A stretch of DNA of 64,000 nt, taken from positions 1 through 64,000 of the forward strand of contig JAMCVK010000038.1 of NCBI GenBank assembly GCA_023475225.1, given 5' to 3'. The position numbers were made by a program, and so were the translations under genes. The notes beneath the pieces are model-generated. The model searched no databases and was not told the origin of the DNA. It worked only from the letters and a program-made list of their open reading frames with translations. The stretch comes from Chloroflexota bacterium (GTDB lineage Bacteria; Chloroflexota; UBA6077; FW602-bin22; JAMCVK01). Shown here piece by piece: positions 1-64,000 of this stretch (positions are counted from its first letter, which is position 1; each line of letters begins with the position of its first letter).

Positions 1-40
1 TATTGCCTGCCCTAGTCATCATTTCCCCACTTCTCTCAAG

Positions 41-172
41 GGGGTAGTCCAGAAGGGGTCAGCCCCCTTCTGGGAGTCCTTCGAAGAAGGATAGGGCTCC
101 GCCTCGAAGAGTCTTTGACCTAGTCCTTATCCCCCCTTCTCCCGTGGGAGAAGGGGGGATAAGGGGGGATGA
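41..172. repeat. mosaic palindromic intergenic repeat, copy A
   Basis: GC-rich, non-coding stretch built of short hairpins: an AGAAGGGG/CCCCTTCT pair, a GGGCTCCGCC block and a CCCCCCTTCTCCC-GTGGGAGAAGGGGGG hairpin ending in a GGGATGAGGG tail. The same blocks in the same order recur near 4.3-4.6, 9.4-9.6, 36.7, 40.8, 42.2 and 46.4-46.8 kb. It lies just upstream of argD. No transposase is present. Antisense reading frames through it have no recognisable protein signature. Confidence 0.7.
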
Positions 173-202
173 GGGCTCAGATACCATAATGAGGTGAAAG
201 AT

Positions 203-1429
203 ATGGCTGATTGGATGGCATTGGAAAAGAAATATTATATGGGCACTTTTGTCCGATTGCCGGTGGTTCTCGTACGGGGACAGGGTACCAGGGTCTGGGA
301 TGAACAGGGCAGGCAATATCTGGATATGGTCGCCGGCATCGCCGTGAATCTCCTTGGTCATTGCCACCCAGCCATCGTGGAGGCTGTGCAGAAGCAGGTG
401 CAGCAGCTTATACATACGTCCAATCTATATTACACCATCCCTCAATTAGAGTTGGCCGCCTGCCTGGTGGAACACTCCTGCGGCGATAAGGTGTTCTTCG
501 CCAACAGCGGGGCAGAGGCCAACGAGGGGGCGATTAAGCTGGCCCGCAAGTATGGCAAGTTACATCGGAACGGTGCCTATGAGATCATCAGCGCTACCAA
601 CTCCTTTCACGGACGCACTCTGGCTACCATCGCTGCCACCGGGCAGCCTAAATTCCAAACCCCCTTCACTCCGCTGCCCAGCGGTTTCAAGATCGTGCCC
701 TATAACGATCTCGGCGCCCTTCGTGAGGCAACAACGGCGCAGACCTGCGCCATATTGTTGGAGGTCGTGCAGGGGGAGAGTGGTGTCCACCTGGCCGATG
801 GTGACTACCTGCGGGGCGTTCGGGCCTGGTGTGATGAAAATGGCTTGCTATTGATGCTGGACGAAATCCAGACCGGACTGGGCCGCACGGGTAGGTTTCT
901 GGCCTACGAACATTATGGGATTGAGCCGGATGTCTTCACATTGGCCAAGGGACTGGCTGGCGGCGTCCCCATCGGCTCTGTGGTGGCCAAGGAAGCGGCC
1001 GCTTGCTTCACCCCATCAGATCACGGTTCTACCTTTGGGGGTAATCCCCTGGCCTGTGCTGCCGGCCTGGCCACAATCAATACCATTCTGAAAGAGGGCT
1101 TGACCGCGCGAGCAGTGCCTCTTGGGGATCATCTGCTGTCAGGGTTACAAAGGCTCCAGGAGCGTTTTCCCCGCATCTCGGCTGTGCGCGGACTTGGGTT
1201 GATGGCTGCCTTTGACCTCGAGCAGGACCTGGCCGAAAGGGTGGTTAGAGAAGCCCTGGAGAGAGGGCTTATCCTCAACGCTACCGGACCTCGTACTATT
1301 CGTTTGGTTCCGCCCCTGATTGTTACGGAGGCTGAAATAAACGAGGCCTTGCAGATTCTGATGGATGTTCTCCACTCTTTGGAGGAACACTCCGATGAGC
1401 ACCGTAGAAGAGAAGATGTCACGGCCTGA
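203..1429 (+). CDS. argD: acetylornithine aminotransferase (class III, PLP-dependent)
   Basis: Transfers the amino group between N-acetylornithine and 2-oxoglutarate in arginine synthesis; cytoplasmic. At 408 residues it is normal in length. Visible class III marks are the FANSGAEANEGAIKLAR stretch that binds PLP phosphate, the LMLDEIQTGLGRTG block with the PLP-pyridine Asp, and the Schiff-base Lys in LAKGLAGGVP. An upstream in-frame GTG at 194 exists, but ATG 203 sits 6 bases after GAGGTG and gives the usual N-terminus. The arginine repressor gene overlaps its 3' end, which supports an arginine rather than a GABA or putrescine role. An ornithine or succinylornithine aminotransferase is a less likely alternative. 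Confidence 0.9.
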   Translation: MADWMALEKKYYMGTFVRLPVVLVRGQGTRVWDEQGRQYLDMVAGIAVNLLGHCHPAIVEAVQKQVQQLIHTSNLYYTIPQLELAACLVEHSCGDKVFFANSGAEANEGAIKLARKYGKLHRNGAYEIISATNSFHGRTLATIAATGQPKFQTPFTPLPSGFKIVPYNDLGALREATTAQTCAILLEVVQGESGVHLADGDYLRGVRAWCDENGLLLMLDEIQTGLGRTGRFLAYEHYGIEPDVFTLAKGLAGGVPIGSVVAKEAAACFTPSDHGSTFGGNPLACAAGLATINTILKEGLTARAVPLGDHLLSGLQRLQERFPRISAVRGLGLMAAFDLEQDLAERVVREALERGLILNATGPRTIRLVPPLIVTEAEINEALQILMDVLHSLEEHSDEHRRREDVTA

Positions 1430-1892
1430 ACTGAAGAGACAGAGACAGGCGGCCATTTTGGATATCGTCGGCGGCGATCGCATTCAGACACAGGTAGAGG
1501 TGGTGCACCATCTTGCTGAACGAGGTATCAGAGTCACGCAGGCTACGGTCTCACGCGATATGGTCGAGTTGGGATTGCTTAAGGGGCGCGATGGCTGGTA
1601 CATTCGCCCGAGCACTCTTAATCCCATCCCGTTTCCCGGCGATGAGCGTCGTTTGCAGCGTCTGGCCGCTGACCTGCCCCTTCAGATCGATGAGGCGGCC
1701 CAGCTGATTGTGTTACGTACTCTTCCTGGCTATGCCCATAGTCTGGCTGTAGCTCTGGATGCTTGCTGTTGGGAGGAGGTAGTGGGGACAGTGGCCGGTG
1801 ATGATACCGTCCTGGTGGCCCTGAAAAACACCGAAGCACGGGAGAGATTTCGAGACAAGATCTTAGCCTTACGAATGAGAGTTCAGGACTAA
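1395..1892 (+). CDS. argR: arginine repressor ArgR
   Basis: DNA-binding regulator of arginine synthesis and breakdown, active as a hexamer with arginine bound. The 165 residues show the N-terminal winged helix with VTQATVSRDMVELGLLKG as recognition region and a C-terminal core with the arginine-pocket motif GTVAGDDTVL. The ATG at 1395 lies 9 bases after GGAGG, inside the last codons of argD, so the two are translated together. A longer frame starting at 1365 has no better ribosome site. It probably controls argD and itself; I did not identify an ARG box upstream. Confidence 0.92.
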   Translation: MSTVEEKMSRPELKRQRQAAILDIVGGDRIQTQVEVVHHLAERGIRVTQATVSRDMVELGLLKGRDGWYIRPSTLNPIPFPGDERRLQRLAADLPLQIDEAAQLIVLRTLPGYAHSLAVALDACCWEEVVGTVAGDDTVLVALKNTEARERFRDKILALRMRVQD

Positions 1893-1893
1893 A

Positions 1894-2589
1894 TTGCACA
1901 TCAGGCAACTACACAGATGGGACGTGACCCCGGCCGAGGCTATCGCCATTCAGCAAGGGCTGAGGGGGAAGGTGCTGTTACAGACCGCCTTCGGCACGGT
2001 GCATTACGTGGCTGGTGTGGATATCGGATTCGGAGGGGAGAAGACAAGAGCCGCTGTCGTTGTCCTAAAGTATCCGCTGCTGGAAGTAGCGGACACAAGC
2101 CTAGTTGAGGAGGAGGTGCGCTTCCCTTATATCCCTGGCCTCCTCTCCTTTCGTGAGACCCCACCTATCCTGTCTGCCTTCGAGGGTTTGGCCACGGAGC
2201 CGGATCTGATCCTTGTCGATGGACAGGGCATTGCTCACCCCCGCCGTTTCGGCATCGCCTCCCACTTGGGGCTTATTCTGGATAAGCCGACGATCGGCTG
2301 TGCCAAGTCATTGCTGTGTGGACAGCATGGCCCGTTGGCCGACGAGCCTGGCTCTCTTTCGTTTATTTACGATGAGGACGAGGTCATCGGGGCCGCCGTA
2401 CGCACTAAGTCCAGCACGAAAGCGGTTTATGTCTCCGTGGGGCACAAGATCGATCTGTCCACCGCCATAGAATATGTTCTATCCTGCACGCGGGAATACC
2501 GTCTGCCGGAGCCAACCCGACTGGCCCATCTCCTAGCAGGAGGTTCCCCACTGCGTGTCGATACGGCTTTCCAGCCACCACTTTTATAA
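1894..2589 (+). CDS. nfi: endonuclease V (deoxyinosine repair)
   Basis: Cuts DNA one nucleotide 3' of deoxyinosine, starting repair of deaminated adenine. The 231-residue protein has the family signatures in order: AGVDIGF with the first catalytic Asp, YIPGLLSFRE with the catalytic Glu, LVDGQGIAHPRRFG with the second Asp, and GCAKS with the conserved Lys. Translation starts at TTG 1894, one base after the argR stop, so it rides on the argD-argR transcript. That context is not functional for arginine metabolism and looks like simple operon packing. Confidence 0.92.
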   Translation: MHIRQLHRWDVTPAEAIAIQQGLRGKVLLQTAFGTVHYVAGVDIGFGGEKTRAAVVVLKYPLLEVADTSLVEEEVRFPYIPGLLSFRETPPILSAFEGLATEPDLILVDGQGIAHPRRFGIASHLGLILDKPTIGCAKSLLCGQHGPLADEPGSLSFIYDEDEVIGAAVRTKSSTKAVYVSVGHKIDLSTAIEYVLSCTREYRLPEPTRLAHLLAGGSPLRVDTAFQPPLL

Positions 2590-2628
2590 GGGAAACGACA
2601 GACGAGCGAGATAGATAGGGGTAGGACG

Positions 2629-3126
2629 GTGACCATCGTCTCCCTCAAATATGATGGGCGTATTAACTACTCCTGGTCGGGAACGGTGTGCTATGTGGGG
2701 AGTGACCTCGTAGTTGTGCGGGGGCTTTTCGACCGGAAAGTACGATCTGCCCTTCTCACCTTCGAACCTGGCTCTCTTACCCTTGAATATTACTGGTTTG
2801 ATAAGTGGTACAATGTGATCAGCGACTTCGGCCAAAAAGGGTATCTTCAGGCTCACTACTGTAACATCGCCCTTCCGGCGCGGTTTGAAGAGGAGCAGAT
2901 AACCTTCATCGATCTAGATATTGATATCCTTGTTCGACCGGACTTGTCCTATCTTATTCTGGACGAGGAGGAGTTCGAGCGTCACGCCGCGCAGTTCAAT
3001 TATCCCCTGGAAATACGCCAGGGTGTCCAGATGGCCATCGCTGAGCTGCTGGAGAGGATAGGTCGTAAAGAGAGTCCTTTCCAGGACAGGGAGATTTCAG
3101 TGGCAGAAAAAAGGCTTCGCCTATGA
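2629..3126 (+). CDS. DUF402-family protein
   Basis: 165-residue protein of the DUF402 (FomD/Ntdp-like) family, whose characterised members are metal-dependent nucleoside di/triphosphate or cytidylylphosphonate hydrolases. Visible support is the N-terminal beta-rich part with the RGLFDRKVRS and EYYWFDKWYNVISDF segments and the later acidic block IDLDIDILVRPD, followed by LDEEEFERH. The start is GTG 2629 after a TAGGGGTAGGA ribosome site. The stop overlaps the next gene by four bases (ATGA), suggesting coupling with the deacetylase-like hydrolase. Exact substrate unknown. Confidence 0.7.
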   Translation: MTIVSLKYDGRINYSWSGTVCYVGSDLVVVRGLFDRKVRSALLTFEPGSLTLEYYWFDKWYNVISDFGQKGYLQAHYCNIALPARFEEEQITFIDLDIDILVRPDLSYLILDEEEFERHAAQFNYPLEIRQGVQMAIAELLERIGRKESPFQDREISVAEKRLRL

Positions 3127-4229
3127 GTAAGATGGTTATCATCTATGGGGATAAATTTCTGGATTACCAGCTGGGGGGTAATCATCCTCTCAACCCGCTT
3201 CGGCTCAAACTGGCCTGCTCTTTGATGAGGCATCTAGGATTATTGCAGTCGCCGGGCGTGAGCGTCGCTGAGCCGGTTGTGGCCAGCGAGAAAGAGGTTC
3301 TTCTTTTTCATAGCCAGAGATACTACGACTACGTTGTCGCTGCCTGCGGACGGGGCTGGGGCTGGTTGGATATTGGAGATACACCAGCCTTCAAGGGTGG
3401 GGTTGAGGCCTCACTCCTGGTCGTGGGCGCTTCCCTTCAGGCTGCCTCCATGGTCTGGCAGGGCGGTGTGGATCACGCCTTCAATCTGGGGGGAGGGTTA
3501 CACCATGCTTATCCAGAGCGAGCCTCCGGCTTCTGTATCTTCAATGACCCGGCCATTGCCATCGCCTGGTTGAAACAGAGGGGGGCTAAACGCATCGTTT
3601 ATATCGACATCGATGCCCATCACGGCGATGGCGTAATGTACGGCTTCTATGCCGATGCGGGGCTTTTGGATATAGATTTCCATGAGGATGGCCGTTATCT
3701 CTTTCCTGGTAGTGGGGATGCGGACGAGCTAGGGGAGGGAGAGGCGAAGGGCTGTAAAGTGAATGTCCCTCTACCACCCTATTGTGGCGATGAGTCCTTC
3801 TTGTATGCCTTTCGAGAGCTTGTGCCACCCTTGCTCAAGCGTTACCAACCAGAGATAATCCTGGTGCAGTGCGGCGCCGATGGACATGCTGGTGATCCCC
3901 TTACGCATATGCGCTTGACGAACAATAGCTACCGCGAGGCGGCCAGGATCGTCCACCAATTGGCGCACGAGCTCTGCGGGGGCAGGCTCGTACTTTTTGG
4001 CGGTGGGGGGTATAATTATGGGAGTGTGGCCGTTTGTTGGACCACGATAGCCAGCGTCGTAGCCGAAACAGCTGTGCCAGAGCAGATACCCCAGGCCTGG
4101 CGAAGGGAGTTTGAAAAGACGCTCAGGCAAAGCGCTCCTTCAACCATGGCCGGGGAGCCCGGTGGAGAAGAAGGATTGGCTGGGGTAAGGGAGACCGTTT
4201 CCTGGTTCAAGGAACAGATCCTAAAGTAG
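3123..4229 (+). CDS. histone deacetylase / AcuC-family hydrolase
   Basis: Zinc-dependent amide hydrolase of the arginase-deacetylase fold; bacterial members remove acetyl groups from proteins, polyamines or small molecules. The 368 residues contain the tandem His region (NLGGGLHHAYPERASGF), the metal site DIDAHHGDG, and the second metal Asp in QCGADGHAGDP, followed by the glycine-rich loop GGGGYNYGSVA with the catalytic-site Tyr. Order and spacing match AcuC-like proteins. It is the last gene of the argD-argR-nfi-DUF402 run, and a long repeat follows. No acetoin or polyamine genes lie nearby, so the substrate is open. Confidence 0.85.
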   Translation: MSKMVIIYGDKFLDYQLGGNHPLNPLRLKLACSLMRHLGLLQSPGVSVAEPVVASEKEVLLFHSQRYYDYVVAACGRGWGWLDIGDTPAFKGGVEASLLVVGASLQAASMVWQGGVDHAFNLGGGLHHAYPERASGFCIFNDPAIAIAWLKQRGAKRIVYIDIDAHHGDGVMYGFYADAGLLDIDFHEDGRYLFPGSGDADELGEGEAKGCKVNVPLPPYCGDESFLYAFRELVPPLLKRYQPEIILVQCGADGHAGDPLTHMRLTNNSYREAARIVHQLAHELCGGRLVLFGGGGYNYGSVAVCWTTIASVVAETAVPEQIPQAWRREFEKTLRQSAPSTMAGEPGGEEGLAGVRETVSWFKEQILK

Positions 4230-4254
4230 GAGAGTATCGAACAACGGGGGATTC

Positions 4255-4600
4255 CAAAGGAGCGCAGCCCCACTGCTGGGATGGACTGGGGGACACAGCC
4301 TATATGCAATTCCCCCTTTCTCCCACCGGGGCAAAGGGGGGAGGTCAAGGAGGGGGGCGCAGCCCCACTACTTGGAGTGAATCGGGATACAACCTAGATC
4401 CAATCCCCTTCTCTCGATGGGGTAGTCTAGAAGGGGGATCGCCCCCTTCTGGGAGGGTCCTAGGGCTCCGCCCTAGTCCAGATGCCCCCCTTCTCCCGCA
4501 AAGCGGGAGAAGGGGGGCAGGGGGGATGAGGGTATCAACCAACAAAAAGCCCGTAGGGCTACCTTGAACCCCCAGCGGGGGTTTGGGGGAGCTGTTCAAC
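4255..4600. repeat. mosaic palindromic intergenic repeat, copy B (long form)
   Basis: Fills the roughly 400-base gap before prfB. Blocks in order: a CCCCCTTTCTCCCACCGGGG hairpin, GGGGGGCGCAGCCCC, a unique block starting ACTACTTGGAGTGAATCGGG, the AGAAGGGGG/CCCCCTTCT pair, AGGGCTCCGCCCT, a CTCCCGCAAAGCGGGAG hairpin, the GATGAGGGTATCAACCAACA tail and a CCCCCAGCGGGGGTTTGGGGG hairpin. The same series appears in reverse complement at 46.4-46.7 kb. No coding potential and no transposase seen. Confidence 0.75.
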
Positions 4601-4638
4601 ACTCTAAAAGTAGATTGATTGACAAAGGAGAGCTCATT

Positions 4639-5746
4639 ATGGAAGAACAACTAGAGCGCTTGCTTGGATTGCAACGACGCCTCCAGCACATAAAGGAGCG
4701 TCTTTGACTTAGCGGCTAAGGAGAAGGAGGTTGATCACCTGGAGAAGGAGAGCGCCCAACCCGGCTTTTGGGAAGACCAGGAGCGAGCCCAAACAACTAT
4801 GCGCCACCTTAGTTCTTTGAAGGAACAGGTAGCCTTGTGGACTGGGCTGGAGGGGCAGGTCGCTGAGCTGCTCGCTCTTTTGGAGATGGCTATGGCCGAG
4901 AATGACCAGGCGATGGCCGAAGAGGTCAGCCAGGAGATGACCCGCGTGACGGCGGAACTAGACAGACAGGAATTTCGCCTCCTGCTCGGCGATATGTATG
5001 ATGATCGTAACGCTATCCTGGCCATCCACGCCGGGGCTGGCGGGACAGAATCGCAGGATTGGGCGGAAATGCTGCTGCGCATGTACCTGCGTTGGGTGGG
5101 GCGACGCGGCTATAAAGGGCAAATCCTGGAGAGCACGCCGGGTGAGGAAGCGGGCATCAAGAGCGTTACCATCGAGGTCGAAGGACCCTATATCTATGGC
5201 TACCTCAAGGCCGAGCGTGGTGTCCATCGCCTGGTGCGACTCTCGCCCTTCGATGCTGCCCATCGCCGCCATACCTCCTTCGCCCTGGTAGAGGTTATGC
5301 CGGAGATCGAAGATGCCGGCGAGATCACCATCGATCCGGATGACCTGCGCATCGATGTCTTTCGTGCCTCCGGCGCTGGGGGTCAAAACGTGCAAAAGAC
5401 CAGCACGGCCGTGCGCATTACCCATTTGCCTACCGGCATCGTCGTCTCGTGCCAGGACCAACGCTCTCAGCTCCAAAACCGGGAGATGGCGATGAAGATC
5501 CTGCGCGCCAGGCTGGCTGAACTGGAGCAGGAACGGCGGGAGCAGGAGCAGGCCCGCCTGAAAGGCGAACACGTCGCCGCCGGCTGGGGGAACCAGATCC
5601 GTTCCTATATTCTCCATCCCTATAACCTGGTCAAGGACCACCGCAGCGGTTACGAGACCGGCGATACAGCTTCTGTTCTCGATGGCGACCTAGACCCGTT
5701 CATTGAGGCTTATCTCAAAGGAAAGTTGGGAGAGGAGGCAAAATAG
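4639..5746 (+). CDS. prfB: peptide chain release factor 2, programmed +1 frameshift
   Basis: Recognises UGA and UAA stop codons and releases the peptide on the ribosome. ATG 4639 follows AAAGGAG. The first 22 codons end in CTT, followed by an in-frame TGA at 4705-4707. Reading one base forward, from 4706, continues the protein to 5746 for about 368 residues in total. Key motifs are the stop-codon reading tripeptide SPF in VRLSPFDAAHRRH and the catalytic GGQ in ASGAGGQNVQKTSTAV. Any annotation beginning at the internal ATG 4799 would miss about 53 N-terminal residues. The next gene starts 2 bases after its stop. Confidence 0.95.
4693..4708 (+). promoter_or_regulatory. prfB +1 frameshift signal
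   Basis: An internal Shine-Dalgarno-like AAGGAG lies three bases before the slippery CTT TGA C, the same arrangement as in Escherichia coli prfB. Low RF2 lets the ribosome slip from CUU U to the +1 frame; high RF2 terminates at UGA. This gives autoregulation of release factor 2. Confidence 0.93.
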
Positions 5747-5747
5747 G

Positions 5748-6998
5748 ATGGGCCGCGCTGCTTTGGCGCTGGGTCTGTGCCTATTGTTAATAGGCTTGTT
5801 GTTCTCGTCTCTGACCCCCTCGGCGGTGGCTGCGGGAAGCATCACTGTCGTCACCAACACCTACCAGAACAACTTTCCCACACGCATCACCTTTAACCTC
5901 GAGGCTCGCAGCGACACGGAGATCAACCAGGTGATCCTTTTCTATGGCCTTGGTGATGATCCCGTCATCACCCGTGTCTACCCAGAGTTCACCCCCGGAC
6001 GGCAGGTGAAGGTGGAACACGTTTGGAACACGCAGAGACAGTACATACCTCCAGAACTGACCGTCCGCTACTATTGGGTCATCGAGAATAGTGGTGGCGA
6101 CCGTCTCAAGACTGCTCCTCTCGTCTTCGTCAACCGCGATACCCGTTTCCCATGGCAGAGGTTGCATGAGGGGCAGATTGAGCTCCTTTGGTACAAGGGG
6201 GAGCAAGGGTTCGCTCAGCAACTGTTAGATGCGGCTACGGCGGCCGCAGCTCGGCTCGAACAAGAGGTGGGGGTGAAGATAGAGAAGCCAATCAAGATTC
6301 TGATCTACAAGGATCAGACAGACCTGCTGGGAGTCTTAGAGCCCAAGGCCCATGAGTGGACTGGGGGGCGGGCCTTTCCTGAGCAGGGCATAATCGTCAT
6401 CGCTGCCTCCCCCTCGGCGGAGGGCTTGGACTACGGCCGGCGAACGGTGGCGCATGAGCTCAGCCATATCGTCATTTATCAGGCTACGGCCAATCCCTAT
6501 GGTGACATCCCAAACTGGCTCGATGAGGGCCTGGCGATGTACAATGAGGGTGGGGTGGAGCCATCATATAGCCGGACCTTGAGGAAGGGTGTAGAGGAAA
6601 ACAAGTTAATCTCGGTTAAGTCTCTCTCCGGCGGTTTCCCGGATGCCCCTGAGCAGGCGCTGCTGGCTTATGCGGAGAGCTACAGCTTGGTCAGGTTCAT
6701 CCTCGAGCGCTATGGCTCAGAAAAGATGGCCAGGCTACTGCACATCTTTCGGGAGGGAGCGACTTACGACGAGGCCCTCCAGAGGGCGCTTGGAGTGGAT
6801 AGCGTCGGATTGGATGCCCAATGGCGAGAGTCGCTGGGTCTCCCAGCCACCCCGCCGACCCCCGTTCCCCCTGCGGCGGCGCCGTCATCTCCGCTGAGCT
6901 CGCTCCCCCTTATGCCGATCATCCTCCTTGTCCTGCTCCTGGGTTTCGTCCTCACTCTTGTACGGGTAATGCGCCGGTCGGCGTCCTCGCGGCATTGA
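5748..6998 (+). CDS. secreted, membrane-anchored peptidase-MA-like protein
   Basis: 416-residue exported protein. It begins with a hydrophobic signal (residues about 5-25, ending SAVA) and ends with a Pro-rich linker, a transmembrane helix rich in Leu, Ile and Val, and a basic tail. The middle holds a gluzincin zinc site, VAHELSHIVIYQ, followed by the third-ligand region NWLDEGLAMYNEG, as in the peptidase MA-like family. The N-terminal part is beta-rich and could be a surface or substrate domain. ATG 5748 has AGAGGAGG nine bases upstream. It follows prfB by two bases, so it is probably cotranscribed. Confidence 0.8.
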   Translation: MGRAALALGLCLLLIGLLFSSLTPSAVAAGSITVVTNTYQNNFPTRITFNLEARSDTEINQVILFYGLGDDPVITRVYPEFTPGRQVKVEHVWNTQRQYIPPELTVRYYWVIENSGGDRLKTAPLVFVNRDTRFPWQRLHEGQIELLWYKGEQGFAQQLLDAATAAAARLEQEVGVKIEKPIKILIYKDQTDLLGVLEPKAHEWTGGRAFPEQGIIVIAASPSAEGLDYGRRTVAHELSHIVIYQATANPYGDIPNWLDEGLAMYNEGGVEPSYSRTLRKGVEENKLISVKSLSGGFPDAPEQALLAYAESYSLVRFILERYGSEKMARLLHIFREGATYDEALQRALGVDSVGLDAQWRESLGLPATPPTPVPPAAAPSSPLSSLPLMPIILLVLLLGFVLTLVRVMRRSASSRH

Positions 6999-7013
6999 AG
7001 CGATGATTGGCTG

Positions 7014-7580
7014 TTAAGGGGCAACCTCGGGCGGTTCGACCTCGAAGGCACTCTCTAGCACACTGTATGACCTCGCCCCCAGGTAGTGCAAGGGCTTGGT
7101 CTCCTTCTCCTGCAATAGCCATACTTCAGCGAAGGTCCCCTTCTCCACCCAGGCCACCAGCACCTCGCCCACGAAGAGGGTATGGTCGCCCAGGGTCATG
7201 GCCTCAATAAGCCCACATTCCAGGTGCCCCAGGCATTCCTCTATCAAGGGTGCACTCACCACTTTTGGATTGGCCTGTTTCAGCCCCGTAACGGCAAACT
7301 TATCCACGTCGTAACCAGAGACGCTGCCGCAGTGATGCACCTGCCTGGCTATCTCCGCACCGGCGATGTTCAAGACGAATTCCTGGCTCTTGGAGATCAA
7401 CTCATGTGTCAGTGAGGCTGGAGAGAGGGCTATAGCGACGAGTAGTGGGCGGAAACTGACCGGTGTTGACCAGCAGATGGTGGTCACGTTGATCCGCCCC
7501 TTGTAGGCTGCGGTTACCAACAGCGCTGGGCCAGGATTCAACAGACGGCATGCCCGGGTCAGCGGGATCTCCTCTTTCAT
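7014..7580 (-). CDS. flavin reductase-like / flavoredoxin family protein
   Basis: 188-residue FMN-binding split-barrel protein. The N-terminus (RLLNPGPALLVTAAYKGRINVTTICWSTPVSF) has the pattern of flavoredoxins and flavin reductase domain proteins, where the flavin sits against the WSTPVSFRPLLVAIAL strand. Such proteins transfer electrons or reduce free flavin. The 5' end overlaps the 3' end of the DNA ligase gene by four bases on the same strand, so they share a transcript. Physiological partner not evident. Confidence 0.8.
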   Translation of the reverse strand: MKEEIPLTRACRLLNPGPALLVTAAYKGRINVTTICWSTPVSFRPLLVAIALSPASLTHELISKSQEFVLNIAGAEIARQVHHCGSVSGYDVDKFAVTGLKQANPKVVSAPLIEECLGHLECGLIEAMTLGDHTLFVGEVLVAWVEKGTFAEVWLLQEKETKPLHYLGARSYSVLESAFEVEPPEVAP

Positions 7581-9340
7581 GCCTCCTCCTGTGCTTCGGT
7601 GGGCTGTTCGGCACTGACGGTGCGCCGCCCTTGGGCCCGGTACATCTCCAGGATCTCGTTGAGGGTGGTCGCATCCTCCGCTCGTCTATCCTCCCGAATG
7701 AAGCGTACCATCCTGGGGAAGCGGAGGGCATAACCGAGTTCACCCTCGTCTCGGCCGACGGTGTGGGTCGGGCTCCGGGTGATCTCATCAGCCTGAATCT
7801 CAATGACCAGTTTCGGTTCCACCCAGACATCAGGGGTGATCAAAGCCTTCACCCTTGGTGGCTTTTCCGGCACAGCCAGACGATCTAGTGCCTCCTTCAT
7901 TTGGAGCCATTCCTCTTCGGTAAGACCAGTCCCCAGCTTGGCGATGGTATAGAACTTGTCAGTGGCCTCGTCGTATACAGCAGTGAGGAGCGAGCCGATG
8001 CCGAATTGAGCGCGCATCCCACGCCCCTGCCAATAGCCGATGATCACGCAGTCGATCGTATCGGCCAGCTGTCCCTGGTAGCTGCGCTTCAGTTTGATCC
8101 AGTTGAAGTTGCGCACTCCGGCTTGATAGGTGGCCTCCAGGCGCTTAGCTACGATACCCTCCAGCCCCCGTTGCACCTTGTCAGCGAAGAAGGCGTCCAG
8201 TTCGGCCGCTCGGTCTGTGAGGAGAGCCTCGGTAATCATGAGCACATCATCGGCTTCGATAACTTCCTCAAGCATAGCGCGTCGTTTCAAATAAGGCTTA
8301 TCAGTGTAGTCTTGTCCATCGATGTAAAGCAGGTCGAAGGTGACCATCTTCAGAGGCAATTTCTCTTGCATGGCTGAGACGTCGTACTTACGTTTACGCT
8401 GCACCGTGACCTGGAAGGGAAGGAATTCCCCGGTGGCCGTGTCATAGGCGATGGCCTCCCCCTCATAGATAATCTGGCGCGGCCGTACCTGCTCGCGGGT
8501 GGCCTGGATGATCTCCGGAAACATATCCGAAAAGTCCTCCAGGTTGCGCGAGAAGACCTTCACGGTTTGGCCATCCTTGTGTACCTGGCAGCGGAAACCA
8601 TCATACTTCGGTTCGACAGCACAGCGTCCCAGGCGACGGATGATATCCTCGCCACTGGTGGCACGCTCACAAAGAGCCGGTCGTACCGGGGTGCCAATCT
8701 GGACTGATATACCAGTCAACCCGGTCTCTCCTTTTCCCCAGAAGGCTTCGGCCACATAGCCGAGGTCAGAGCGGATGTTATAGGCCCGCTCCAGCTGAGG
8801 GCGCAGACTCTTATCTCCTATCTTCGCCTGTGAAAGGGCATCCAGGATCGTGGGGTCCCCTATGCCCAGGCGCAGCCGTCCCAAGACGATCCGTAGTAAG
8901 TACTTACCCTCCTCACCACTGAGGTCGCCTAAGAGGGCGGCTAGGAGGTCTGTCTTCTGAGCAACTGAACCTCCTCCGGCCGTCGTCGCCACGCCCAGCA
9001 GGCGATCGTAGACTTCACTGATAGTCAAGCCTCTCCCCTGGCTGGGGAGCGTCAATGTAGCCACTAGGCCGTAGTCCCCCTTCTGGCGGTAGAGGGCGAC
9101 AACCTTTGACTTGGGCATATTGGCTGCTTTAGCTAGCGCCTCGGCGGCCAGGCTTTCACCGATCCCAAACTCAAGTTTCTCGTAGGCGGGAACGAGGCGT
9201 CCCTGGCAAAGATAGATGATCTTACCCATCTCCTTCGCCTCGGCCTCCTTGAGCAACGCGGCCAAAATGCCCACCATCTTATTACGGCTGGTGGTCTCTT
9301 CCAGCTGTCCGAAGTAGTGTACAAGACAGGCGAAGTTCAT
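7577..9340 (-). CDS. lig: ATP-dependent DNA ligase (archaeal type)
   Basis: 587-residue ligase that seals nicks using ATP. The adenylation lysine is in EPKYDGFR, preceded by an N-terminal DNA-binding domain typical of archaeal and eukaryotic ligase I. Later nucleotidyltransferase motifs are visible: EGEAIAYD, LLYIDGQDY, GLEGIVAKR and NWIKLKRSY. The C-terminal OB domain ends with RFPRMVRFIRED. Bacteria use NAD-dependent LigA for replication, so this is probably a repair ligase, but full-length versions of this type occur in several bacterial phyla. The flavin reductase downstream is translationally coupled. Confidence 0.93.
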   Translation of the reverse strand: MNFACLVHYFGQLEETTSRNKMVGILAALLKEAEAKEMGKIIYLCQGRLVPAYEKLEFGIGESLAAEALAKAANMPKSKVVALYRQKGDYGLVATLTLPSQGRGLTISEVYDRLLGVATTAGGGSVAQKTDLLAALLGDLSGEEGKYLLRIVLGRLRLGIGDPTILDALSQAKIGDKSLRPQLERAYNIRSDLGYVAEAFWGKGETGLTGISVQIGTPVRPALCERATSGEDIIRRLGRCAVEPKYDGFRCQVHKDGQTVKVFSRNLEDFSDMFPEIIQATREQVRPRQIIYEGEAIAYDTATGEFLPFQVTVQRKRKYDVSAMQEKLPLKMVTFDLLYIDGQDYTDKPYLKRRAMLEEVIEADDVLMITEALLTDRAAELDAFFADKVQRGLEGIVAKRLEATYQAGVRNFNWIKLKRSYQGQLADTIDCVIIGYWQGRGMRAQFGIGSLLTAVYDEATDKFYTIAKLGTGLTEEEWLQMKEALDRLAVPEKPPRVKALITPDVWVEPKLVIEIQADEITRSPTHTVGRDEGELGYALRFPRMVRFIREDRRAEDATTLNEILEMYRAQGRRTVSAEQPTEAQEEA

Positions 9341-9427
9341 CAGAGCGCCTCCATATTAGTCTTGTAGCTATAGTATAACACCTTCCGGGGGGCATTGCAG
9401 GTGGGGTTATGCTCTTAATCTACGCGA

Positions 9428-9625
9428 CTGGGTTGGAGGGGCGACCGGCTGGTCGCCCCTCCAACCTATAGGGAGAAGGGGGAAAGGGGGATGAGGGAAA
9501 TCCCCACAAATTAAGGGGGTGTGCAGAGGGGAAACCCCTCTGTTGGGGTTTGGGGTATCCCCAAACCTATATTCCCCCTTCTCCTATAGGAGAAGGGGGA
9601 AAGGGGGATGAGGGAAATCCCCCTT
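9428..9625. repeat. mosaic palindromic intergenic repeat, copy C
   Basis: Occupies the gap between two minus-strand genes. It contains a perfect GGGGCGACC-GGCT-GGTCGCCCC hairpin, two copies of an AGAAGGGGGAAAGGGGGATG block, a GGTTTGGGGTATCCCCAAACC hairpin and a CTTCTCCTATAGGAGAAG hairpin. Parts match copies A and G. The rest of the 9341-9653 gap holds nothing else recognisable. Confidence 0.7.
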
Positions 9626-9653
9626 CATAAGGCAAGGGCAGCGGCGATGGGTT

Positions 9654-11735
9654 TCAGGGCGCAGCCGTTACGGCGTATTCATAATGGGCTACCTCTGTGG
9701 TGGCCGGAGCAGTGGCAGCGATGACTAAGACAACCCTCTTGGCCTCACCACTTGGGTTCCTCAGGATCAACCACCCTCTTTGCTCCTCATCCAACGAGAG
9801 GCGCTCAACTTTAGGCTCCCGCCCGAGGTCGATCACCTGAACGAGCCACGACTGGGGAATAATGTTGCCAGAGCGAAGGAACCCGGCCGCTTGCCAGCTA
9901 TCATCTGTTTCGGCACCATCGAAGTAACCCAACTCAGGGATGCTGAAGTCGTCAAGACAGAGCCCTGGACCGCTGTAGGCATCATCGGTGACGTATTCGA
10001 AGCGCAGTAGCACCTTGTGACCGACATAGGAGGTTAGGTCGATCTCCTCCTTGACCCACTGCGGCTTATCGCCACCGCCACTTTTGCCGGTGTAACCGTG
10101 TCCGAAGTTGCTGCCATTGGGGTTGGTATCCGTTGTCCATCGTCCGGGCAGGGTCTGCCAAACGCGCCCACCATCGGTGGAGACCTCTACGTAAGCATAG
10201 TCGAAGTCCTTCTCGATGTCATACCAGAGCCAAAATTGAAGCGTGGCCCGTCCTAAGCCAGTGAGATCAAAGGCACGGGTCAAGGTCGTATCGATCACGT
10301 CACCACGATTACTCCACCACTCAAATCGTCCGCTGTGAGGAGCGTTATCAACGAGGTTGACCTCCCTTGTCCCGGTAAAGACGATGGACAGGTCAGCGCG
10401 GACATCGTTCAATTCGATGTAATCGGTCGCATACTGATGGACAGCGCCTCTGCCCGTCACCGGATAGGGTTGCCGTTCTGCGGCCACACGGATGGACAGG
10501 TCATCATAGCCATAACGGCCATTCGCCAACCGGGGGTCATCCAGGTAGTTAGCGATCACCCAATCAGCGAAGGCCTCAGCGAAGTTGGTCTTATAGCCGT
10601 GCCTCTCCAGGTAGTTCTGGAACAGTTGTATCCCCCGTCCCTTCTCAGCGATGAGCTCATTCAATCTCTCATAGCCTCCGTAGTGTCGAGCGAAGTAGCT
10701 CAGGAAGTAGTAGGCGGCCCCGTAGTGAGGGAGAGCTCGAGAGGGATCGTCGGCCCAGTCGTTCAGCTGGGTATCCGGTTGCGAGCGAAAGGCCGCTGCG
10801 GGCAGGCCGACAGCGAAACCGGCCAGGCGCATTGCCAGCTCGGACATCCCCTCATTGATCCAGGTTTCCTGCCCTGGGTGCACGTTCCAGTGAATCACAT
10901 GCTGAAACTCATGAGCCAGCGTGGCGTTGTAGAGTGGTGAGCCTGGAGGTGCACTCTCGATGTTCATATAGAGCATCTCCCGTTCGTTGCTGTAGGGGTT
11001 TATTGCCTTTGGGTATTCGTTGGCTGTGCTGAAATAGCCGCCCACGCCGGGGATGCGGGCGTTCAGGATGGTGATATGGGGGTCGTTATCGATACCTGGG
11101 GTCCATTCGCTGCCGAAGTAACGCCGCATGGTGGGGTAAATCAGGTTTTCGAATGTCTCCGCGGCCTGTTTCAGGTTCTCCAGAGAGACCTCCCGACCGT
11201 TTTCAACGTACATATAGGCGTGGGGCGTAACATAGCGGATGGTGGCCTTGATTTGGAAATAGATCTTTTTCTCTTGATCAGCCACCCAAAACGTATCCTC
11301 ATGGCCAACCTGATAGTTAGGTGAGGTGGTATTCACTACGCGCTTGACCGCTCTACCTGATAATTTCAAGCGTTCTGCCAGGTCATATAGATCACGGTCT
11401 GGTGGTACGGTCTGTCTGAGTGTATCTAAGGTCTGTTGCGGGGTGAGTGGTATTCTGACCGTTGGAGTGGGTGTAGCCGGGACCACAGTCACTTTTGCGG
11501 TCGGAGTGGGTATGGCTGGGGTCGCGGTCACTCTGGCTGTTGCTGTGGGTGAGGGCGAGGGTATGCTTGGGCTGGGCGTGCTTGTTGGATGGGGCAGTGT
11601 CGGCGCAGTTACTATTACGGGCGTGGGGGGTGTCGTCGCTATAGCGGTGGGCGTAGTGGGAGAAGGTGGCTCAAAACAGGCTGGCCAGGCCAGAAGGAGA
11701 ATGATGCCCAGAACGAACAGTTTAAGACCTTTCAT
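9654..11735 (-). CDS. exported zinc metallopeptidase, immune-inhibitor-A-like
   Basis: About 693 residues from ATG 11735. A hydrophobic N-terminus ends in a Cys (LLAWPAC), possibly a lipoprotein signal though the lipobox is not ideal. Then comes a long Pro/Thr/Ser-rich linker, a catalytic region with HEFQH and the downstream third ligand in TWINEGMSEL, and C-terminal beta domains (NRGDVIDTTLTRAFDL and LLRFEYVTDDAY) like those of M6/InhA-type peptidases. An in-frame GTG at 11807 would add 24 residues before the signal and is less likely. It probably degrades extracellular protein. Gene context gives no further clue. Confidence 0.8.
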   Translation of the reverse strand: MKGLKLFVLGIILLLAWPACFEPPSPTTPTAIATTPPTPVIVTAPTLPHPTSTPSPSIPSPSPTATARVTATPAIPTPTAKVTVVPATPTPTVRIPLTPQQTLDTLRQTVPPDRDLYDLAERLKLSGRAVKRVVNTTSPNYQVGHEDTFWVADQEKKIYFQIKATIRYVTPHAYMYVENGREVSLENLKQAAETFENLIYPTMRRYFGSEWTPGIDNDPHITILNARIPGVGGYFSTANEYPKAINPYSNEREMLYMNIESAPPGSPLYNATLAHEFQHVIHWNVHPGQETWINEGMSELAMRLAGFAVGLPAAAFRSQPDTQLNDWADDPSRALPHYGAAYYFLSYFARHYGGYERLNELIAEKGRGIQLFQNYLERHGYKTNFAEAFADWVIANYLDDPRLANGRYGYDDLSIRVAAERQPYPVTGRGAVHQYATDYIELNDVRADLSIVFTGTREVNLVDNAPHSGRFEWWSNRGDVIDTTLTRAFDLTGLGRATLQFWLWYDIEKDFDYAYVEVSTDGGRVWQTLPGRWTTDTNPNGSNFGHGYTGKSGGGDKPQWVKEEIDLTSYVGHKVLLRFEYVTDDAYSGPGLCLDDFSIPELGYFDGAETDDSWQAAGFLRSGNIIPQSWLVQVIDLGREPKVERLSLDEEQRGWLILRNPSGEAKRVVLVIAATAPATTEVAHYEYAVTAAP

Positions 11736-11866
11736 CACACAGTTTGATAAGCGGGTGCTTATTAAACCAATCCCAAATCTGTGGGCTTTCCTTAACACCT
11801 CTTTCACTTGCTTAGGTTATAAGATTGAAGTTTCAGAACCCGCGGAAGGGTCAGACAAAGGAGCAT

Positions 11867-12592
11867 TCAGCGCACAACATGGAGGTAGTATTTATAGCGA
11901 TCGGCGCGGCCGATGATCTGGTGAAACTCAATCGGTGTCCCATCCACGCCATAGACCACGCCTTCCACTAGCAGGAGCGGGTCCTTCCTTCCTACCCCTA
12001 ACAGTTTGGCCGCCCACTCATCGGCCACAATCGCCTCTATGGTCTTGTCCCCCTCGGCCATGGTGATCCCCTTCCGCATCAAAAGGGTCCAAAGAGAGAC
12101 TTCACTCTCCAATTCTGATTCTGTTAAGGTGACACCCTGTGGAAGTCGCAAATAGGAGAGGTTAAGCGCGACGGGCTCAGCATCGGCCAGACGAAGCCGC
12201 TCCACAAACCAAATCAACTCTCCCGCTTCAACCTGCAGTTCGCGCGCCACCCTATCCGTAGCCGGCTCGCGCCGCAGGGCCAGCAGGCGAGACCCAGGCT
12301 TCATGCCGCGCGCGAGGATCTCCTCCGAAAAACTTATCAACCGTGCTACATCGCGCTGGATTCTAGGAGAAGCCACAAATGTGCCCCTCCCCTTCTCGCG
12401 CCGGATGTACCCTCTTTTCACTAGTTCCTCAACGGCAGTCCGCACGGTCACGCGGCTGACACCATATATCTCAATGAGTTCCCGCTCTGTGGGGATGGTG
12501 TTCCCTGGTTTAAGGCTTCCCCCGGTGATCTGATTCAGCAGAATCTCGCTTAGTTGATAGTAGAGCGGTACCGGCGAGTTGCGATCCAGCAT
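11867..12592 (-). CDS. GntR/HutC-family transcriptional regulator
   Basis: About 241 residues. The N-terminal winged helix (residues about 5-70) includes SRVTVRTAVEELVKRGYIRR and GRGTFVA; the remainder is a UTRA ligand-binding domain of the HutC type, which senses small metabolites. ATG 12592 follows a G-rich ribosome site (CAGGGGG). It has its own promoter and lies at the far end of the minus-strand catabolic operon, making it the likely local regulator. Candidate operators overlap the -10 boxes of its own promoter and of the operon promoter at 32.3 kb. Confidence 0.88.
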   Translation of the reverse strand: MLDRNSPVPLYYQLSEILLNQITGGSLKPGNTIPTERELIEIYGVSRVTVRTAVEELVKRGYIRREKGRGTFVASPRIQRDVARLISFSEEILARGMKPGSRLLALRREPATDRVARELQVEAGELIWFVERLRLADAEPVALNLSYLRLPQGVTLTESELESEVSLWTLLMRKGITMAEGDKTIEAIVADEWAAKLLGVGRKDPLLLVEGVVYGVDGTPIEFHQIIGRADRYKYYLHVVR

Positions 12593-12704
12593 AGCGCCCC
12601 CTGCCCCCAAGATTTCGGATGGTCCATGTTCTCATTCACCAAACCCGACCAGCGCATTACGAGCAATCTGGACGTGAGGATAGGATGTCATTATGTCATC
12701 GTCA

Positions 12705-12735
12705 GTTATATACCCTAAACTGGGTTTTTCGTCAA
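12705..12735 (-). promoter_or_regulatory. sigma70-type promoter of the GntR gene with candidate operator
   Basis: Read on the minus strand: TTGACG (12730-12735), 17-base spacer, TATATA (12707-12712). The plus-strand sequence GTTATATAC (12705-12713) covers the -10 and resembles GTATTATAC at 32291-32299, which covers the -10 of the long operon. HutC-type regulators bind GT-(N)-TATAC-like half sites, so autoregulation is plausible. The leader to the GntR start is about 110 bases. Confidence 0.55.
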
Positions 12736-12785
12736 GTATGGGACACTTGCTTCTTCTAGGAAAAGAACCACCTTACCACAAGGGA

Positions 12786-12832
12786 CAAAGAGGCAAGAGA
12801 AGGATTCAAGGTCAGGCTTATCTGCCTCTTTG
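12786..12832 (-). terminator. hairpin at the end of the catabolic operon
   Basis: A perfect 10-base stem, CAAAGAGGCA paired with TGCCTCTTTG, with a 27-base loop, just downstream of the last operon gene (aldo/keto reductase). No clear U-run follows on the minus strand, so termination efficiency is uncertain. It separates the operon from the GntR promoter. Confidence 0.4.
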
Positions 12833-12841
12833 CGGTGCCCG

Positions 12842-13813
12842 CTATTCCCAGAAGTTATGCGGCCAGGCGTGATCCTTGAGCCGGGCCAGATCCGCAGGCG
12901 GCAGCGGCCCCTTGTCTGACGCACGGACGTTGGCCAGAATGTGCTCCAGTTTGCGCATGCCGACCACGACCGTTGAAACTGCCTTGTGGCTCAGGCAGAA
13001 GCGCAGCGCCGCCTCAGCCAGCGACCCCACGTCGCCGTGAACCAGCCACTGAAGCGCTTGGGCGTGCTCGTACACCTCCCGCTTGCGCTCGCCTCTAAAG
13101 TACGATGCCCTCCAGTCGCCTTCGGGAAACTCCGTATCCGGCGTGATCCTGCCGGTCAGCGCACCTTCGTCCAGCGGGCATCGGGTGATGATGCCAATGT
13201 TTCTCTCCAGTGCCAGGGGGAACAGGCCCTCTCCAGGAACCTGCTCGTAGATGTTATAGACCACCATGCACGTATCAATCAGCCCTGTCTGGATGGCCAG
13301 CGCCCCATAGCCAGGCGCCAACGGGAAGTTCAGCGACAGGCCCACTGCGGCAATCTTCCCCTGCTCTTTCAGCCTCGTGACGGCCTCCTTCCACTCTTCG
13401 TTGTCAGCCCACTCGTCCAGCCAGACATGAAACTGTTGCAGATCAATCCGTTCCAGGTTCAGGTTCTTAAGACTATCCTCGGTGCACTTAATAATCCATT
13501 CTTCGGGAAAGGCCTCCTTCAGGGGTGTTCCCGGCTTGGCTGGAAAGCCGTAATTCTTGGGTGGCATCTTGGTGGCAACGTAGACCCGCTCCGAGCGGCC
13601 CCGCACCACCTGGCTCACCAGATGCTCGCTGTGGCCATCCCCATAGCCCAGGGCTGTATCAATGAAGTTCACGCCGTGATCAAGGGCAAGATTCAGCGCG
13701 CAGACCGCTTCCTCATCGGTGGAACCCTTCCACCAGTCGCCAGCGATGCCCCAGGCACCGTAGCCGATTTCCGAAACCTTGAACCCGGTTTTGCCTAGCA
13801 TGCGGTAGCGCAT
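12842..13813 (-). CDS. aldo/keto reductase
   Basis: NAD(P)H-dependent oxidoreductase of about 323 residues with a TIM barrel. The catalytic tetrad is visible as Asp and Tyr in FIDTALGYGDGHSE, Lys in VYVATKMPP, and His in LQQFHVW; the cofactor end includes TVVVGMRKLEHI. ATG 13813 lies 5 bases after a GGGGGGA site; an ATG 24 bases upstream is less well placed. It is the last gene of the long minus-strand operon and probably interconverts a carbonyl and an alcohol in the substrate skeleton. Substrate unknown. Confidence 0.88.
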   Translation of the reverse strand: MRYRMLGKTGFKVSEIGYGAWGIAGDWWKGSTDEEAVCALNLALDHGVNFIDTALGYGDGHSEHLVSQVVRGRSERVYVATKMPPKNYGFPAKPGTPLKEAFPEEWIIKCTEDSLKNLNLERIDLQQFHVWLDEWADNEEWKEAVTRLKEQGKIAAVGLSLNFPLAPGYGALAIQTGLIDTCMVVYNIYEQVPGEGLFPLALERNIGIITRCPLDEGALTGRITPDTEFPEGDWRASYFRGERKREVYEHAQALQWLVHGDVGSLAEAALRFCLSHKAVSTVVVGMRKLEHILANVRASDKGPLPPADLARLKDHAWPHNFWE

Positions 13814-13881
13814 GTCGTCCCCCCGAAAAAATGTCATGCCGGTCTCAGCGATCGCCCGCTAGATTTTTCACCACCCAGGTA

Positions 13882-15327
13882 CTAGCGGCCTGCCTTGCTA
13901 TGGAACTCTCTCGCCTCTTTCAGTATCCTTTCCAGGTCTTCCTCCTGGTTTGGTGTTAAAGGACTCGGCTTATGTACAGATAGTATTTTCTCCAACCTCT
14001 CCTTTGCGTAATCCAAGGCACCCTTCTTGCCCTTCTGGAGCCATTCGGGGTAAGTCAGCCTGTCGGCAGATTTGGGCACGTACTGTTCCCTCTGCCACCA
14101 CTTTCGTGTATGAGCCTTGTTCAGATAATGCCCTGGGATCGGGCCCACCTCCTCTATCAGTTCCAGAGCAATGGTCCCCTCATTAACCTCTTCTCCCTCT
14201 ATGAAACGCCCGATCATTCCCGCCACGTCATCATCCAATATGGCCTGCACAGGATGCGCTGAGATCTCGCTGGACACACCCAGATGAAGCAGTATAAAAT
14301 GCGCCCCAGACAACGCGGAAAGAATCCCGGCAATACCCTTCTCGTATCCTCCCTGATAATCCAGCGTCTTCGCCTCCGCATAGCCTGGGCTGCCATTTGA
14401 CAAGGGTACCCCATAATGCCGCCACATCTGGTTGAAGATTGCATTGCTAATGGAGGAATCTATCTGGCCAAATGCAGGGGAGCCCGTGTTCATGTTCACC
14501 GGCGCAGAGAAATGCCCTACGGAAATCCTGTGCTCGGGATTCAGGAGTTGGACCAAGACGACCATCGCCATCTGCGCTGCATTACTGACCACGACGGAAC
14601 CCGCAATCGTTGCCGGACTGGTCCCACCCATCATGCAGCCGTCCACGGTGGTTAAGGGAAAACCGGCCTCAACGATTCTTCGGGCAGCATTCACTGCGTC
14701 CCTCCCCCACGTCAATGGCGGGGAAGAGCCAACTATCCCGGTGATTTCCTGTCCAACGGCCTGCGCCATTTGTATAGTGAAAACCTCGTTGTCGTTTGAA
14801 CATCCCTCCATTTGGTGCTTGGTGGAATACCGTATCTTGAGAGCAACGCCCTCGGGAATGGCCATTGCAGGCGGAATGCCCTCGTAACCGAAATATGGAT
14901 AGGCGCCCAGGAAATCAACGGTATCCAGCGCGTCCAGCACTTTGACACAATCAGCGTACTCAGCCCTTGTCGGAACTCGGGGCTCGAACGTGCCCAGATC
15001 AATGGTTTGCATTCCTGAGGAGTGCGTAAAGTAAACGGTGTTTCCACCCAGTATGATGTCGTTCTCTGGTGTGGGGGCCTTCACCCGAAAACTGCTGGAC
15101 GCGCGGCGCAGGCATTCCTCCACCAGCCCCTCGGGGAATCTCACCCTCATGGCTTCACGGTCCACCTTACAACCATTCTTTGCCAAGAAATCTAGAGCCC
15201 AATCGCTTTCAATCCGAATGCCGGTTTCCCGAAGGACGTCTAATGTGGCCCTGTGTATGGCCTCTACCTGCTCTTCTGTCAGCATCTGGAGAGGTCTGAG
15301 TTTCCGGGTAAATCCCTTTCTCGGCAC
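13882..15327 (-). CDS. MttB-superfamily methyltransferase, pyrrolysine-free
   Basis: 481-residue member of the trimethylamine methyltransferase (MttB) superfamily: TIM barrel, N-terminal LTEEQVEAIHRATLDVLRE helix typical of the family, and later GYAEAKTLDYQGGYEK and LSGAHFILLHLG segments. There is no in-frame UAG, so it belongs to the non-pyrrolysine branch, whose known members demethylate glycine betaine, proline betaine or carnitine by passing a methyl group to a cognate corrinoid protein. The corrinoid protein gene is directly upstream with a 9-base gap, as expected for a pair. The substrate cannot be predicted. Confidence 0.88.
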   Translation of the reverse strand: MPRKGFTRKLRPLQMLTEEQVEAIHRATLDVLRETGIRIESDWALDFLAKNGCKVDREAMRVRFPEGLVEECLRRASSSFRVKAPTPENDIILGGNTVYFTHSSGMQTIDLGTFEPRVPTRAEYADCVKVLDALDTVDFLGAYPYFGYEGIPPAMAIPEGVALKIRYSTKHQMEGCSNDNEVFTIQMAQAVGQEITGIVGSSPPLTWGRDAVNAARRIVEAGFPLTTVDGCMMGGTSPATIAGSVVVSNAAQMAMVVLVQLLNPEHRISVGHFSAPVNMNTGSPAFGQIDSSISNAIFNQMWRHYGVPLSNGSPGYAEAKTLDYQGGYEKGIAGILSALSGAHFILLHLGVSSEISAHPVQAILDDDVAGMIGRFIEGEEVNEGTIALELIEEVGPIPGHYLNKAHTRKWWQREQYVPKSADRLTYPEWLQKGKKGALDYAKERLEKILSVHKPSPLTPNQEEDLERILKEAREFHSKAGR

Positions 15328-15336
15328 GTGCCCTCC

Positions 15337-15981
15337 TTACTTTCCAACGAGGCTTCTAGCGAGTTTGACTGCTCCTGGCGCTGTGGGGTCGTATCCGTCT
15401 GCTCCAATGCTATTCGCGAATTCCTTCGTTATGCTTCCCCCACCGACCATCACTTTCACTTTGTTCCTTAAATCCTGTTCTTTCAATGCCTCAATCGCTT
15501 TCATCTGTTGCGGAGCCGTTGTGGTCAAGAGGGCCGACATGGCCAGGAGGTCTGCGTCAAACCTTCGCACGGCCTCAAGGAATGCCCCGGCCTTGACGTC
15601 TACGCCCAGGTCGTGCACTTGAAACCCGGCCGCCCTAAGCAGTGTGGCAACCATGTTTTTCCCTATGTTGTGAATGTCGCCTTGAACCGTCCCGATCACG
15701 ACGGTGCCCAAACTGTCCCGTTTGGCACCGGTTCTCTGGATTTCATCCTCAATCACTGCAGAAGCAGCCGACATAGCCTCCGATGCTCCGATAAGGTCAG
15801 GCAGCCACAGTTCGCCCTGACCAAACTGGTCGCCGATGAGCCGGATAGCCGCCGTCAGGGCATCCAGAGCCAGGATAGGGTCTATCTTTTCCTCCAACGC
15901 CTTTCTGGCCCAGTATGCCGCCCTGTCGCTATCGTATTCCCCAACGGCCTTCTTGAGGTTCTCCAAGATTTCGGTCACCAT
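15337..15981 (-). CDS. corrinoid (methyl-carrier) protein, MttC/MtbC-like
   Basis: 214-residue carrier of a cobalamin cofactor. N-terminal four-helix cap (residues about 1-85, with ALDALTAAIRLIGDQFGQGELWLPDL), then a Rossmann-like B12 domain carrying the lower-ligand motif GDIHNIGKN (DxHxxG), the SALLTTT loop and GGGSI. It accepts the methyl group from the MttB-like protein encoded next, and hands it to a folate methyltransferase, probably the one encoded at 26.6 kb in the same operon. Confidence 0.92.
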   Translation of the reverse strand: MVTEILENLKKAVGEYDSDRAAYWARKALEEKIDPILALDALTAAIRLIGDQFGQGELWLPDLIGASEAMSAASAVIEDEIQRTGAKRDSLGTVVIGTVQGDIHNIGKNMVATLLRAAGFQVHDLGVDVKAGAFLEAVRRFDADLLAMSALLTTTAPQQMKAIEALKEQDLRNKVKVMVGGGSITKEFANSIGADGYDPTAPGAVKLARSLVGK

Positions 15982-16028
15982 ACCACCTCTTCTTGCTCAT
16001 CGCCAATGCACGGCTGGGTCTCCACGTG

Positions 16029-16910
16029 TCACTCGCTAGCCTTGAGCAGCTCAAGCAAATAGTACTTGTGCCGGCCGAAGGCACCGCCGAAGTTCATGGC
16101 TCCGATTTGCATTACACCAGGAACGTGCACTGCAGCCTCAATGGCGACCTTCATCGCCCGCTTCATCAGGCCCGAGGTGGCCCCAAACATCAGTAGGTTG
16201 AGAATGGAGCCGACGCTGTCTGGGACCTTGCTCCCTGTGATCTTGTCCTTGAGCGCAGGGATGTAGTCCAGTTCTCGGAAAACCTGTTCCAGGCCATAGC
16301 CCATCGGCGACACGCCGTCCACGCCGCAGATGGCACTCTTCGCCGCCTTGACCGCGGACACCGCCGATGCCGCATTCTCCGCGTAACAGACGATGTGCCC
16401 ATCTGTGCCCTGCGTGGAGATGGTGAATTCCTTCTCGTAAATGAATTCTCCTGTGATCGTGGGGACCACGCAGATCCTGCGCTCAGCGATCTCCCTCTCA
16501 GAATCGTATCCTTGCCATCGCTCGGATGTCAGGCGGTATATGTCCACCTTCTCAGTCGCCGTCGCCTCGGGCACCATGCAATCAAACACGGCGCATGTGG
16601 GGATCAGGGTTGCCAACACGGTGCGGAGGGCGAGTTCTTTGACCATGTCCTCGCGTCGATTGGGTGGCATGGTAAGGGAAATGAAGACGCCAGGCCGGCC
16701 ATCGGGCGTCTCCTGGGGCCTGGCTATCCGCTGAATGCCGCCGTTGATGCGGGAGCCCAGTTCGCTTGATCCGGCTGCGCCCACGAACTGATAGGCCCCG
16801 TCCAGGGCCACCTCCTCGGAGATGGCCGTCAGTACCAGCCGTACTACCTCCGAGTCCCATGCCTCCGCAAAGGTGTCCTGGATAACCACGTCGTTGATTT
16901 TCATATTCAT
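16029..16910 (-). CDS. Ftr/FhcD homologue (formylmethanofuran:H4MPT formyltransferase family)
   Basis: 293 residues, the usual length of Ftr. By eye it matches archaeal Ftr along its length: the N-terminus INDVVIQDTFAEAW (archaeal INGVEIEDTFAEAF), KTPDGRPGV-like ETPDGRPGVFISL, a TCAVFD segment where Ftr has TTAVFN, EGEFI-like TGEFIYEKEF, and the C-terminus VPGVMQIGAMNFGGAFGRHK (archaeal VPGVVRISAGNYGGKLGKYK). Ftr moves a formyl group between methanofuran and tetrahydromethanopterin. Nothing else of that pathway (Fhc/Fmd subunits, Mch, Mtd) is in the window. It sits between a corrinoid protein and an alcohol dehydrogenase in a methyltransferase operon, so it may act on another pterin or carrier. 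Family assignment firm, reaction unknown. Confidence 0.85.
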   Translation of the reverse strand: MNMKINDVVIQDTFAEAWDSEVVRLVLTAISEEVALDGAYQFVGAAGSSELGSRINGGIQRIARPQETPDGRPGVFISLTMPPNRREDMVKELALRTVLATLIPTCAVFDCMVPEATATEKVDIYRLTSERWQGYDSEREIAERRICVVPTITGEFIYEKEFTISTQGTDGHIVCYAENAASAVSAVKAAKSAICGVDGVSPMGYGLEQVFRELDYIPALKDKITGSKVPDSVGSILNLLMFGATSGLMKRAMKVAIEAAVHVPGVMQIGAMNFGGAFGRHKYYLLELLKASE

Positions 16911-16964
16911 CAGTGAATCCTTACTCCTCTCCGCCTGCTTTGTAGCGAGACCCTGTGCTCCACG

Positions 16965-17984
16965 CTATGAGTTGACGACTAGCACTTTCATCCCGCGGCG
17001 CTGGCGCGCGACCTCAAACGCCTTCTGGATTTGATCTAACGGGAAGCGATCTGAAATCAGTGGCTCCACTCGGACAACCCCGGCTTTCAGCAGCGCCAAG
17101 GCCGCCTCGTACTGGCCGATGGTGCAATCGTGGCTCCCTACCAGGTGTAACTCCTTGTAGTGGATCACATCCAGGCTTAACTCCATACGATCCTGCAAGA
17201 CTGCCGCGAAATACAGGATTTGCCCCTGCTTGGCTGCCATCGCCAGCGCCTGATCTAGCACGGACACGTCCTGGCCGGCCGCACTCACCACCACGTCAGC
17301 TCCGCGGCCATCAGTGAATGCCAACACCTCCTTGACCACGTCCTTCTCGCGGCCATTGATGGTGACCGTGGCTCCTACTTTCTTGGCCACCTCCAGACGG
17401 GTTTGCTGTACATCCACGACCACCGTATCCAGTCCCCGGTGCCGCAGAAGTTGCGTATGCATCAGTCCAATCGGCCCCGCCCCGATCACAACTCCTACTC
17501 CGCCCAGGGGCACGTCTTTCAGTTTGTTGTTGCCATTAACGCAGCAGGCGAGGGATTCCGTGAAAGCCGCAGCGTCAAGCGGCACGCCATCCGGCACGTT
17601 CACCAGATTCCGGTATGGGTACACGCCGTATTCTGCGAATCCACTGGCGATGTACGACTGGTTCATGCACAAGTTGTACATGCCCAGCCGGCAGTAGTGG
17701 CAGCGGCCGCAGACCACCCTGCCATCGGGAACGACCCGGTTGCCCCTGCGCAGGTCGGGCACTTCGGAGCCGACGTCCTCAATCACACCCGATAACTCGT
17801 GCCCCATCTGGAACGGGAAGATGATCTTCCAGCCTACGGGCTTCTCACCCTCAAACACACCGATGTCGGTGCCGCAGATGCCGCACACGACGACTTTGAC
17901 CAGCACGTCTGTTGACCCCAACCTGGGACATTCCCGCTCCTCCAGGATAAACTCTCCAGGCTTGTTCAGTAAGGCGACTTTCAT
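16965..17984 (-). CDS. zinc-dependent alcohol dehydrogenase (MDR family)
   Basis: 339-residue medium-chain dehydrogenase similar to threonine, sorbitol and galactitol dehydrogenases. The catalytic zinc site is CGICGTD with GHE; the structural zinc site is CGRCHYCRLGMYNLC; the NAD site is GAGPIGLMH. It oxidises a secondary alcohol, often a polyol. Gene order suggests it works on the skeleton left after demethylation. Start ATG 17984 has GAGGGGAATATGA upstream, consistent with a ribosome site. A stretch of about 70 bases separates it from the amidohydrolase gene. Confidence 0.9.
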   Translation of the reverse strand: MKVALLNKPGEFILEERECPRLGSTDVLVKVVVCGICGTDIGVFEGEKPVGWKIIFPFQMGHELSGVIEDVGSEVPDLRRGNRVVPDGRVVCGRCHYCRLGMYNLCMNQSYIASGFAEYGVYPYRNLVNVPDGVPLDAAAFTESLACCVNGNNKLKDVPLGGVGVVIGAGPIGLMHTQLLRHRGLDTVVVDVQQTRLEVAKKVGATVTINGREKDVVKEVLAFTDGRGADVVVSAAGQDVSVLDQALAMAAKQGQILYFAAVLQDRMELSLDVIHYKELHLVGSHDCTIGQYEAALALLKAGVVRVEPLISDRFPLDQIQKAFEVARQRRGMKVLVVNS

Positions 17985-18056
17985 ATTCCCCTCCTGAGAC
18001 TAGATCATCCCACGGCAGAGAACGCAGAGACCACAGAGGAATCAAAGGGGGAAACC

Positions 18057-19517
18057 CTATCCCTCTCTTTGCCCCCTGTGATCTTTGGGGTTGATCTTTA
18101 CCTTCTGTATCTGATAGTATTCCGGCGTCTTCAGCCCGACGCGGGCGAATCGCTTGAATGCGAACTCCTCCGCCTGGGCGACCGTTTCTTCCTCGTCCAG
18201 GGTCAGCAGTTTGTGGTTTTCCACCACCAGCCGCCCATCTACAATCACTGTTTCCACGTCGCTTGCGGCACTAGCAGCGTAGACCAGATTGTTCACGATG
18301 TTGTTGATGGGTCTCATGTGCGTTTTGCTAAGGTCCACCAGAATGATGTCCGCTTTCTTTTCCACCTCAAGCGACCCGATCTCGTGCTCCATCCCCAAGG
18401 CCCTCGCGCCGCCGATAGTGGCCATATCCAGAACCTGGTCGGCAGACACGACGGCGGGGTTCATCTTCGTGACCTTTTGTAGAAAAGCGGCGACCCGCAT
18501 GGACTCAAACATGTCCATATTGTCATTGACAGCGCAACTGTCCGTGCCCAGCGAGACGATCACCCCCGCGGCCAGCATGTCGGCGATGGGCGCAACCCCA
18601 TCCGCGACCTTCATGTTGCACTCCGGGTTGTGTGCCACCGCTGTCCCCGTCTCCTTGAGGATCCGAATGTCGTCGTCCGAGAGCCAGATGCAGTGCGCGC
18701 CGACGACGTCCGGGCCCAGCAGTCCAATGTCGTACAGGTACCTCACGGGGGTCTTGCCGAACAGGTTATGGATGTTATCCCACTCAAAGCGCGTTTCCGC
18801 AATGTGGACATGGATGCCGACACGGTTGCGGTTTGCCAGCGCGCGCACCTCCTTGAACAAGTCCGTGCTGCACGAGTTCGGGCAGGCCAGGCCGTACTGG
18901 AAGGCGACCCGTCCTCCCACTGACTCCTGGCATCGGGCGATCAATTGATCGGCCAGGTCCATCGCCACATCCATAGGCAGAATCATGCCGGGCCGCTTCC
19001 ACTGATCCACGTCGGTCAGGGTGAGGGCGTGCACGGCACGTATGCCTGCCTCCTCGTACGCCCCAATGACCTTGGGGTGGGTGGCCCACTCCATATTCAG
19101 GATGCAAGTGATTCCTGATTTCAGCGCCTCCACGCAGCCGAGCTGCGTGGTGTGGTACTCCAGATCGTACTCGCCAGCCAGGTAATCCTGGACGGCGAGG
19201 ACGATCCTGGGCGAGGACACGCGGTCAATCCAGTCGGCCAGCGTCAGGTCGTCCCGGCTGCCCTTGAGGAAGTTCTGCAAGAAGTGGTGATGCGTGTCAA
19301 TGAGGCCGGGCAGCACCGCCTTATGGCGGGCATCAATGATCTTTCTGCCGGTGTACCGCGCCGCCAGTTCCTCCGACGGCCCCACAGCCGCGATGCGTCC
19401 GTCCGCGACCGCCACCGCACCATCGTACAGGATGCTCCGGGCGTCGTCCATGGCAATCACGACGCCGTTCCGTATGAGAATGTCAACCTCAGTTGGACAT
19501 TCGGTTGTATCCCTCAT
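18057..19517 (-). CDS. amidohydrolase (SAH/MTA deaminase, TrzN/AtzB-like)
   Basis: 486-residue metal-dependent hydrolase. Metal ligands are visible as the His cluster in GLIDTHHHFL, HVHIAE, GAHCIWL and LGTDSCAVND. The beta-sandwich N-terminus (DILIRNGVVIAMDD) and C-terminal IILVDLSKTHMRP complete the fold. Relatives deaminate or dechlorinate nitrogen heterocycles such as S-adenosylhomocysteine, methylthioadenosine, guanine and triazines. In this operon it suggests that the imported compound or an intermediate carries a ring nitrogen or an exocyclic amine, which is an inference. The start overlaps the upstream Fe-S subunit gene by four bases. Confidence 0.88.
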   Translation of the reverse strand: MRDTTECPTEVDILIRNGVVIAMDDARSILYDGAVAVADGRIAAVGPSEELAARYTGRKIIDARHKAVLPGLIDTHHHFLQNFLKGSRDDLTLADWIDRVSSPRIVLAVQDYLAGEYDLEYHTTQLGCVEALKSGITCILNMEWATHPKVIGAYEEAGIRAVHALTLTDVDQWKRPGMILPMDVAMDLADQLIARCQESVGGRVAFQYGLACPNSCSTDLFKEVRALANRNRVGIHVHIAETRFEWDNIHNLFGKTPVRYLYDIGLLGPDVVGAHCIWLSDDDIRILKETGTAVAHNPECNMKVADGVAPIADMLAAGVIVSLGTDSCAVNDNMDMFESMRVAAFLQKVTKMNPAVVSADQVLDMATIGGARALGMEHEIGSLEVEKKADIILVDLSKTHMRPINNIVNNLVYAASAASDVETVIVDGRLVVENHKLLTLDEEETVAQAEEFAFKRFARVGLKTPEYYQIQKVKINPKDHRGQREG

Positions 19518-20641
19518 GGGAGCGCCTCATTGATGATTTCTACCAGGTCTTTCACTTGAACATTCAGCTTGTCCCGGCCAATCATCCGCTGGAAATTGAC
19601 GTAACAAGCCGGGCACGACGTGGCCAGAAGTTCTGCGCCGCACTCAGTCACCTGTCTCAGGCGCTGCGCGGCAACCCGGGCCGCGATCTCGTCAAAGGCC
19701 GAAAACACCCCACCACCAGCACCGCAGCAAAGGGCGTTTTCGCGGCTGGAATACATCTCCACCAGTTCTAGGCCAGGAACCGCCCGCAGCAAGTCTCGCG
19801 GTGGGTCGTACATCTTGAGATGCCGCCCCAGAACGCACGGGTCATGCCAGGTCACTCGCGCCTCCAGGTCTGTCATCTTTCCAGCCACCAGCGGCGGCAG
19901 AAACTGGCTGATGTGCACAACCTCCAAGCTATGCTCCACGCCCATCTCCCGCGGGTAAATCATCTTGAACACCCGGTAACACGATGGGCAGGTGGTCAGG
20001 AGGATATCTGGGTCGTGCTCCTTGATGTGCCCCATGGCCCAGGTCGCGGCTTCTCTGGCCGTCTCCACCTGCCCCGTCTCGTAAAGCGGGTAACCACAAC
20101 ATGCGTCGTCTTCCAGCACGGCGAAGTCTAGCCCCAATTTGCCGAGGAGTTCGCCTGTCGCCTGGACCACCTTGCGCGCCTTCCGGATCGTGGTGCAGCC
20201 TGGGAAGTAGAGAATGGAGGCTTTCTTGCGCGCTGGGGATGCCTCCCCACCCCAGCGTCCTCCTCTGGGCCCGTACAGGTTGTGGTGCGTCACGACATTC
20301 TCGGCAATCCGCCGGTGGATCAGAAGGCTATGTCCAGCTGTCGCCAGATCCACACGCCAGGCGTGGAAGATGTCCGCAAGCGGCACCCCTACCGGGCAGT
20401 GGGACTGGCAACTTGCACACAGCGTGCACTGAAAAGCATGCTCCAGCAGCGCGTCCGTGATTTCAATCTCGTTCTCCAGCGTGGCGCGGGCCAAGCGCAC
20501 CCTCCCACGGGCATATTGGGTTTCCCAACCGGGCGTATAGGGGTAGGTCGGGCAGACGTTCTCAACGCCTTCCCACCCCCACACGCGGCAGAAGCCGCAA
20601 CGGGAACAATCATAGATTTGATATCTGAGTTTCTCTAGCAT
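19514..20641 (-). CDS. GlcF/HdrD-like iron-sulfur subunit with CCG domains
   Basis: About 375 residues. Two N-terminal [4Fe-4S] clusters of ferredoxin type are visible (CSRCGFC with a following CP, and CTLCASCQSHCP), then two cysteine-rich CCG modules (DDACCGYP and ALCCGAGGGVF) as in glycolate oxidase GlcF, GlpC and heterodisulfide reductase HdrD. It passes electrons from the FAD subunit encoded just upstream, 28 bases away, to a quinone or another carrier. ATG 20641 follows GGAGG by nine bases; the open frame reaches further upstream but without a ribosome site. Confidence 0.88.
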   Translation of the reverse strand: MLEKLRYQIYDCSRCGFCRVWGWEGVENVCPTYPYTPGWETQYARGRVRLARATLENEIEITDALLEHAFQCTLCASCQSHCPVGVPLADIFHAWRVDLATAGHSLLIHRRIAENVVTHHNLYGPRGGRWGGEASPARKKASILYFPGCTTIRKARKVVQATGELLGKLGLDFAVLEDDACCGYPLYETGQVETAREAATWAMGHIKEHDPDILLTTCPSCYRVFKMIYPREMGVEHSLEVVHISQFLPPLVAGKMTDLEARVTWHDPCVLGRHLKMYDPPRDLLRAVPGLELVEMYSSRENALCCGAGGGVFSAFDEIAARVAAQRLRQVTECGAELLATSCPACYVNFQRMIGRDKLNVQVKDLVEIINEALP

Positions 20642-20669
20642 GGTAAGGCTCCTCCAACGCCAGCCACAT

Positions 20670-22010
20670 CTACAGCCCGACGACACCGGGATTCATAATG
20701 TGGTTTGGATCCAGCGCTTTCTTGATGGCCTGCAACGTCCGCCAGTACCCTGTATTGCTCAGATGTTTCTCCAGGTAGGGGGCCCACTGCTGCCCCTTGG
20801 AATAGGGAGACCCGCCCATGGCCAGGGCCTTGTCCATCATCTCGCCTAAAGCCTTCTGGATTTTGGCGTACTCTTCCTTGTCACCGGGATGATGGAACAT
20901 CAGGCTCACGTGCTCGGAACCCGTCGGCCCCGGGAACATCTGCTGTGCGTACTTCTTGATGCCGTGCCCTTCCATGATCTCGCGCATGACGTAGGTGGCT
21001 TCTTCCAGTTTCGCAAACGGGAGAAAGTAGTTAACTGCACCAGCGATGCCATCCTTGAACTCCTCACCCGTGTTGAACCATCGGCGTTCCCAGAACTTCT
21101 GAGGACCTTCGGGGCCTGCGAACCGAATGTTGGGGTATTTTCGGACGATAGACCGTATTCTTTCCAGATGGTGATCCACTTCCTCGGCGTCGCCCTCAAC
21201 GTTCACGTCAAACAAAATCATGTCTGGTTTGATGACGGGGACGGAGATGTAGCACACGAGGTTGCGGAGGGCGATCTCGCGGAAGATGTTGATGGCGTCG
21301 TGCAGGTTACTCCCGACGTAGCGTTCCAGGTAGATTTTCTCAGGCCAGGGATACATTCGCAGCGTGGCCTCGGTGATGACTCCAAAAGTGCCCTCTGAGC
21401 CGATGAAAAGGCCCGCCAGATCGGGGCCCAGGCAGTAGCGGAAGAAACTGTCCGAGTTCAGGTTGCCTGCGCTCCCCGTGTTCACGACATTGCCCATGGG
21501 CAGGACGACCTTCAACCCGATGACCTGATCTCCCTGCGTCACGTACTTGATGTTCCCCCAGCCGACGCCCGGGCGGGCGATGTGCGCGCCTAGCGTGCCT
21601 GCTATGGCCCCTGACGGGGCGATGCCGATCTTCCAGCCCTTCTTTTCAAGGGTGTCCATCAACTTCACAAACGTGATGCCGGCCTCCACGGTGACCGTGC
21701 CCGTGTCCTCGTCGATGTCTAGGATCTTGTCCATTCGCAGGGTCTCTAGGACAATGCCACTGTCCGACTGGCAGCCCCCCTCCTGCGCTGACCCGCCGCC
21801 CCTAGGTGACACGGGGATCTTCAACTCATTGGCCAGTTTGAGAATTTCTGCCACCTGTTCCGTCATGCCGAGATCATGGAAGGGCGCAGGCCACAAAGGG
21901 GGTTGGATGCCGAAATCCTGGGTGTATGTCAGCAGGACAAACTTCTCATCCGTGACGTACTCGAGCCCCACGATCTCGGCCAGCCGATTCAGAACGTACT
22001 TCTTATCCAT
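20670..22010 (-). CDS. FAD-binding 2-hydroxyacid dehydrogenase, GlcD-like
   Basis: About 446 residues of the vanillyl-alcohol oxidase/PCMH flavoprotein family. The FAD-binding part includes SPRGGGSAQEGG and TVTVEAGITF, the C-terminal part ends in LDPNHIMNPG as in D-lactate and glycolate dehydrogenases. With the CCG iron-sulfur subunit downstream it should form a two-subunit dehydrogenase oxidising a 2-hydroxyacid or related alcohol. ATG 22010 is preceded by AGGAGAGG. An open frame extends 34 codons further into the end of the aldolase gene and is probably not used. Confidence 0.86.
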   Translation of the reverse strand: MDKKYVLNRLAEIVGLEYVTDEKFVLLTYTQDFGIQPPLWPAPFHDLGMTEQVAEILKLANELKIPVSPRGGGSAQEGGCQSDSGIVLETLRMDKILDIDEDTGTVTVEAGITFVKLMDTLEKKGWKIGIAPSGAIAGTLGAHIARPGVGWGNIKYVTQGDQVIGLKVVLPMGNVVNTGSAGNLNSDSFFRYCLGPDLAGLFIGSEGTFGVITEATLRMYPWPEKIYLERYVGSNLHDAINIFREIALRNLVCYISVPVIKPDMILFDVNVEGDAEEVDHHLERIRSIVRKYPNIRFAGPEGPQKFWERRWFNTGEEFKDGIAGAVNYFLPFAKLEEATYVMREIMEGHGIKKYAQQMFPGPTGSEHVSLMFHHPGDKEEYAKIQKALGEMMDKALAMGGSPYSKGQQWAPYLEKHLSNTGYWRTLQAIKKALDPNHIMNPGVVGL

Positions 22011-22048
22011 GCCATGCCTCTCCTTGACCATTCGGGAATCCTTGCACG

Positions 22049-22801
22049 CTACGCTAAGAAAAGGATTGCGCTGATTTTCCGCACCAGCGCGTCTGGCATA
22101 GCGGATTGCCACACCCGCCGCCCGATGGCGACGCCGGCGGCCCCCGACTCGACCACTTCGCGCACCATCTGAAGCATGTCGTCCTCGCCCTCGCCATTGC
22201 TAGGTCCCCCGGCCACCAGAATCGGCGCCGGTACCGCTTTCACCACCTGCTTGAAGGACTCTACATGCCCGCAGTAGTTAGTCTTGACGATATCCGCGCC
22301 GACCTCAAATCCAATCCTGGCGGCATGGGCGATGGTCTCCGCATCGTAGGCCTTTTCCGCGGGCGGCATCATCTCCGCCAACACGGGCATTCCGAACCTG
22401 TCGCACTGCTCAATCAACTCGCCCAGGTAGCGCATCATGGCCGTCTCCCCGCCTCGCCCAAAGAATACAGACACTGCCACAGCGTCTGCATCCATGCGCA
22501 GTGCGGTCTCAACCGTTGCCAGTGGCGTCTCCTGGGTGCTTTCCAGCGCCAGCCCCGGCGCCAGGCTCACCCGCAAGACAATGCCCGTTGAGGGTTTCAG
22601 GACAGTCTCCACCGCGCGGGTAAACCCAGGCCCCATCAGCAGCGCGTTCGCGCCGCCGTCCAGCACTTTCTGGACGATAAACGCTGGGCAGTCAATCCCC
22701 TTTACAGGGCCGAGCCACGCCGCGTGGTCCAGCGCAATCAGCAGGCAGCGGCGGTCAGTCCCTACCAGCAACCGTTGCAAGCGTCTCTTCTTTCCGATCA
22801 T
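22049..22801 (-). CDS. class I aldolase, DhnA/LsrF type
   Basis: 250-residue TIM-barrel Schiff-base aldolase. The active-site Lys is in VGADIVKTNYCG; the start of the barrel has LIALDHAAWLGP, and the phosphate site includes ILVAGGPSNGE and AAGVAIGRRVW. Relatives are fructose-bisphosphate aldolase class I, 2-amino-3,7-dideoxy-D-threo-hept-6-ulosonate synthase and LsrF, which is a thiolase on phosphorylated AI-2. An FGGY kinase is encoded directly upstream (12-base gap), so a phosphorylated sugar-like substrate is likely to be cleaved here. Exact substrate unknown. Confidence 0.82.
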   Translation of the reverse strand: MIGKKRRLQRLLVGTDRRCLLIALDHAAWLGPVKGIDCPAFIVQKVLDGGANALLMGPGFTRAVETVLKPSTGIVLRVSLAPGLALESTQETPLATVETALRMDADAVAVSVFFGRGGETAMMRYLGELIEQCDRFGMPVLAEMMPPAEKAYDAETIAHAARIGFEVGADIVKTNYCGHVESFKQVVKAVPAPILVAGGPSNGEGEDDMLQMVREVVESGAAGVAIGRRVWQSAMPDALVRKISAILFLA

Positions 22802-22813
22802 CCTCTCTCCTCC

Positions 22814-24295
22814 TCATTCAACGCGCGCCTGTTTCCACGCAAAAGCCGAAAATGCCCGATAGCGCAGATACGCTCGATCATACACCTCCGCGAGCTCCCG
22901 GCGGCAGCGAACCACTTCAGGAGCCTCAAAGGTGCTCAGCAGGCTCTCTTGAAAACTAGCACGGCCCAGGTGCACCTGACAAAGCGCATATAGAACTCGC
23001 GTCACTGTTTCCCGCCCGGCGTAGACCAACACTTCACGCTGGCATACGTCCGCGATAATCTGGGCCCATCCGGGCGTGGCTGTGCCGCCTGCCGCCAGGG
23101 CCAGTTCGTCAACCGGAGCGCCTATCTCCTCGTAAATATCCAGCAGATGCCGCAGGCTATGGGCCACGCCCTCCATGACAGCGCGTACCAGGTGGCGCCA
23201 GTCGTGGGCCAGCTGCACGCCGTAGAAGCCACCCCGTAGCGCATCGCTCCAGTAGGGGCTTCGCTCCCCGGCCAAGTACGGAATGAAGCATACTCCCCCA
23301 GCGCCAGGCTCGACCTGCAACGCTGCGCTTACGCACTCTGCAAAGGACTTGCCCTCCTCACGCCCGCCCCACAACTTCTCATAGGCCCACACCAGACACG
23401 CCCCGGTCGTTGATGAAACGCCGCCCAGCAGCGGATACGGCCCAAAGGGGTACACATACAATCTGTTGGCCGGGTCAGCCACCCGCTGGCCTTCCCTGAG
23501 GGGCGCAAAGATCATGGACGAACTGCCCAGCGAACAGACAGCCCGGCCGGGTTTCGGTGGCGCGCCCCCAAACAGCGCCGCCACGTCCCCCATCCCGATA
23601 ACCACCTTCAGGCACGGATTCAAGCCCAGCGAGGGGGCCACATCCGGAGAGATGGAACCACCGTCCCCATCGGCTGGGCAGATGGGCGGCAGGACTTCTG
23701 CGCTCAGGTTCGCCAGCGCCAGCCGCTCCATCGCCCAGCACCGTTTGTCCCAGTCCAGCAAGCCTGTGCCCCCCGCCTCTGTGAGGTCTGTGCAAATCAC
23801 GCCGGTCAGCCGAAAGCGCAAGTAGTCCTTGGGCCAGAGGATTCTGCGAACTTTCGCGATGACATTGGGACTGTGCCGACTGAGCCATACCAATTTCGGC
23901 AGGGTGTACGTACTGTTCAGCTGATAGGGCGGCAAGCCCAGTTGCCGCTGCAACTCCTCTGCCTCGCGGCCCGCTCGCCTGTCCAGCCACAGAATTGTGG
24001 GCTCGATCACCTGCCCATCGCCATCTAGCAGCACGGCAGTGTGCATTTGCCCGCTGAACGAGACAGCCTCCACCGACTCCAGAGCGAACCCGCTGCTCCG
24101 CAGGTCGGCCAGGGACACCTGCAGAGCATTCCACCATCCCTCGGGGTGGCCCTCTGCCCAGCTAGGCCGCGCGGAGCGATAGGAGTAGTTGTGCGTGCTG
24201 CTGTCTAGCACCCGTCCGTCACGCCCGTACAGCACGGCCTTCAGAGACGACGTCCCTACGTCGATGGTCAGAATGCTTGCTAAGGGATCCGACAT
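22814..24295 (-). CDS. FGGY-family carbohydrate kinase (xylulokinase/LsrK-like)
   Basis: 493-residue kinase. N-terminal nucleotide loop LTIDVGTSSLKAVLY, substrate loop FSGQMHTAVLLD and ILWLDRRAG (xylulokinase-like), second domain with VIGMGDVAALFGGA and the ATP site AAGGTATPGWAQIIAD. It phosphorylates a ketose, polyol or similar. Placed between a demethylating module and an aldolase, it probably activates the demethylated skeleton. FGGY kinases used on apulose, AI-2 and xylulose are all possible relatives; length and motifs do not decide between them. Confidence 0.88.
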   Translation of the reverse strand: MSDPLASILTIDVGTSSLKAVLYGRDGRVLDSSTHNYSYRSARPSWAEGHPEGWWNALQVSLADLRSSGFALESVEAVSFSGQMHTAVLLDGDGQVIEPTILWLDRRAGREAEELQRQLGLPPYQLNSTYTLPKLVWLSRHSPNVIAKVRRILWPKDYLRFRLTGVICTDLTEAGGTGLLDWDKRCWAMERLALANLSAEVLPPICPADGDGGSISPDVAPSLGLNPCLKVVIGMGDVAALFGGAPPKPGRAVCSLGSSSMIFAPLREGQRVADPANRLYVYPFGPYPLLGGVSSTTGACLVWAYEKLWGGREEGKSFAECVSAALQVEPGAGGVCFIPYLAGERSPYWSDALRGGFYGVQLAHDWRHLVRAVMEGVAHSLRHLLDIYEEIGAPVDELALAAGGTATPGWAQIIADVCQREVLVYAGRETVTRVLYALCQVHLGRASFQESLLSTFEAPEVVRCRRELAEVYDRAYLRYRAFSAFAWKQARVE

Positions 24296-24336
24296 AACCG
24301 TGTTCCTCTAACCCCCAATCTCAGTTATCGTCTGTC

Positions 24337-24405
24337 ATTCTGAGCGGAGCAAAGAATCTCTTAGCCGGCTGAGCGAGATTCTTCGTCGCTCTGCTCCTCA
24401 GGATG
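24337..24405. repeat. hairpin repeat inside the catabolic operon
   Basis: Long imperfect palindrome: ATTCTGAGCGGAGC-AAAGAATCTC faces GAGATTCTTCG-TCGCTCTGCTCCTCAG. The inner 8 bases, AGAATCTC with GAGATTCT, pair perfectly. Sequences of this kind are a common dispersed repeat in bacterial genomes. It lies between the MtmB-like and kinase genes and may act as an mRNA stabiliser or partial terminator. Confidence 0.65.
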
Positions 24406-24416
24406 AGGTTGTCGAA

Positions 24417-25805
24417 CTAATCTAGCAGGATGCCTGCCCTGATCACTTCGTCCTTAACCTCGTCGTAGATTCGCCGCCACTCATCCGTAGGCTGCAGCGT
24501 CTTCACGTCGTAGCACTCCGGGAAACTCTTGCCCTTCGGGGACCTCCCTAAATCGGACTCGTAAAGGGGCAGAAGTTTGAGGGCGATGTCATTGGCCCGG
24601 GCGCGGCTCATGCCAGCCGTCTTCTTGAACACTTCGCCCGCGAACTTGGTTTCAAGCGGGGTAATGTAGTTGGTATACTTGCCCCCTGCGCTCCTCGGGC
24701 CGGTGCAGGACGACGCCCCCGACACGGTCAGGTTCAGCATGCCCACCGCTGACTCGTACAGCAACATTTTGGTCGCCGGCCCCGCCGTCTGATTCAGAAC
24801 CGAGTTGGTGCAAATATGGGTGTTGCGGCTTAACGCCTGGAACACCAGGCTCAGCGCCCACTGTGCCCTGCGCCCGCAGTTGCCCATGTACTTCATGTCG
24901 TAGGGGAAGGATGCTCCGTTGGAAGCCTGGTAGGCCGTGTACAGCAGGAGCGTGCAGGCGATGCAGGAAAGGGTGGCCCCCTCTGGCCCGCCAGCATACC
25001 CTCCGATCATGGACCAGGAGCCGCCATAGGTGATGCCGCCGCAGTTGTAGGTCTGGCACAGTTTGTGCAGCACTTCGTACGAGGTTTTCATTTCCACGGG
25101 GGTGAGCAGCAGAACGATGTCTCTTTCGGGCTTGTACCCGCCGGGGATACCATAGCTGCCCAGAACGCCGTAATGCGTGGGGGCCGTGCCCACGGCGTAC
25201 AACCCCATGCCTTCGCGCCCGGCGCGCCGCAGGGCCTCGTAGGTCAAGTCCGCTTGCAGTTTGCCAGCGAGCAGCTCGTAGGGCGACCCAGCGCGCAGTT
25301 GGCTGCCCCAGATGGTTTGGAGAGATGGCCCTTCCAGGCAGTCTACCTCCGGGAGGCGTGCGATGCCCTCCGCGATGGGGACGAACAACTCCTCGGTCAC
25401 GGCGATGCTCAAGGGAGCGATCCACACCGGAGGGAAGGGGTCCTCAAAAGTTCTATGCCGGAACACAGCCATTTCTTCCCCTTCCCCCAGCCTGAACTCG
25501 GACGGAGCGGCATCCAGCGCCTGCTGGATCTCCGCGCGGCTAAACTTGATCACCCGCTGCGTGTCCAGGCACAGTAAGCCCACCTCTACAGCCGTATCCA
25601 TGGCTGCCTGGAAGAAGCGGTCCGCCAGGTTATCGTCCTGGTTGATGGGGTTGTCAGGTTCGCACGTCTTCTGCAAGTCATATCTCTTGAGGTTCGCCGC
25701 GATGGTCTGAGGAATAACCTCGGTATCCCACTGGAACGGCTCACAAAGGGGACCTGAGTGGGCCCTGTCCAAAACCTGCATCAATCTCTCGCGATCCAGC
25801 GTCAT
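24417..25805 (-). CDS. MtmB-family (monomethylamine methyltransferase) homologue without pyrrolysine
   Basis: 462 residues, close to archaeal MtmB. Matches by eye include AGREGMGL (archaeal AGRPGMGV), GGYAGGPEGATL (GGYAGGIEETTI), GPATKMLLYESA (GPCTEMCLLEAS) and the C-terminal GKSFPECYDVKTLQPTDEW (GKTFQECYDVKTVTPTEEY). At the place of Pyl202 it encodes Tyr203 (TAC at 25197-25199), and no in-frame UAG exists. Archaeal MtmB uses Pyl to hold methylamine, so a different methylated substrate is likely. ATG 25805 is 8 bases after AAGGAG. The cognate corrinoid protein gene is immediately upstream. Confidence 0.88.
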   Translation of the reverse strand: MTLDRERLMQVLDRAHSGPLCEPFQWDTEVIPQTIAANLKRYDLQKTCEPDNPINQDDNLADRFFQAAMDTAVEVGLLCLDTQRVIKFSRAEIQQALDAAPSEFRLGEGEEMAVFRHRTFEDPFPPVWIAPLSIAVTEELFVPIAEGIARLPEVDCLEGPSLQTIWGSQLRAGSPYELLAGKLQADLTYEALRRAGREGMGLYAVGTAPTHYGVLGSYGIPGGYKPERDIVLLLTPVEMKTSYEVLHKLCQTYNCGGITYGGSWSMIGGYAGGPEGATLSCIACTLLLYTAYQASNGASFPYDMKYMGNCGRRAQWALSLVFQALSRNTHICTNSVLNQTAGPATKMLLYESAVGMLNLTVSGASSCTGPRSAGGKYTNYITPLETKFAGEVFKKTAGMSRARANDIALKLLPLYESDLGRSPKGKSFPECYDVKTLQPTDEWRRIYDEVKDEVIRAGILLD

Positions 25806-25824
25806 GCTCATTCTCCTTCCGTGG

Positions 25825-26508
25825 TCACACAATGACGGTCTTGACCACGGGGGGCTTCTCCCTCGAGGTCATCAGAATCTCGCACAGCCTTGCTGCTGAG
25901 GCGGCGTTCTCGGCCCACCCGTCTGCGCCGATCCCTTTGGCGAATTCGGCTGTGACCGGGCCACCGCCTACGATGACATAGAACTTGTCCCGCAGTCCCA
26001 TTTCCTTCAGCACCTCAATCACTTCCTGCTGGTAAGGAAGTGAGGTTGTCATCAGGCTGGACAGAGCGATAATAGTCGCACCCCCGTCCCTGGCCGCGCT
26101 TACGAACGTCAGGGGAGGTACGTTGACGCCGAGGTCGGTGATCTCAAAGCCCCGCACTGCTATCATGTTAGCAACCAAGTTCTTGCCGATGTCGTGAATG
26201 TCCCCCGAAACCGTGCCAATAACGATGCGGCCTCTCGATTGACGGCCCTGGCCAGCCTCGATGTGCGGGCGCAGGACGGCCATGCAACGCTCCATCTTCC
26301 TACCCGCGATCATCAGTTCTGGGAGATAGATGTCACCCGCTTCAAACCGGTCGCCGACGGCGCGGATAGCCTCGGTGGCCACGTCAATGGCAGCGTTTAG
26401 GTCGACTCCCGCGTCCACGATCACCCGGGCGGCGTCCTCCACCTCTTCCACTCTGCTTTCTCCCAGGATCACCGCTCTGAGTCGCGCCAACAATTCCTCT
26501 TTCGCCAT
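25825..26508 (-). CDS. corrinoid (methyl-carrier) protein, MtmC-like
   Basis: 227 residues. N-terminal helical cap with LNAAIDVATEAIRAVGDRFEAGD, then the B12-binding domain with GDIHDIGKN (lower-ligand His), the SSLMTTS loop and VGGGPV. It should carry a methyl group from the MtmB-like protein (next gene, 19-base gap) to the pterin-binding methyltransferase encoded upstream. The order methyltransferase MeTr, corrinoid protein, MtmB-like forms one demethylation unit. Confidence 0.92.
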   Translation of the reverse strand: MAKEELLARLRAVILGESRVEEVEDAARVIVDAGVDLNAAIDVATEAIRAVGDRFEAGDIYLPELMIAGRKMERCMAVLRPHIEAGQGRQSRGRIVIGTVSGDIHDIGKNLVANMIAVRGFEITDLGVNVPPLTFVSAARDGGATIIALSSLMTTSLPYQQEVIEVLKEMGLRDKFYVIVGGGPVTAEFAKGIGADGWAENAASAARLCEILMTSREKPPVVKTVIV

Positions 26509-26598
26509 GTTCTATATCCTCCGAATGAAGGTTCCATTTCCCTCTGCGTGCTCTGCGGCCTCTGCGCTGAAACCCTGTCCGCAAATGACAGCACAACG

Positions 26599-27507
26599 TC
26601 ACACCGCATGATGCGCGCGATAGTATGCCAGGTACTCCCTGGCATAGAGGTCTTTCCCCATCAGAAAATCAATCGCCCGGATTTCCTCGGCCAGGAGCGG
26701 CGTAAACGGATTCACCATCGCCACATCCAACCCCCACGAAACGGCGGCAACCAAGTACGCCAGGTCGATCAACCCAGGCTCCGGCATCAGAAACCCCGCA
26801 TTGCTGATGCCCAGCAGAGTGGATATGCCCAACTCGCGGTGAAAGGCGTCCAGCGTTTGCAGCGTCGTACGCATGGAATCAGGCATGGCTGACGATGGCA
26901 GGCAGACAGCATCAAGAATCACGTCCTCGCGGGGGATGCCATGGTCCTCCGCAGCCTCCACGATTCGCCGTGCGACGTACAGCCGCTCCTCAACCGTCTT
27001 CGGCACTCCCTTCTCGTACACCAGGGACCCGCTCACGGCAGCGCCGTGTTCGACAACGATAGGCAGCATGGCTTCCAGGACGTGGATTTCACCGTTGATA
27101 GAATTGCACAGCGCCTTATGCGGATAGGCGGCCAGGCCTCTGTCCACCACTTCCGGGTCGCGGGAGTCCACCGCAATGGCGCAGCCGGTGGCCTCGTATA
27201 GGGACTTGGTGACTTTGGGCACCAAATCCAACTCGTTCAGGCTGGGCTCCATCAACTGGATATTAACGACTTGAATCCCGATCGCCTGTCCAGCCCTGAC
27301 CAATTCAATGAGGCTGTCAAAGCGCCCTTCGTGTAGCTCTGCCAGCACCTCTGGCTTTCCGTAGTAGTACCCCATCTGGTCGTTGACCAGCAGCGTGGGA
27401 CGCCCTGGCCCGAAGGGGATGACTCCGTAGGCGCACATCAGCGTCCCGGGCGTGTACTTCTCATAGGCTGGCGCTCTTCGTAAACCGGAGGCACACACTG
27501 AACCCAC
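26599..27507 (-). CDS. methyltetrahydrofolate:corrinoid methyltransferase (pterin-binding)
   Basis: 302-residue TIM-barrel protein of the dihydropteroate synthase/MeTr fold, like AcsE, MtgA and MtvA. Pterin-site elements are visible: AIAVDSRDPEVV, CNSINGE, ILDAVCLPSS and LLGISNAGFL. It would transfer methyl groups between the corrinoid proteins of this operon and tetrahydrofolate, sending them into the Wood-Ljungdahl or C1 oxidation pathway. The start GTG 27507 sits beside GGTGAGG; ATG 27438, 23 codons in, lacks a ribosome site. It follows the transporter ATPase gene by 23 bases. Confidence 0.82.
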   Translation of the reverse strand: MGSVCASGLRRAPAYEKYTPGTLMCAYGVIPFGPGRPTLLVNDQMGYYYGKPEVLAELHEGRFDSLIELVRAGQAIGIQVVNIQLMEPSLNELDLVPKVTKSLYEATGCAIAVDSRDPEVVDRGLAAYPHKALCNSINGEIHVLEAMLPIVVEHGAAVSGSLVYEKGVPKTVEERLYVARRIVEAAEDHGIPREDVILDAVCLPSSAMPDSMRTTLQTLDAFHRELGISTLLGISNAGFLMPEPGLIDLAYLVAAVSWGLDVAMVNPFTPLLAEEIRAIDFLMGKDLYAREYLAYYRAHHAV

Positions 27508-27530
27508 CTCACCAAGAAGGGCAGAATCTA

Positions 27531-28616
27531 TCAGATTGTGACTGCCTGTCCAGTCTTCTCATCAAACAAGCGCATCGCTTCCTCCTCGAAACTCAGCCCC
27601 ACCTCCTCGCCAATCCGAGGGCGCACCTGCGGCGGCGTGATCGCCTTCACCAGGCTTCCTCCAACCTCCAGAGTCAGCAGTGTCTCCTTTCCCATCGGCT
27701 CGGATATGTAGACCTTCGCAGGCACTGCCCCCTCCTCAGCGACTTTTCCCACCTTGAGGTCTTCAGGGCGAACTCCCAGGATAAGCCTGTCTATACCTAG
27801 CACGTGCAGCGCGTCCGCGAACCGCGCCGAGACCTGGCGCCGGAATGATGGTGCTCCCAGTTCTCCCTTTTCGTCATCGTATCTGCACTTGATAAAGTTC
27901 ATTGAGGGGCTTCCGATGAAACTCGCCACAAACATGTTTTGGGGCCGCGAATACACTTCCTCTGGCTCACCTTCCTGCTGGATCAGCCCATCCTTCATCA
28001 CCACCAACTTGTCCGCCATGGTCATCGCCTCTGCCTGGTCGTGGGTCACGTAGATGGTGGTGACGCCCAGGTCTTTCTGCAGACGCTTCAGCTCGCCCCT
28101 CATTTCCACGCGCAGCTTGGCGTCTAGGTTGGACAAAGGCTCGTCCATCAGGAACACCTCGGGCTTCCGTACGATAGCCCGGCCCAGCGCCACACGCTGC
28201 ATCTGCCCGCCGGACAACTGTCGCGGCTTCCGGCGCAACAGGGCAGAAAGGCCCAGCAGCGCCGCCGTCTGCTCCACACGTTGTTTGATCTCGCTTTTGG
28301 TAACCTTCCTGGCCTGCAACGGAAAGGCGATGTTTTCAAAAACAGTCATGTGGGGGTAAAGAGCGTAACTCTGGAACACCATGGCGATGTTCCGGTCCCA
28401 CGGAGACACGTCGTTTATCCTTTCGCCTCCGATGAACACCGATCCTTGAGTAGCCTCCTCCAGGCCGGCAATGATCCGCAAAAGCGTCGTCTTGCCGCAC
28501 CCTGACGGGCCTACCAGCACCGTCAATCGCCCGTCTTCAAGGGTCAGCGTTATATCGCCCACGGCGGTAACGTTCCCAAACCTCTTGGTCAAGCCTTCTA
28601 GGCGAACTTCAGCCAT
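27531..28616 (-). CDS. ABC transporter ATPase, MalK/UgpC type
   Basis: 361 residues. Walker A GPSGCGKTT, signature LSGGQMQRVALGRA, Walker B VFLMDEPLSNLD, switch His in YVTHDQAEAM, and a C-terminal TOBE regulatory region (about 240-361). This is the ATPase type that powers CUT1 importers of oligosaccharides, glycerol-3-phosphate and related solutes. It stands with two permease genes and a binding-protein gene in one run, giving a complete importer. Confidence 0.95.
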   Translation of the reverse strand: MAEVRLEGLTKRFGNVTAVGDITLTLEDGRLTVLVGPSGCGKTTLLRIIAGLEEATQGSVFIGGERINDVSPWDRNIAMVFQSYALYPHMTVFENIAFPLQARKVTKSEIKQRVEQTAALLGLSALLRRKPRQLSGGQMQRVALGRAIVRKPEVFLMDEPLSNLDAKLRVEMRGELKRLQKDLGVTTIYVTHDQAEAMTMADKLVVMKDGLIQQEGEPEEVYSRPQNMFVASFIGSPSMNFIKCRYDDEKGELGAPSFRRQVSARFADALHVLGIDRLILGVRPEDLKVGKVAEEGAVPAKVYISEPMGKETLLTLEVGGSLVKAITPPQVRPRIGEEVGLSFEEEAMRLFDEKTGQAVTI

Positions 28617-28635
28617 TTGGCCACCTCACATCCTA

Positions 28636-29568
28636 TCAGTACTTGACAGCACCCGCTGTCAAGCCTCTGATCACCCATCTCTGGAACACGAAGGTGATGA
28701 ACGCTACAAGGACCACGGATAAAATGATGGCCGCCGATATCCAGGTCCACTCGTAGCGGAACTGCACAGAGAAATTCAGCATGGCCGCAGGAACAGTTTG
28801 CACTGATGGAATGCCCATTGTGACCGCAGAGGCGAGCATAAACTCACCCCAGGAGCCGAGGAAGGCAAAAACCCCGGCCGAGAACAGTCCTGGCGCCGCC
28901 AGGGGCAAGATCACTCGCCAGTAAATCTTGAGGGGCTTGTAGCCATCCATCTTCGCAGCGTCCTCCAGTTCAAAGGGCAGTTCAGCGAAATAGCAGGCGA
29001 GCAGCCACGTAGCTATGGGCACGTTGTAGAAGATGTTCGGGATGATCATCGCCAGGAGCGTGCGCAAGAGCCCCAGCGACTGCATGAGCATAAAGGTCGG
29101 GGCAATGGTTACCGCGATGGGAATCATCGCCCCTAACTGCAAAAAGAGCAGAGACTGTATCTTGTACTTGAACCGAAGGCGGGCGATGGCATAGGCTGAT
29201 AGCGAAGAGATCAAAAGGCTAAAGACCGCAACGGAAAACGAGACGATGAGACTATTGCGCAGGGGGGTCAGAAAATTAAGACTCTTGACCACCTTGGCCT
29301 GTTCAGCAGGGAGCACCATGCCGCTCAGGCTTGAACTTTCCAGTTCGGCAACGTCAATGACACCCAATACGGCCCGGTAAGCCTGCAATGTGGGTTTAGA
29401 AGGCCATAGCTCAAGGGGGAGCATGTACTCTGCCCCCCTCGGCTTAAGGGAGGTGCTGAGACTGTAGTACAGTGGCGTCAGGCAAAAGACGGCGATAAGG
29501 ACCGTGACCACCACATACATCATACAATTGGATTGCTTTCTGTAACGATAACTTATTCCTCTCTTCAT
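28636..29568 (-). CDS. ABC transporter permease, CUT1 type (MalG/UgpE-like)
   Basis: 310-residue inner-membrane protein with about six transmembrane segments, the first at residues 14-35. The ATPase-docking EAA loop is visible as FELEDAAKMDGYKPLKIYWR, and the C-terminus FVFQRWVIRGLTAGAVKY is typical of MalG-like subunits. The start overlaps the end of the other permease gene by four bases. Confidence 0.93.
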   Translation of the reverse strand: MKRGISYRYRKQSNCMMYVVVTVLIAVFCLTPLYYSLSTSLKPRGAEYMLPLELWPSKPTLQAYRAVLGVIDVAELESSSLSGMVLPAEQAKVVKSLNFLTPLRNSLIVSFSVAVFSLLISSLSAYAIARLRFKYKIQSLLFLQLGAMIPIAVTIAPTFMLMQSLGLLRTLLAMIIPNIFYNVPIATWLLACYFAELPFELEDAAKMDGYKPLKIYWRVILPLAAPGLFSAGVFAFLGSWGEFMLASAVTMGIPSVQTVPAAMLNFSVQFRYEWTWISAAIILSVVLVAFITFVFQRWVIRGLTAGAVKY

Positions 29569-30461
29569 TCCTTGAACCTCAGATTCTGGCGAATCCTAGA
29601 CAGGTAAAAGAGGGCGAGCCCGATAATGATGGCGAAAACAACGATAGCGTAGGCAGATCCCAGCCCGAACTTCCCGTAAGTGAAGTAGTATTTATAGGCG
29701 AAGGAACTGAGCGTTTCTGTTGCAGTTCCAGGCCCCCCACCCGTCAAGCCGTAGACGAGGTCAAAGGTGCGCAGGGCATCTATTCCCCGGAACAGAAGCG
29801 CTACCAGTATCGTGGGGAGGAGCAAGGGTAGTGTCACCCTCCAGAACCGAAACCATGCCCGGGCCCCATCCACTTTTGCGGCATCATAGACGTCTTGGGG
29901 AATTGCCGCCAGTCCCCCAAGTAGGAAGATGGCCATAATGGAGGCGTTCTTCCATACGTCCGCGAAGATAAGGCTGTGCATCGCCAACAACGGATCTGTT
30001 AAGAACAGAGGGGGCTTGCTGACGATGCCCATTCTGGTTAAGACGTAGCCAAACAACCCCACGTCCGGGTGAAACAACCATCTCCATATCATTGCATTGA
30101 TGATCGGAGGTATGACCCAAGGCATCACGATGATCGCCCGCAAGATGCCTCCGAGCCCACGCGGAACCCAGAAGGTAGCCATGGCCATCGCCAGTCCCAC
30201 ACAGAGTTCAAGGCCCGTGGCCATGATTGTGAAATACAGGGTAAAGTACATGGACTGCCAGAAATAAGTACTGTGGAATACGACCCAGTAGTTGCGCAGC
30301 CACACAAAAGGCTGCTGCCTCCAATCCGCTGTGTATTGCAAATTATAGAGACTGTAAATCCCTGTCTGGACGATCTGATAGTAGTAAAAGACGATCACGC
30401 CGATGAAGGCTGGGAGGAGGAAAAGGAAGGCAATTTCTGGCTCGCGCAGTCTTATCCTCAT
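29565..30461 (-). CDS. ABC transporter permease, CUT1 type (MalF/UgpA-like)
   Basis: 298-residue inner-membrane protein with about six transmembrane segments. Typical N-terminus with FLLPAFIGVIVFYYYQIVQT, EAA loop AIPQDVYDAAKVDGARAWFR, and LTGGGPGTATETLSSFAYK before the last helices, as in sugar and glycerol-phosphate importers. It pairs with the downstream permease. Confidence 0.93.
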   Translation of the reverse strand: MRIRLREPEIAFLFLLPAFIGVIVFYYYQIVQTGIYSLYNLQYTADWRQQPFVWLRNYWVVFHSTYFWQSMYFTLYFTIMATGLELCVGLAMAMATFWVPRGLGGILRAIIVMPWVIPPIINAMIWRWLFHPDVGLFGYVLTRMGIVSKPPLFLTDPLLAMHSLIFADVWKNASIMAIFLLGGLAAIPQDVYDAAKVDGARAWFRFWRVTLPLLLPTILVALLFRGIDALRTFDLVYGLTGGGPGTATETLSSFAYKYYFTYGKFGLGSAYAIVVFAIIIGLALFYLSRIRQNLRFKE

Positions 30462-30587
30462 CTTTTTCGCACCAGTTCTGCAGAGATCATTTTATGGCCG
30501 TATCCACCGCAAACGGAGTGCCGGGCTTTGAGGTTCCTGCGGACTCGCCCCGGATGCCCCAAAGCCCAGCACCTTTAATTGTTCGCG

Positions 30588-31973
30588 TCACTTGCTTGTG
30601 ACAAGGTCAATCCTGGAGCAGGCGTCGTTAAGAGCAGCCTTTGGCGCCTTTAGGCCGGTGAGCGCCCCATGGATTTCTTCCATGAGGATATCAGCAATCT
30701 CCGGATAGTGAGGGTTGGAGAGCGGAGCCAGTGCCGTCTTCGCCACCGCCTCTATGAGCGGCATGTGCGGGTTGTTCTTGATCACATCCGCATCCTTGTA
30801 CACATCCATGTGGGCTTGTACCGGCCCTTGGGAGAGGTTAAAGTCCTTCTGAACAGGGAAGTCAAACATGATCTCCAGGACTTTCAGGGCCGCGTCCTTG
30901 CTGTCGGAGAATTTGCTGATGCTGAATGCCCAGCCCTCGTATGTGCCTGAGTGCCTTCCACCAGGTTGAGCCGGATTGGGTATGAAGTCCCACTTCCCCC
31001 CAATCTTGGACTTCTTCGGGTCGTCGAGCCAGAACAACATATCCTGCCGCCCTGTGTGGAAGATGGCCTGTCCACTGACAAAGCGCACCATGGAATCCTC
31101 TTCTTTCCACGATGCGACTTCCGCGGGTGAGATGCCGTCCTTGATGAGGTTGACCATGTACTCCAATGCGGCCAGGGCCTGCGGAGAGTTCATGGCGCAT
31201 TTGCCCTTGTCATCTAAGTACTTCCCGCCAAAGCCGTAGAGGTATTCAAACCAGCGGTTGACCAGCGCCACGTCCTTCTTACCAGACCATGTCCAGCCGG
31301 TCATACCTGGTTCCTTCGGCAAGATGGCCTTACAGATCTTGACGACATCATCATACGTCTCAGGTGGCTTGAATCCATACTTCTCCAGCAAGTCTTTGCG
31401 GTAGTACAACCCGCCGATGCCTCCCCACCACGGGCCAAGGCCCAGCAGTTTCCCCTTGTAGGTGTGCGCCTCCAGGTAGGCCGGAATCAACTTGCTCAGA
31501 ATCTTGGAGTCCACATCCGGCGGAACCCCGTCGTTCAGCGGCTCAAGCCATCCCGCCTCGCCGAACTCCGCAGTCCAGTACCCGCCGACGCCGAGGATGT
31601 CCACGGTCGGATCTTTGGCCATAAACCAGGTGACGTACATGTCATGCCAGGTTCTCGCCTCGGTGGACGTGACGAGCAGTTCCACGTTGATGTCGGGGTA
31701 TTTTGCTGCCACGGCTTTCTTGATGGCGTCTATGGGAGGGGCTGCGGGCCCAAAGGTCATGTTGAAGTAGTTGTTGTAGGCGATGGTGACAGTCCTCTTC
31801 GGGACTAACACAGTTACGGGGACCGGGACGGTCTCCTTGACCACTACCGTTTCCTTCTTCTCGATCACCTGCGGTGTAGGTGTGGCAGCAGGGGGAGCAG
31901 GAGCGCAAGCGGCCAGCGTGGAAAGCGCCACCAACAGGGTAAGGACTACCAACCATTTTTCTTTTCGGAACAT
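30588..31973 (-). CDS. extracellular solute-binding lipoprotein (family 1)
   Basis: About 461 residues. A lipoprotein signal with lipobox LAAC is followed by a Pro/Ala-rich linker and a two-lobed binding domain (YNNYFNMTFGPAAPP at its start; VNLIKDGISPAEVASWKEEDSMVRF is typical of family 1 sugar-binding proteins). It captures the solute outside the cell. Two adjacent ATG codons (31976 and 31973) follow AAGGAGGAAG; the second has better spacing. It is the first gene of the long operon, after a leader of about 310 bases. Confidence 0.9.
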   Translation of the reverse strand: MFRKEKWLVVLTLLVALSTLAACAPAPPAATPTPQVIEKKETVVVKETVPVPVTVLVPKRTVTIAYNNYFNMTFGPAAPPIDAIKKAVAAKYPDINVELLVTSTEARTWHDMYVTWFMAKDPTVDILGVGGYWTAEFGEAGWLEPLNDGVPPDVDSKILSKLIPAYLEAHTYKGKLLGLGPWWGGIGGLYYRKDLLEKYGFKPPETYDDVVKICKAILPKEPGMTGWTWSGKKDVALVNRWFEYLYGFGGKYLDDKGKCAMNSPQALAALEYMVNLIKDGISPAEVASWKEEDSMVRFVSGQAIFHTGRQDMLFWLDDPKKSKIGGKWDFIPNPAQPGGRHSGTYEGWAFSISKFSDSKDAALKVLEIMFDFPVQKDFNLSQGPVQAHMDVYKDADVIKNNPHMPLIEAVAKTALAPLSNPHYPEIADILMEEIHGALTGLKAPKAALNDACSRIDLVTSK

Positions 31974-31988
31974 CATCTTCCTCCTTAC

Positions 31989-32022
31989 GAGACACGCTAC
32001 AAACTGAGACACACTACAAACA
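31989..32022. repeat. 17-bp tandem repeat in the operon leader
   Basis: Two tandem units, GAGACACGCTACAAACT and GAGACACACTACAAACA, lie just upstream of the binding-protein ribosome site, within the 5' leader. They differ at two positions. Possible regulatory or accidental duplication. No riboswitch consensus was recognised in the leader. Confidence 0.7.
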
Positions 32023-32289
32023 GCCAACCATCAACCGATACTCGCTGGTTACAAATTGTCCTGTCTGGTCTCTGCACCACCTCCTTTCAGATTGCGCCAC
32101 ACACCACAGCACCATGCTCATCACGAAGGTGGACGGGTGTTGGTGCGCTCCAACTGGGTCGTCCCTCTGAGACAGCCTGGCTAGCGTGGCTAAGGTGCTG
32201 GGTTGCCTGATCATCTGCGCCACCATACGCTGCGGAGAACCAATAATTCGCCAGCCAGGTTAGGAGGATATAACGTCTTCTCATCAGGA

Positions 32290-32321
32290 TGTATTATACA
32301 CCAAGCCACGATTTTTGTCAA
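32290..32321 (-). promoter_or_regulatory. sigma70 promoter of the 17-gene catabolic operon
   Basis: On the minus strand: TTGACA (32316-32321), 17-base spacer, TATAAT (32293-32298), a full consensus match. The -10 is embedded in TGTATTATACA (32290-32300), an inverted repeat with 5-base arms, a likely repressor site for the GntR/HutC protein encoded at the other end of the cluster. Predicted transcript start is near 32286. Confidence 0.8.
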
Positions 32322-32429
32322 TACACTCTCCTCTTGTAAGTTATTTGCTTCTTGCACGAGAGCCTATTGCTTTCTTCCCCCTCTTGCAACTGCGAACTCT
32401 TGAACGCATCCATGAGTCATATCGCACCC

Positions 32430-32458
32430 TTGGTTTTTGTGTGGTGGAGTGCTATAAT
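32430..32458 (+). promoter_or_regulatory. sigma70-type promoter of ilvE
   Basis: TTGGTT (32430-32435), 17-base spacer, TATAAT (32453-32458). It points to ilvE with a leader of about 25 bases and lies back to back with the catabolic operon promoter. The rest of the 32028-32490 gap holds the operon leader and nothing else I recognise. Confidence 0.7.
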
Positions 32459-32490
32459 TTGCGGCAAGCAAATGCTTCGGAGGGATATCA

Positions 32491-33417
32491 ATGACAATCT
32501 ATGTCTATTTTGAGGGTCGCTTCGTTCCCTTGAGCGAGGCCAAGGTGGGAATCATGACCCATGCCCTTCACTACGGAACAGGTTGCTTTGAGGGGATACG
32601 CGCCTACTGGAATGCCGATGAGGAACAGCTCTACCTCTTCCGTATGCGGGAACACTATGAGCGCATGGTTAGGTCGACTAAGGTCCTGAAAATTAAGCTG
32701 CCTCTGAGTGTAGAGGAGCTATGTGATATCACTGTGGAACTTGTTCGTCGGAATGGCTACCGGGAGGATGTCTATATTCGCCCCCTGGCTTACAAGAGTA
32801 CACAGGAGGTAGGCGTCCGTTTGCACGGACTGGACGATGGCTTTGCCATCTATACTACCCCCTTTGGACCCTATCTCGAGCCTGAGGGCATCCGCTGCCG
32901 GACCTCCTCTTGGCGACGCGTCAGCGATGCAGCTATCCCGGCGCGGGCAAAGATCACCGGGCTCTACGTCAACTCCGCTTTGGCCAAGAGCGAGGCGGTG
33001 GAGGAGGGCTACGACGAGGCCATAATGTTGACCGAGAATGGGCACGTTTCTGAGGGGAGTGCTGAGAATCTTTTTATCGTCTCCAATGGGCGCTTGATCA
33101 CGCCACCCCTCTCTGACGATATCCTTGAAGGTATTACCCGTGATACGATCATCGAGCTCAGTCGTGAGGAGTACGGTATCGTTACCATTGAGCGCTCCAT
33201 CGATCGCAGTGAGCTCTACACGGCCAATGAATGCTTCCTTTGTGGAACCGGTGCCGAAATCTCCCCCGTGAGAGAGATCGATCGACGACCGATCGGCAGC
33301 GGTCGGGTGGGTTCGCTCACTAGAAAGTTGCAATCGCTTTACTCCGATATCGTCCATGGTCGCCATCCGAAGTATCGTCACTGGTGTAGCCCCGTTTACC
33401 AGAAGGTGACGGCCTAG
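32491..33417 (+). CDS. ilvE: branched-chain amino acid aminotransferase
   Basis: 308-residue class IV PLP aminotransferase converting 2-oxo acids of valine, leucine and isoleucine to the amino acids. Features: FVPLSEAKVGIMTHALHYGTG near the start, the Schiff-base Lys in ARAKITGLYVNSALAKSEA, EGSAENLFIV and ITRDTIIELSREEYG, and LCGTGAEISPV at the phosphate site. The ribosome site GGAGGGATATCA precedes ATG 32491. D-amino acid aminotransferase and aminodeoxychorismate lyase are related folds, but length and motifs favour IlvE. Confidence 0.92.
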   Translation: MTIYVYFEGRFVPLSEAKVGIMTHALHYGTGCFEGIRAYWNADEEQLYLFRMREHYERMVRSTKVLKIKLPLSVEELCDITVELVRRNGYREDVYIRPLAYKSTQEVGVRLHGLDDGFAIYTTPFGPYLEPEGIRCRTSSWRRVSDAAIPARAKITGLYVNSALAKSEAVEEGYDEAIMLTENGHVSEGSAENLFIVSNGRLITPPLSDDILEGITRDTIIELSREEYGIVTIERSIDRSELYTANECFLCGTGAEISPVREIDRRPIGSGRVGSLTRKLQSLYSDIVHGRHPKYRHWCSPVYQKVTA

Positions 33418-33436
33418 TGGCGTCCCAGGGGCATAG

Positions 33437-34411
33437 ATGGAAGCGAAGGAAGATTTAAGGGCGCCCGTCCTAGAGGGTGCCATCTGGCGCCCTTCCTTGC
33501 TTAAAGGAGGGCTGCTTCTCTTCGGGTCGATACTGCTCATCCTGGCCAGTGGTGCTTTCCTGGCCCTCCTTTTGTTGACCAATCCTGTCAGCCTGCTCTC
33601 TTTTTTTCTCGGACTAGGAATCATCAGCTTCTTTGCTCTCCTCATCCTGCACGCTTATTGGTTGTATGGCCTCGTGAGCCTGAGGTACACCTTAGGGGAG
33701 GATGCCCTGACCATCAGTTGGATGAAACAGCGTGAGGTGATCCCACTTGCCAGCGTCGTAGCAGTGGTCCCTGGAGATTCGCTGCGGTTACTGGCACGCC
33801 CCATTCACTGGCCTGGTTACCACGTGGCCCATCTCCCCTTAGATCTGGAGGACAAGCAGCGCGGACTTCTCCCCGAGAACCTTAAGGCTACGGCTTTTTA
33901 TGCTACTTCTCTTAATCTAAGGGCGATGGTCTTAGTAGCGACCACTAGCCGTTATTATGTCCTCACCCCCCAGGATAGGAATGGCTTTCTGAACAAGATT
34001 AGAGCGGCCCTGGTCAGAACCGGTCGAAAGGCGTCTTCTGCCGCAGTCCATCCGCTGACCATTCGGCCGTCCTTTTATGGGCTGCCCTTTTGGACCGATC
34101 AGGTGGTCTTAATCATCCTGGGCATAGCGGTCTTGCTGAATGCCTTTCTCTTCGCCTATGTCACCTTCAAGTATCCAACACTCCCCCCACTTCTGCCCCT
34201 GCATTACAACTCCCTTGGCGAGGTGGACATCATTGGGAGACGGGTGGAGGTCTTTCGGATGCCAGCCATAGGGGCAGCTGTTCTCCTGGCCGATGCTCTC
34301 TTAGGGCTGCTCCTCCATGCCAAGGAGAGATTAGCAGCCTATTTATTGCTTAGCACGGCTGTCCTTGTCCAATTGCTCTTCGCCGTAGCCATCGTAACCA
34401 TCGTCTATTAA
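33437..34411 (+). CDS. membrane protein with bacterial PH-like and DUF1648-like parts
   Basis: 324 residues. Two N-terminal transmembrane segments (residues about 24-48 and 53-80) are followed by a soluble PH-like region (YTLGEDALTISWMKQREVIPLASV), then two or three C-terminal membrane helices with PTLPPLLPLHYNSLGEVD, the DUF1648 signature, between them. Proteins of this design are common in Gram-positive and Chloroflexota genomes, with no assigned role. It begins 19 bases after ilvE and is probably cotranscribed. Confidence 0.7.
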   Translation: MEAKEDLRAPVLEGAIWRPSLLKGGLLLFGSILLILASGAFLALLLLTNPVSLLSFFLGLGIISFFALLILHAYWLYGLVSLRYTLGEDALTISWMKQREVIPLASVVAVVPGDSLRLLARPIHWPGYHVAHLPLDLEDKQRGLLPENLKATAFYATSLNLRAMVLVATTSRYYVLTPQDRNGFLNKIRAALVRTGRKASSAAVHPLTIRPSFYGLPFWTDQVVLIILGIAVLLNAFLFAYVTFKYPTLPPLLPLHYNSLGEVDIIGRRVEVFRMPAIGAAVLLADALLGLLLHAKERLAAYLLLSTAVLVQLLFAVAIVTIVY

Positions 34412-34422
34412 ACGGTTATCGG

Positions 34423-34998
34423 TTAAGGATCGGCGACCAGCCTCTGGCCGGCCAGGAAGGCCTCGTGCAGAGCGGTTGGATGGTGGGTTATATCCCCCTT
34501 TTCGTCTATGCCGTTGAACAGGAGCTCGTCAGCATAGACGACATCGATGCTTTTGAACCAGGCCTTGACCGTGCGAATGGCTGGCTCGAAGATATCTGGC
34601 CGTTTGAAGCCGGCCGTGCTGATGAATAGCCCCTTGCGCTCATTGGAGTGAGTAGCTACCTTGAGCTTCAGGCGATACTTGAGAACCCACAAAGCCTGGC
34701 AACGGTCGATCATCGCCTTAGTTTGAGCAGTCACGCCCAGGAAGAAGATGGGTGAGGCCAGGATTAAACGATCCAGTTCCCGTAGCTGCTGGTGGAGCTT
34801 CAGCATATCGTCCTTGACGACGCATTGACCGGAGGACAAGCAGCCATCGCAGTGTTGACAAGGGCGAATTTTCAATCTATTAAGAAAGATCTTCTCGACG
34901 GCTGCTCCCTGTTCGGCAGCCCCCGCTAGGGCTTGCTCCAAAAGGAGAGCGGTGTTGCCCCCTACTCTAGGGCTTCCTGCCAGTCCAAGTACTTTCAT
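34423..34998 (-). CDS. NADPH-dependent FMN reductase / iron-sulfur flavoprotein-like
   Basis: 191-residue flavodoxin-fold protein. FMN-binding start GLAGSPRVGGNTALLLEQAL and a compact cysteine motif CQHCDGCLSSGQC, where iron-sulfur flavoproteins carry their [4Fe-4S] cluster, followed by ASPIFFLGVTAQTKAMIDR. Likely an electron-transfer flavoprotein or quinone reductase in the cytoplasm. It converges on the upstream membrane-protein gene; no operon partner. Confidence 0.82.
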   Translation of the reverse strand: MKVLGLAGSPRVGGNTALLLEQALAGAAEQGAAVEKIFLNRLKIRPCQHCDGCLSSGQCVVKDDMLKLHQQLRELDRLILASPIFFLGVTAQTKAMIDRCQALWVLKYRLKLKVATHSNERKGLFISTAGFKRPDIFEPAIRTVKAWFKSIDVVYADELLFNGIDEKGDITHHPTALHEAFLAGQRLVADP

Positions 34999-35256
34999 CC
35001 TTCTCTCAAATGGAGATGGGATCGCGGGGCAAAGGCTTTCTTGACCGATAAAGCATTCTGCCTGTAGCTTCTCTCAGGGAAACGACTCTTGGCAGTCAAT
35101 TGTGGCATAAGACGACTCAAAAGGCAATCATCCGTTTTCACCCATCTTGACGGTAGCCTGGACTGCGGGTTATGATGTGCCCGCCTCAGGCATATGGCAG
35201 GTGTTATAGAGGTGCACAATGTGGCCGATTCTAGATTGAGGTAGAGGTATGATATA

Positions 35257-35655
35257 GTGACGACACGACTGATTGTTGTGACCAGGGAAAAGGTGGCGGT
35301 GGAAGATATCACGGCCAGGGTTCAGGAGGTAGTCAAAAGTAGTGGTGTGCAGGATGGGGTCTGTTACGTCTTCGTGCCCCATACTACGGCCGGCATAACC
35401 ATCAATGATAATTCCGATCCAAACGTTGCCTACGATCTGCTCTCTCAATTGGATGAGGTGGTCCCTTTGCGCGGTATTTATCATCATCCTGAAGGAAACG
35501 CCGCTGCACACATCAAGGCCAGTCTGCTTGGTTTCTCGGAGACCCTGTTCATATCTGCTGGTCGTCTTCTTCTGGGCACCTGGCAGGCGCTCTTCCTTTG
35601 TGAATTCGATGGCCCCAGGCAACGATCAGTCTACGTGAAGATTGTGCCCGCCTGA
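35257..35655 (+). CDS. YjbQ family (UPF0047) protein
   Basis: 132 residues, full family length. Conserved HTTAGITINDNSDP, GNAAAHIKASLLG, LLLGTWQALFLCEFDGPR. The family is described as having weak thiamine phosphate synthase activity; the main role is unclear. GTG 35257 follows GAGGTAGAGG. It is a single gene ahead of trxB. Confidence 0.85.
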   Translation: MTTRLIVVTREKVAVEDITARVQEVVKSSGVQDGVCYVFVPHTTAGITINDNSDPNVAYDLLSQLDEVVPLRGIYHHPEGNAAAHIKASLLGFSETLFISAGRLLLGTWQALFLCEFDGPRQRSVYVKIVPA

Positions 35656-35757
35656 TTCAGAGGGTTGACGAAGAATTGCTTAACAGTCTCAGAACTTACC
35701 CTTTTGAGGGGTTGTAAAGGATAGTTCATTGCTGATGGGATGGGGAGGTGAAAAGAA

Positions 35758-36678
35758 ATGGCAAACTACGACTTAATCATCGTTGGGGGAGGCCCGGCTG
35801 GGTTAACGGCTGGGATTTACGCCTGTCGAAGTAGACTTAACACCCTTCTTATCGAGAAGGGGTTGCCTGGGGGTCAAACAGCAACTATCGAGCGTATCGA
35901 GAACTACCCGGGCTTTGAGGAGATCAGTGGACTGGAGCTTTCCAATCGCCTGGAATCCCAGGCCAAGCGTTTTGGCTTGGAGATAACCCTTGAGGAGGTG
36001 ACGAGTTTAGCTGTGCAGGAGGAGCGCCGTCTCGTCTTTGCGGTGGGAGAGCGGTACGAAGCCAAGGCGGTCATCATTGCTAGCGGGGCTCAGCCAACCA
36101 AACTCGGTGTGCCAGGGGAGGAGGAGTACCGTGGGAGAGGTGTTTCCTATTGTGCCACGTGTGATGGGGCCTTTTTTGAGGGGGCGAGGGTGGCTGTTGT
36201 TGGTGGTGGCGACTCGGCTATCCAGGAGGCTGATTATCTGACGCGGTTCGCCAGCAAGCTAATCGTAATCCACCGTCGTGACGCTCTAAGGGCCACGAAG
36301 GTCCTTCAGGAGCGCGCCCTGGCTAATCCTAAAATAGAGTTTCGCTGGAACAGCGTGGTCGAGGAGATTCAAGGTAATGACATGGTGACCAAGTTGATCC
36401 TGCGGAATGTAAAGGATGGGACGCGAGGGGAGTTGCCTGTAGATGGTGTCTTCGTCTATGTAGGCATTCGTCCCAATACGGAGTTCCTGCGCGGCACCGT
36501 TGACCTGGACCCACAGGGTTACATTGTGACTAATGCGCGAATGGAGACTAATGTGCCTGGCGTCTACGCCGCGGGTGATGTGCGCCAAAAGCACCTACGC
36601 CAGATCGTCACTGCCGCGGCCGATGGGGCCATCGCTGCTATGGCCGCCGATCACTATCTCGCCACTCAAAGAAAATAG
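35758..36678 (+). CDS. trxB: thioredoxin reductase
   Basis: 306-residue flavoprotein that reduces thioredoxin with NADPH. FAD site VGGGPAGLTAGIYA, redox pair CATC in SYCATCDGAFF, NAD(P) site VGGGDSAIQEADYL, C-terminal FAD contact GVYAAGDVRQKHLRQ. Ribosome site GGGGAGGTG precedes ATG 35758. It could feed the thioredoxin of the Grd operon at 59.5 kb, since no reductase gene is present there; that is an inference. Confidence 0.93.
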   Translation: MANYDLIIVGGGPAGLTAGIYACRSRLNTLLIEKGLPGGQTATIERIENYPGFEEISGLELSNRLESQAKRFGLEITLEEVTSLAVQEERRLVFAVGERYEAKAVIIASGAQPTKLGVPGEEEYRGRGVSYCATCDGAFFEGARVAVVGGGDSAIQEADYLTRFASKLIVIHRRDALRATKVLQERALANPKIEFRWNSVVEEIQGNDMVTKLILRNVKDGTRGELPVDGVFVYVGIRPNTEFLRGTVDLDPQGYIVTNARMETNVPGVYAAGDVRQKHLRQIVTAAADGAIAAMAADHYLATQRK

Positions 36679-36685
36679 CGTTAGA

Positions 36686-37003
36686 GGCCGCTGCCTCGGG
36701 AGGTCAAGGGTCCTAGGACTCTGCCCTAACGATTTTCCCCTCTTCTCTTGCGGGACGAGGTGTGTCCGCCCTTGGCGGACGGGAGAGAGGGAGAGGGAGA
36801 GGGTGTTCCTTGATATAACAGCCACAGCCTGTTACTATTTAGTAGGATAGCATCATAGATGTACCCTAAAGTTAGTTTTGATCTTACAGCAGAGGTGGGG
36901 TTACTAGGATGTGGTGGTTAAAGGCGTGCCCTAAATGTGGGGGCGATTTAATGGAAGAGCACGACCATTATGGCAAATATATAAAATGTTTTCAGGGCGG
37001 AAG
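36686..37003. repeat. direct repeat (left copy) with mosaic repeat copy D
   Basis: 36686-36802 carries mosaic-repeat blocks. 36803-37003 matches 40946-41117 in the same orientation: both hold GTACCCT, a GAGGTGGGGTTACT ribosome-site block and the first codons of a zinc-ribbon gene up to AATATATAAAATGTTTTCAG. The two copies bracket the transketolase, RuBisCO-like and PfpI-like genes. Confidence 0.8.
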
Positions 37004-37034
37004 AACTGCGCAAAGAGCACAAAAGTGCCTGTAA
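36909..37034 (+). pseudogene. broken copy of the zinc-ribbon gene at 41.0 kb
   Basis: 41 codons. The first 29 residues repeat those of the intact gene at 41036 almost exactly (CPKCGGDLMEEHDHYGKYIK), with one extra Trp. At CFQCGR the fourth metal-binding Cys is replaced by Gly (CFQGGR), and similarity stops at that point. A stop follows 10 codons later. The ribosome site is retained, so a short peptide could still be made, but the zinc site is incomplete. Confidence 0.75.
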
Positions 37035-37048
37035 CACAGGGCTGAGTC

Positions 37049-37975
37049 GTGAGTGTGATGGCGATATCTGAAGAGGTTCTAAGCTGGCAAGATAGAGCTC
37101 GGCGTGTTGCCTGGGGCATCCGCAAGCGTGTACTAGAGCACACTATCGCCAGCAACGGCGGCTATCTCAGCCAGGCCTGTTCTTCAGCTGAAATCCTGGC
37201 TACTCTTTATATCAAAGTTATGAAGCTGGGGCCAAGTCAGGCGCCTATGCTCCCCCCGCCGTTTCCTGGCGTTCCTGGCAAGGATAATCCTCATTACTTC
37301 ACTGGAGCGGGCTATAATGGACCAAAGGCTCCTGACTTGGATCGTTTCTTCCTTTCCCCTGCGCACTACGCTCTTGCCCTTTATGCCACGCTCATCGAAG
37401 TTGGCCGTATGGCTCCTGAAGGCCTGGCCATGTTCAACAAAGATGGTAGCTCGGTGGAGATGATCGGGGCAGAACATTCGCCGGGCATGGAGGTCACCTG
37501 CGGCTCTCTCGGCCAGACACTCAGCCAGGCCGCTGGCATCGCCCTAGCGCGCAAGCTGCATGGCGAGACCGGGCGCGTGTGGGTGTTCATGTCCGATGGT
37601 GAGTTCCAGTCGGGCCAGACGTGGGAAGCAATGCAGGTCCTCCCCTTCTACAATCTGGACAATGTGGGCGTCTATGTGGACGTGAATGGCCAACAGTGCG
37701 ACGGCAAGATGGAAGATGTGATGAGGATTGAACCCCTTCGGAGTCGAGCAGAGGCTTTTGGGGCGCGTGTCTTTCAGGTGGATGGGCACGATGTAAATGC
37801 ATTGGCTGCCCCTGCTGAAATGCCTACGGACGGCAGGCCGCTTGTTATCCTTGCCTATACCAATCCCTGCCAGGGCATCGGCCTGCTAGAGGCACGCCGT
37901 CCAAGACTACACTACGTGCGCTTCAAGGACGAAGAAGAACGCGCAAAGTACGCGGCCGTCCTGGCAAAAATGTAG
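37049..37975 (+). CDS. split transketolase, N-terminal subunit
   Basis: 308 residues, the thiamine-diphosphate-binding half. Motifs: CGSLGQTLSQAAGIALARK, the ThDP/metal region FMSDGEFQSGQTWEAM and VDVNGQQCDG. With the next gene it forms a two-protein transketolase moving two-carbon units between sugar phosphates. Split transketolases are also the AptA/AptB enzyme of D-apiose catabolism, which is notable because a RuBisCO-like gene follows. Start could be GTG 37049 or ATG 37058; no strong ribosome site. It begins right after the left direct repeat. Confidence 0.88.
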   Translation: MSVMAISEEVLSWQDRARRVAWGIRKRVLEHTIASNGGYLSQACSSAEILATLYIKVMKLGPSQAPMLPPPFPGVPGKDNPHYFTGAGYNGPKAPDLDRFFLSPAHYALALYATLIEVGRMAPEGLAMFNKDGSSVEMIGAEHSPGMEVTCGSLGQTLSQAAGIALARKLHGETGRVWVFMSDGEFQSGQTWEAMQVLPFYNLDNVGVYVDVNGQQCDGKMEDVMRIEPLRSRAEAFGARVFQVDGHDVNALAAPAEMPTDGRPLVILAYTNPCQGIGLLEARRPRLHYVRFKDEEERAKYAAVLAKM

Positions 37976-38010
37976 CTGCGGGAAACTCTCAAGACTAGGA
38001 TCGGTGCTCT

Positions 38011-39018
38011 ATGGAAGTCATGTCACGTGTACACGCTCGCAACCTGGTCGAGTGGGCTAGGGATAAGCCGGAAGTGGTTGTGCTCTCCGCTGACCTGACT
38101 GGCTCGACGGAGATCGATCTCTTCCGCGATGCCTACCCCGACCGCTTCTTTTCGATGGGCATGGCTGAGCAGAATATGATGAGCTTCGCTGGCGGGTTGG
38201 CCCGCGAGGGATTCTACCCCTTTGTGCACACCTTCGCCGTGTTTATTTACCGACGGGCGTATGACCAAATTGCTGCCTCCATCGCCTACCCCAATCTGCC
38301 GGTGCGCATTTTTGGTTTCCTGCCCGGTGTTACTACACCAGGTGGCGCTACTCATCAGGCAATCGAAGATATTGCCGTGATGTGTGCCCTGCCCAACATG
38401 ACGATTCTAGAGGTTGGTGATGCCACCGATGTAGAAACGATGCTGGATGTGGCGCAGTCGATCAATGGCCCGCTGTATGTGCGCATGCTGCGTGGTGAAA
38501 TTCCGCGCCTCTTCTCCAAAACTGAGCCATTACGTCTGGGCCAGGCACGTATACTGAGCACCGGCGCCGACATCGTCCTGTTCTCCTCGGGCATCTGTAC
38601 CGAAGAAGCTATGCGGGCCACTCAGGCGTTGGCCGCCCGAGGCGTTTCGGTTCAGCATATGCATATCTCCACACTCAAACCCTTCAAGGACCCGGCTGTG
38701 CTTGAGGCTGCCGCCCAAGCGCGCTATGGTATGATAACGATGGAGAATCACACCATCCTTGGCGGACTGGGCACCTGTGTAGCCGAAATGATGGCCGAAG
38801 CTGGCATAGGCAAAAGGCTGGTTAGGGTTGGCATCAGAGATACTTTCCTCCACGGGGCCAGCAGACCGTACTTGATGAAGAAGTACGGCTTGGATGCCAT
38901 GGCCCTCATCCGCGCAGTCGAAAAACTGCTCGACACGACCTTTGGCATCACAGAAGCGGACCTGGCGGCCATCCGTCTCGAATCTGTGCACAGCGCAGCG
39001 AAGGCAGAAGCGCTCTGA
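38011..39018 (+). CDS. split transketolase, C-terminal subunit
   Basis: 335 residues covering the pyrimidine-binding and C-terminal domains. The catalytic Glu is in MGMAEQNMMSFAGGLARE; TTPGGATHQAIEDIA and GISHYTLFG-unrelated transketolase blocks LYVRMLRGE and TMENHTILGGLG follow. ATG 38011 lies 35 bases after the N-terminal subunit stop. Its TGA stop overlaps the ATG of the RuBisCO-like gene (TGATG), so the three genes are coupled. The C-terminal subunit is slightly longer than usual, with an extra tail after residue 305. Confidence 0.88.
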   Translation: MEVMSRVHARNLVEWARDKPEVVVLSADLTGSTEIDLFRDAYPDRFFSMGMAEQNMMSFAGGLAREGFYPFVHTFAVFIYRRAYDQIAASIAYPNLPVRIFGFLPGVTTPGGATHQAIEDIAVMCALPNMTILEVGDATDVETMLDVAQSINGPLYVRMLRGEIPRLFSKTEPLRLGQARILSTGADIVLFSSGICTEEAMRATQALAARGVSVQHMHISTLKPFKDPAVLEAAAQARYGMITMENHTILGGLGTCVAEMMAEAGIGKRLVRVGIRDTFLHGASRPYLMKKYGLDAMALIRAVEKLLDTTFGITEADLAAIRLESVHSAAKAEAL

Positions 39019-40160
39019 TGCTATCCGCCATGGCTTTGGCGCTATCTGGGGAGCGCTTCAGAGTAGTCTATCGTCTAACTGGCGACGAAAGCGACGCCCG
39101 CGCCAAAGCGGAGGATATCTGTCTAGAGCAGACCGTCGAATTCCCAAGTGACCTTGTCCCGGCAGGCCCCATTCGGGACCACATCGTTGGGCGCATCGAG
39201 TCTTTCGAGGCGCTTGGCCCAGGTCATTTTGAGGCGGTAGTCAGCTTTGCTATTGAGACAGTTGGGCTCGAGCTAACCCAGCTCATCAGCGTTATCTTTG
39301 GCAACATCAGCCTCAAGCCAGGCATTCGCGTTGAGCGCCTGGAACTGCCCGAACGTTTACTGCAGGTGTTCAAAGGTCCGCGTTTTGGGCGGGAGGGATT
39401 GCGAGCTGGGCTGGGCGTGCCTGAACGACCCTTGCTGTGCACTGCGCTCAAACCTATGGGGCTTTCAGCCAAAGAACTGGCCCAGTTAGCCTACCAGTTT
39501 GCCCTGGGTGGAATTGACATCATCAAGGACGATCACGGGTTGGCAGATCAACCGTTCGCCCCTTATCGGGAACGCCTACAACGCTGTGTTGAAGCAGTGG
39601 AGCGGGCCAATCGGGAGACTGGGCAAAAGTGTATCTATGTGCCAAACATTACCGCGCCTGATGATGAGATTGTAGAAAAGGCTTTGTTTGCCAGGCAGAC
39701 AGGTGCAGGCGGTCTACTCATCGCGCCTGGCTTGACTGGCTTGGATACCATGCGCCGTTTGGCTGACGACGACCGCATCGCTCTGCCCATCGTGAGTCAT
39801 CCGGCTTTCCAGGGCAGCTTCGTCACCAGCCCTGATAGTGGTATCTCTCACTACACGCTCTTCGGCCAGATGGCTAGGTTAGCTGGCGCCGACGCCAGTA
39901 TCTTTCCCAACTATGGCGGTCGGTTCGCATTTAACCGTGAGGAATGCCGAAGCATCGCTGCGGGCACGGCTGTGTCCATGGGACATATCAAGCCTATTTT
40001 CCCTACGCCCGGTGGCGGCATGAGCCTATCGCGTGTGCCCGAGATGCTGGGAATCTACGGGCGTGAGGTCATCTTCCTGATCGGTGGGGGACTGCACAAG
40101 CATGGCCCCGATCTGGTGGAAAACTGCCGCTATTTCCGTCAGTTGGTCGAAGAGATGTAA
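39018..40160 (+). CDS. RuBisCO-like protein (form IV large-subunit homologue)
   Basis: 380 residues with a RuBisCO large-subunit fold but not a CO2-fixing enzyme. The catalytic Lys segment is TALKPMGLS. The carbamylated-Lys segment reads GGIDIIKDDHGLADQ, with His where true RuBisCO has the metal-binding Glu (KDDE). The C-terminal phosphate loop PTPGGGMS is kept. Known RuBisCO-like proteins act in methylthioribulose-phosphate isomerisation or in D-apionate catabolism (OiaX). Coupling to a split transketolase fits sugar-acid breakdown better than methionine salvage, but no dedicated kinase or isomerase lies alongside. Confidence 0.9.
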   Translation: MLSAMALALSGERFRVVYRLTGDESDARAKAEDICLEQTVEFPSDLVPAGPIRDHIVGRIESFEALGPGHFEAVVSFAIETVGLELTQLISVIFGNISLKPGIRVERLELPERLLQVFKGPRFGREGLRAGLGVPERPLLCTALKPMGLSAKELAQLAYQFALGGIDIIKDDHGLADQPFAPYRERLQRCVEAVERANRETGQKCIYVPNITAPDDEIVEKALFARQTGAGGLLIAPGLTGLDTMRRLADDDRIALPIVSHPAFQGSFVTSPDSGISHYTLFGQMARLAGADASIFPNYGGRFAFNREECRSIAAGTAVSMGHIKPIFPTPGGGMSLSRVPEMLGIYGREVIFLIGGGLHKHGPDLVENCRYFRQLVEEM

Positions 40161-40207
40161 TCTGCCTTTGGTAGCGCTAAAGACGATATTTCATAAGGAG
40201 GGTGTTG

Positions 40208-40732
40208 ATGACACTGCAAGACAAACGAGTCGCCATTTTAGTGGAGGACGAATTCGAGGATAGCGAACTCCTTGAACCCCTGAAGGCGATGCGCGAGAGA
40301 GGAGCTCAGGTAACTGTGGTTGGTAGCGGCGCTAAGGACACTTATAAGGGGAAAAGAGGCGCTACTATCAGGGCTGATACCACAGCCGATAAGGTGGAAG
40401 CACAGATGTTTGATGCCATCATCGTACCCGGCGGACATGCCCCAGACAAGATGCGCCTCTCCCAGCCGATGATCGACCTGGTGAAGCAAGCCTATGTCCA
40501 AGGCAAGGTGATCGCCGCTATCTGTCATGGGCCGCAGCTCTTAATCTCAGCCGATATACTGCGTGGACACACGCTCACCAGCTGGCTCTCCGTGGCCGTG
40601 GATATAAAGAATGCTGGAGCCAACTGGGTTGATCAGCCCGTGGTCAAGGATGGCAACCTGATCACCTCGCGCAAACCGGCCGACCTGCCTCAGTTTAACC
40701 AGGCCATCATCGAGACCTTAGCCACAGGATAA
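40208..40732 (+). CDS. DJ-1/PfpI family protein
   Basis: 174-residue glutamine-amidotransferase-like protein. The nucleophile elbow AAICHGPQLLI carries the Cys-His pair, the early Glu is in LVEDEFEDSEL, and IIVPGGHAPDKM forms the neighbouring loop. Family members are proteases, glyoxalases or deglycases. ATG 40208 is 6 bases after AAGGAGG. It follows the RuBisCO-like gene by 47 bases and may detoxify reactive carbonyls formed in the sugar pathway, an inference. Confidence 0.87.
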   Translation: MTLQDKRVAILVEDEFEDSELLEPLKAMRERGAQVTVVGSGAKDTYKGKRGATIRADTTADKVEAQMFDAIIVPGGHAPDKMRLSQPMIDLVKQAYVQGKVIAAICHGPQLLISADILRGHTLTSWLSVAVDIKNAGANWVDQPVVKDGNLITSRKPADLPQFNQAIIETLATG

Positions 40733-40744
40733 TATTCCGGCGCG

Positions 40745-41117
40745 GAGATCAAGAAGGGCGCCGCCCTACTGGGATCGTATAGGGATGGAAGCCAATAACC
40801 AGATCCCGTTCTCCCACAGGGATGATCGGGTGGTCCAGGGGGAATCCCTCCATGGAGTCCGCCGAAGGCGGATGCCCTAGCCCCTTCTTTTCCCCCTCTC
40901 CCGTCCTTCCACGGAAGGACGGGAGAGGGGGTCAGGGGCTATCATTGACATAATAGCTAAAGTCTGTTAATATTGAAATAGAATCATGGCTGTACCCTGA
41001 TTAGTTTGGGTTCTATAATGGAGGTGGGGTTACTGATGTGGTTAAAGGCGTGCCCCAAGTGTGGGGGCGATTTGATGGAAGAACACGACCATTATGGCAA
41101 ATATATAAAATGTTTTC
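40745..41117. repeat. direct repeat (right copy) with mosaic repeat copy E
   Basis: 40745-40945 is mosaic repeat with a CCCTCTCCCGTCCTTCCACG/ACGGGAGAGGGGG-type hairpin. 40946-41117 is the right-hand match to 36803-37003 and runs into the intact zinc-ribbon gene. See the left copy for shared blocks. Confidence 0.8.
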
Positions 41118-41299
41118 AGTGTGGACGGATGCTTACTGAGGCCGAGGAATCTCGCTTGCGCGCCTCGGCCGCTTTTCCTATCCCTACGCCTATTCCAGCA
41201 GATATCTCGATGGAGGCTCCAACACGACGGAAGAGGGGACCGAAAAAGCGTCGCCCGGGGGCAATGGGGAAGGAACAAGGGCAGCGTAAAGTAGCTTAA
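41036..41299 (+). CDS. small zinc-ribbon protein
   Basis: 87 residues. An N-terminal ribbon CPKCGGDLM-CFQCGR supplies four Cys ligands, and the tail is basic (RRKRGPKKRRPG). Such proteins may bind nucleic acid; no function is assigned. ATG 41036 follows GGAGGTGGGG. A broken copy with the same upstream sequence lies at 36909. Confidence 0.8.
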   Translation: MWLKACPKCGGDLMEEHDHYGKYIKCFQCGRMLTEAEESRLRASAAFPIPTPIPADISMEAPTRRKRGPKKRRPGAMGKEQGQRKVA

Positions 41300-41388
41300 C
41301 CCTCCATTTCTGTGCCTGTGGTGCGGTCGAGTGCAGATCTTGCCGTGGGGGAAGCGACCCCTATTCCGGCTAAACTTTGAGCTGTTGC

Positions 41389-41841
41389 TTATTTGGAAGC
41401 CGTCTTGATCTTTATCGTCTTGGGCTTGGCTTCCTCGGCCTTGGGTAGATGCAGCCTCAACACGCCATGTTCGAAGGTGGCCTCCGCCTTGTCAGACTGG
41501 ATGGAGGTGGGTATCGTCAATTCGCGATAGAAGCGGCCATAACGCTGCTCACGGCGAATGTAATCCTCCCGCTTTATCTCCTGCTCGGCTTTGCGTTCGC
41601 CTTTGATGCACACTGTGTTGCCCGTGATGCTGATGTCGATATCCTCAGGCTTAACCCCCGGAACAGGCGCTTCAAGGATGATCTCGTTGGGCGTCTCGTA
41701 CATATCTACAGTCAGCAGCTGCTCACCGGCGAATTCCCTCGGCCAGAAGGGCGGTCTGATGAAGCTCTCCTCGAAGAGGCGATCCATTGCCTCTCGCAGT
41801 GACACTAATTCTCGAAACGGTTCCCAGCGTGTTATAGACAT
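41389..41841 (-). CDS. small heat shock protein, Hsp20 family
   Basis: About 150 residues. N-terminal MSITRWEPFRELVSLREAMDRLF, the alpha-crystallin domain with GVKPEDIDISITGNTVCIKG and a terminal block FEHGVLRLHLPKAEEAKPK. It holds unfolded proteins during stress. ATG 41841 is preceded by AAAGGAGG. No CIRCE element was recognised. Confidence 0.92.
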   Translation of the reverse strand: MSITRWEPFRELVSLREAMDRLFEESFIRPPFWPREFAGEQLLTVDMYETPNEIILEAPVPGVKPEDIDISITGNTVCIKGERKAEQEIKREDYIRREQRYGRFYRELTIPTSIQSDKAEATFEHGVLRLHLPKAEEAKPKTIKIKTASK

Positions 41842-41914
41842 TTGCTTTTTACCTCCTTTTCTCAACAAGATGAGGGTGATTTTATTATGGCCGCTTCCCC
41901 CGTCTCATTGGTGA

Positions 41915-42365
41915 AAGGTGCCCTCACCCCCGCTGGCTTTGCAGGAGGCAGCTAGGGGCTACGTGGTGATTACCCCTACTGGAGAACAGCCCAGTCCCCC
42001 TGTCTACCACGGGCAGGCCATCAGAAAGGCTTCGCCCCTCTGCGCTCCTGGTCAACCGTGGGAGGGAGTTGAACCTTCCCCCACAATCCATATTATAACA
42101 AAGCTCTCGGAGACCTTCAATCTAGCGTGTTCAGAGAGCGTCGAATATCTCCCTTCAAACCCCCCGCAGGGGATTCAAGGTAGCCCTGCAGGCTTTTTGT
42201 ATTCTGGGGCACCCTCACCCCCTGACCCCCTCTCCCGCAAAGCGGGAGAGGGGGTAAAGAGAGCTAGGGCGGAGCCCTAGGACCCTCCCAGAAGGGATGT
42301 CCCCCCTTCTGGACTACCCCCTGCAGGAGGGTGGATCTAGGCTGTATTCCGCTTCACTCCAAGTG
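41915..42365. repeat. mosaic palindromic intergenic repeat, copy F
   Basis: Most of the gap between hsp20 and the DUF72 gene. From about 42150 it repeats blocks of copy G: AACCCCCCGCAGGGG, TTCAAGGTAGCCCTGCAGGC, a CTCCCGCAAAGCGGGAG hairpin, AGGGCGGAGCCCTAGGA and an AGAAGG/CCTTCT pair. 41915-42150 is less repetitive and has no gene I can support. Confidence 0.65.
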
Positions 42366-42384
42366 TCAGCTGCACCCCCTTGGC

Positions 42385-43110
42385 TCAACGGCCAGTTAAC
42401 ATAGCCATCAGCTTCCTGGCGTTAGATACAGCGTAGCCCTCGGCATCATTATTAAAATAGACGTAAACCTGAATGTTTTGTCTTACGTATTCCTTGATCC
42501 TCTGGGCCCAAATCTCGAGCTCCTCGTCGGAGTAGCCGATGGAATATGCCCCGCCATGCATCCGGATGTAGGTAAAATCGGCGGTGAGCTGCAAGTCCAG
42601 AGGCATGGTCGGATGATCAGGGAGACAAAGGGCACAATTGTGTTCACGTAGGGTGGCATAGACATTGAAACTTAGCCAGCTCGGGTGGCGGAATTCGAAG
42701 GCGTAACGCCGATTTGGTGGCAGTAGATTCAGGAAGGCTGAGAGACGCTCGATGTTCTTTCCCCAGTGGGGCGGGAACTGGAAGAGAATTACCCCCATCT
42801 TTGACCCGAGCCCGGCCGCGTTCTCCAGAAAACGTCCTAGCGGTTCCGCACAGTTAAGTAGCCGCTTGATGTGGGAGAGGTAACGACTGGCCTTGACAGC
42901 AAAGACGAAATCCTCGGGCGTTTGTTCCCGCCATGACTCGAAGTTAGCCCGGCTCGGGAGGTGATAGAAGGAATAGTTGATCTCCACGGTGGGGAAATGC
43001 GCTGTGTAAAATCTAAGTTGCTGGGCCTGCGGCAGCCCTTCAGGGTAAAAGATACCTTTCCAATGCTCGTAGACCCAACCAGAGGTGCCGATGAGAGGGT
43101 TGGTGTCCAT
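42385..43110 (-). CDS. DUF72 family TIM-barrel protein
   Basis: 241 residues. Conserved start LIGTSGWVYEHWKGIFYPEG, then FYTAHFPTVEINYSFYHLP, FVFAVKASRYLSHIKRL, LFQFPPHWGKN, AFEFRHPSW and YVYFNNDAEGYAVSNA. The family (YecE) is widespread and structurally a TIM barrel, with no confirmed activity. Single gene flanked by a repeat and dnaN. Confidence 0.9.
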   Translation of the reverse strand: MDTNPLIGTSGWVYEHWKGIFYPEGLPQAQQLRFYTAHFPTVEINYSFYHLPSRANFESWREQTPEDFVFAVKASRYLSHIKRLLNCAEPLGRFLENAAGLGSKMGVILFQFPPHWGKNIERLSAFLNLLPPNRRYAFEFRHPSWLSFNVYATLREHNCALCLPDHPTMPLDLQLTADFTYIRMHGGAYSIGYSDEELEIWAQRIKEYVRQNIQVYVYFNNDAEGYAVSNARKLMAMLTGR

Positions 43111-43251
43111 CAGGCTCTTCCTTAACCATAGCCAAACCAGGCAATGACTTGGCTATGGCCATTATAAGCCTAGTGTAGGATGTACGTCAATGGATCGGGT
43201 GCCTGGGGCTGGCGCCAGGCTGATGGGTTAGAAGGCGCCTGAAGGATGGCC

Positions 43252-44385
43252 CTATCGTGTAGTATGCATGGGCATAATGATGTGGATATAGTCCTCACTG
43301 CTGACCGGTCGTATCACCCCCGGGCTGGAGGGGCTTGTTACCTCCAGGGCGACCTGACCACCCCCCAGGACCCCCAGGACATCGGACAGATACTTGGCGT
43401 TAAAGGCAATCTGTAGGCCTTCTCCCTCCACGATGGCGTCTATGCCTCCCACGGTATCGCCGATCTCCGCTGCCGTAGCGGTAACGATAATCTTGCCTGG
43501 TGTCAGCTCCTCACCCGGCACTAGTTGCAGCCGAACTATATTGGCCCCATCGCGGGCAAAGAGGGAAGCGATCTTGGCCGCACTGAGGAAATCAGACCGA
43601 CCTAAGACGGCACGGGTTGTATACCGTTGAGGGATGACCTGTTGGTAGTTCGGGAAATTACCCTCAATCAGGCGGGAAACTAAATCGACGTTGCTCAGGT
43701 GGAAAAGCACCTGGGTCTTGTTCGGGGTGACTGTGATCTCGACCGGTTCCTCCTCGCCGCTCAGGATACGCGCTAGCTCCTGCAAGGCGCGGGCTGGTAC
43801 GATGATAGACAGGGGTTGAGGTACCACTTGATCCAGGTTTACCTTGCGGACAGCCAAACGGAAGCCATCCGCCGCGGCTAGGGTTAAGGCCTCGCCCTCA
43901 AAGTTGGCCAGAACGCCGGCCAGGACGGGCCGGCTATCATCAGTGGCGGCAGCGAAAGCTACTTGGTTGATGGCCTCGTGGAGCAGTCCAGGCTCCACAG
44001 TTACGGTCGCCTTATCACCGATCTTCGGAATAGGAGGAAACTCCTCGGCATCTATGCCCTTCATGTTGGCTTCGTACCGAGCGCATCTCATGTTGAGGGA
44101 CCGTGTCTGAGCGTTGAGAGTCATTTCGATCTTGTCGGGAGGCAGAGAGTTGACGAACTCGGTTAGAAGTCGAGCGGGGATGGTGATGGCTCCCTCCTCC
44201 TCTACCTTGGCTCCGATCCAACAGGTGATGCCTATCTCCAGGTTAGTGGCAGCCATCTTCAGACGTGACTCCTCGGTGGACAGCAGGATGTTGCTCGTAA
44301 TGGGGAGTGTACTTCTGGTGGGTACAGCCCGGCCTACGACGGATAGCCCTTTAGCCAGGTTCTCTTGTAAGCAGGAAACTTTCAC
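43252..44385 (-). CDS. dnaN: DNA polymerase III beta subunit (sliding clamp)
   Basis: 377 residues from GTG 44385, which has AGGAGG nine bases upstream and gives the classical N-terminus MKVSCLQENL; a TTG three codons earlier is weaker. Three clamp domains follow, with DSRPVLAGVLANFEG and the C-terminal YIHIIMPMHTTR, matching the usual HIIMPM-type ending. It encircles DNA and tethers the polymerase. It is not next to dnaA or recF here; a truncated membrane-protein gene precedes it. Confidence 0.95.
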   Translation of the reverse strand: MKVSCLQENLAKGLSVVGRAVPTRSTLPITSNILLSTEESRLKMAATNLEIGITCWIGAKVEEEGAITIPARLLTEFVNSLPPDKIEMTLNAQTRSLNMRCARYEANMKGIDAEEFPPIPKIGDKATVTVEPGLLHEAINQVAFAAATDDSRPVLAGVLANFEGEALTLAAADGFRLAVRKVNLDQVVPQPLSIIVPARALQELARILSGEEEPVEITVTPNKTQVLFHLSNVDLVSRLIEGNFPNYQQVIPQRYTTRAVLGRSDFLSAAKIASLFARDGANIVRLQLVPGEELTPGKIIVTATAAEIGDTVGGIDAIVEGEGLQIAFNAKYLSDVLGVLGGGQVALEVTSPSSPGVIRPVSSEDYIHIIMPMHTTR

Positions 44386-44436
44386 GGTCTCCAACCTCCT
44401 CTATATCCTAACAGGAGATGCCTCTCTCGCATTAGC

Positions 44437-45012
44437 TTAAGTATACAACGGATGAAATCGAACAGCAAGTTCAATCGGATCAATAACCACTCCTTTAGGC
44501 GACCCTCGCTCGAAAAGATCCCGTAGTAGGTAAGGCGAATAGGTGAGGCTAGCAGCACAAACCAAAGCAACGTCAGCTCTCTTGAACAGTGAAAGTCCGA
44601 GGCTGAACATACCTGTTGAAGCCGCAAGTAGGGCTAGGGCCACGATAAAGCGCCAGGCCAGTGGGTGTGGAACCCCCAAATCGTGTAGAGCATCCATGAA
44701 GAAGTACACCATTGGTGGGTAAAAAGAGAACAGAGGGCCGCCAAGCCCAGCATTAATTGGCTGCACCCAGCGCGGATAAAGCCAACCATCGGCACGGGCA
44801 GCTGAAAACACCACACTACGATAGATGTGGCATGTTGCTGCATCATAAGCATGCTCTTCCACAGGATGGACCAATGCCGGATAAACTGCAAAAATGGGCA
44901 GAAGAACGGCCAGAATCCAGGAGAATATTGGCCTTTCGTATCGTTTCATTAGTGACTGTCCATCCTCCACTCTGGGTTGGCTGGCCGAAATTTCACTTAA
45001 CGAGATCGGCAT
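44437..45012 (-). pseudogene. truncated multi-pass membrane protein (glycosyltransferase-like family)
   Basis: 191 residues with an N-terminal membrane helix (residues about 29-45), the DAATCHIYRSVVFSAARADGWLYPRWV segment, FSFYPPMVYFFMDAL and two more helices. This looks like the start of large integral membrane proteins (usually several hundred residues, YfhO/6-pyruvoyl-tetrahydropterin-synthase-related annotation). Here the frame ends 52 bases before dnaN, leaving only the first third. Probably a remnant left by deletion; translation may still occur. Confidence 0.6.
44440..44468 (-). promoter_or_regulatory. possible dnaN promoter
   Basis: On the minus strand TTGCTG (44463-44468), 17-base spacer, TATACT (44440-44445). 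The -35 is weak. It lies inside the last codons of the truncated membrane gene and about 55 bases before the dnaN start. Confidence 0.4.
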
Positions 45013-45059
45013 ATGCGCAGTGCCCGAAGGGCATTGAACGAAGCGTCGTGTATGCCGTG

Positions 45060-46103
45060 TTAGCGGCCGTGCTGCTCCAACCTGGCCAAGATAGTGTCTT
45101 CCGTTGCGTAGTTAAACCTCTCAGGATCAATTTTAGCGGGTGGATGTGCTCGCTCCCAGGCAATGGTCCGCCTGAGCGCTTCGTCTTGCGGCACAGGCTC
45201 GTCGTAACCCAGTTCATTTCGTATTCGGGTGGTGTCAGCGACAAGGTGTTGGTCTGTGTTGATGTCTGCCGCCAGATGGGCAGGCAGGTGGCCTTCAGGG
45301 ACAACAACGACCTTGCCATTCCATCCTACTGCTTGCCCAATCGTTCTCACCCATTCAGCCATGGTAAGGGCTTCCCTCTCACCGACGTTGTAGACGCGAC
45401 CTATGGAACGCTCGCCTGTCACGACCAGCGCTATAGCGGCGGCGACGTTTTCAACGTAGCCTCGTGTCCAACACCAGTTAGCCAGGCCTTTGCCCAATAA
45501 GATAGCAGGGCGGTTGTCGTCCATACGCTTCAAATATTCGAACAGGCTGTGCTGTTTGTCCCCTGGGCCGTAGACCGTTGGCAGTTGCAAGATCGTGCCG
45601 GGCAAGTCCGGATCGCCCATAACAGTTCGTTCGACCAATATCTTGTCATAGTCGTCTAACCATTGCCTTGGGTCTTCCTGATTTCGAGGAGTCTCGCCGC
45701 GATAAGGGTAGAGCTTCTGGCGCAGCGGTGCGTCCTCTGTCAGGGGCACGCGCTCTATGGGGCCGGACTCAATGCGGATGAGCGTTCCGTAGGCACGATA
45801 GACGTCCTGGCTGCTGATGGCTACCACCCGGCGGGCAAAGCCCTTGAACGTGCTCATGACCGTTCGAGCATCTTGTTCTGAGAAAGGGAACATGTCCAGC
45901 ACAACCTGGGGAGCAAGGTGCTTTAACTCGCCGGCAAAATCTGCTAGGTGCCGCCGATCGCCCAGAATGTGCTCGACTCCAAGGGGCAAGTCGGCTTTAG
46001 TGTGACCACGGTGAAACAGGGTTATTTCATGGCCCATAGCGCACAGACGCATTACTACGTGTGGGCCGATGAAACCCGTTCCACCAATGGCCAGAATGCG
46101 CAT
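45060..46103 (-). CDS. NAD-dependent epimerase/dehydratase (extended SDR)
   Basis: 347 residues. The NAD site AIGGTGFIGPHVVMRL begins the protein, and PGTILQLPTVYGPGDKQ carries the substrate-side YG loop. The usual YxxxK is not clearly conserved; the region reads YDKILVERTV. Relatives include plant chloroplast CSP41-type and isoflavone-reductase-like proteins as well as sugar-nucleotide epimerases. Function therefore uncertain. It lies 47 bases upstream of the truncated membrane gene on the same strand. Confidence 0.8.
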   Translation of the reverse strand: MRILAIGGTGFIGPHVVMRLCAMGHEITLFHRGHTKADLPLGVEHILGDRRHLADFAGELKHLAPQVVLDMFPFSEQDARTVMSTFKGFARRVVAISSQDVYRAYGTLIRIESGPIERVPLTEDAPLRQKLYPYRGETPRNQEDPRQWLDDYDKILVERTVMGDPDLPGTILQLPTVYGPGDKQHSLFEYLKRMDDNRPAILLGKGLANWCWTRGYVENVAAAIALVVTGERSIGRVYNVGEREALTMAEWVRTIGQAVGWNGKVVVVPEGHLPAHLAADINTDQHLVADTTRIRNELGYDEPVPQDEALRRTIAWERAHPPAKIDPERFNYATEDTILARLEQHGR

Positions 46104-46394
46104 AGCTCATGCTCCTTTCAGCATAGCAGCTAACGGGTTATATCCGTATTCCGGTTCGTATTAACCCTTCTGTTACGGCTGATACGAACTGTTTTTGGTC
46201 ATTTCCGTCTTCCAGGAGATGTGTAGCAAAGTAGTGTCTCAGGGTGTGGGCACAATAAGCCAGCATTCAGTAGCGCCCAATATTTGGGTTCATCACTTCG
46301 GTAGCCGGGGAGACCTCCAGTACGTCACTATTATGTGTTTGCCATCGTTGGAAGTCAATGTGCCCTCCTGTTTCGCAGCAGACCCTCGCGCTTT

Positions 46395-46830
46395 GCCTCC
46401 AGGAGAGTGAATATCTCTTCCCAAATCCGCCTTTGGCGGATTCAAGGTAGCCCTGCGGGCTTTTTGTTGGTTGATACCCTCATCCCCCTGCCCCCTTCTC
46501 CCATGAGGTGGGAGAAGGGGGAACTAGGCTAGGGCGGAGCCCTAGAACCATCCTAGAAGGGGGCGATCCCCCTTCTGGACTACCCCCTTGAGAGAAGGGG
46601 ATTGGATCTAGGTTGTATCCCGATTCACTCCAAGTAGTGGGGCTGCGCCCCCCTCCTTGACCTCCCCTTGCTCCGGCGGGAGAGGGGGAATAAAGATTTG
46701 GGGATACCTCAAACCCCAGCAGAATCTGCCTTCGGCGGACTCTGCACTCCCCATCCAGCGGGAGGAAGGGAGAAATTGGATGTAGGCTGTGTCCCCCAGA
46801 CCCCTGCCAAAGGGGCTGTGCCCCCTTGGA
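46395..46830. repeat. mosaic palindromic intergenic repeat, copy G (long, inverted relative to B)
   Basis: The longest copy, in the 850-base gap before pdxS. It carries, in reverse complement, the whole block series of copy B, including the unique 40-base block that contains CCCGATTCACTCCAAGTAGT, and adds a second unit with GGGGATACCTCAAACCCCAGC. 46104-46394 shows no gene or motif I recognise. Confidence 0.75.
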
Positions 46831-46951
46831 ACTCCCAAAAGATTGCTAAGGGCCCTATCGCTGTGATAAAATTTAATAAATGAATATGTAGCAATCATAA
46901 AAGGGTTTTTTCTGAGATGGTTATAATGAGCTAGTTGGGGAGGCGATATAG

Positions 46952-47833
46952 ATGGAAAAAGCAACCTGGACTGTCAAGAAGGGCTTGGCAGAGATGCTCA
47001 AGGGTGGGGTTATTATGGATGTAGTCACTCCTGAGCACGCCCGAATCGCTGAAGCCGCCGGCGCCGTAGCTGTAATGGCCCTAGAACGTGTGCCGGCCGA
47101 CATTCGCGCTGCTGGGGGCGTGGCGCGTATGAGCGATCCCAAGCTGATCGTTGAGATTATGGAGGCAGTCTCCATCCCGGTGATGGCCAAATGTCGCATT
47201 GGCCATTTCGTTGAGGCCCAAGTACTTGAGGCCCTTGGGGTTGATTATATCGATGAGTCAGAGGTGCTTACCCCGGCTGATGAAGAGCACCACGTTTACA
47301 AGCACGATTTCAAGGTTCCCTTCGTCTGCGGGGCGCGGGATCTGGGGGAGGCTCTGCGTCGCATTGGCGAGGGAGCGGCGATGATCCGAACGAAGGGTGA
47401 GGCGGGCACGGGGAACGTGGTCGAAGCGGTGCGCCATATGCGCGCCGTGATGGATGGCATAAGACGCTTACAAGGGTTACCTAGGGAAGAGTTGATGTCC
47501 GAGGCGAAGAGGTTGGGAGCGCCCTACGAGCTGGTCGTGGAGGTAGCTCAGACCGGCCGGCTTCCCGTGGTCAACTTCGCCGCTGGTGGCATCGCTACGC
47601 CGGCCGACGCGGCCCTGATGATGCAGCTGGGGGCTGATGGTGTCTTCGTCGGTTCTGGCATATTTAAGTCGGAAAACCCAGCCGAACGGGGACGGGCTAT
47701 CGTTATGGCTACCACCCATTATAATAACCCGGCGATCATCGCTGAGGTCTCTAAAGGTCTTGGCGTGCCAATGCGGGGACTGGAAATCAGTACTATCCCC
47801 AAGGAAGAGCTGATGGCCGTAAGAGGGTGGTAG
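46952..47833 (+). CDS. pdxS: pyridoxal 5'-phosphate synthase lyase subunit PdxS
   Basis: 293 residues. Builds PLP from ribose 5-phosphate, glyceraldehyde 3-phosphate and ammonia. Both catalytic lysines are present, in MAKCRIGH and in [14 protein letters not shown]; the start [21 protein letters not shown] is nearly invariant. GGGGAGGCG precedes ATG 46952. It is followed three bases later by pdxT, its glutaminase partner. Confidence 0.97.
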
Positions 47834-47836
47834 TCA

Positions 47837-48541
47837 ATGACCGTAAGGGACCGTGAACGTCTCGCTGAGCTCGTCACTGCCGGGCAGCGACTGGATACCG
47901 CTTCAATCCCTTTTGCTCAGAGTAGGAAGGGGACAACGCCTCTTCAGGTTGGGGTGCTCGCCTTACAGGGCGACTTCGCCGAACATCTGGGCACGTTGCA
48001 TCGCCTAGGTGTGGAGGGCCGTCCCGTCCGGTTAGTGGAGGAATTGGAAGGTCTCGCTGGCTTGATGATCCCCGGCGGGGAGAGCACCACCATCGGTAGG
48101 CTGCTGGTCAGGTTCGACCTCCTGCCGGAGTTAAGACGTTTGGCCCACCGTGGCTTGCCCATTTACGGCACGTGTGCCGGGATGATCCTTTTAGCTAAGG
48201 ATATCGGCCCGTACGAGCAACCCCTTATGGGGGTGATGGATATCGTGGTCCGGCGCAACGCCTTTGGACGGCAGATAGACAGCTTCGAAGTGGATTTGCT
48301 CATACCTGTGCTAGGAGAGGAGCCGTTCCGCGCTGTTTTTATTCGTGCCCCCTATATTGAGAGTGTCGGTGAGGGAGTCCAGATCTTGGCCAGACTTCCA
48401 GGCGACGGTCACATCGTGGCTGCTCGACAGGGGAACCTGCTGGTGTCAGCCTTCCATCCCGAATTGACCCAGGACTTACGATTTCATCGCTATTTTCTGA
48501 ATATGGTCAGCGAGGCCTGGCATGGGCAGGACTGCCCTTAG
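47837..48541 (+). CDS. pdxT: pyridoxal 5'-phosphate synthase glutaminase subunit PdxT
   Basis: Glutaminase that feeds ammonia to PdxS. The core begins at VGVLALQGDFAEH; GGESTTIG, the nucleophile Cys in YGTCAGMILL and the His in SAFHPEL are all present. The frame starts about 36 residues earlier than typical PdxT, with no better internal start codon, so this copy has an N-terminal extension (MTVRDRERLAELV...) or the junction with pdxS has been remodelled. Confidence 0.95.
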   Translation: MTVRDRERLAELVTAGQRLDTASIPFAQSRKGTTPLQVGVLALQGDFAEHLGTLHRLGVEGRPVRLVEELEGLAGLMIPGGESTTIGRLLVRFDLLPELRRLAHRGLPIYGTCAGMILLAKDIGPYEQPLMGVMDIVVRRNAFGRQIDSFEVDLLIPVLGEEPFRAVFIRAPYIESVGEGVQILARLPGDGHIVAARQGNLLVSAFHPELTQDLRFHRYFLNMVSEAWHGQDCP

Positions 48542-48559
48542 TAGGTGGAGAATAAGGCG

Positions 48560-49498
48560 ATGATCAGGGCTTCGCGGCCCACCGATTTGATGTCCTATCT
48601 GGCCCTGCGCCGCAAGGTGAAGTGCAATGAGGCCCTAACTCGTCCTGAGCCTGAGTCAGGCATCCCCACGATACGTGGTTTTCTGAGTCGCTCGCTCTCC
48701 CTCGGACCCCTGCGCGAATGCTGGGTACAGGTGCAGCACGGCCGCATAAGTGGCCTCATCGGCGCTAGGGCACGGATAGGTACGGATGTCTGGGACATTG
48801 ATCAGCTGCTGGCCGAGCCAACGCCGGAGGCAGACGTCGCCTATGCCCAGCTACTGGAACACTTATGCAAGGCCGCCGCGGAGGATGGGGTGGAAAGGGT
48901 CTTCCTCCGCATACGGGCAGATAGTCCGGTGGCACAGGCGGCAAGTGGTGCTGGTTTCACGCTGTATTCCAGTGAATATATCTATTGGCTCCGATCAAAT
49001 CGCCATTATGCTGTCTCATTGCCAAATCTGCGACGCCGAAACCGCTCTGACTATCAGGCCGTCTTTAGGTTATATTGCGCCACAGTGCCTGCTCAGGTGA
49101 GACAATTTGAGGGTATGACGCTATATGAGTGGCGTCGCATTGACAGTTGGGGCACGCGTCCAGCTGGCTGGCCATCATTGCTGCCCTGTGGCCGCACCGA
49201 CTTCGTCCTGGAACAGGGGGGGACAATAACGGCTTGGCTACAAATTTATCCCCAGTCGCGCTGCTTGATTCTTCTGCTGCAACCCCAAGAAAGGGCGACG
49301 ATGACTGCCTTGCTCCACTACGGACTAAATCATTTGGGACATGGTGGCCCGGTGGTCTGTCCAGTGCACAGTTATCAGGGCTATTTACGGCTGTTCCTTG
49401 AGGAGGAGGGTTTTGAACTGATAGCCGAGCACGCCTTATTTGCCAAGGCCCTCGTGGTGCGCGTGCCAGAGCGTCGCTTGATGCCGGTTCGGGCATAA
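48560..49498 (+). CDS. tandem GNAT-like N-acetyltransferase, uncharacterised
   Basis: About 312 residues. Two parts resemble GNAT folds: an N-terminal half ending with RVFLRIRADSPVAQAASGAGF and a C-terminal half ending with LFLEEEGFELIAEHALF. Acetyl-CoA motif A is not clear in either. ATG 48560 has GGTGGAG upstream; GTG 48545 would add five residues. It sits in the pdxST-to-tmk run and is a hypothetical protein of the kind common in Chloroflexota. Function unknown. Confidence 0.6.
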   Translation: MIRASRPTDLMSYLALRRKVKCNEALTRPEPESGIPTIRGFLSRSLSLGPLRECWVQVQHGRISGLIGARARIGTDVWDIDQLLAEPTPEADVAYAQLLEHLCKAAAEDGVERVFLRIRADSPVAQAASGAGFTLYSSEYIYWLRSNRHYAVSLPNLRRRNRSDYQAVFRLYCATVPAQVRQFEGMTLYEWRRIDSWGTRPAGWPSLLPCGRTDFVLEQGGTITAWLQIYPQSRCLILLLQPQERATMTALLHYGLNHLGHGGPVVCPVHSYQGYLRLFLEEEGFELIAEHALFAKALVVRVPERRLMPVRA

Positions 49499-49593
49499 CA
49501 TTGGACACCAGGCCACAGATTGGTGAGGATGAAATCGTCTCTTGTGGTCTATCCTGATCTGTGGTTTGGTGTCTAAGGTCTGTTTAAGGGGGT

Positions 49594-51129
49594 ATGATGG
49601 TAAAACGGGAGATAACTGATGATCTAGAAGCTCTGCTCGCCGCGTTGCCTCCCCGCATCAGTGAACCGCTATGGAATCTCAACGATCGTCACAACCTTTT
49701 GGAAGTTGTGCTGGATCTGGGACGGGTACCCGAGGCTCGTTTTCCGGGCAGGGAGGTGGTGCTGAGCCCGGATGAGGTTGCTGAGAAGGACCTTGATTAT
49801 GTCATCACTCGCATTAGCGAATTCGGTGATGATAATCGAGCGGGCATCGAGCGGACATTGCATCGCATCTCGGCCATCCGTAACCGGAAAGGCCGGATCA
49901 TCGGCTTAACCTGCCGCATTGGCCGCGCCGTGTTTGGCACGATTGCCATCATTAGAGACATCGTGGAGAGTGGTCGAAATATCCTGTTGCTAGGGCGTCC
50001 AGGCGTGGGCAAGACAACCATGTTGCGGGAAGTGGCCCGTGTTTTAGCCGACGATTTTCAAAAACGGGTGGTCATTGTCGATACTTCAAATGAGATAGCC
50101 GGCGATGGTGATATCCCACATCCGGCTATCGGACACGCTCGCCGTATGCAGGTTCCTACGCCCACTCTCCAGCACGCCGTGATGATCGAGGCTATTGAGA
50201 ACCATATGCCGGAAGTGATTATCATCGATGAGATAGGCACGGAACTGGAGGCAGCCGCAGCACGGACGATTGCTGAGCGGGGCGTCCAGCTGGTGGCAAC
50301 CGCCCACGGCAACACCCTGGAGAATCTCATCCTTAACCCTACCCTCTCTGATCTGATCGGCGGCATTCAAACGGTTACCCTTGGTGATGAGGAGGCGAGG
50401 CGGCGTGGCACTCAGAAGTCCATCCTGGAGCGCAAAGCGCCGCCTACCTTTGATGTCATCGTCGAAATTCAGAATTGGGAGAGGGTAGCCGTTCACGAGG
50501 ATGTGGCTAGAGTGGTCGACTCGATCTTGCGTGGGCAACCGATCTCACCCCAGGTGCGCTCGTTGGATGAAGAGGGACAGATGCGCGTGGAGCAGGCTAC
50601 ATACCCGGTTGGTGCTCCCACACCGCAAGAGGTCACCGCCTTTCGGAGAGGGGGCAAAGCGGCCCTGCGCACGATGCATATCTATCCTTACGGCCTGAAC
50701 CAGGATAGCTTACAACAGGTCATCAGGGAGATGCATCTCCCGGCGGTCATTACTAAGGATCTCAAGTCGGCCGATGCGATAATGACCCTCAAGAATTACT
50801 ACCGCAGAAAACCCATGCCCCTTCGCGATGCCGAGGCGAATGGTATACCGGTATACGTCCTGAGAAGTAATACTGTCCTTCAGATGCAGCAATCGCTGGC
50901 CAGCATATATGAGATGGAGGCAGTTGCTGACCCTCTTGGGCTGGCCGTGCAGGAGACCGAGGAGGCCATCGAACGCATTCTACGTAGTGCAGAGCCTGTG
51001 GAGCTTTCCCCGCAGAATGCCTACATCCGCCGCCTACAGCATCAGCTCGCCGAACGATACAATCTATCCTCACGTAGCCTGGGTAAGGAGCCCTACCGTA
51101 GAGTGAAGATCTACAAGGCTGAGGAATAA
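49594..51129 (+). CDS. R3H-domain AAA ATPase (SpoIIIAA-like)
   Basis: 511 residues. Walker A GRPGVGKTTMLRE, Walker B VIIIDEIGTE, and an arginine-rich GHARRMQVPTP block resemble sporulation ATPase SpoIIIAA and Ycf45. A C-terminal R3H single-strand nucleic-acid-binding domain (RRLQHQLAERYNLSSRSLG) follows. This architecture is characteristic of cyanobacteria and Chloroflexota and helped the lineage guess. Role unknown, perhaps nucleic-acid linked. AAGGGGG precedes ATG 49594, and tmk follows 7 bases later. Confidence 0.87.
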   Translation: MMVKREITDDLEALLAALPPRISEPLWNLNDRHNLLEVVLDLGRVPEARFPGREVVLSPDEVAEKDLDYVITRISEFGDDNRAGIERTLHRISAIRNRKGRIIGLTCRIGRAVFGTIAIIRDIVESGRNILLLGRPGVGKTTMLREVARVLADDFQKRVVIVDTSNEIAGDGDIPHPAIGHARRMQVPTPTLQHAVMIEAIENHMPEVIIIDEIGTELEAAAARTIAERGVQLVATAHGNTLENLILNPTLSDLIGGIQTVTLGDEEARRRGTQKSILERKAPPTFDVIVEIQNWERVAVHEDVARVVDSILRGQPISPQVRSLDEEGQMRVEQATYPVGAPTPQEVTAFRRGGKAALRTMHIYPYGLNQDSLQQVIREMHLPAVITKDLKSADAIMTLKNYYRRKPMPLRDAEANGIPVYVLRSNTVLQMQQSLASIYEMEAVADPLGLAVQETEEAIERILRSAEPVELSPQNAYIRRLQHQLAERYNLSSRSLGKEPYRRVKIYKAEE

Positions 51130-51136
51130 GGGCGAG

Positions 51137-51847
51137 ATGTTCATCACCTTTGAGGGACCTGAAGGGGCGGGCAAGACTACGCAGGCACGGCTGCTCAAGC
51201 GCTATTTGTCGCGGTCGGGTTACACTGTCATCCTCACGCAGGAACCTGGAGGCACGGCGCTGGGCGCCAAAATTCGCCGCATCGTCACTCGGGGCAATCA
51301 TCTACCTATGTTGCCACGCGCTGAGATGCTCCTTTTTGCTGCCTCACGGGCTCAGCTAGTGGAGGAACAGATTCGTCCTCACCTGGCCCAGGGGCATATA
51401 GTCATATGCGATCGCTATGCCGATTCTACCCTGGCCTACCAGTTCTACGGGCGTGGTTTAGGAAGGGATCTGGTGGAGGCTGTCATAGCCTTCGCTACCG
51501 GCGGATTGAAGCCTGATGTGACCATTCTACTTGATCTTTCCCCTGAAGAGGGGCTGAAGCGCAAAGGTGCGACCCCAACGAAGGGGATGCCGCCTGATCG
51601 GTTTGAACAGGAGGAATTGTTGTTCCATGAGCATGTCCGACATGGCTACCTTGAGCTGGCGAGGAAGGAGCCCCAGCGTTGGTTGGTCATCGACGGTACG
51701 TTACCGATTTTCCAGATACAGCAGTTGATCAAAGAGAGGATAGGGCAGGAGATGGTGAAGCATCAGGGCTGGCTTGTGGGGAGAAGCACTGAGGGGTCAT
51801 CCCTTAAACCTAAAAATACAGGGTCCCTCAAGGAGGTTGGAGAATGA
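51137..51847 (+). CDS. tmk: thymidylate kinase
   Basis: 236 residues. P-loop FEGPEGAGKTTQ, DR(Y) motif CDRYADSTLAYQFYGRGL and lid region with KGATPTKG. It phosphorylates dTMP to dTDP. The last 25 residues extend beyond the usual end. The stop overlaps the start of the next gene (ATGA), and this pairing is also seen in Bacillota. Confidence 0.95.
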   Translation: MFITFEGPEGAGKTTQARLLKRYLSRSGYTVILTQEPGGTALGAKIRRIVTRGNHLPMLPRAEMLLFAASRAQLVEEQIRPHLAQGHIVICDRYADSTLAYQFYGRGLGRDLVEAVIAFATGGLKPDVTILLDLSPEEGLKRKGATPTKGMPPDRFEQEELLFHEHVRHGYLELARKEPQRWLVIDGTLPIFQIQQLIKERIGQEMVKHQGWLVGRSTEGSSLKPKNTGSLKEVGE

Positions 51848-52173
51848 AATTGATCATAGCCATTACCCATAGCGATGATGCCGGCGGGCTGATTGATGCC
51901 TTGACTGAGCGGAACTATCGTACGACACGTATCCATACGGCCGGCGGCTTTCTTAGAGAGAGCAATGCCACGGTCCTGGTCGGTGTTGAGGATGAGCGTG
52001 TGGATGAGGTTATATCTCTCATCCAGGAGAACTGTCACACCAGGACACAATTAGTTAATCCCCTGCCGCCGGTGATGGAGCCAGGGGAGTTCTATATGCC
52101 CTATCCGATCGAGGTTGAAGTGGGGGGCGCCATTGTCTTTGTCTTAGATGTTGAGCGCTATGAAAGGCTATGA
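51844..52173 (+). CDS. cyclic-di-AMP receptor, DarA/PstA-like
   Basis: 109 residues with a PII-like fold. MKLIIAITHSDDAGGLIDALTE, TRIHTAGGFLRESNATVLVGV and GGAIVFVLDVERYERL are characteristic of the cyclic-di-AMP binding family. The receptor relays the second messenger that controls potassium and osmolyte balance. Located next to tmk, as in Bacillus and relatives. The downstream target is unknown. Confidence 0.9.
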   Translation: MKLIIAITHSDDAGGLIDALTERNYRTTRIHTAGGFLRESNATVLVGVEDERVDEVISLIQENCHTRTQLVNPLPPVMEPGEFYMPYPIEVEVGGAIVFVLDVERYERL

Positions 52174-52175
52174 TC

Positions 52176-52454
52176 TTATTCTTTTGCCCCGGCCAGAGGC
52201 TTATAGACTTTGAGGGTAAGATCGCTGATGAAGGGTGTATACTGGGTGATCAAGCCCTGCAGGCGTGAGGCCAGGGCCGGATCGTCCTGCTCGATCTCCA
52301 CCTCTAGGCAATAATGGGGATCACCCTCGCTGATCTCATAAAGGACGGCTGATTTCACCCCGGGCACCCCCTTCAAGTAGGAGATAACGTAATCCGCCTG
52401 CTGTAAATCTAGCGCATAGTACGGCACATTGAAGGTGGCTACACGTTTGAGCAT
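52176..52454 (-). CDS. hypothetical protein, 92 residues
   Basis: Not recognised. It is acidic in the middle (EISEGDPHYCLEVEIEQDD) and has a predicted alternation of strands and helices that could form a ferredoxin-like fold. It is convergent with darA, ending two bases from its stop. No signal peptide or membrane helix. Confidence 0.55.
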   Translation of the reverse strand: MLKRVATFNVPYYALDLQQADYVISYLKGVPGVKSAVLYEISEGDPHYCLEVEIEQDDPALASRLQGLITQYTPFISDLTLKVYKPLAGAKE

Positions 52455-52488
52455 CCCTATTATCTTAGGCTGCCTAATTTGGCCAAGG

Positions 52489-52516
52489 AGAGGGGGCCAA
52501 GGGATTGGCCCCCTCT
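52489..52516 (-). terminator. hairpin terminator candidate
   Basis: Perfect 12-base stem AGAGGGGGCCAA/TTGGCCCCCTCT with a four-base GGGA loop, just past the stop of the zinc-ribbon gene at 52531. There is no U-run on the minus strand, so it may terminate weakly or stabilise the mRNA end. Confidence 0.6.
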
Positions 52517-52530
52517 CTGGATGTGCTTAC

Positions 52531-52851
52531 TCAGCGGCGGGAGCGAATCTTATCGTAGCAATCGCTGCAATAGACAGGCTTGTCGTTCTTGGGTAAGAAC
52601 GGAACCGTCGTCTGTGCGCCACATTCGGCGCAAACGGCCGGATACATCTCGCGGGGAGTGCGAGTATACGCTCGGTCACTACCCCAGGATCTATCACCGT
52701 AGCGTTGGGAGCGACGGGCTGTCCGGCAACTAGGACAGCGAGTCGGCTCATTGCGCAGGCCGTGGCTGGCATAGAACTCTTGTTCACCAGCTGTGAAAAC
52801 GAAGCTCGCCCCACATTCGCGACACTGAAGGGTCTTGTCCACCATGCTCAT
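52531..52851 (-). CDS. zinc-ribbon domain protein with two CxxC pairs
   Basis: About 106 residues. CRECGASF and CPSCRTARR flank the first zinc site; CAECGAQT and CSDCYDKI form the second. ATG 52851 is 6 bases after AAGGAGG. The family is common in Chloroflexota and related phyla; function unassigned, possibly nucleic-acid binding. Confidence 0.82.
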   Translation of the reverse strand: MSMVDKTLQCRECGASFVFTAGEQEFYASHGLRNEPTRCPSCRTARRSQRYGDRSWGSDRAYTRTPREMYPAVCAECGAQTTVPFLPKNDKPVYCSDCYDKIRSRR

Positions 52852-53039
52852 CTCTGACCTCCTTTTCATAATAATAGTTGGTCCGCCTGGTCGTCGAGAG
52901 CTGTACGTGAGACGGTTTCTAAAGACCCCGCGTGCCGCAGGTAGCGAGTATGTTTGTCCGAGCGCACAGTCTTGCGCCTAGCGCAGTACCACCGTGACAA
53001 TTATACCTTATCCGCTGGGGATTGTCAAATTGGCCGTGT

Positions 53040-53165
53040 GCGGCGTCCCCCCCCCCTGCGGCGGGCAGGCCCGCAGGTGGTTCAGGGCGGCCCTGGGGGT
53101 TTAGTCTGGGGGCACCCTTACCGAGCTGCGTCCCCTTTAACCCCTATTGCGGCGCTCCCCCCGGG
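53040..53165. repeat. degenerate mosaic repeat, copy H
   Basis: G/C-rich tract with GCGGGCAGGCCCGC palindrome, GTTCAGGGCGGCCCTGGGGG and an eight-C run. Similarity to the long repeats is partial. The rest of 52852-53170 contains nothing identifiable. Confidence 0.45.
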
Positions 53166-53170
53166 CGGAT

Positions 53171-54199
53171 TTAGGGCCTGGTCACGATGGTGTACCAGCC
53201 ATTGCCTTTAGTAGCATCCTTGCCTACATGGGTGAACTGTCCCCAGACCAGATAGGGTAGGAATGGTGTCAGCTGGTTGGTGAAGGTTATCTGGCCGATG
53301 CATCCTCCAATGGGCATCGAACGCCCCTGTCGCGTTGAATAGCTCTGCAACTCTACCCAATCTGTCTTATCCTCCACCACCTTTACGGCTTGGGCCTGCT
53401 CCAGGAGAGAGGCGAAATTTAGGTCCAGCTTCTCCTGAGCATAGTGGGCTGTTAGGCTGCTCAATCGTTCAAAGAGGCGCTGGATAAAGGGGACGAAACG
53501 TAATGGTCTCACTAGCTGTCCACTCTCGATCAAGCGTAAGGGCGTAAGCAATTGGATGGTAATTGTAAGAGAGCCCTCCGTACTCCCTGCTGTCTTGAGG
53601 TGATCAGCCACCCAGGACAGCACGTGTTCGTGGCGGACCGGGCAATCAGGTACATGCACCAGTTCGTCCGCACCGCCATACACCAGATGACGCTCGCCTG
53701 TCAACGGATTAATGGCCTCTATGCGCTCTAAAACAAAGCAACCACGGCGCCAGCGGCCATCATCTCCAGGGATTTTCTGCCCGATGCCTGTCTGGCGCAT
53801 TTTATGGAAGGCGATGATCGCATAGGGAAAGAGTTGCAGCGCCTGGCTGAAGATGGTCAGTCCAAAGGCGATCGGCTCCCCCGGCGCGTAGCGAATCTGG
53901 GGCTCGAGTGGGGGATCAATAACGAACGGCCGGGGCACATCCACCCCCCGTGGGCTCTCCTCATCTACCGTGGCGACCAAAGCACAAATAGGGCAGCTGG
54001 CGTGAAGGGGACAGGGTTGGCAGGAGGGCTGCTCCCGCTTCAGACAAAACCTATCCCGTAGGGTGTGGAAGAAAGCCCCGCGCAGGGCTGACCCTTTGTG
54101 CTCGTTTAGAAGGATAGGGCTAGTCACCTTCCCCTGGAAGCGGAGTAGGTGGGCAGTAAAGCTGTTCACGGCCGGCTCCTTTACCAGAGTATAAATCAT
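53171..54199 (-). CDS. orphan Cas6-like RAMP protein
   Basis: 342 residues. It resembles the Cas6 family of CRISPR-RNA-processing endoribonucleases (PF10040 type): N-terminal LRGAFFHTLRDRFC, a Cys cluster CQPCPLHASCPIC, the middle FGLTIFSQALQLFPY, and the C-terminal glycine-rich GQFTHVGKDATKGNGWY typical of this family. No CRISPR array, cas1/2 or effector gene lies within the window. It may process a distant array or have another RNA target. It diverges from the LacI regulator gene. Confidence 0.75.
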   Translation of the reverse strand: MIYTLVKEPAVNSFTAHLLRFQGKVTSPILLNEHKGSALRGAFFHTLRDRFCLKREQPSCQPCPLHASCPICALVATVDEESPRGVDVPRPFVIDPPLEPQIRYAPGEPIAFGLTIFSQALQLFPYAIIAFHKMRQTGIGQKIPGDDGRWRRGCFVLERIEAINPLTGERHLVYGGADELVHVPDCPVRHEHVLSWVADHLKTAGSTEGSLTITIQLLTPLRLIESGQLVRPLRFVPFIQRLFERLSSLTAHYAQEKLDLNFASLLEQAQAVKVVEDKTDWVELQSYSTRQGRSMPIGGCIGQITFTNQLTPFLPYLVWGQFTHVGKDATKGNGWYTIVTRP

Positions 54200-54231
54200 T
54201 TCAGCCGCTTTGTTAATGCCTGGATCTATCC

Positions 54232-54273
54232 TTGATACAGCATCCCTTTCCTGTTATAATTGAAACGTTTCAA
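54232..54273 (+). promoter_or_regulatory. promoter and LacI-type operator of the Grd operon
   Basis: TTGATA (54232-54237), 17-base spacer, TATAAT (54255-54260). The 14-base perfect palindrome TTGAAACGTTTCAA (54260-54273) overlaps the end of the -10, the standard position for a LacI-family repressor site. The LacI gene starts 22 bases downstream, giving autoregulation. Confidence 0.85.
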
Positions 54274-54295
54274 GTAGACTGTTTAAGGGTGAGCT

Positions 54296-55294
54296 GTGAC
54301 GACGATCATCGACGTGGCCCGCCGCGCCGGCGTTTCGGTGGGCACCGTCTCAAATGTCATCAATGATACCTTCCCTGTGCGGGAATCGCTCCGCCAGCGG
54401 GTTCAGCAAGCCATCGAGGAGCTGCACTATCGCCCCAATGCCGTAGCCCAGAGCTTGCGCTCGCAGCGTACACGGACGATCGGCTTGGTCATCTCGGATA
54501 TCGGGGATCCCTTTTACATGGCCATCGCCCGGGCCGTGGCCGATCAGTCCGGCCACTATGGCTATAACATCATCATTTGCAATACCGATGAAGGCCTCGC
54601 CGAGGAGAAACGATCCCTTGAGACCCTGGCCGCCAGGCGCGTGGATGGTCTTATCGTTGCCCCATCGCGGGGCGCCCACGATTTCCTGAGCACTCTCGGG
54701 GCAAAAGGGCTGTCCATAGTGCTCATTAACCGCCGCCTGGAAGGGGTGGCTATCCCCGCCGTCATCGTCAATAACCGCCTGGCGGCCTACCAGGCGGTAG
54801 AGCACCTGATTCAGCTTGGGCACGAGCGCATCGCCCTCCTCCCCGGTTTGGAGGGGGTGAGCACAACACAGGATCGCCGTGAGGGCTACCTGATGGCCCA
54901 TAACGATTATAGGCTCGTTCCAGACGAGGAGCTCTGCCAATACAGTCCTCTCAGCGTCGCCGAGGCGAGGGAAAGGATGAGGCATCTCTTAGAAATGGAG
55001 CAGCCACCAACGGCCATCGTCGCCTGTAGCATTCTGATGACCCTGGGCGTGTTACATGCCCTTAATGACCAGAGGCGGTGCTGTCCAACCGATATGGCCC
55101 TGATCGGCTTTGGTGAGAGCGAGTGGAGTCGCTTAATCTCTCCTCCCCTGACCTGTGTGGAACAGCCGATTCGGGCCATAGGGATCACAGCCGTGGATTT
55201 GCTGTTTGCCTGTATGCGGGGCGACCAGGTGGACGAGGAGAACATTGTCCTGGAAACGACCCTGGTACACCGTCAATCGTGTGGTTGTCGTTAA
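54296..55294 (+). CDS. LacI-family transcriptional regulator
   Basis: 332 residues. HTH IIDVARRAGVSVGTVSNVIN followed by the hinge region YRPNAVAQSLRSQRT, then a periplasmic-binding-protein-like sensor domain (GLVISDIGDPFYMAIARA through HRQSCG). It senses a small ligand, usually a sugar or nucleoside. First gene of the Grd operon (GTG start); the grdE-type gene follows in 36 bases, so it likely represses the whole operon. LacI control of a Grd cluster is unusual and bears on the substrate. Confidence 0.93.
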   Translation: MTTIIDVARRAGVSVGTVSNVINDTFPVRESLRQRVQQAIEELHYRPNAVAQSLRSQRTRTIGLVISDIGDPFYMAIARAVADQSGHYGYNIIICNTDEGLAEEKRSLETLAARRVDGLIVAPSRGAHDFLSTLGAKGLSIVLINRRLEGVAIPAVIVNNRLAAYQAVEHLIQLGHERIALLPGLEGVSTTQDRREGYLMAHNDYRLVPDEELCQYSPLSVAEARERMRHLLEMEQPPTAIVACSILMTLGVLHALNDQRRCCPTDMALIGFGESEWSRLISPPLTCVEQPIRAIGITAVDLLFACMRGDQVDEENIVLETTLVHRQSCGCR

Positions 55295-55330
55295 TACGAC
55301 CATGCTTAGAGATTCGAGAGGAGGTTGGCC

Positions 55331-56602
55331 ATGCGACTGGAGTTGGCTACATTTGAGGTCAAAGACGTCGTCTTCGGTCCCCGTACAGCGTTGCAGGATG
55401 GGACGCTAAGCATCGATCGGGAGGAGTTGCAGCGGCTCCTGCTCGAGGACGAAAACCTGAGGAACGTGGAGATAGAGCTGGCCCGTCCTGGGGAGGAGAC
55501 GCGTATCATCCACGTCCTGGATGCGCTTGAGCCCCGCCTGAAGGTGACGGGGCCAGGTTATACCTTCCCCGGCTTTCTAGGTCCGCCGCGCACCGTTGGG
55601 GAAGGACGGACGCATCGGCTTGCTGGCCTGGCCATTTTGGAATCGGCCCAGTTCCCCGTTGATCCGAAAGGGCTGTTGACAGCCAGAGAGGCCATCGTCG
55701 ATATGTCTGGACCGGCTGCGCCCTACTGTCTGTTTTCAGAGACGTTGAACGTGGTGCTCGTCTTCACACCTGTAGAGGGCCTGCCCAACGATGAATACGA
55801 TAACGCCATGCGACGCGCTGGACTGAAGGCGGCCGTCTATCTGGCGGAAAGCACCCGTGGCCAGCCAGCGGACTGGGTGGATACCTATGAGCTGGGTGAG
55901 GTTGACCCAGCCTTGCCCCGCGTCGCCTATATCAACCAGGTTCAATCGCAAGGGTTGTTCGCCCAGACCTTCATCTACGGCAAAAATGTTAATGACCTGC
56001 TGCCCACGATCATCCATCCTAACGAGTTCCTGGATACAGCTGTGGTCAGCGGTGTCTACGTCTATGGTTGTGTTAAGAATCCGACCTACCTGCATTGTAA
56101 TCACCCGGTGATCAAGGAGCTTTATCGGCGTCACGGGCGAGAGCTCAACTTCGCAGGTGTGGTTGTCTCCAAGGGACACAACTACTCCTATATGTGGAAG
56201 GAGAGATCGGCCAACTATGCGGCCAATCTGGCCAAGTTGCTGCGGGCTGATGGTGTCATTCTCACCCAGGAGGGCGGCGGCAACGCCAACATCGACCTAA
56301 TGCTCACGATCAAGGCCTGTGAACAGCTGGGCATCAAGACGACCTTCATCACCTTCGAGTATGGCGGGGCCGATGGGAGTGATCAACCCCTAGTCAGCTC
56401 TGTGCCGGAGGCCGACGCTATCGTGAGCACGGGGGGACAGGACCATTTATTGGAACTGCCACCCATGAAAAAGGTGATCGGCGGTTCGGAGGTCCGTGGC
56501 TATGGTGTCAAGGCGAACGAGGGCTTCACCATCGTCCTGGAACAGGTGTACACAGCAGTCAATCAGCTCGGGGCAGGGAAGGTGGTAGCCCGCCCTTACT
56601 GA
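55331..56602 (+). CDS. glycine/sarcosine/betaine reductase component B, GrdE/G/I type
   Basis: 423 residues. It supplies the substrate-binding proprotein of component B, which in known systems is cleaved at a Cys to make a pyruvoyl group that binds the amine of the substrate. Recognisable blocks: VVSGVYVYGCVKNPTYLH with a candidate processing Cys, VVVSKGHNYSYMW and LTQEGGGNANIDLMLTIKAC. ATG 55331 is 6 bases after AGGAGG. The choice between glycine, sarcosine and betaine forms cannot be made by eye. Next gene is the selenoprotein B subunit. Confidence 0.87.
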   Translation: MRLELATFEVKDVVFGPRTALQDGTLSIDREELQRLLLEDENLRNVEIELARPGEETRIIHVLDALEPRLKVTGPGYTFPGFLGPPRTVGEGRTHRLAGLAILESAQFPVDPKGLLTAREAIVDMSGPAAPYCLFSETLNVVLVFTPVEGLPNDEYDNAMRRAGLKAAVYLAESTRGQPADWVDTYELGEVDPALPRVAYINQVQSQGLFAQTFIYGKNVNDLLPTIIHPNEFLDTAVVSGVYVYGCVKNPTYLHCNHPVIKELYRRHGRELNFAGVVVSKGHNYSYMWKERSANYAANLAKLLRADGVILTQEGGGNANIDLMLTIKACEQLGIKTTFITFEYGGADGSDQPLVSSVPEADAIVSTGGQDHLLELPPMKKVIGGSEVRGYGVKANEGFTIVLEQVYTAVNQLGAGKVVARPY

Positions 56603-56630
56603 GGTGAGTTTACTGGAAAGGAGAGAAACG

Positions 56631-57959
56631 ATGAACCAGAAGGTGCGTGTGGTGCACTATATCAATCAATTCTTCGGTGGCCTGGGTGGTGAGGGTAAGG
56701 CTGACCTTCCGCTGACTTCTAGGGAGGGGGCGGTTGGACCTGGCATCGCCCTTCAGAAGGTGTTGGGTGAGCGGGGCCAGATCGTGGCCACCCTCATCTG
56801 TGGCGATAACTACTTTCAGGAGAACCAGGCGAAGGTGATCGCCGAGGCTCTGGAATTGATCTCCCGTTATCAGCCTGGGGTGGTCATTGCCGGTCCTGCC
56901 TTCAATGCCGGGCGCTATGGGCTCGCCTGTGGAGCCCTCTGCCAGGCCGTCCAGGAACGCTTGCACTGTCCGGCCGTGACCGCCATGTACCCTGAGAATC
57001 CAGCGGTGGAGATGTATCGGAGACAGGTCTATATTGTGCCCACTGCCCCCTCAGCTGTGGGATTGGCTCAGGCTGCTCCGAAGTTGGCTGACCTGGCTTG
57101 CAAGCTGGCTCTGGGGGAGAAACCAGGCTCGGCGGCCGCAGAGGGATACCTGCCCCGTGGCTATCGTCTCAATGAGATTGAGACGAAGACTGGGGCGGAG
57201 CGTGCCGTGGAGATGCTTCTGGCCAAGCTCAAGGGACAACCGTTTCAGACCGAGCTGGAGGTGGAGCGGTATGAGCCGGTCACCCCGGCCCCACCAGTGA
57301 GCGATCTCTCCAGGGCGACAATCGCCCTGGTCACTGAGGGGGGCATTGTTCCCAAGGGAAACCCCGACCGCATCGAGTGGGCGCGGGCCAGCAAATGGGG
57401 CAGGTACTCCCTCGCCGGGCTGAATGACCTGACGGGGGAGACCCACGAGGCCATTCACGGCGGTTTTGATAACACCTGGGCCAACCAGGATCCGGATCGT
57501 GTCCTGCCGGTCGATGTGTTACGCAGCCTGGAGAGGGAGGGTGTCATCGGTAAGCTATTAGACGTCTATTATGTGACAGTCGGCAACGGCACGGGCATAG
57601 ATGCCTCCCACAAGTATGGACAGGAGATCGCCAGGGAGCTGTTGGAGGCAGGCGTGAATGCCGTCATCTCTCCAGCCACCTGAGGAACCGGCACGCGTAG
57701 CGGTGCTACGATCGCCAAAGAGATAGAGAGGGCAGGCATACCGACCGTGTTGATAACGGCTATGATCTCCGTGGCCCAACAGGTGGGTGCCCCGCGCATC
57801 GTGCGTGTGGGGCGCATCCCTCATCCTCTCGGCAATCCGGAGAGGACCCCTGAGCGGGAGAGGGAATTGCGGCGACGGATAATTGAAACCGCTCTGCGCA
57901 CCCTCCAGACGAAGGTGGAAGGACCGACCATCTTCGAGGTGCCCGAAGCCATCGTCTAA
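56631..57959 (+). CDS. selenoprotein of reductase component B (GrdB/F/H type)
   Basis: 442 residues including Sec351, encoded by the in-frame TGA at 57681-57683 in the context SPAT-Sec-GTGSGAT. Component B selenoprotein reacts with the substrate bound by the GrdE-type subunit and passes a carboxymethyl group to selenoprotein A. Reading stops at TGA would lose the final 92 residues, which are in frame and fully conserved in character (AGIPTVLITAMISVAQQVG). The gene would otherwise look broken. AAGGAGAG precedes ATG 56631. The selectivity for glycine, sarcosine or betaine is not resolved. Confidence 0.9.
57690..57707 (+). promoter_or_regulatory. candidate bacterial SECIS hairpin of the grdB-type gene
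   Basis: Six bases after the UGA, GGCACGC pairs with GCG-GTGCT (one bulged G), leaving a GUA loop. Bacterial SECIS elements lie just after the UGA and bind SelB through a G-U-containing loop. Small, so the evidence is suggestive only. I saw no clean hairpin in the corresponding place of grdA. Confidence 0.45.
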
Positions 57960-58011
57960 GAGGAGCGCCGCGTTTCTGAAACCCTGGAATCTTAAGGAGA
58001 GGGGTAAACGT

Positions 58012-59472
58012 ATGGACTTTCCGGTGGTGAAGGGGGTGTCCTACTTCCTGGCCCATGTGCCGGGGGTGGTGCGCCACGGCTCTAAGCCCTGCCGGGAGCT
58101 GCCTAAGGGGGGCGAGTCCCTTTTAGGCGCTTTCCTGCGGAGCCTGCGCACCTATGAGGAGGCTAAGTCCTATCCTCCGCATCAGGTCTTCATTGGAAAC
58201 CTCCACCCGGATGACCTTTGGAATGTGGAACGACCATGGTATGCTCATCCAGCGCCGGGGGCGTCTCGGCAGGGTCCCTATGGGGAGATCATGCCGGAGG
58301 AGGAGTTCTATGGCTTTATGAAGGTGTCTGATGAATTCAATCTACTCCTCCTGGAGGAGGGTTTCCTAGCCAGGGTAAGGGAATCGTTAAGGGGTCATCC
58401 CCTCCTGACAGCTGTGGATCTGGCTCGTCTGGAGAAGGGCACGCCACGGGAGGCCATTGAGGAGAGCATCGAGCAGGGACTGACCCTGCCCGTCTACCTT
58501 GCCCCGCAGCAGCTGGTTGGCTGTGTCCTGCAGGCGCACGATGAGGATGAGGCCCTCTCGGCTCGGGTGATGATGGAGAACCTGGCCTGTAAGGCTTCAG
58601 CGGCCCTGGCCTTGCGCCACCTTCTTTCTCGTGGGGATGGACTGGCCCCTGAGGAGGTGGACTACATCCTGAATAGTGGGGAGGAGGCGGTGGGAGATCG
58701 CTACCAGCGGGGTGGAGGCAACCTGGCCAAGGCAGTGGGTGAGCTCTCTGGATGTGCGAATGCCAGTGGGGCGGACATCAAGGCCTTCTGCTGCTCGCCG
58801 CTGCATGCCATCGTCATCGCCGCCGGTCTGGTGCAGGCGGGGCTGTATCGCAACGTGGCCGTCATTGGGGGCGGATCCTTTGCCAAGTTGGGGATGAAGT
58901 TCAAGGGGCATCTGGCCAAGGGGATGCCGCTAATGGAGGATGTCCTGGCCGCGGTGGCCATACTCATTGGGCCGGATGATGGCAAAAATCCTCTGATTCG
59001 GCTCGATGTTGTGGGCAAGCACAACATCGGCTTGGGGACACTTCCTCAGGTGCTGGTGCAGGCCCTGGTGGTTGAGCCTTTGGATAGGTTGGGCATGCGC
59101 CTAACAGATGTGGACAAGTATGCCCTGGAGATGCACAACCCGGAGATCACCGAGCCAGCGGGGAGTGGCGATGTGCCACGGAACAACTATCGGCTGATCG
59201 CCGGGATGGCCGCCATCCGCCACGAGATTGAGCCCACCGCGCTGGAGGAGTTCATCGCTATCCATGGCATGCCCGGGTTCTCCCCGACGCAAGGGCATAT
59301 CCCGGCGGCTATCCCCTTCCTGGGGCACGCCCGAGAGGCCATGCTGGCAGGAAAGATGGAAAGGGCCATGTTCGTGGCCAAGGGGAGCCTGTTTTTGGGA
59401 CGGATGACTAATCTCTCCGATGGGATGTCGTTCCTGCTGGAGCGGAATGGGAGGGGGATGGATGTTGCTTGA
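58012..59472 (+). CDS. grdC: reductase component C subunit GrdC
   Basis: 486 residues from ATG 58012, which follows AGGAGAGG. Component C takes the carboxymethyl-selenoether from selenoprotein A and, through an acetyl-enzyme, releases acetyl phosphate. The N-terminus FPVVKGVSYFLAHVPGVVRHG and the ketoacyl-synthase-like centre (SGADIKAFCCSPLHAIVIAAG, IGGGSFAKLGMKFKGHLAKG) match GrdC. The second C subunit, GrdD, normally follows; here a thioredoxin gene does. GrdD may be elsewhere or not needed. Confidence 0.85.
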   Translation: MDFPVVKGVSYFLAHVPGVVRHGSKPCRELPKGGESLLGAFLRSLRTYEEAKSYPPHQVFIGNLHPDDLWNVERPWYAHPAPGASRQGPYGEIMPEEEFYGFMKVSDEFNLLLLEEGFLARVRESLRGHPLLTAVDLARLEKGTPREAIEESIEQGLTLPVYLAPQQLVGCVLQAHDEDEALSARVMMENLACKASAALALRHLLSRGDGLAPEEVDYILNSGEEAVGDRYQRGGGNLAKAVGELSGCANASGADIKAFCCSPLHAIVIAAGLVQAGLYRNVAVIGGGSFAKLGMKFKGHLAKGMPLMEDVLAAVAILIGPDDGKNPLIRLDVVGKHNIGLGTLPQVLVQALVVEPLDRLGMRLTDVDKYALEMHNPEITEPAGSGDVPRNNYRLIAGMAAIRHEIEPTALEEFIAIHGMPGFSPTQGHIPAAIPFLGHAREAMLAGKMERAMFVAKGSLFLGRMTNLSDGMSFLLERNGRGMDVA

Positions 59473-59818
59473 GGTGACGCGGGAGAGATTCGCCAGCGAG
59501 GTGCTCGATCAGGTTGGGCCGGTGTTGGTTGATTTCTGGGGGCCGCGCTGTGTGCCCTGCCTGGCTCTGTTACCAGCGGTGGAAGATATAGCGGAGAGGT
59601 ATGCCGGGAAGTTGAAAGTGGTCAAGGTGAACGCCGCTGAGAACCGGCGGCTGTGTATCGACCAAAAGGTGTTCAGCCTTCCGACCCTCCTCTTTTATGG
59701 GGGTGGTAAGGAGATAAAGAGGCTGGCGGGTGAGGTGAGCGCAGAGGATTTGCTGGAGATGGTGCGGGAGTTGGTGAACAACTCCCCAGCGGAGCATTCA
59801 GAGGGAGGTGAGCAGTGA
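59462..59818 (+). CDS. thioredoxin-like protein of the Grd operon
   Basis: 118 residues. Thioredoxin fold with active site [13 protein letters not shown], i.e. CVPC instead of the usual CGPC, cis-Pro in [12 protein letters not shown]. It should reduce selenoprotein A after each turnover. ATG 59462 lies inside the grdC end; its TGA overlaps the grdA ATG (ATGA/TGATG type), so it is translationally coupled on both sides. A reductase (trxB) is encoded only at 35.8 kb. Confidence 0.92.
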
Positions 59819-60294
59819 TGGATTTGCGAGGCAAGAAGGTCATCGCCATCGGGGAACGGGACGGCGTACCCGGCCCGGCCATCGCCGCCTGTGCTAAGGC
59901 AGCTGGGGCCGAGGTGGTCTATACGGTGACGCAGTGTTTCGTCTGAACGGCGGCCGGGGCGATGGATCTGGATGATCAGGGGATGATCAAGCGGATCGTC
60001 GAGGAACACGGTCAGGAGGGTCTGGTGGTGGTGCTTGGTGCACCCAGCGCTGATGCAGCTGAGATCGTGGCCGAGACGGTGACCGTTGGTGATCCCACCT
60101 ATGCTGGTCCATTGGCCGGGGTCCCGTTGGGACTGCCCGTTTATCATATTTTGGAGCCGGAGATCAAGGCTCAAGTGGATCCGCAAGTGTACGAGGAGCA
60201 GGTGGGGATGATGGAGATGGTTCTGGAGGGCGAAAAGATCGTACATAGTGTGCGCAAGAGGCGTGAAGAGACGCTGAGCGGTCAAGGCGGATAA
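59818..60294 (+). CDS. grdA: glycine reductase selenoprotein A
   Basis: 158 residues including Sec43, TGA at 59944-59946 in the context CFV[11 protein letters not shown], a near-invariant GrdA motif. Selenoprotein A carries the carboxymethyl group from component B to component C. Length and position of Sec match the family (Sec44 in known proteins). The N-terminus [21 protein letters not shown] is also typical. Last gene of the Grd operon; a hairpin follows. Without recoding, the gene would be read as two fragments. Confidence 0.95.
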
Positions 60295-60313
60295 AGAATC
60301 TAGCGTACCCAAA

Positions 60314-60351
60314 AAGGATAGCTGCGCTCAAAGTGAGAGTTAGCTATCCTT
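60314..60351 (-). terminator. bidirectional hairpin between grdA and the R-M island
   Basis: Stem AAGGATAGCT/AGCTATCCTT (10 of 10) with an 18-base loop. On the minus strand TTTTT follows the stem, so it can stop the island transcripts; it also lies after grdA on the plus strand. Confidence 0.75.
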
Positions 60352-60352
60352 A

Positions 60353-60595
60353 TTAGCGCTTGTCATATAAACGCCTAAATGCTCGTTCTCTAGATAAAAA
60401 ATAACCATCTAAGATCCAAAAAGTTACAACAGGCAAAAAGGCAATTACAGCATATTTTTTATCCGCATCTTTTGAGGATAAAGCAAACAAAGCGGCTACC
60501 AAAGTTATAGCCCATCCTTTCATAAAGAAAGGATTATTAGCCATTCTGTTGATTATGGACTGGATGAATTCTAAATGCTTAGCTTTATTCTCCAT
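60353..60595 (-). CDS. small membrane protein, probably 3'-truncated
   Basis: 80 residues. The start (HLEFIQSIINRMANNPFFMKGWAITLV) and two membrane segments (residues about 26-44 and 48-64) match a widespread small-protein family seen next to restriction and other defence genes, whose members usually continue well past the YFLSRERAFRRLYDK part. Here the frame stops directly before the terminator hairpin, so the C-terminus seems to be missing. AT-rich, like the rest of the island. Overlaps the methyltransferase end. Function unknown. Confidence 0.55.
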   Translation of the reverse strand: MENKAKHLEFIQSIINRMANNPFFMKGWAITLVAALFALSSKDADKKYAVIAFLPVVTFWILDGYFLSRERAFRRLYDKR

Positions 60596-61322
60596 AGATT
60601 TTGAATAATTTTAATTTTGCCGCTGAAGTCCTCAATCTCTGCTCTGCAGCTTTGTAGTATTTTTCATCTATTTCTATACCAATAAACTTTCTTCCCAAAT
60701 TAAACGTCGCAACTCCGGTTGAGCCAACACCCATAAACGGGTCAAAAACTACATCGCCCTCTTTTGAAGCAACTTTAATAATATGCTCCAGTATCTTTAT
60801 CGGTTTTTGTGTGGGATGAAAGGGGGTTTTAATTCGTTCGGGCCCCATGCAAATAGGAGATTCAATAAAGTTATGCATTTCCTTTTGGTTGGTAAAGTTC
60901 CAAATATGCCCCTTATTCCACATACAAACTATAAGCTCACAACTATTGAGAAATCCGGCTCGTAATACTTTAGGCACGGGGTTCGTTTTGTGCCAAACCA
61001 TGAATTGAAAAGTATCAAACTCTGGATCAAACGCTTCATGCCATTTGCCTACAAGGTTATAACTACAAAAGGCGAAAATATTTCCTGTTGGTTTCAATAT
61101 TCTTTTAAATTCAGTAACCCAATCACTTGGCTTGAACTCCGCTTTATCCCATTCGGCTAAATCATTGTTTATTTCTTTTCGCCAAGAGAGCTTTATATTT
61201 CCTGTAGAATATGGACTCAAATTATAAGGCGGATCTGTAAGAATCAAATCAATAGAGACAGAAGGTATCTCCTTTATTATCTTATAACTATCGCCCAGAT
61301 GTAATTTGTAATTTTCTTCCAT
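60585..61322 (-). CDS. site-specific DNA methyltransferase
   Basis: 245 residues. Catalytic motif DPPYNLSPYS (DPPY, N4-cytosine or N6-adenine type) comes first, then the SAM-binding FDPFMGVGSTGVATFNLG, i.e. the beta-class order with the target-recognition part between. It protects host DNA from the restriction partner. ATG 61322 begins 7 bases after the restriction gene's stop. Clearly lower GC than its neighbours, a sign of transfer. Sequence specificity unknown. Confidence 0.9.
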   Translation of the reverse strand: MEENYKLHLGDSYKIIKEIPSVSIDLILTDPPYNLSPYSTGNIKLSWRKEINNDLAEWDKAEFKPSDWVTEFKRILKPTGNIFAFCSYNLVGKWHEAFDPEFDTFQFMVWHKTNPVPKVLRAGFLNSCELIVCMWNKGHIWNFTNQKEMHNFIESPICMGPERIKTPFHPTQKPIKILEHIIKVASKEGDVVFDPFMGVGSTGVATFNLGRKFIGIEIDEKYYKAAEQRLRTSAAKLKLFKIYGE

Positions 61323-61329
61323 AGTTAAG

Positions 61330-62139
61330 TTAACCAATATAAACTTTTTTAATAGAGTCCAACGCTGTCCTAATTAGAGGCGCGCTTTCTCTATATGCTT
61401 CAAGGACAGTTTTATAACTCACATCAGAACGACAAACAAAATTCCAAAAATCTTTTCCAATAAGAAGTTCCTCCTCAGCGAAAAATTGTTTTACTCTCTC
61501 CTGTCTCTAAGGTTTATTTTCGCCATAACGATTATAAGCAGTTGCGAAAAAGATATTGATCTCCGTTTTTTGTGGTAAAACATTTGAGAGCATTGCAAAC
61601 TGTTCTAAAATCGCTTCTTTTTCTGAACGGGCTTTCTTATTATCTAAGTCGCCGCCGATTTTAAGCTCAATAAGATGATGAGCATTTGTCTCCCTATCAA
61701 TCAAATAGTAATCGCTATCATGTCGCTTTATGGGTGCTCTATCCTTAGTAGAGATTGTACGCAAAACCTGATAATCTTTTACGCTCGGCTTTATTTCGTG
61801 CCTCTTGTATTTTTCTAGCAATTCTGCAATAACTCTTGTCTGTTCAACAGCCAATGGGCCTTCAACATTTCTTTTAACTTCAAAACTCAATGTCGCGATG
61901 TTTATAGCCAGCGATTCCAACATATTCCCCAACAAACTATCTAAGGACCGCACAAGTGCGGTGTAATATTGAATTTCTTTGCCTAACGCTTCAATAAAAA
62001 CATTGTGGATTTTCATATTGATAATCCCTTCCGGATTATCTACTTCACCCTCGTGCCTAGCTTGAAAACCTTGAGCGTAGGACTCAACGGCAGTATGCAC
62101 CAATGTTTTGATTGTCTTTTTGTCAGGTATTGATCGCAT
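61330..62139 (-). pseudogene. TdeIII-like type II restriction endonuclease with in-frame amber codon
   Basis: An N-terminal part of 210 residues (61507-62139) ends YGENKP-stop. The stop is TAG (61507-61509); reading on in the same frame adds RQERVKQFFAEEELLIGKDFW... for 58 residues to TAA 61330. Together about 269 residues, the TdeIII family size. The nuclease core around SDYYLIDRETNAHHLIELK remains. The TAG most likely replaces a TGG Trp. The C-terminus is needed in the family, so the nuclease is probably inactive. Upstream of the methyltransferase, as in R-M pairs. Confidence 0.72.
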
Positions 62140-62143
62140 ATTT

Positions 62144-62268
62144 TTACTCTTTTATTAAATCGTCTACTCTAACATTTAACGCCTTGGCAATTTTTGTTAA
62201 AGTCTCAATAGTTGGGTTTTTATTAGCGTCTGATTCAATCTTCCCCCAGAATTGACGAAAGTTGCATA
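62144..62268 (-). pseudogene. 5'-truncated XRE-type (controller) regulator
   Basis: Only the second half of an XRE helix-turn-helix remains: FWGKIESDANKNPTIETL, then TKIAKALNVRVDDLIKE to the stop. The N-terminal 30 or so residues are missing; upstream the sequence becomes the 3' end of tRNA-Pro. No suitable start codon. It probably was the C protein of the R-M system. Confidence 0.75.
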
Positions 62269-62271
62269 TGG

Positions 62272-62346
62272 TCGGGGCGGTGCGATTCGAACGCACGACC
62301 ACCTGCACCCCATACAGGTGCGCTAACCGGACTGCGCTACGCCCCG
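62272..62346 (-). tRNA. tRNA-Pro (anticodon GGG)
   Basis: 75 bases on the minus strand, from discriminator A at 62272 to the 5' base at 62346. Acceptor stem CGGGGCG/CGCCCCG, D arm GCGC-GCGC, anticodon arm CCTGT-ATGGGGT-GCAGG with anticodon GGG, T arm GTGCG-TTCGAAT-CGCAC. The terminal CCA is not encoded. The R-M island begins within a few bases of the 3' end. Confidence 0.93.
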
Positions 62347-62354
62347 CAGCCGAT

Positions 62355-62383
62355 AGTATAGCCGATTTTGTCTGCCCGGTCAA
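62355..62383 (-). promoter_or_regulatory. promoter of tRNA-Pro
   Basis: On the minus strand TTGACC (62378-62383), 17-base spacer, TATACT (62355-62360), 8 bases before the tRNA 5' end. Back to back with the phosphodiesterase promoter. Confidence 0.8.
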
Positions 62384-62388
62384 GCTGC

Positions 62389-62416
62389 TTGACACAGAGA
62401 TTTGCAGTGGTAAAAT
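62389..62416 (+). promoter_or_regulatory. promoter of the phosphodiesterase gene
   Basis: TTGACA (62389-62394), 16-base spacer, TAAAAT (62411-62416). The leader of about 120 bases shows no recognised riboswitch. Confidence 0.55.
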
Positions 62417-62538
62417 GATTATAACGATATATTAATTACTGCTGAGGACCCAAAGACTTTCCCCGCAAGAACCACCGCTGGTGTCCCGCACCTGGTCCTG
62501 CGAGTACGCTAGAGGGGTCACAATCAGGAGGATAGATT

Positions 62539-64000
62539 ATGATCAAAATGCCCAAGAAGGCGATGGTCATCGGTCTGGATGCCCCCATAGCCCAACGGGT
62601 CTACGACTACGCTAAGCAGGGCAAACTGCCGACTATCGCCCGTTTGATCGAAAACGGCGTCTACGCCATCGATTGTCTCGTCCCTTTCCCCACCATCACT
62701 CCACCCAACTGGACGACCATCGTCACCGGGGCCTGGCCGGGTACCCACGGCATCACCGATTTCACCGTTCACCGGCCTGGTGACCCCTTCGATCAGCTGC
62801 ATCAGGGCTTCGATAGCGCTGATTGTCAAGCCGAATATATCTGGGATGCGGCAGCGCGGGTGGGCAAGAAGAGCATCATCATCAACTGGCCATCCACCTG
62901 GCCGCCCACCTTAGAAGAGGGGTACCAGCTCGGCGGGGTTGGATTAGGAATCAACGAATGGCGCAATATTTATCGGGGGGATGTACGGCTGGGACTCCTC
63001 TATCTCTGCGATCTTTGCGACGATCAGGTCTTCTCCACCGAGGTGCATCCCTTAGCCACGGAGATTGAGCTCCAAGAGGCCCGCGGTTGGCAAAATATGC
63101 CCCCAGCCAAACGGAGCCTGGAGGCTGAGCTGCCCCTGGTCTACCGCCGGGCCAGATTCCCGCTGGAGCCGAAGACATGGCATCTGTTAGTGCTGGACAC
63201 CACGGGCGATGGCTATGATCGCATCCTTCTGTCTGAGACGAAGGATGCAGCAGCGGCCTTCGCTGACCTGGGCGTTGGGGAATGGAGCCAGCGCATAGTG
63301 GCCGAGTTTGCTTCCCATGATGGCCCAAAGAAGGCCGCCTTCCGTTGTCGGTTGGTGAGGCTGTCCCCAGAGGCAACCGAGCTGTGTCTGTACGTTACCG
63401 GGCTCTGCGCGCTGGAGGGATGGTCTTACCCGGAGTCGCTGGCGGCGGAGATATCCTCTGAGGAGGGACTACCCATGACCCGTGGGGTGGGGTTACTCGA
63501 TCCGGAGTGGATAGGCAAGCAGACCTTCCTGGATTCCTTCGCCTTTCAACATGCCTGGTTGGCCGATGCCGCCTGCTATCTCCTCGCTCATAAACAATGG
63601 GACCTCTTCTTCCTGCACGCCCACACCCCCGACTGGATGTATCATATCTTCGGTCACAGGTTCGATCCGCTGACGGCGTCGAATGAACAGGAAGCTGCTG
63701 ATTATCAAGGGTTAGAGCTGGCCGTATACCAGAATTTGGATGCGCTGATCGGCCGCATCACGGCCCTGGCTGGTGAGGAAACGCTGGTTATCATCGTCTC
63801 GGACCATGGTGCTAAGGCCACCACGGCCTCCTTCGCCCCGGTCAAGGCCCTGGCCGAGGCCGGCCTAACGATATTCAAGGATGTCCCAGCCGGACAGGAG
63901 GAGGTAGATTGGTTGGATATCCCGGCGGGGCAAAGGGAGATAGATTGGTCGAAGAGCCGCGCCGTCGTCCAGCGTTCCTGCTATGTCTATGTCAACCTCA
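62539..64000 (+). CDS. type I phosphodiesterase / alkaline phosphatase superfamily protein, partial
   Basis: At least 487 residues, cut by the window end. Metal site blocks: the N-terminal MVIGLDAP, the nucleophile Thr region FPTITPPNWTTIVTGAWPGTHGI and the later IVSDHGAKATTAS. This matches phosphodiesterase/nucleotide pyrophosphatase and related alkaline-phosphatase-fold hydrolases. No obvious signal peptide at the N-terminus, so probably cytoplasmic. ATG 62539 lies 6 bases after AGGAGG. Substrate unknown. It has its own promoter. Confidence 0.85.
   Translation, partial: MIKMPKKAMVIGLDAPIAQRVYDYAKQGKLPTIARLIENGVYAIDCLVPFPTITPPNWTTIVTGAWPGTHGITDFTVHRPGDPFDQLHQGFDSADCQAEYIWDAAARVGKKSIIINWPSTWPPTLEEGYQLGGVGLGINEWRNIYRGDVRLGLLYLCDLCDDQVFSTEVHPLATEIELQEARGWQNMPPAKRSLEAELPLVYRRARFPLEPKTWHLLVLDTTGDGYDRILLSETKDAAAAFADLGVGEWSQRIVAEFASHDGPKKAAFRCRLVRLSPEATELCLYVTGLCALEGWSYPESLAAEISSEEGLPMTRGVGLLDPEWIGKQTFLDSFAFQHAWLADAACYLLAHKQWDLFFLHAHTPDWMYHIFGHRFDPLTASNEQEAADYQGLELAVYQNLDALIGRITALAGEETLVIIVSDHGAKATTASFAPVKALAEAGLTIFKDVPAGQEEVDWLDIPAGQREIDWSKSRAVVQRSCYVYVNL

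Follow-up and report, generated by a model that had tools for sequence, protein, structure and literature searches.

A LacI-led operon encoding a putative GrdD-independent selenoprotein reductase in a Chloroflexota genome

Glycine reductase is known for the formation of acetyl phosphate via GrdC and GrdD. A run of genes related to that system, led by a lacI gene and lacking grdD, was found in the window studied here (the whole stretch of Chloroflexota DNA that was analysed, 64,000 nucleotides in length). Which substrate might such an enzyme reduce, and to what acceptor might the acetyl group pass if GrdD is missing?

Layout and predicted control of the operon

The features on which the analysis is based are as follows.

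35758–36678, + strand: trxB, thioredoxin reductase (TIGR01292, 397 bits; cut-off 343)
54232–54260, + strand: sigma-70-type promoter, TTGATA-17-TATAAT, with TG ahead of the -10 (consensus match only, 11/12)
54260–54273, strand not applicable: predicted LacI operator TTGAAACGTTTCAA, a perfect 14-base palindrome with central CG
54296–55294, + strand: lacI, LacI/GalR-family repressor, 332 amino acids, GTG start (PF00356, PF13377)
55331–56602, + strand: component B alpha subunit, GrdE/GrdG/GrdI family (PF09338, 464 bits)
56631–57959, + strand: component B beta subunit, GrdB/GrdF/GrdH family selenoprotein (PF07355, TIGR01918)
58012–59472, + strand: grdC, component C beta subunit, GrdD-less subtype (NF040746, 658 bits; cut-off 450)
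59462–59818, + strand: trx, thioredoxin with a CVPC active site (PF00085; NF047697, 108 bits)
59818–60294, + strand: grdA, selenoprotein A with a CxxU motif (NF040748, 238 bits, cut-off 130; PF04723)
60311–60354, + strand: 13-base inverted repeat with an 18-nt loop, 3′ of grdA, a possible transcript end

A sequence-only reading had described a compact order of lacI, grdE-type, grdB-type, grdC, trx and grdA genes, and this was borne out: all six are intact and form a single tight run (54296–60294), with successive intergenic distances of 36, 28, 52, -11 and -1 bases. The run probably constitutes one transcription unit. The inverted repeat that follows it has no strong T run and was not called by terminator prediction.

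Two of the genes contain an in-frame UGA. In the component B beta gene it is found at 57681–57683 (Sec351), with a hairpin (z -1.7) 9 nt beyond it. In grdA it is found at 59944–59946 (Sec43), where the CxxU motif of selenoprotein A reads CFVU; the bSECIS fold of grdA was no better than those of shuffled sequences. SelA and SelB are encoded in the genome carrying the operon. The same reading had regarded a local thioredoxin reductase as missing, which proved incorrect, as trxB is situated in the window 18 kb upstream of the operon, and its product is the likely source of electrons for the operon thioredoxin. Methyltransferase genes of the MttB and MtmB types, together with genes for MtgC-like corrinoid proteins, cluster at 13.9–26.5 kb of the window.

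The promoter listed above is the top promoter-like match within 53900–60700. The palindrome reported previously was confirmed as perfect over 14 bases, but its placement over the -10 was slightly off, in that it shares a single base with that element and is centred (54266/67) on the predicted +1. A search for further copies showed it to be the only one, at one mismatch or fewer, in the 2.74 Mb genome, and the motif was absent from all other loci fetched. By our own arithmetic, about four perfect 14-base palindromes are expected by chance per 64 kb, or about 0.5% per given leader of some 90 bases. LacI-family sites are typically of even length, with a central CG and an upstream position (PMC4052901), and TTGAAACGTTTCAA has all three properties.

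The LacI protein belongs to the LacI/GalR family (PF00356, 62.7 bits; PF13377, 124.8 bits), with a helix–turn–helix at residues 3–48 and a periplasmic-binding-like effector domain at 60–329. Its closest solved relatives are CcpA, PurR and RbsR, a resemblance that names no ligand. Amino-sugar genes (SIS, AnmK) were observed past the end of the window. The local LacI-family protein would repress the lacI–grd unit by binding the palindrome across its own transcription start, and repression would be relieved by an inducer, which is probably either the substrate or a compound related to it. The switch would thus offer a handle on the substrate, which the inducer should resemble.

The proposal of LacI-led control of grd genes gained support from a second genome of the same class, G021, in which lacI is followed by a LacI-type operator, GTGCAAACGCTTGCAC, and then by grdA and grdC. 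That operator differs from TTGAAACGTTTCAA, and its motif was matched solely at its own site. None of the Grd loci from outside the phylum showed a lacI gene, and a full-text literature search for the LacI family together with glycine reductase found no paper.

Component B and the GrdD-less component C

The component B beta subunit is a member of the selenoprotein B superfamily (TIGR01918, 538.7 bits against 65.45; in-frame UGA at codon 351). It is apparent, however, that component B fails every curated cut-off for a particular substrate. The beta subunit scored 521.8 bits on the glycine model TIGR01917 (GrdB cut-off 602.2; canonical Geosporobacter GrdB, 804), 526.4 on the sarcosine model NF040794 (cut-off 800), with the GrdF motif absent, and 459 on the betaine model NF040795 (cut-off 775; reference betaine protein, 854). 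The alpha subunit scored 354.8 bits on the sarcosine GrdG model NF040793 (cut-off 780) and 183.7 on the FarE model NF053623 (cut-off 675). The published GrdB motif (PMC9751293) is likewise not matched: where it has AHGGxD[QTAP] and TxGNxTxV, this protein reads IHGGFDN and TVGNGTGI, respectively. The phylogeny that had been suggested as a check was performed, and in the resulting trees component B branches outside the glycine, sarcosine and betaine clades; neither cut-offs nor trees assign it to Far. On these sequence criteria, component B is not of the glycine, sarcosine or betaine type.

Specific residues differ as well. Alignment of the alpha subunit revealed SGVYVYGCVKN where SGNCVSACDKN is expected, so that the pyruvoyl-forming Cys242 is lost. 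This cysteine is missing from every alpha subunit read from the phylum, and is kept at residue 242 in P. acidaminophilum GrdG and Geosporobacter GrdE. Cys242 was identified as the pyruvoyl residue by mass spectrometry; what the pyruvoyl of GrdE contributes to glycine binding is a matter of debate (PMC9908766). The beta subunit lacks both cysteines of UxxCxxC, reading UGTGTRSG where others read UGTCTRCG. A search of genome contigs with the alpha subunit yielded only five related loci, at 43–45% identity; plasmid records provided useful named references and no close relative, and PDB sequence searches with a single GrdB and a single GrdC protein found no match.

The absence of grdD claimed earlier was upheld when the rest of the genome, which is 96.85% complete, was searched. 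No match to NF040747 was found, and the only match to PF02504 (the PlsX/GrdD superfamily) was the housekeeping plsX gene adjoining fabF. By family searches, on which these absence calls rest, none of the nine Grd-bearing genomes found in the phylum (that of the operon and eight others) encodes GrdD, which scores above the cut-off in six of the seven Clostridia and Synergistota genomes used for comparison. Component C, elsewhere composed of GrdC and GrdD, is represented here by GrdC. Thus neither a glycine-type component B nor a grdD at another site, the combination that would point to an ordinary glycine reductase, was observed.

GrdC itself is of a distinct subtype. The GrdD-less GrdC proteins (n=6) lack a C-terminal helix of approximately 25 residues and have His375, whereas the others (n=28) have the C-terminal tail and Gln375. 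In three further references (Enterococcus, Photobacterium and Acetoanaerobium), GrdD, the GrdC tail and the Gln are all present. The GrdD-less proteins form one clade (support 100/100), so that tail loss, His375 and GrdD loss represent one event and not independent co-changes. The operon GrdC contains Cys260, His375 and His429. Using a GrdC profile, Cys260 aligns with the KAS III catalytic Cys, in a match confined to the surroundings of that residue. Since hhalign of GrdC with FabF from the same genome also aligned only the Cys region, with low probability, the identification of His375 and His429 with KAS-type histidines comes from motifs and not from a computed alignment; position and motif suggest His375 as a candidate catalytic residue. 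An AlphaFold2 model of GrdC, built from a four-sequence alignment, was too poor to use (mean pLDDT 48.7).

A putative reaction and its alternatives

The explanation favoured here, which is considered reasonably probable, is that the locus is autoregulated and encodes a selenoprotein reductase that acts on a carboxymethyl compound other than glycine and hands on its acetyl group without GrdD. The enzyme probably targets another small carboxylic acid and gives a different end product. The electron path would be complete, running from thioredoxin (recharged by TrxB) through selenoprotein A and the selenoprotein component B to GrdC. Because there is no Cys242-derived pyruvoyl, the substrate is probably of the form X-CH2-COO-, with X (a tertiary or quaternary amine, for example) leaving without a Schiff base, as in betaine and fluoroacetate reductases. 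The carboxymethyl group would be transferred to the GrdA selenium, reduced to an acetyl thioester and passed to GrdC Cys260. As there is no GrdD to make acetyl phosphate, the acceptor would be something other than phosphate, and coenzyme A is the most likely recipient of the acetyl group from the tail-less GrdC (Cys260, His375, His429); we infer both the substrate class and acetyl-CoA as the product. Acetyl phosphate could still matter, since the genome has an acetate kinase gene and a phosphotransacetylase-like gene.

Other explanations must, of course, be weighed against this one. A divergent betaine-type reductase, with a methylated glycine (glycine betaine or dimethylglycine) as substrate, is possible, if rather unlikely: betaine GrdI also lacks the pyruvoyl Cys, and the methyltransferase and corrinoid protein cluster is within the window, but it is 22 kb away, no betaine transporter lies beside the operon, component B is outside the betaine clade and the GrdH score (459 bits) is below 775. 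FarB and FarE have the same two losses, of the UxxCxxC cysteines and of the pyruvoyl cysteine (PMC10838667), as would suit a haloacetate (fluoroacetate-like) reductase. That reading is very improbable, as the FarE score (183.7 bits against 675) is lower than what this protein scores on the GrdG model and the run contains neither a FarA antiporter nor a FarC radical SAM gene. Least probable of all is an ordinary glycine (or sarcosine) reductase under unusual control, with grdD on an unassembled part of the genome; the 96.85% completeness leaves room for this, and GrdA and GrdC do exceed their family cut-offs, but GrdD is missing throughout the nine genomes, the GrdC tail that accompanies it is absent, and component B has lost Cys242, fails the motifs and lies below the glycine and sarcosine cut-offs.

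It is doubtful that the housekeeping PlsX replaces its relative GrdD to make acetyl phosphate, which AckA would then convert to ATP. Both proteins belong to PF02504, and the genome has one plsX and one ackA; that ackA adjoins allG rather than a grd gene, however, no acetate kinase is found in seven of the other eight genomes of the phylum that carry Grd genes (the eighth, G021, gave a split, partial match), and the GrdC tail is lost. The LacI protein could also be unrelated to grd control, with its own gene or a sugar system as its sole target and with read-through accounting for grd expression. LacI ligands are mostly sugars (PMC4052901), and the amino-sugar genes beyond the window would accord with such a role. 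Against it, no further promoter-like site occurs between lacI and the alpha gene, the operator is single in the genome and the lacI–operator–grdA arrangement recurs in G021, so that this alternative appears quite unlikely.

Under the favoured explanation, a conserved lineage in which components A, B and C are retained, whereas GrdD, the tail of GrdC and the pyruvoyl cysteine have been dropped, indicates that the reductase core need not be tied either to acetyl phosphate or to glycine. Two old questions thereby become testable: the purpose of the GrdC tail and GrdD, and the chemistry that is left without the pyruvoyl. The annotation of such genes as glycine reductase, and the Stickland energy metabolism inferred from it, may be wrong. 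More tentatively, there might be a whole lineage of GrdD-independent reductases, in which a self-sufficient Cys-His-His GrdC delivers to CoA, several B components serve carboxymethyl substrates and part is under LacI-type substrate sensors.

Comparison with known systems

The operon shares with the clostridial glycine reductase (GrdABCDE and thioredoxin; Peptoclostridium acidaminophilum, Acetoanaerobium) a CxxU selenoprotein A, a selenoprotein B, a GrdE-family alpha subunit, GrdC and a dedicated thioredoxin. It differs in the lack of GrdD, of the GrdC C-terminal helix (with His375 present), of alpha Cys242 and of beta UxxCxxC, and in its gene order, which is alpha–beta–C–trx–A preceded by lacI. 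Glycine betaine reductase (GrdH/GrdI, with shared A, C and D), as on Enterococcus gilvus pCR1A, similarly has an alpha subunit unable to form the Cys242 pyruvoyl, but its beta subunit, whose cut-off is not reached here, retains UGTCTRCG, and the pCR1A operon has grdD, a BCCT transporter and a GntR regulator. FarACEB of Cloacibacillus porcorum (PMC10838667) resembles the present component B in a beta subunit without the CxxC cysteines and an alpha subunit without the pyruvoyl cysteines; the far operon, however, consists of B genes, an antiporter and a radical SAM gene, with no A or C component.

The Grd systems of Dehalococcoidia (Chloroflexi) and Lithacetigenota from serpentinite springs (PMC9751293) are, like this one, outside the Firmicutes and Synergistota, with a deep-branching B; their GrdB was chosen by the glycine motif that the beta subunit here fails, and the main text of that paper names neither GrdC nor GrdD. 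In its control, the operon is comparable to the LacI-family local autoregulators (PMC4052901), in that lacI is the first gene, an even, central-CG palindrome lies at the promoter and there is a single target. The target of those regulators is a sugar pathway, whereas here it would be a selenoprotein reductase of the amino-acid type.

Operon layout and proposed control by LacI

Family assignment with Pfam and NCBIfam revealed six + strand genes, all head to tail, in the order that had been read from the sequence alone (lacI, grdE-type, grdB-type, grdC, trx, grdA). The features of the operon and of the rest of the window are listed below.

Features of the window
54232–54260, promoter-like site TTGATA-17-TATAAT, the strongest of the region
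54260–54273, palindrome TTGAAACGTTTCAA, predicted operator
54296–55294, +, lacI
55331–56602, +, component B α subunit
56631–57959, +, component B β subunit, UGA at codon 351
58012–59472, +, grdC
59462–59818, +, thioredoxin
59818–60294, +, grdA, UGA at codon 43
35758–36678, thioredoxin reductase
13882–15327, −, MttB-family methyltransferase (11867–32027 cluster)
24417–25832, −, MtmB-family methyltransferase, no in-frame stop (same cluster)
53171–54199, −, Cas6-type CRISPR endonuclease, divergent from lacI
62269–62346, tRNA-Pro, adjoining a restriction-modification island

The sequence-only reading placed an operator over the −10. The palindrome stands, but it shares only one base with the −10, and its centre falls on the expected +1. 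No second promoter-like site was found between lacI and the α gene. In a survey of 1303 LacI-family regulators, 72% of them autoregulated, operators have a central CG, even length and an upstream position (PMC4052901), as does TTGAAACGTTTCAA. Further copies, which were to define a regulon, did not emerge: with one mismatch allowed, the palindrome still occurs only once in the genome (2.74 Mb).

As anticipated for known Grd clusters, the examined Grd loci of bacteria outside the phylum showed no LacI gene. Within it, one further case was found in G021, a genome of the same class, with the order lacI, TTGACA-17-TACCGT, GTGCAAACGCTTGCAC, grdA, grdC; the opposite strand there encodes a CUT1-type ABC transporter and a mandelate-racemase-type enzyme. 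Predicted LacI control of Grd is thus a repeated feature of the class. The two LacI proteins share 27% identity and their operators are unlike, so they are not simple orthologues. The thioredoxin reductase gene, thought to be missing locally, lies in the window, and selB and selA adjoin on contig 14 of the genome; Sec decoding and electron supply are therefore both covered.

Elsewhere, the − strand cluster at 11867–32027 resembles an island for the demethylation of N-methyl compounds in bacteria, its MtmB being UAG-free, and also encodes two MtgC-like corrinoid proteins, a pterin-binding methyltransferase, an FTR-like formyltransferase, a GntR regulator and a CUT1-type ABC transporter. Directly past grdA (60353–62395, − strand) is a low-GC (0.40) type II restriction-modification island (DNA methylase, TdeIII-type endonuclease, HTH gene). 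The Cas6-type gene has no reported tandem array in the window. An amino-sugar recycling cluster lies just past the window (locus L181 1038–7866, contig 38), with a NagA-like amidohydrolase, an SIS isomerase, anhydro-N-acetylmuramic acid kinase and a second SIS gene.

Component B and its substrate

The β subunit scored 522, 526 and 459 bits against the glycine, sarcosine and betaine models (cut-offs 602, 800 and 775); reference proteins scored 804, 853 and 854 bits against their own. Both motifs of PMC9751293, for GrdB and for GrdF, are absent from it, as are both cysteines of UxxCxxC (UGTGTRSG vs UGTCTRCG). In the α subunit, SGVYVYGCVKN replaces the SGNC(V)(S/A)xCDK of glycine and sarcosine enzymes. 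The absent Cys is residue 242 of Peptoclostridium acidaminophilum GrdG and Geosporobacter GrdE, whose C. difficile equivalent forms the pyruvoyl group, as determined by mass spectrometry (PMC9908766); it is also absent from all other readable α sequences of the phylum.

In the β tree, the window protein lies among sequences of its own phylum, apart from the glycine, sarcosine and betaine clades. The α tree joins the window's α subunit (100/97) to two clostridial B components whose substrates are unknown, one neighboured by an amino acid permease and an aldehyde:ferredoxin oxidoreductase, the other by a sodium:solute symporter. The deep order of these trees is uncertain because of long branches. 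An ordinary glycine reductase, with a B component firmly of glycine type and grdD elsewhere, is contradicted by the sub-threshold glycine score, the position outside that clade and the lack of GrdD, and glycine is an unlikely substrate. Among specific candidates, methylated glycines lead, since the α subunit, like betaine GrdI, lacks the pyruvoyl cysteine, and since the window holds two corrinoid methyltransferase gene sets, although at 22 kb or more from the operon.

Several B-component loci were also noted. One clostridial component of unknown substrate (G490, L128 5751–10975) is directly followed by aldehyde:ferredoxin oxidoreductase and MoaD-like genes. G020, a class member 74% complete, shows extreme expansion, with 18 Gly_reductase α-family matches and about 10 GrdB-type selenoproteins (L077, L079–L082, L095, L096). 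In the phylum member G269 (L078 5930–15319), grdE, grdC, trx and grdA keep the same order without grdD, and the run encloses two SBP_bac_5 lipoproteins (oligopeptide/opine-type).

Absence of GrdD and the GrdC subtype

The suspected absence of grdD held for the whole genome: model NF040747 had no match, and the sole PlsX/GrdD Pfam member is a normal plsX adjoining fabF. An α-subunit relative is present in 9 of 400 phylum genomes, the window genome counted. GrdD exceeded the cut-off in none of these nine and in six of seven comparison genomes (Clostridia, Synergistota), a contrast with a one-sided probability of 0.0009 by simple counting, subject to the caveat that the nine are related. Acetate kinase is absent from seven of the nine, and G021 has a split partial match. 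The one gene of the window genome adjoins allG, an oxamate carbamoyltransferase subunit (L188, contig 16, 52962–57125), and may therefore serve ureide fermentation. A phosphotransacetylase-type gene occurs in the window genome and G018; the other six Grd-bearing phylum genomes searched have none.

A 100/100 branch separates six of the 34 GrdC sequences, the GrdD-less ones, from the remainder. All six lack the C-terminal helix of about 25 residues (VSKEEIKxMIAEAMxDFASHL type) present in the 28 others, and twelve alignment columns split the two sets with almost no overlap. Position 375 is His rather than Gln, and FCC (5/6) replaces FCA. The named references (Enterococcus gilvus, Photobacterium, Acetoanaerobium noterae) each have GrdD, the tail and Gln. 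In alignment, GrdC Cys260 falls on the KAS III catalytic Cys. The motifs around His375 (EMHNPE) and His429 (TQGHIP) resemble the two histidines of KAS enzymes, but no alignment program placed them there, and the predicted structure was unusable.

Proposed mechanism and known systems

Most likely, an inducer would free the operon promoter, component B would load the carboxymethyl group of its substrate onto selenium, GrdA would hand it on, drawing electrons from thioredoxin, and the acetyl group accepted by GrdC would go to a partner other than GrdD, with coenzyme A as a possible acceptor.

Grd has been reported in related bacteria (PMC9751293), so the family is already known; no description of the GrdD-less, pyruvoyl-less form, or of the LacI switch, was found in the papers searched. 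The loss of both the β-motif cysteines and the pyruvoyl cysteine matches that described for the fluoroacetate reductase FarB/FarE (PMC10838667), but the window α subunit scored far below the cut-off of the FarE model.
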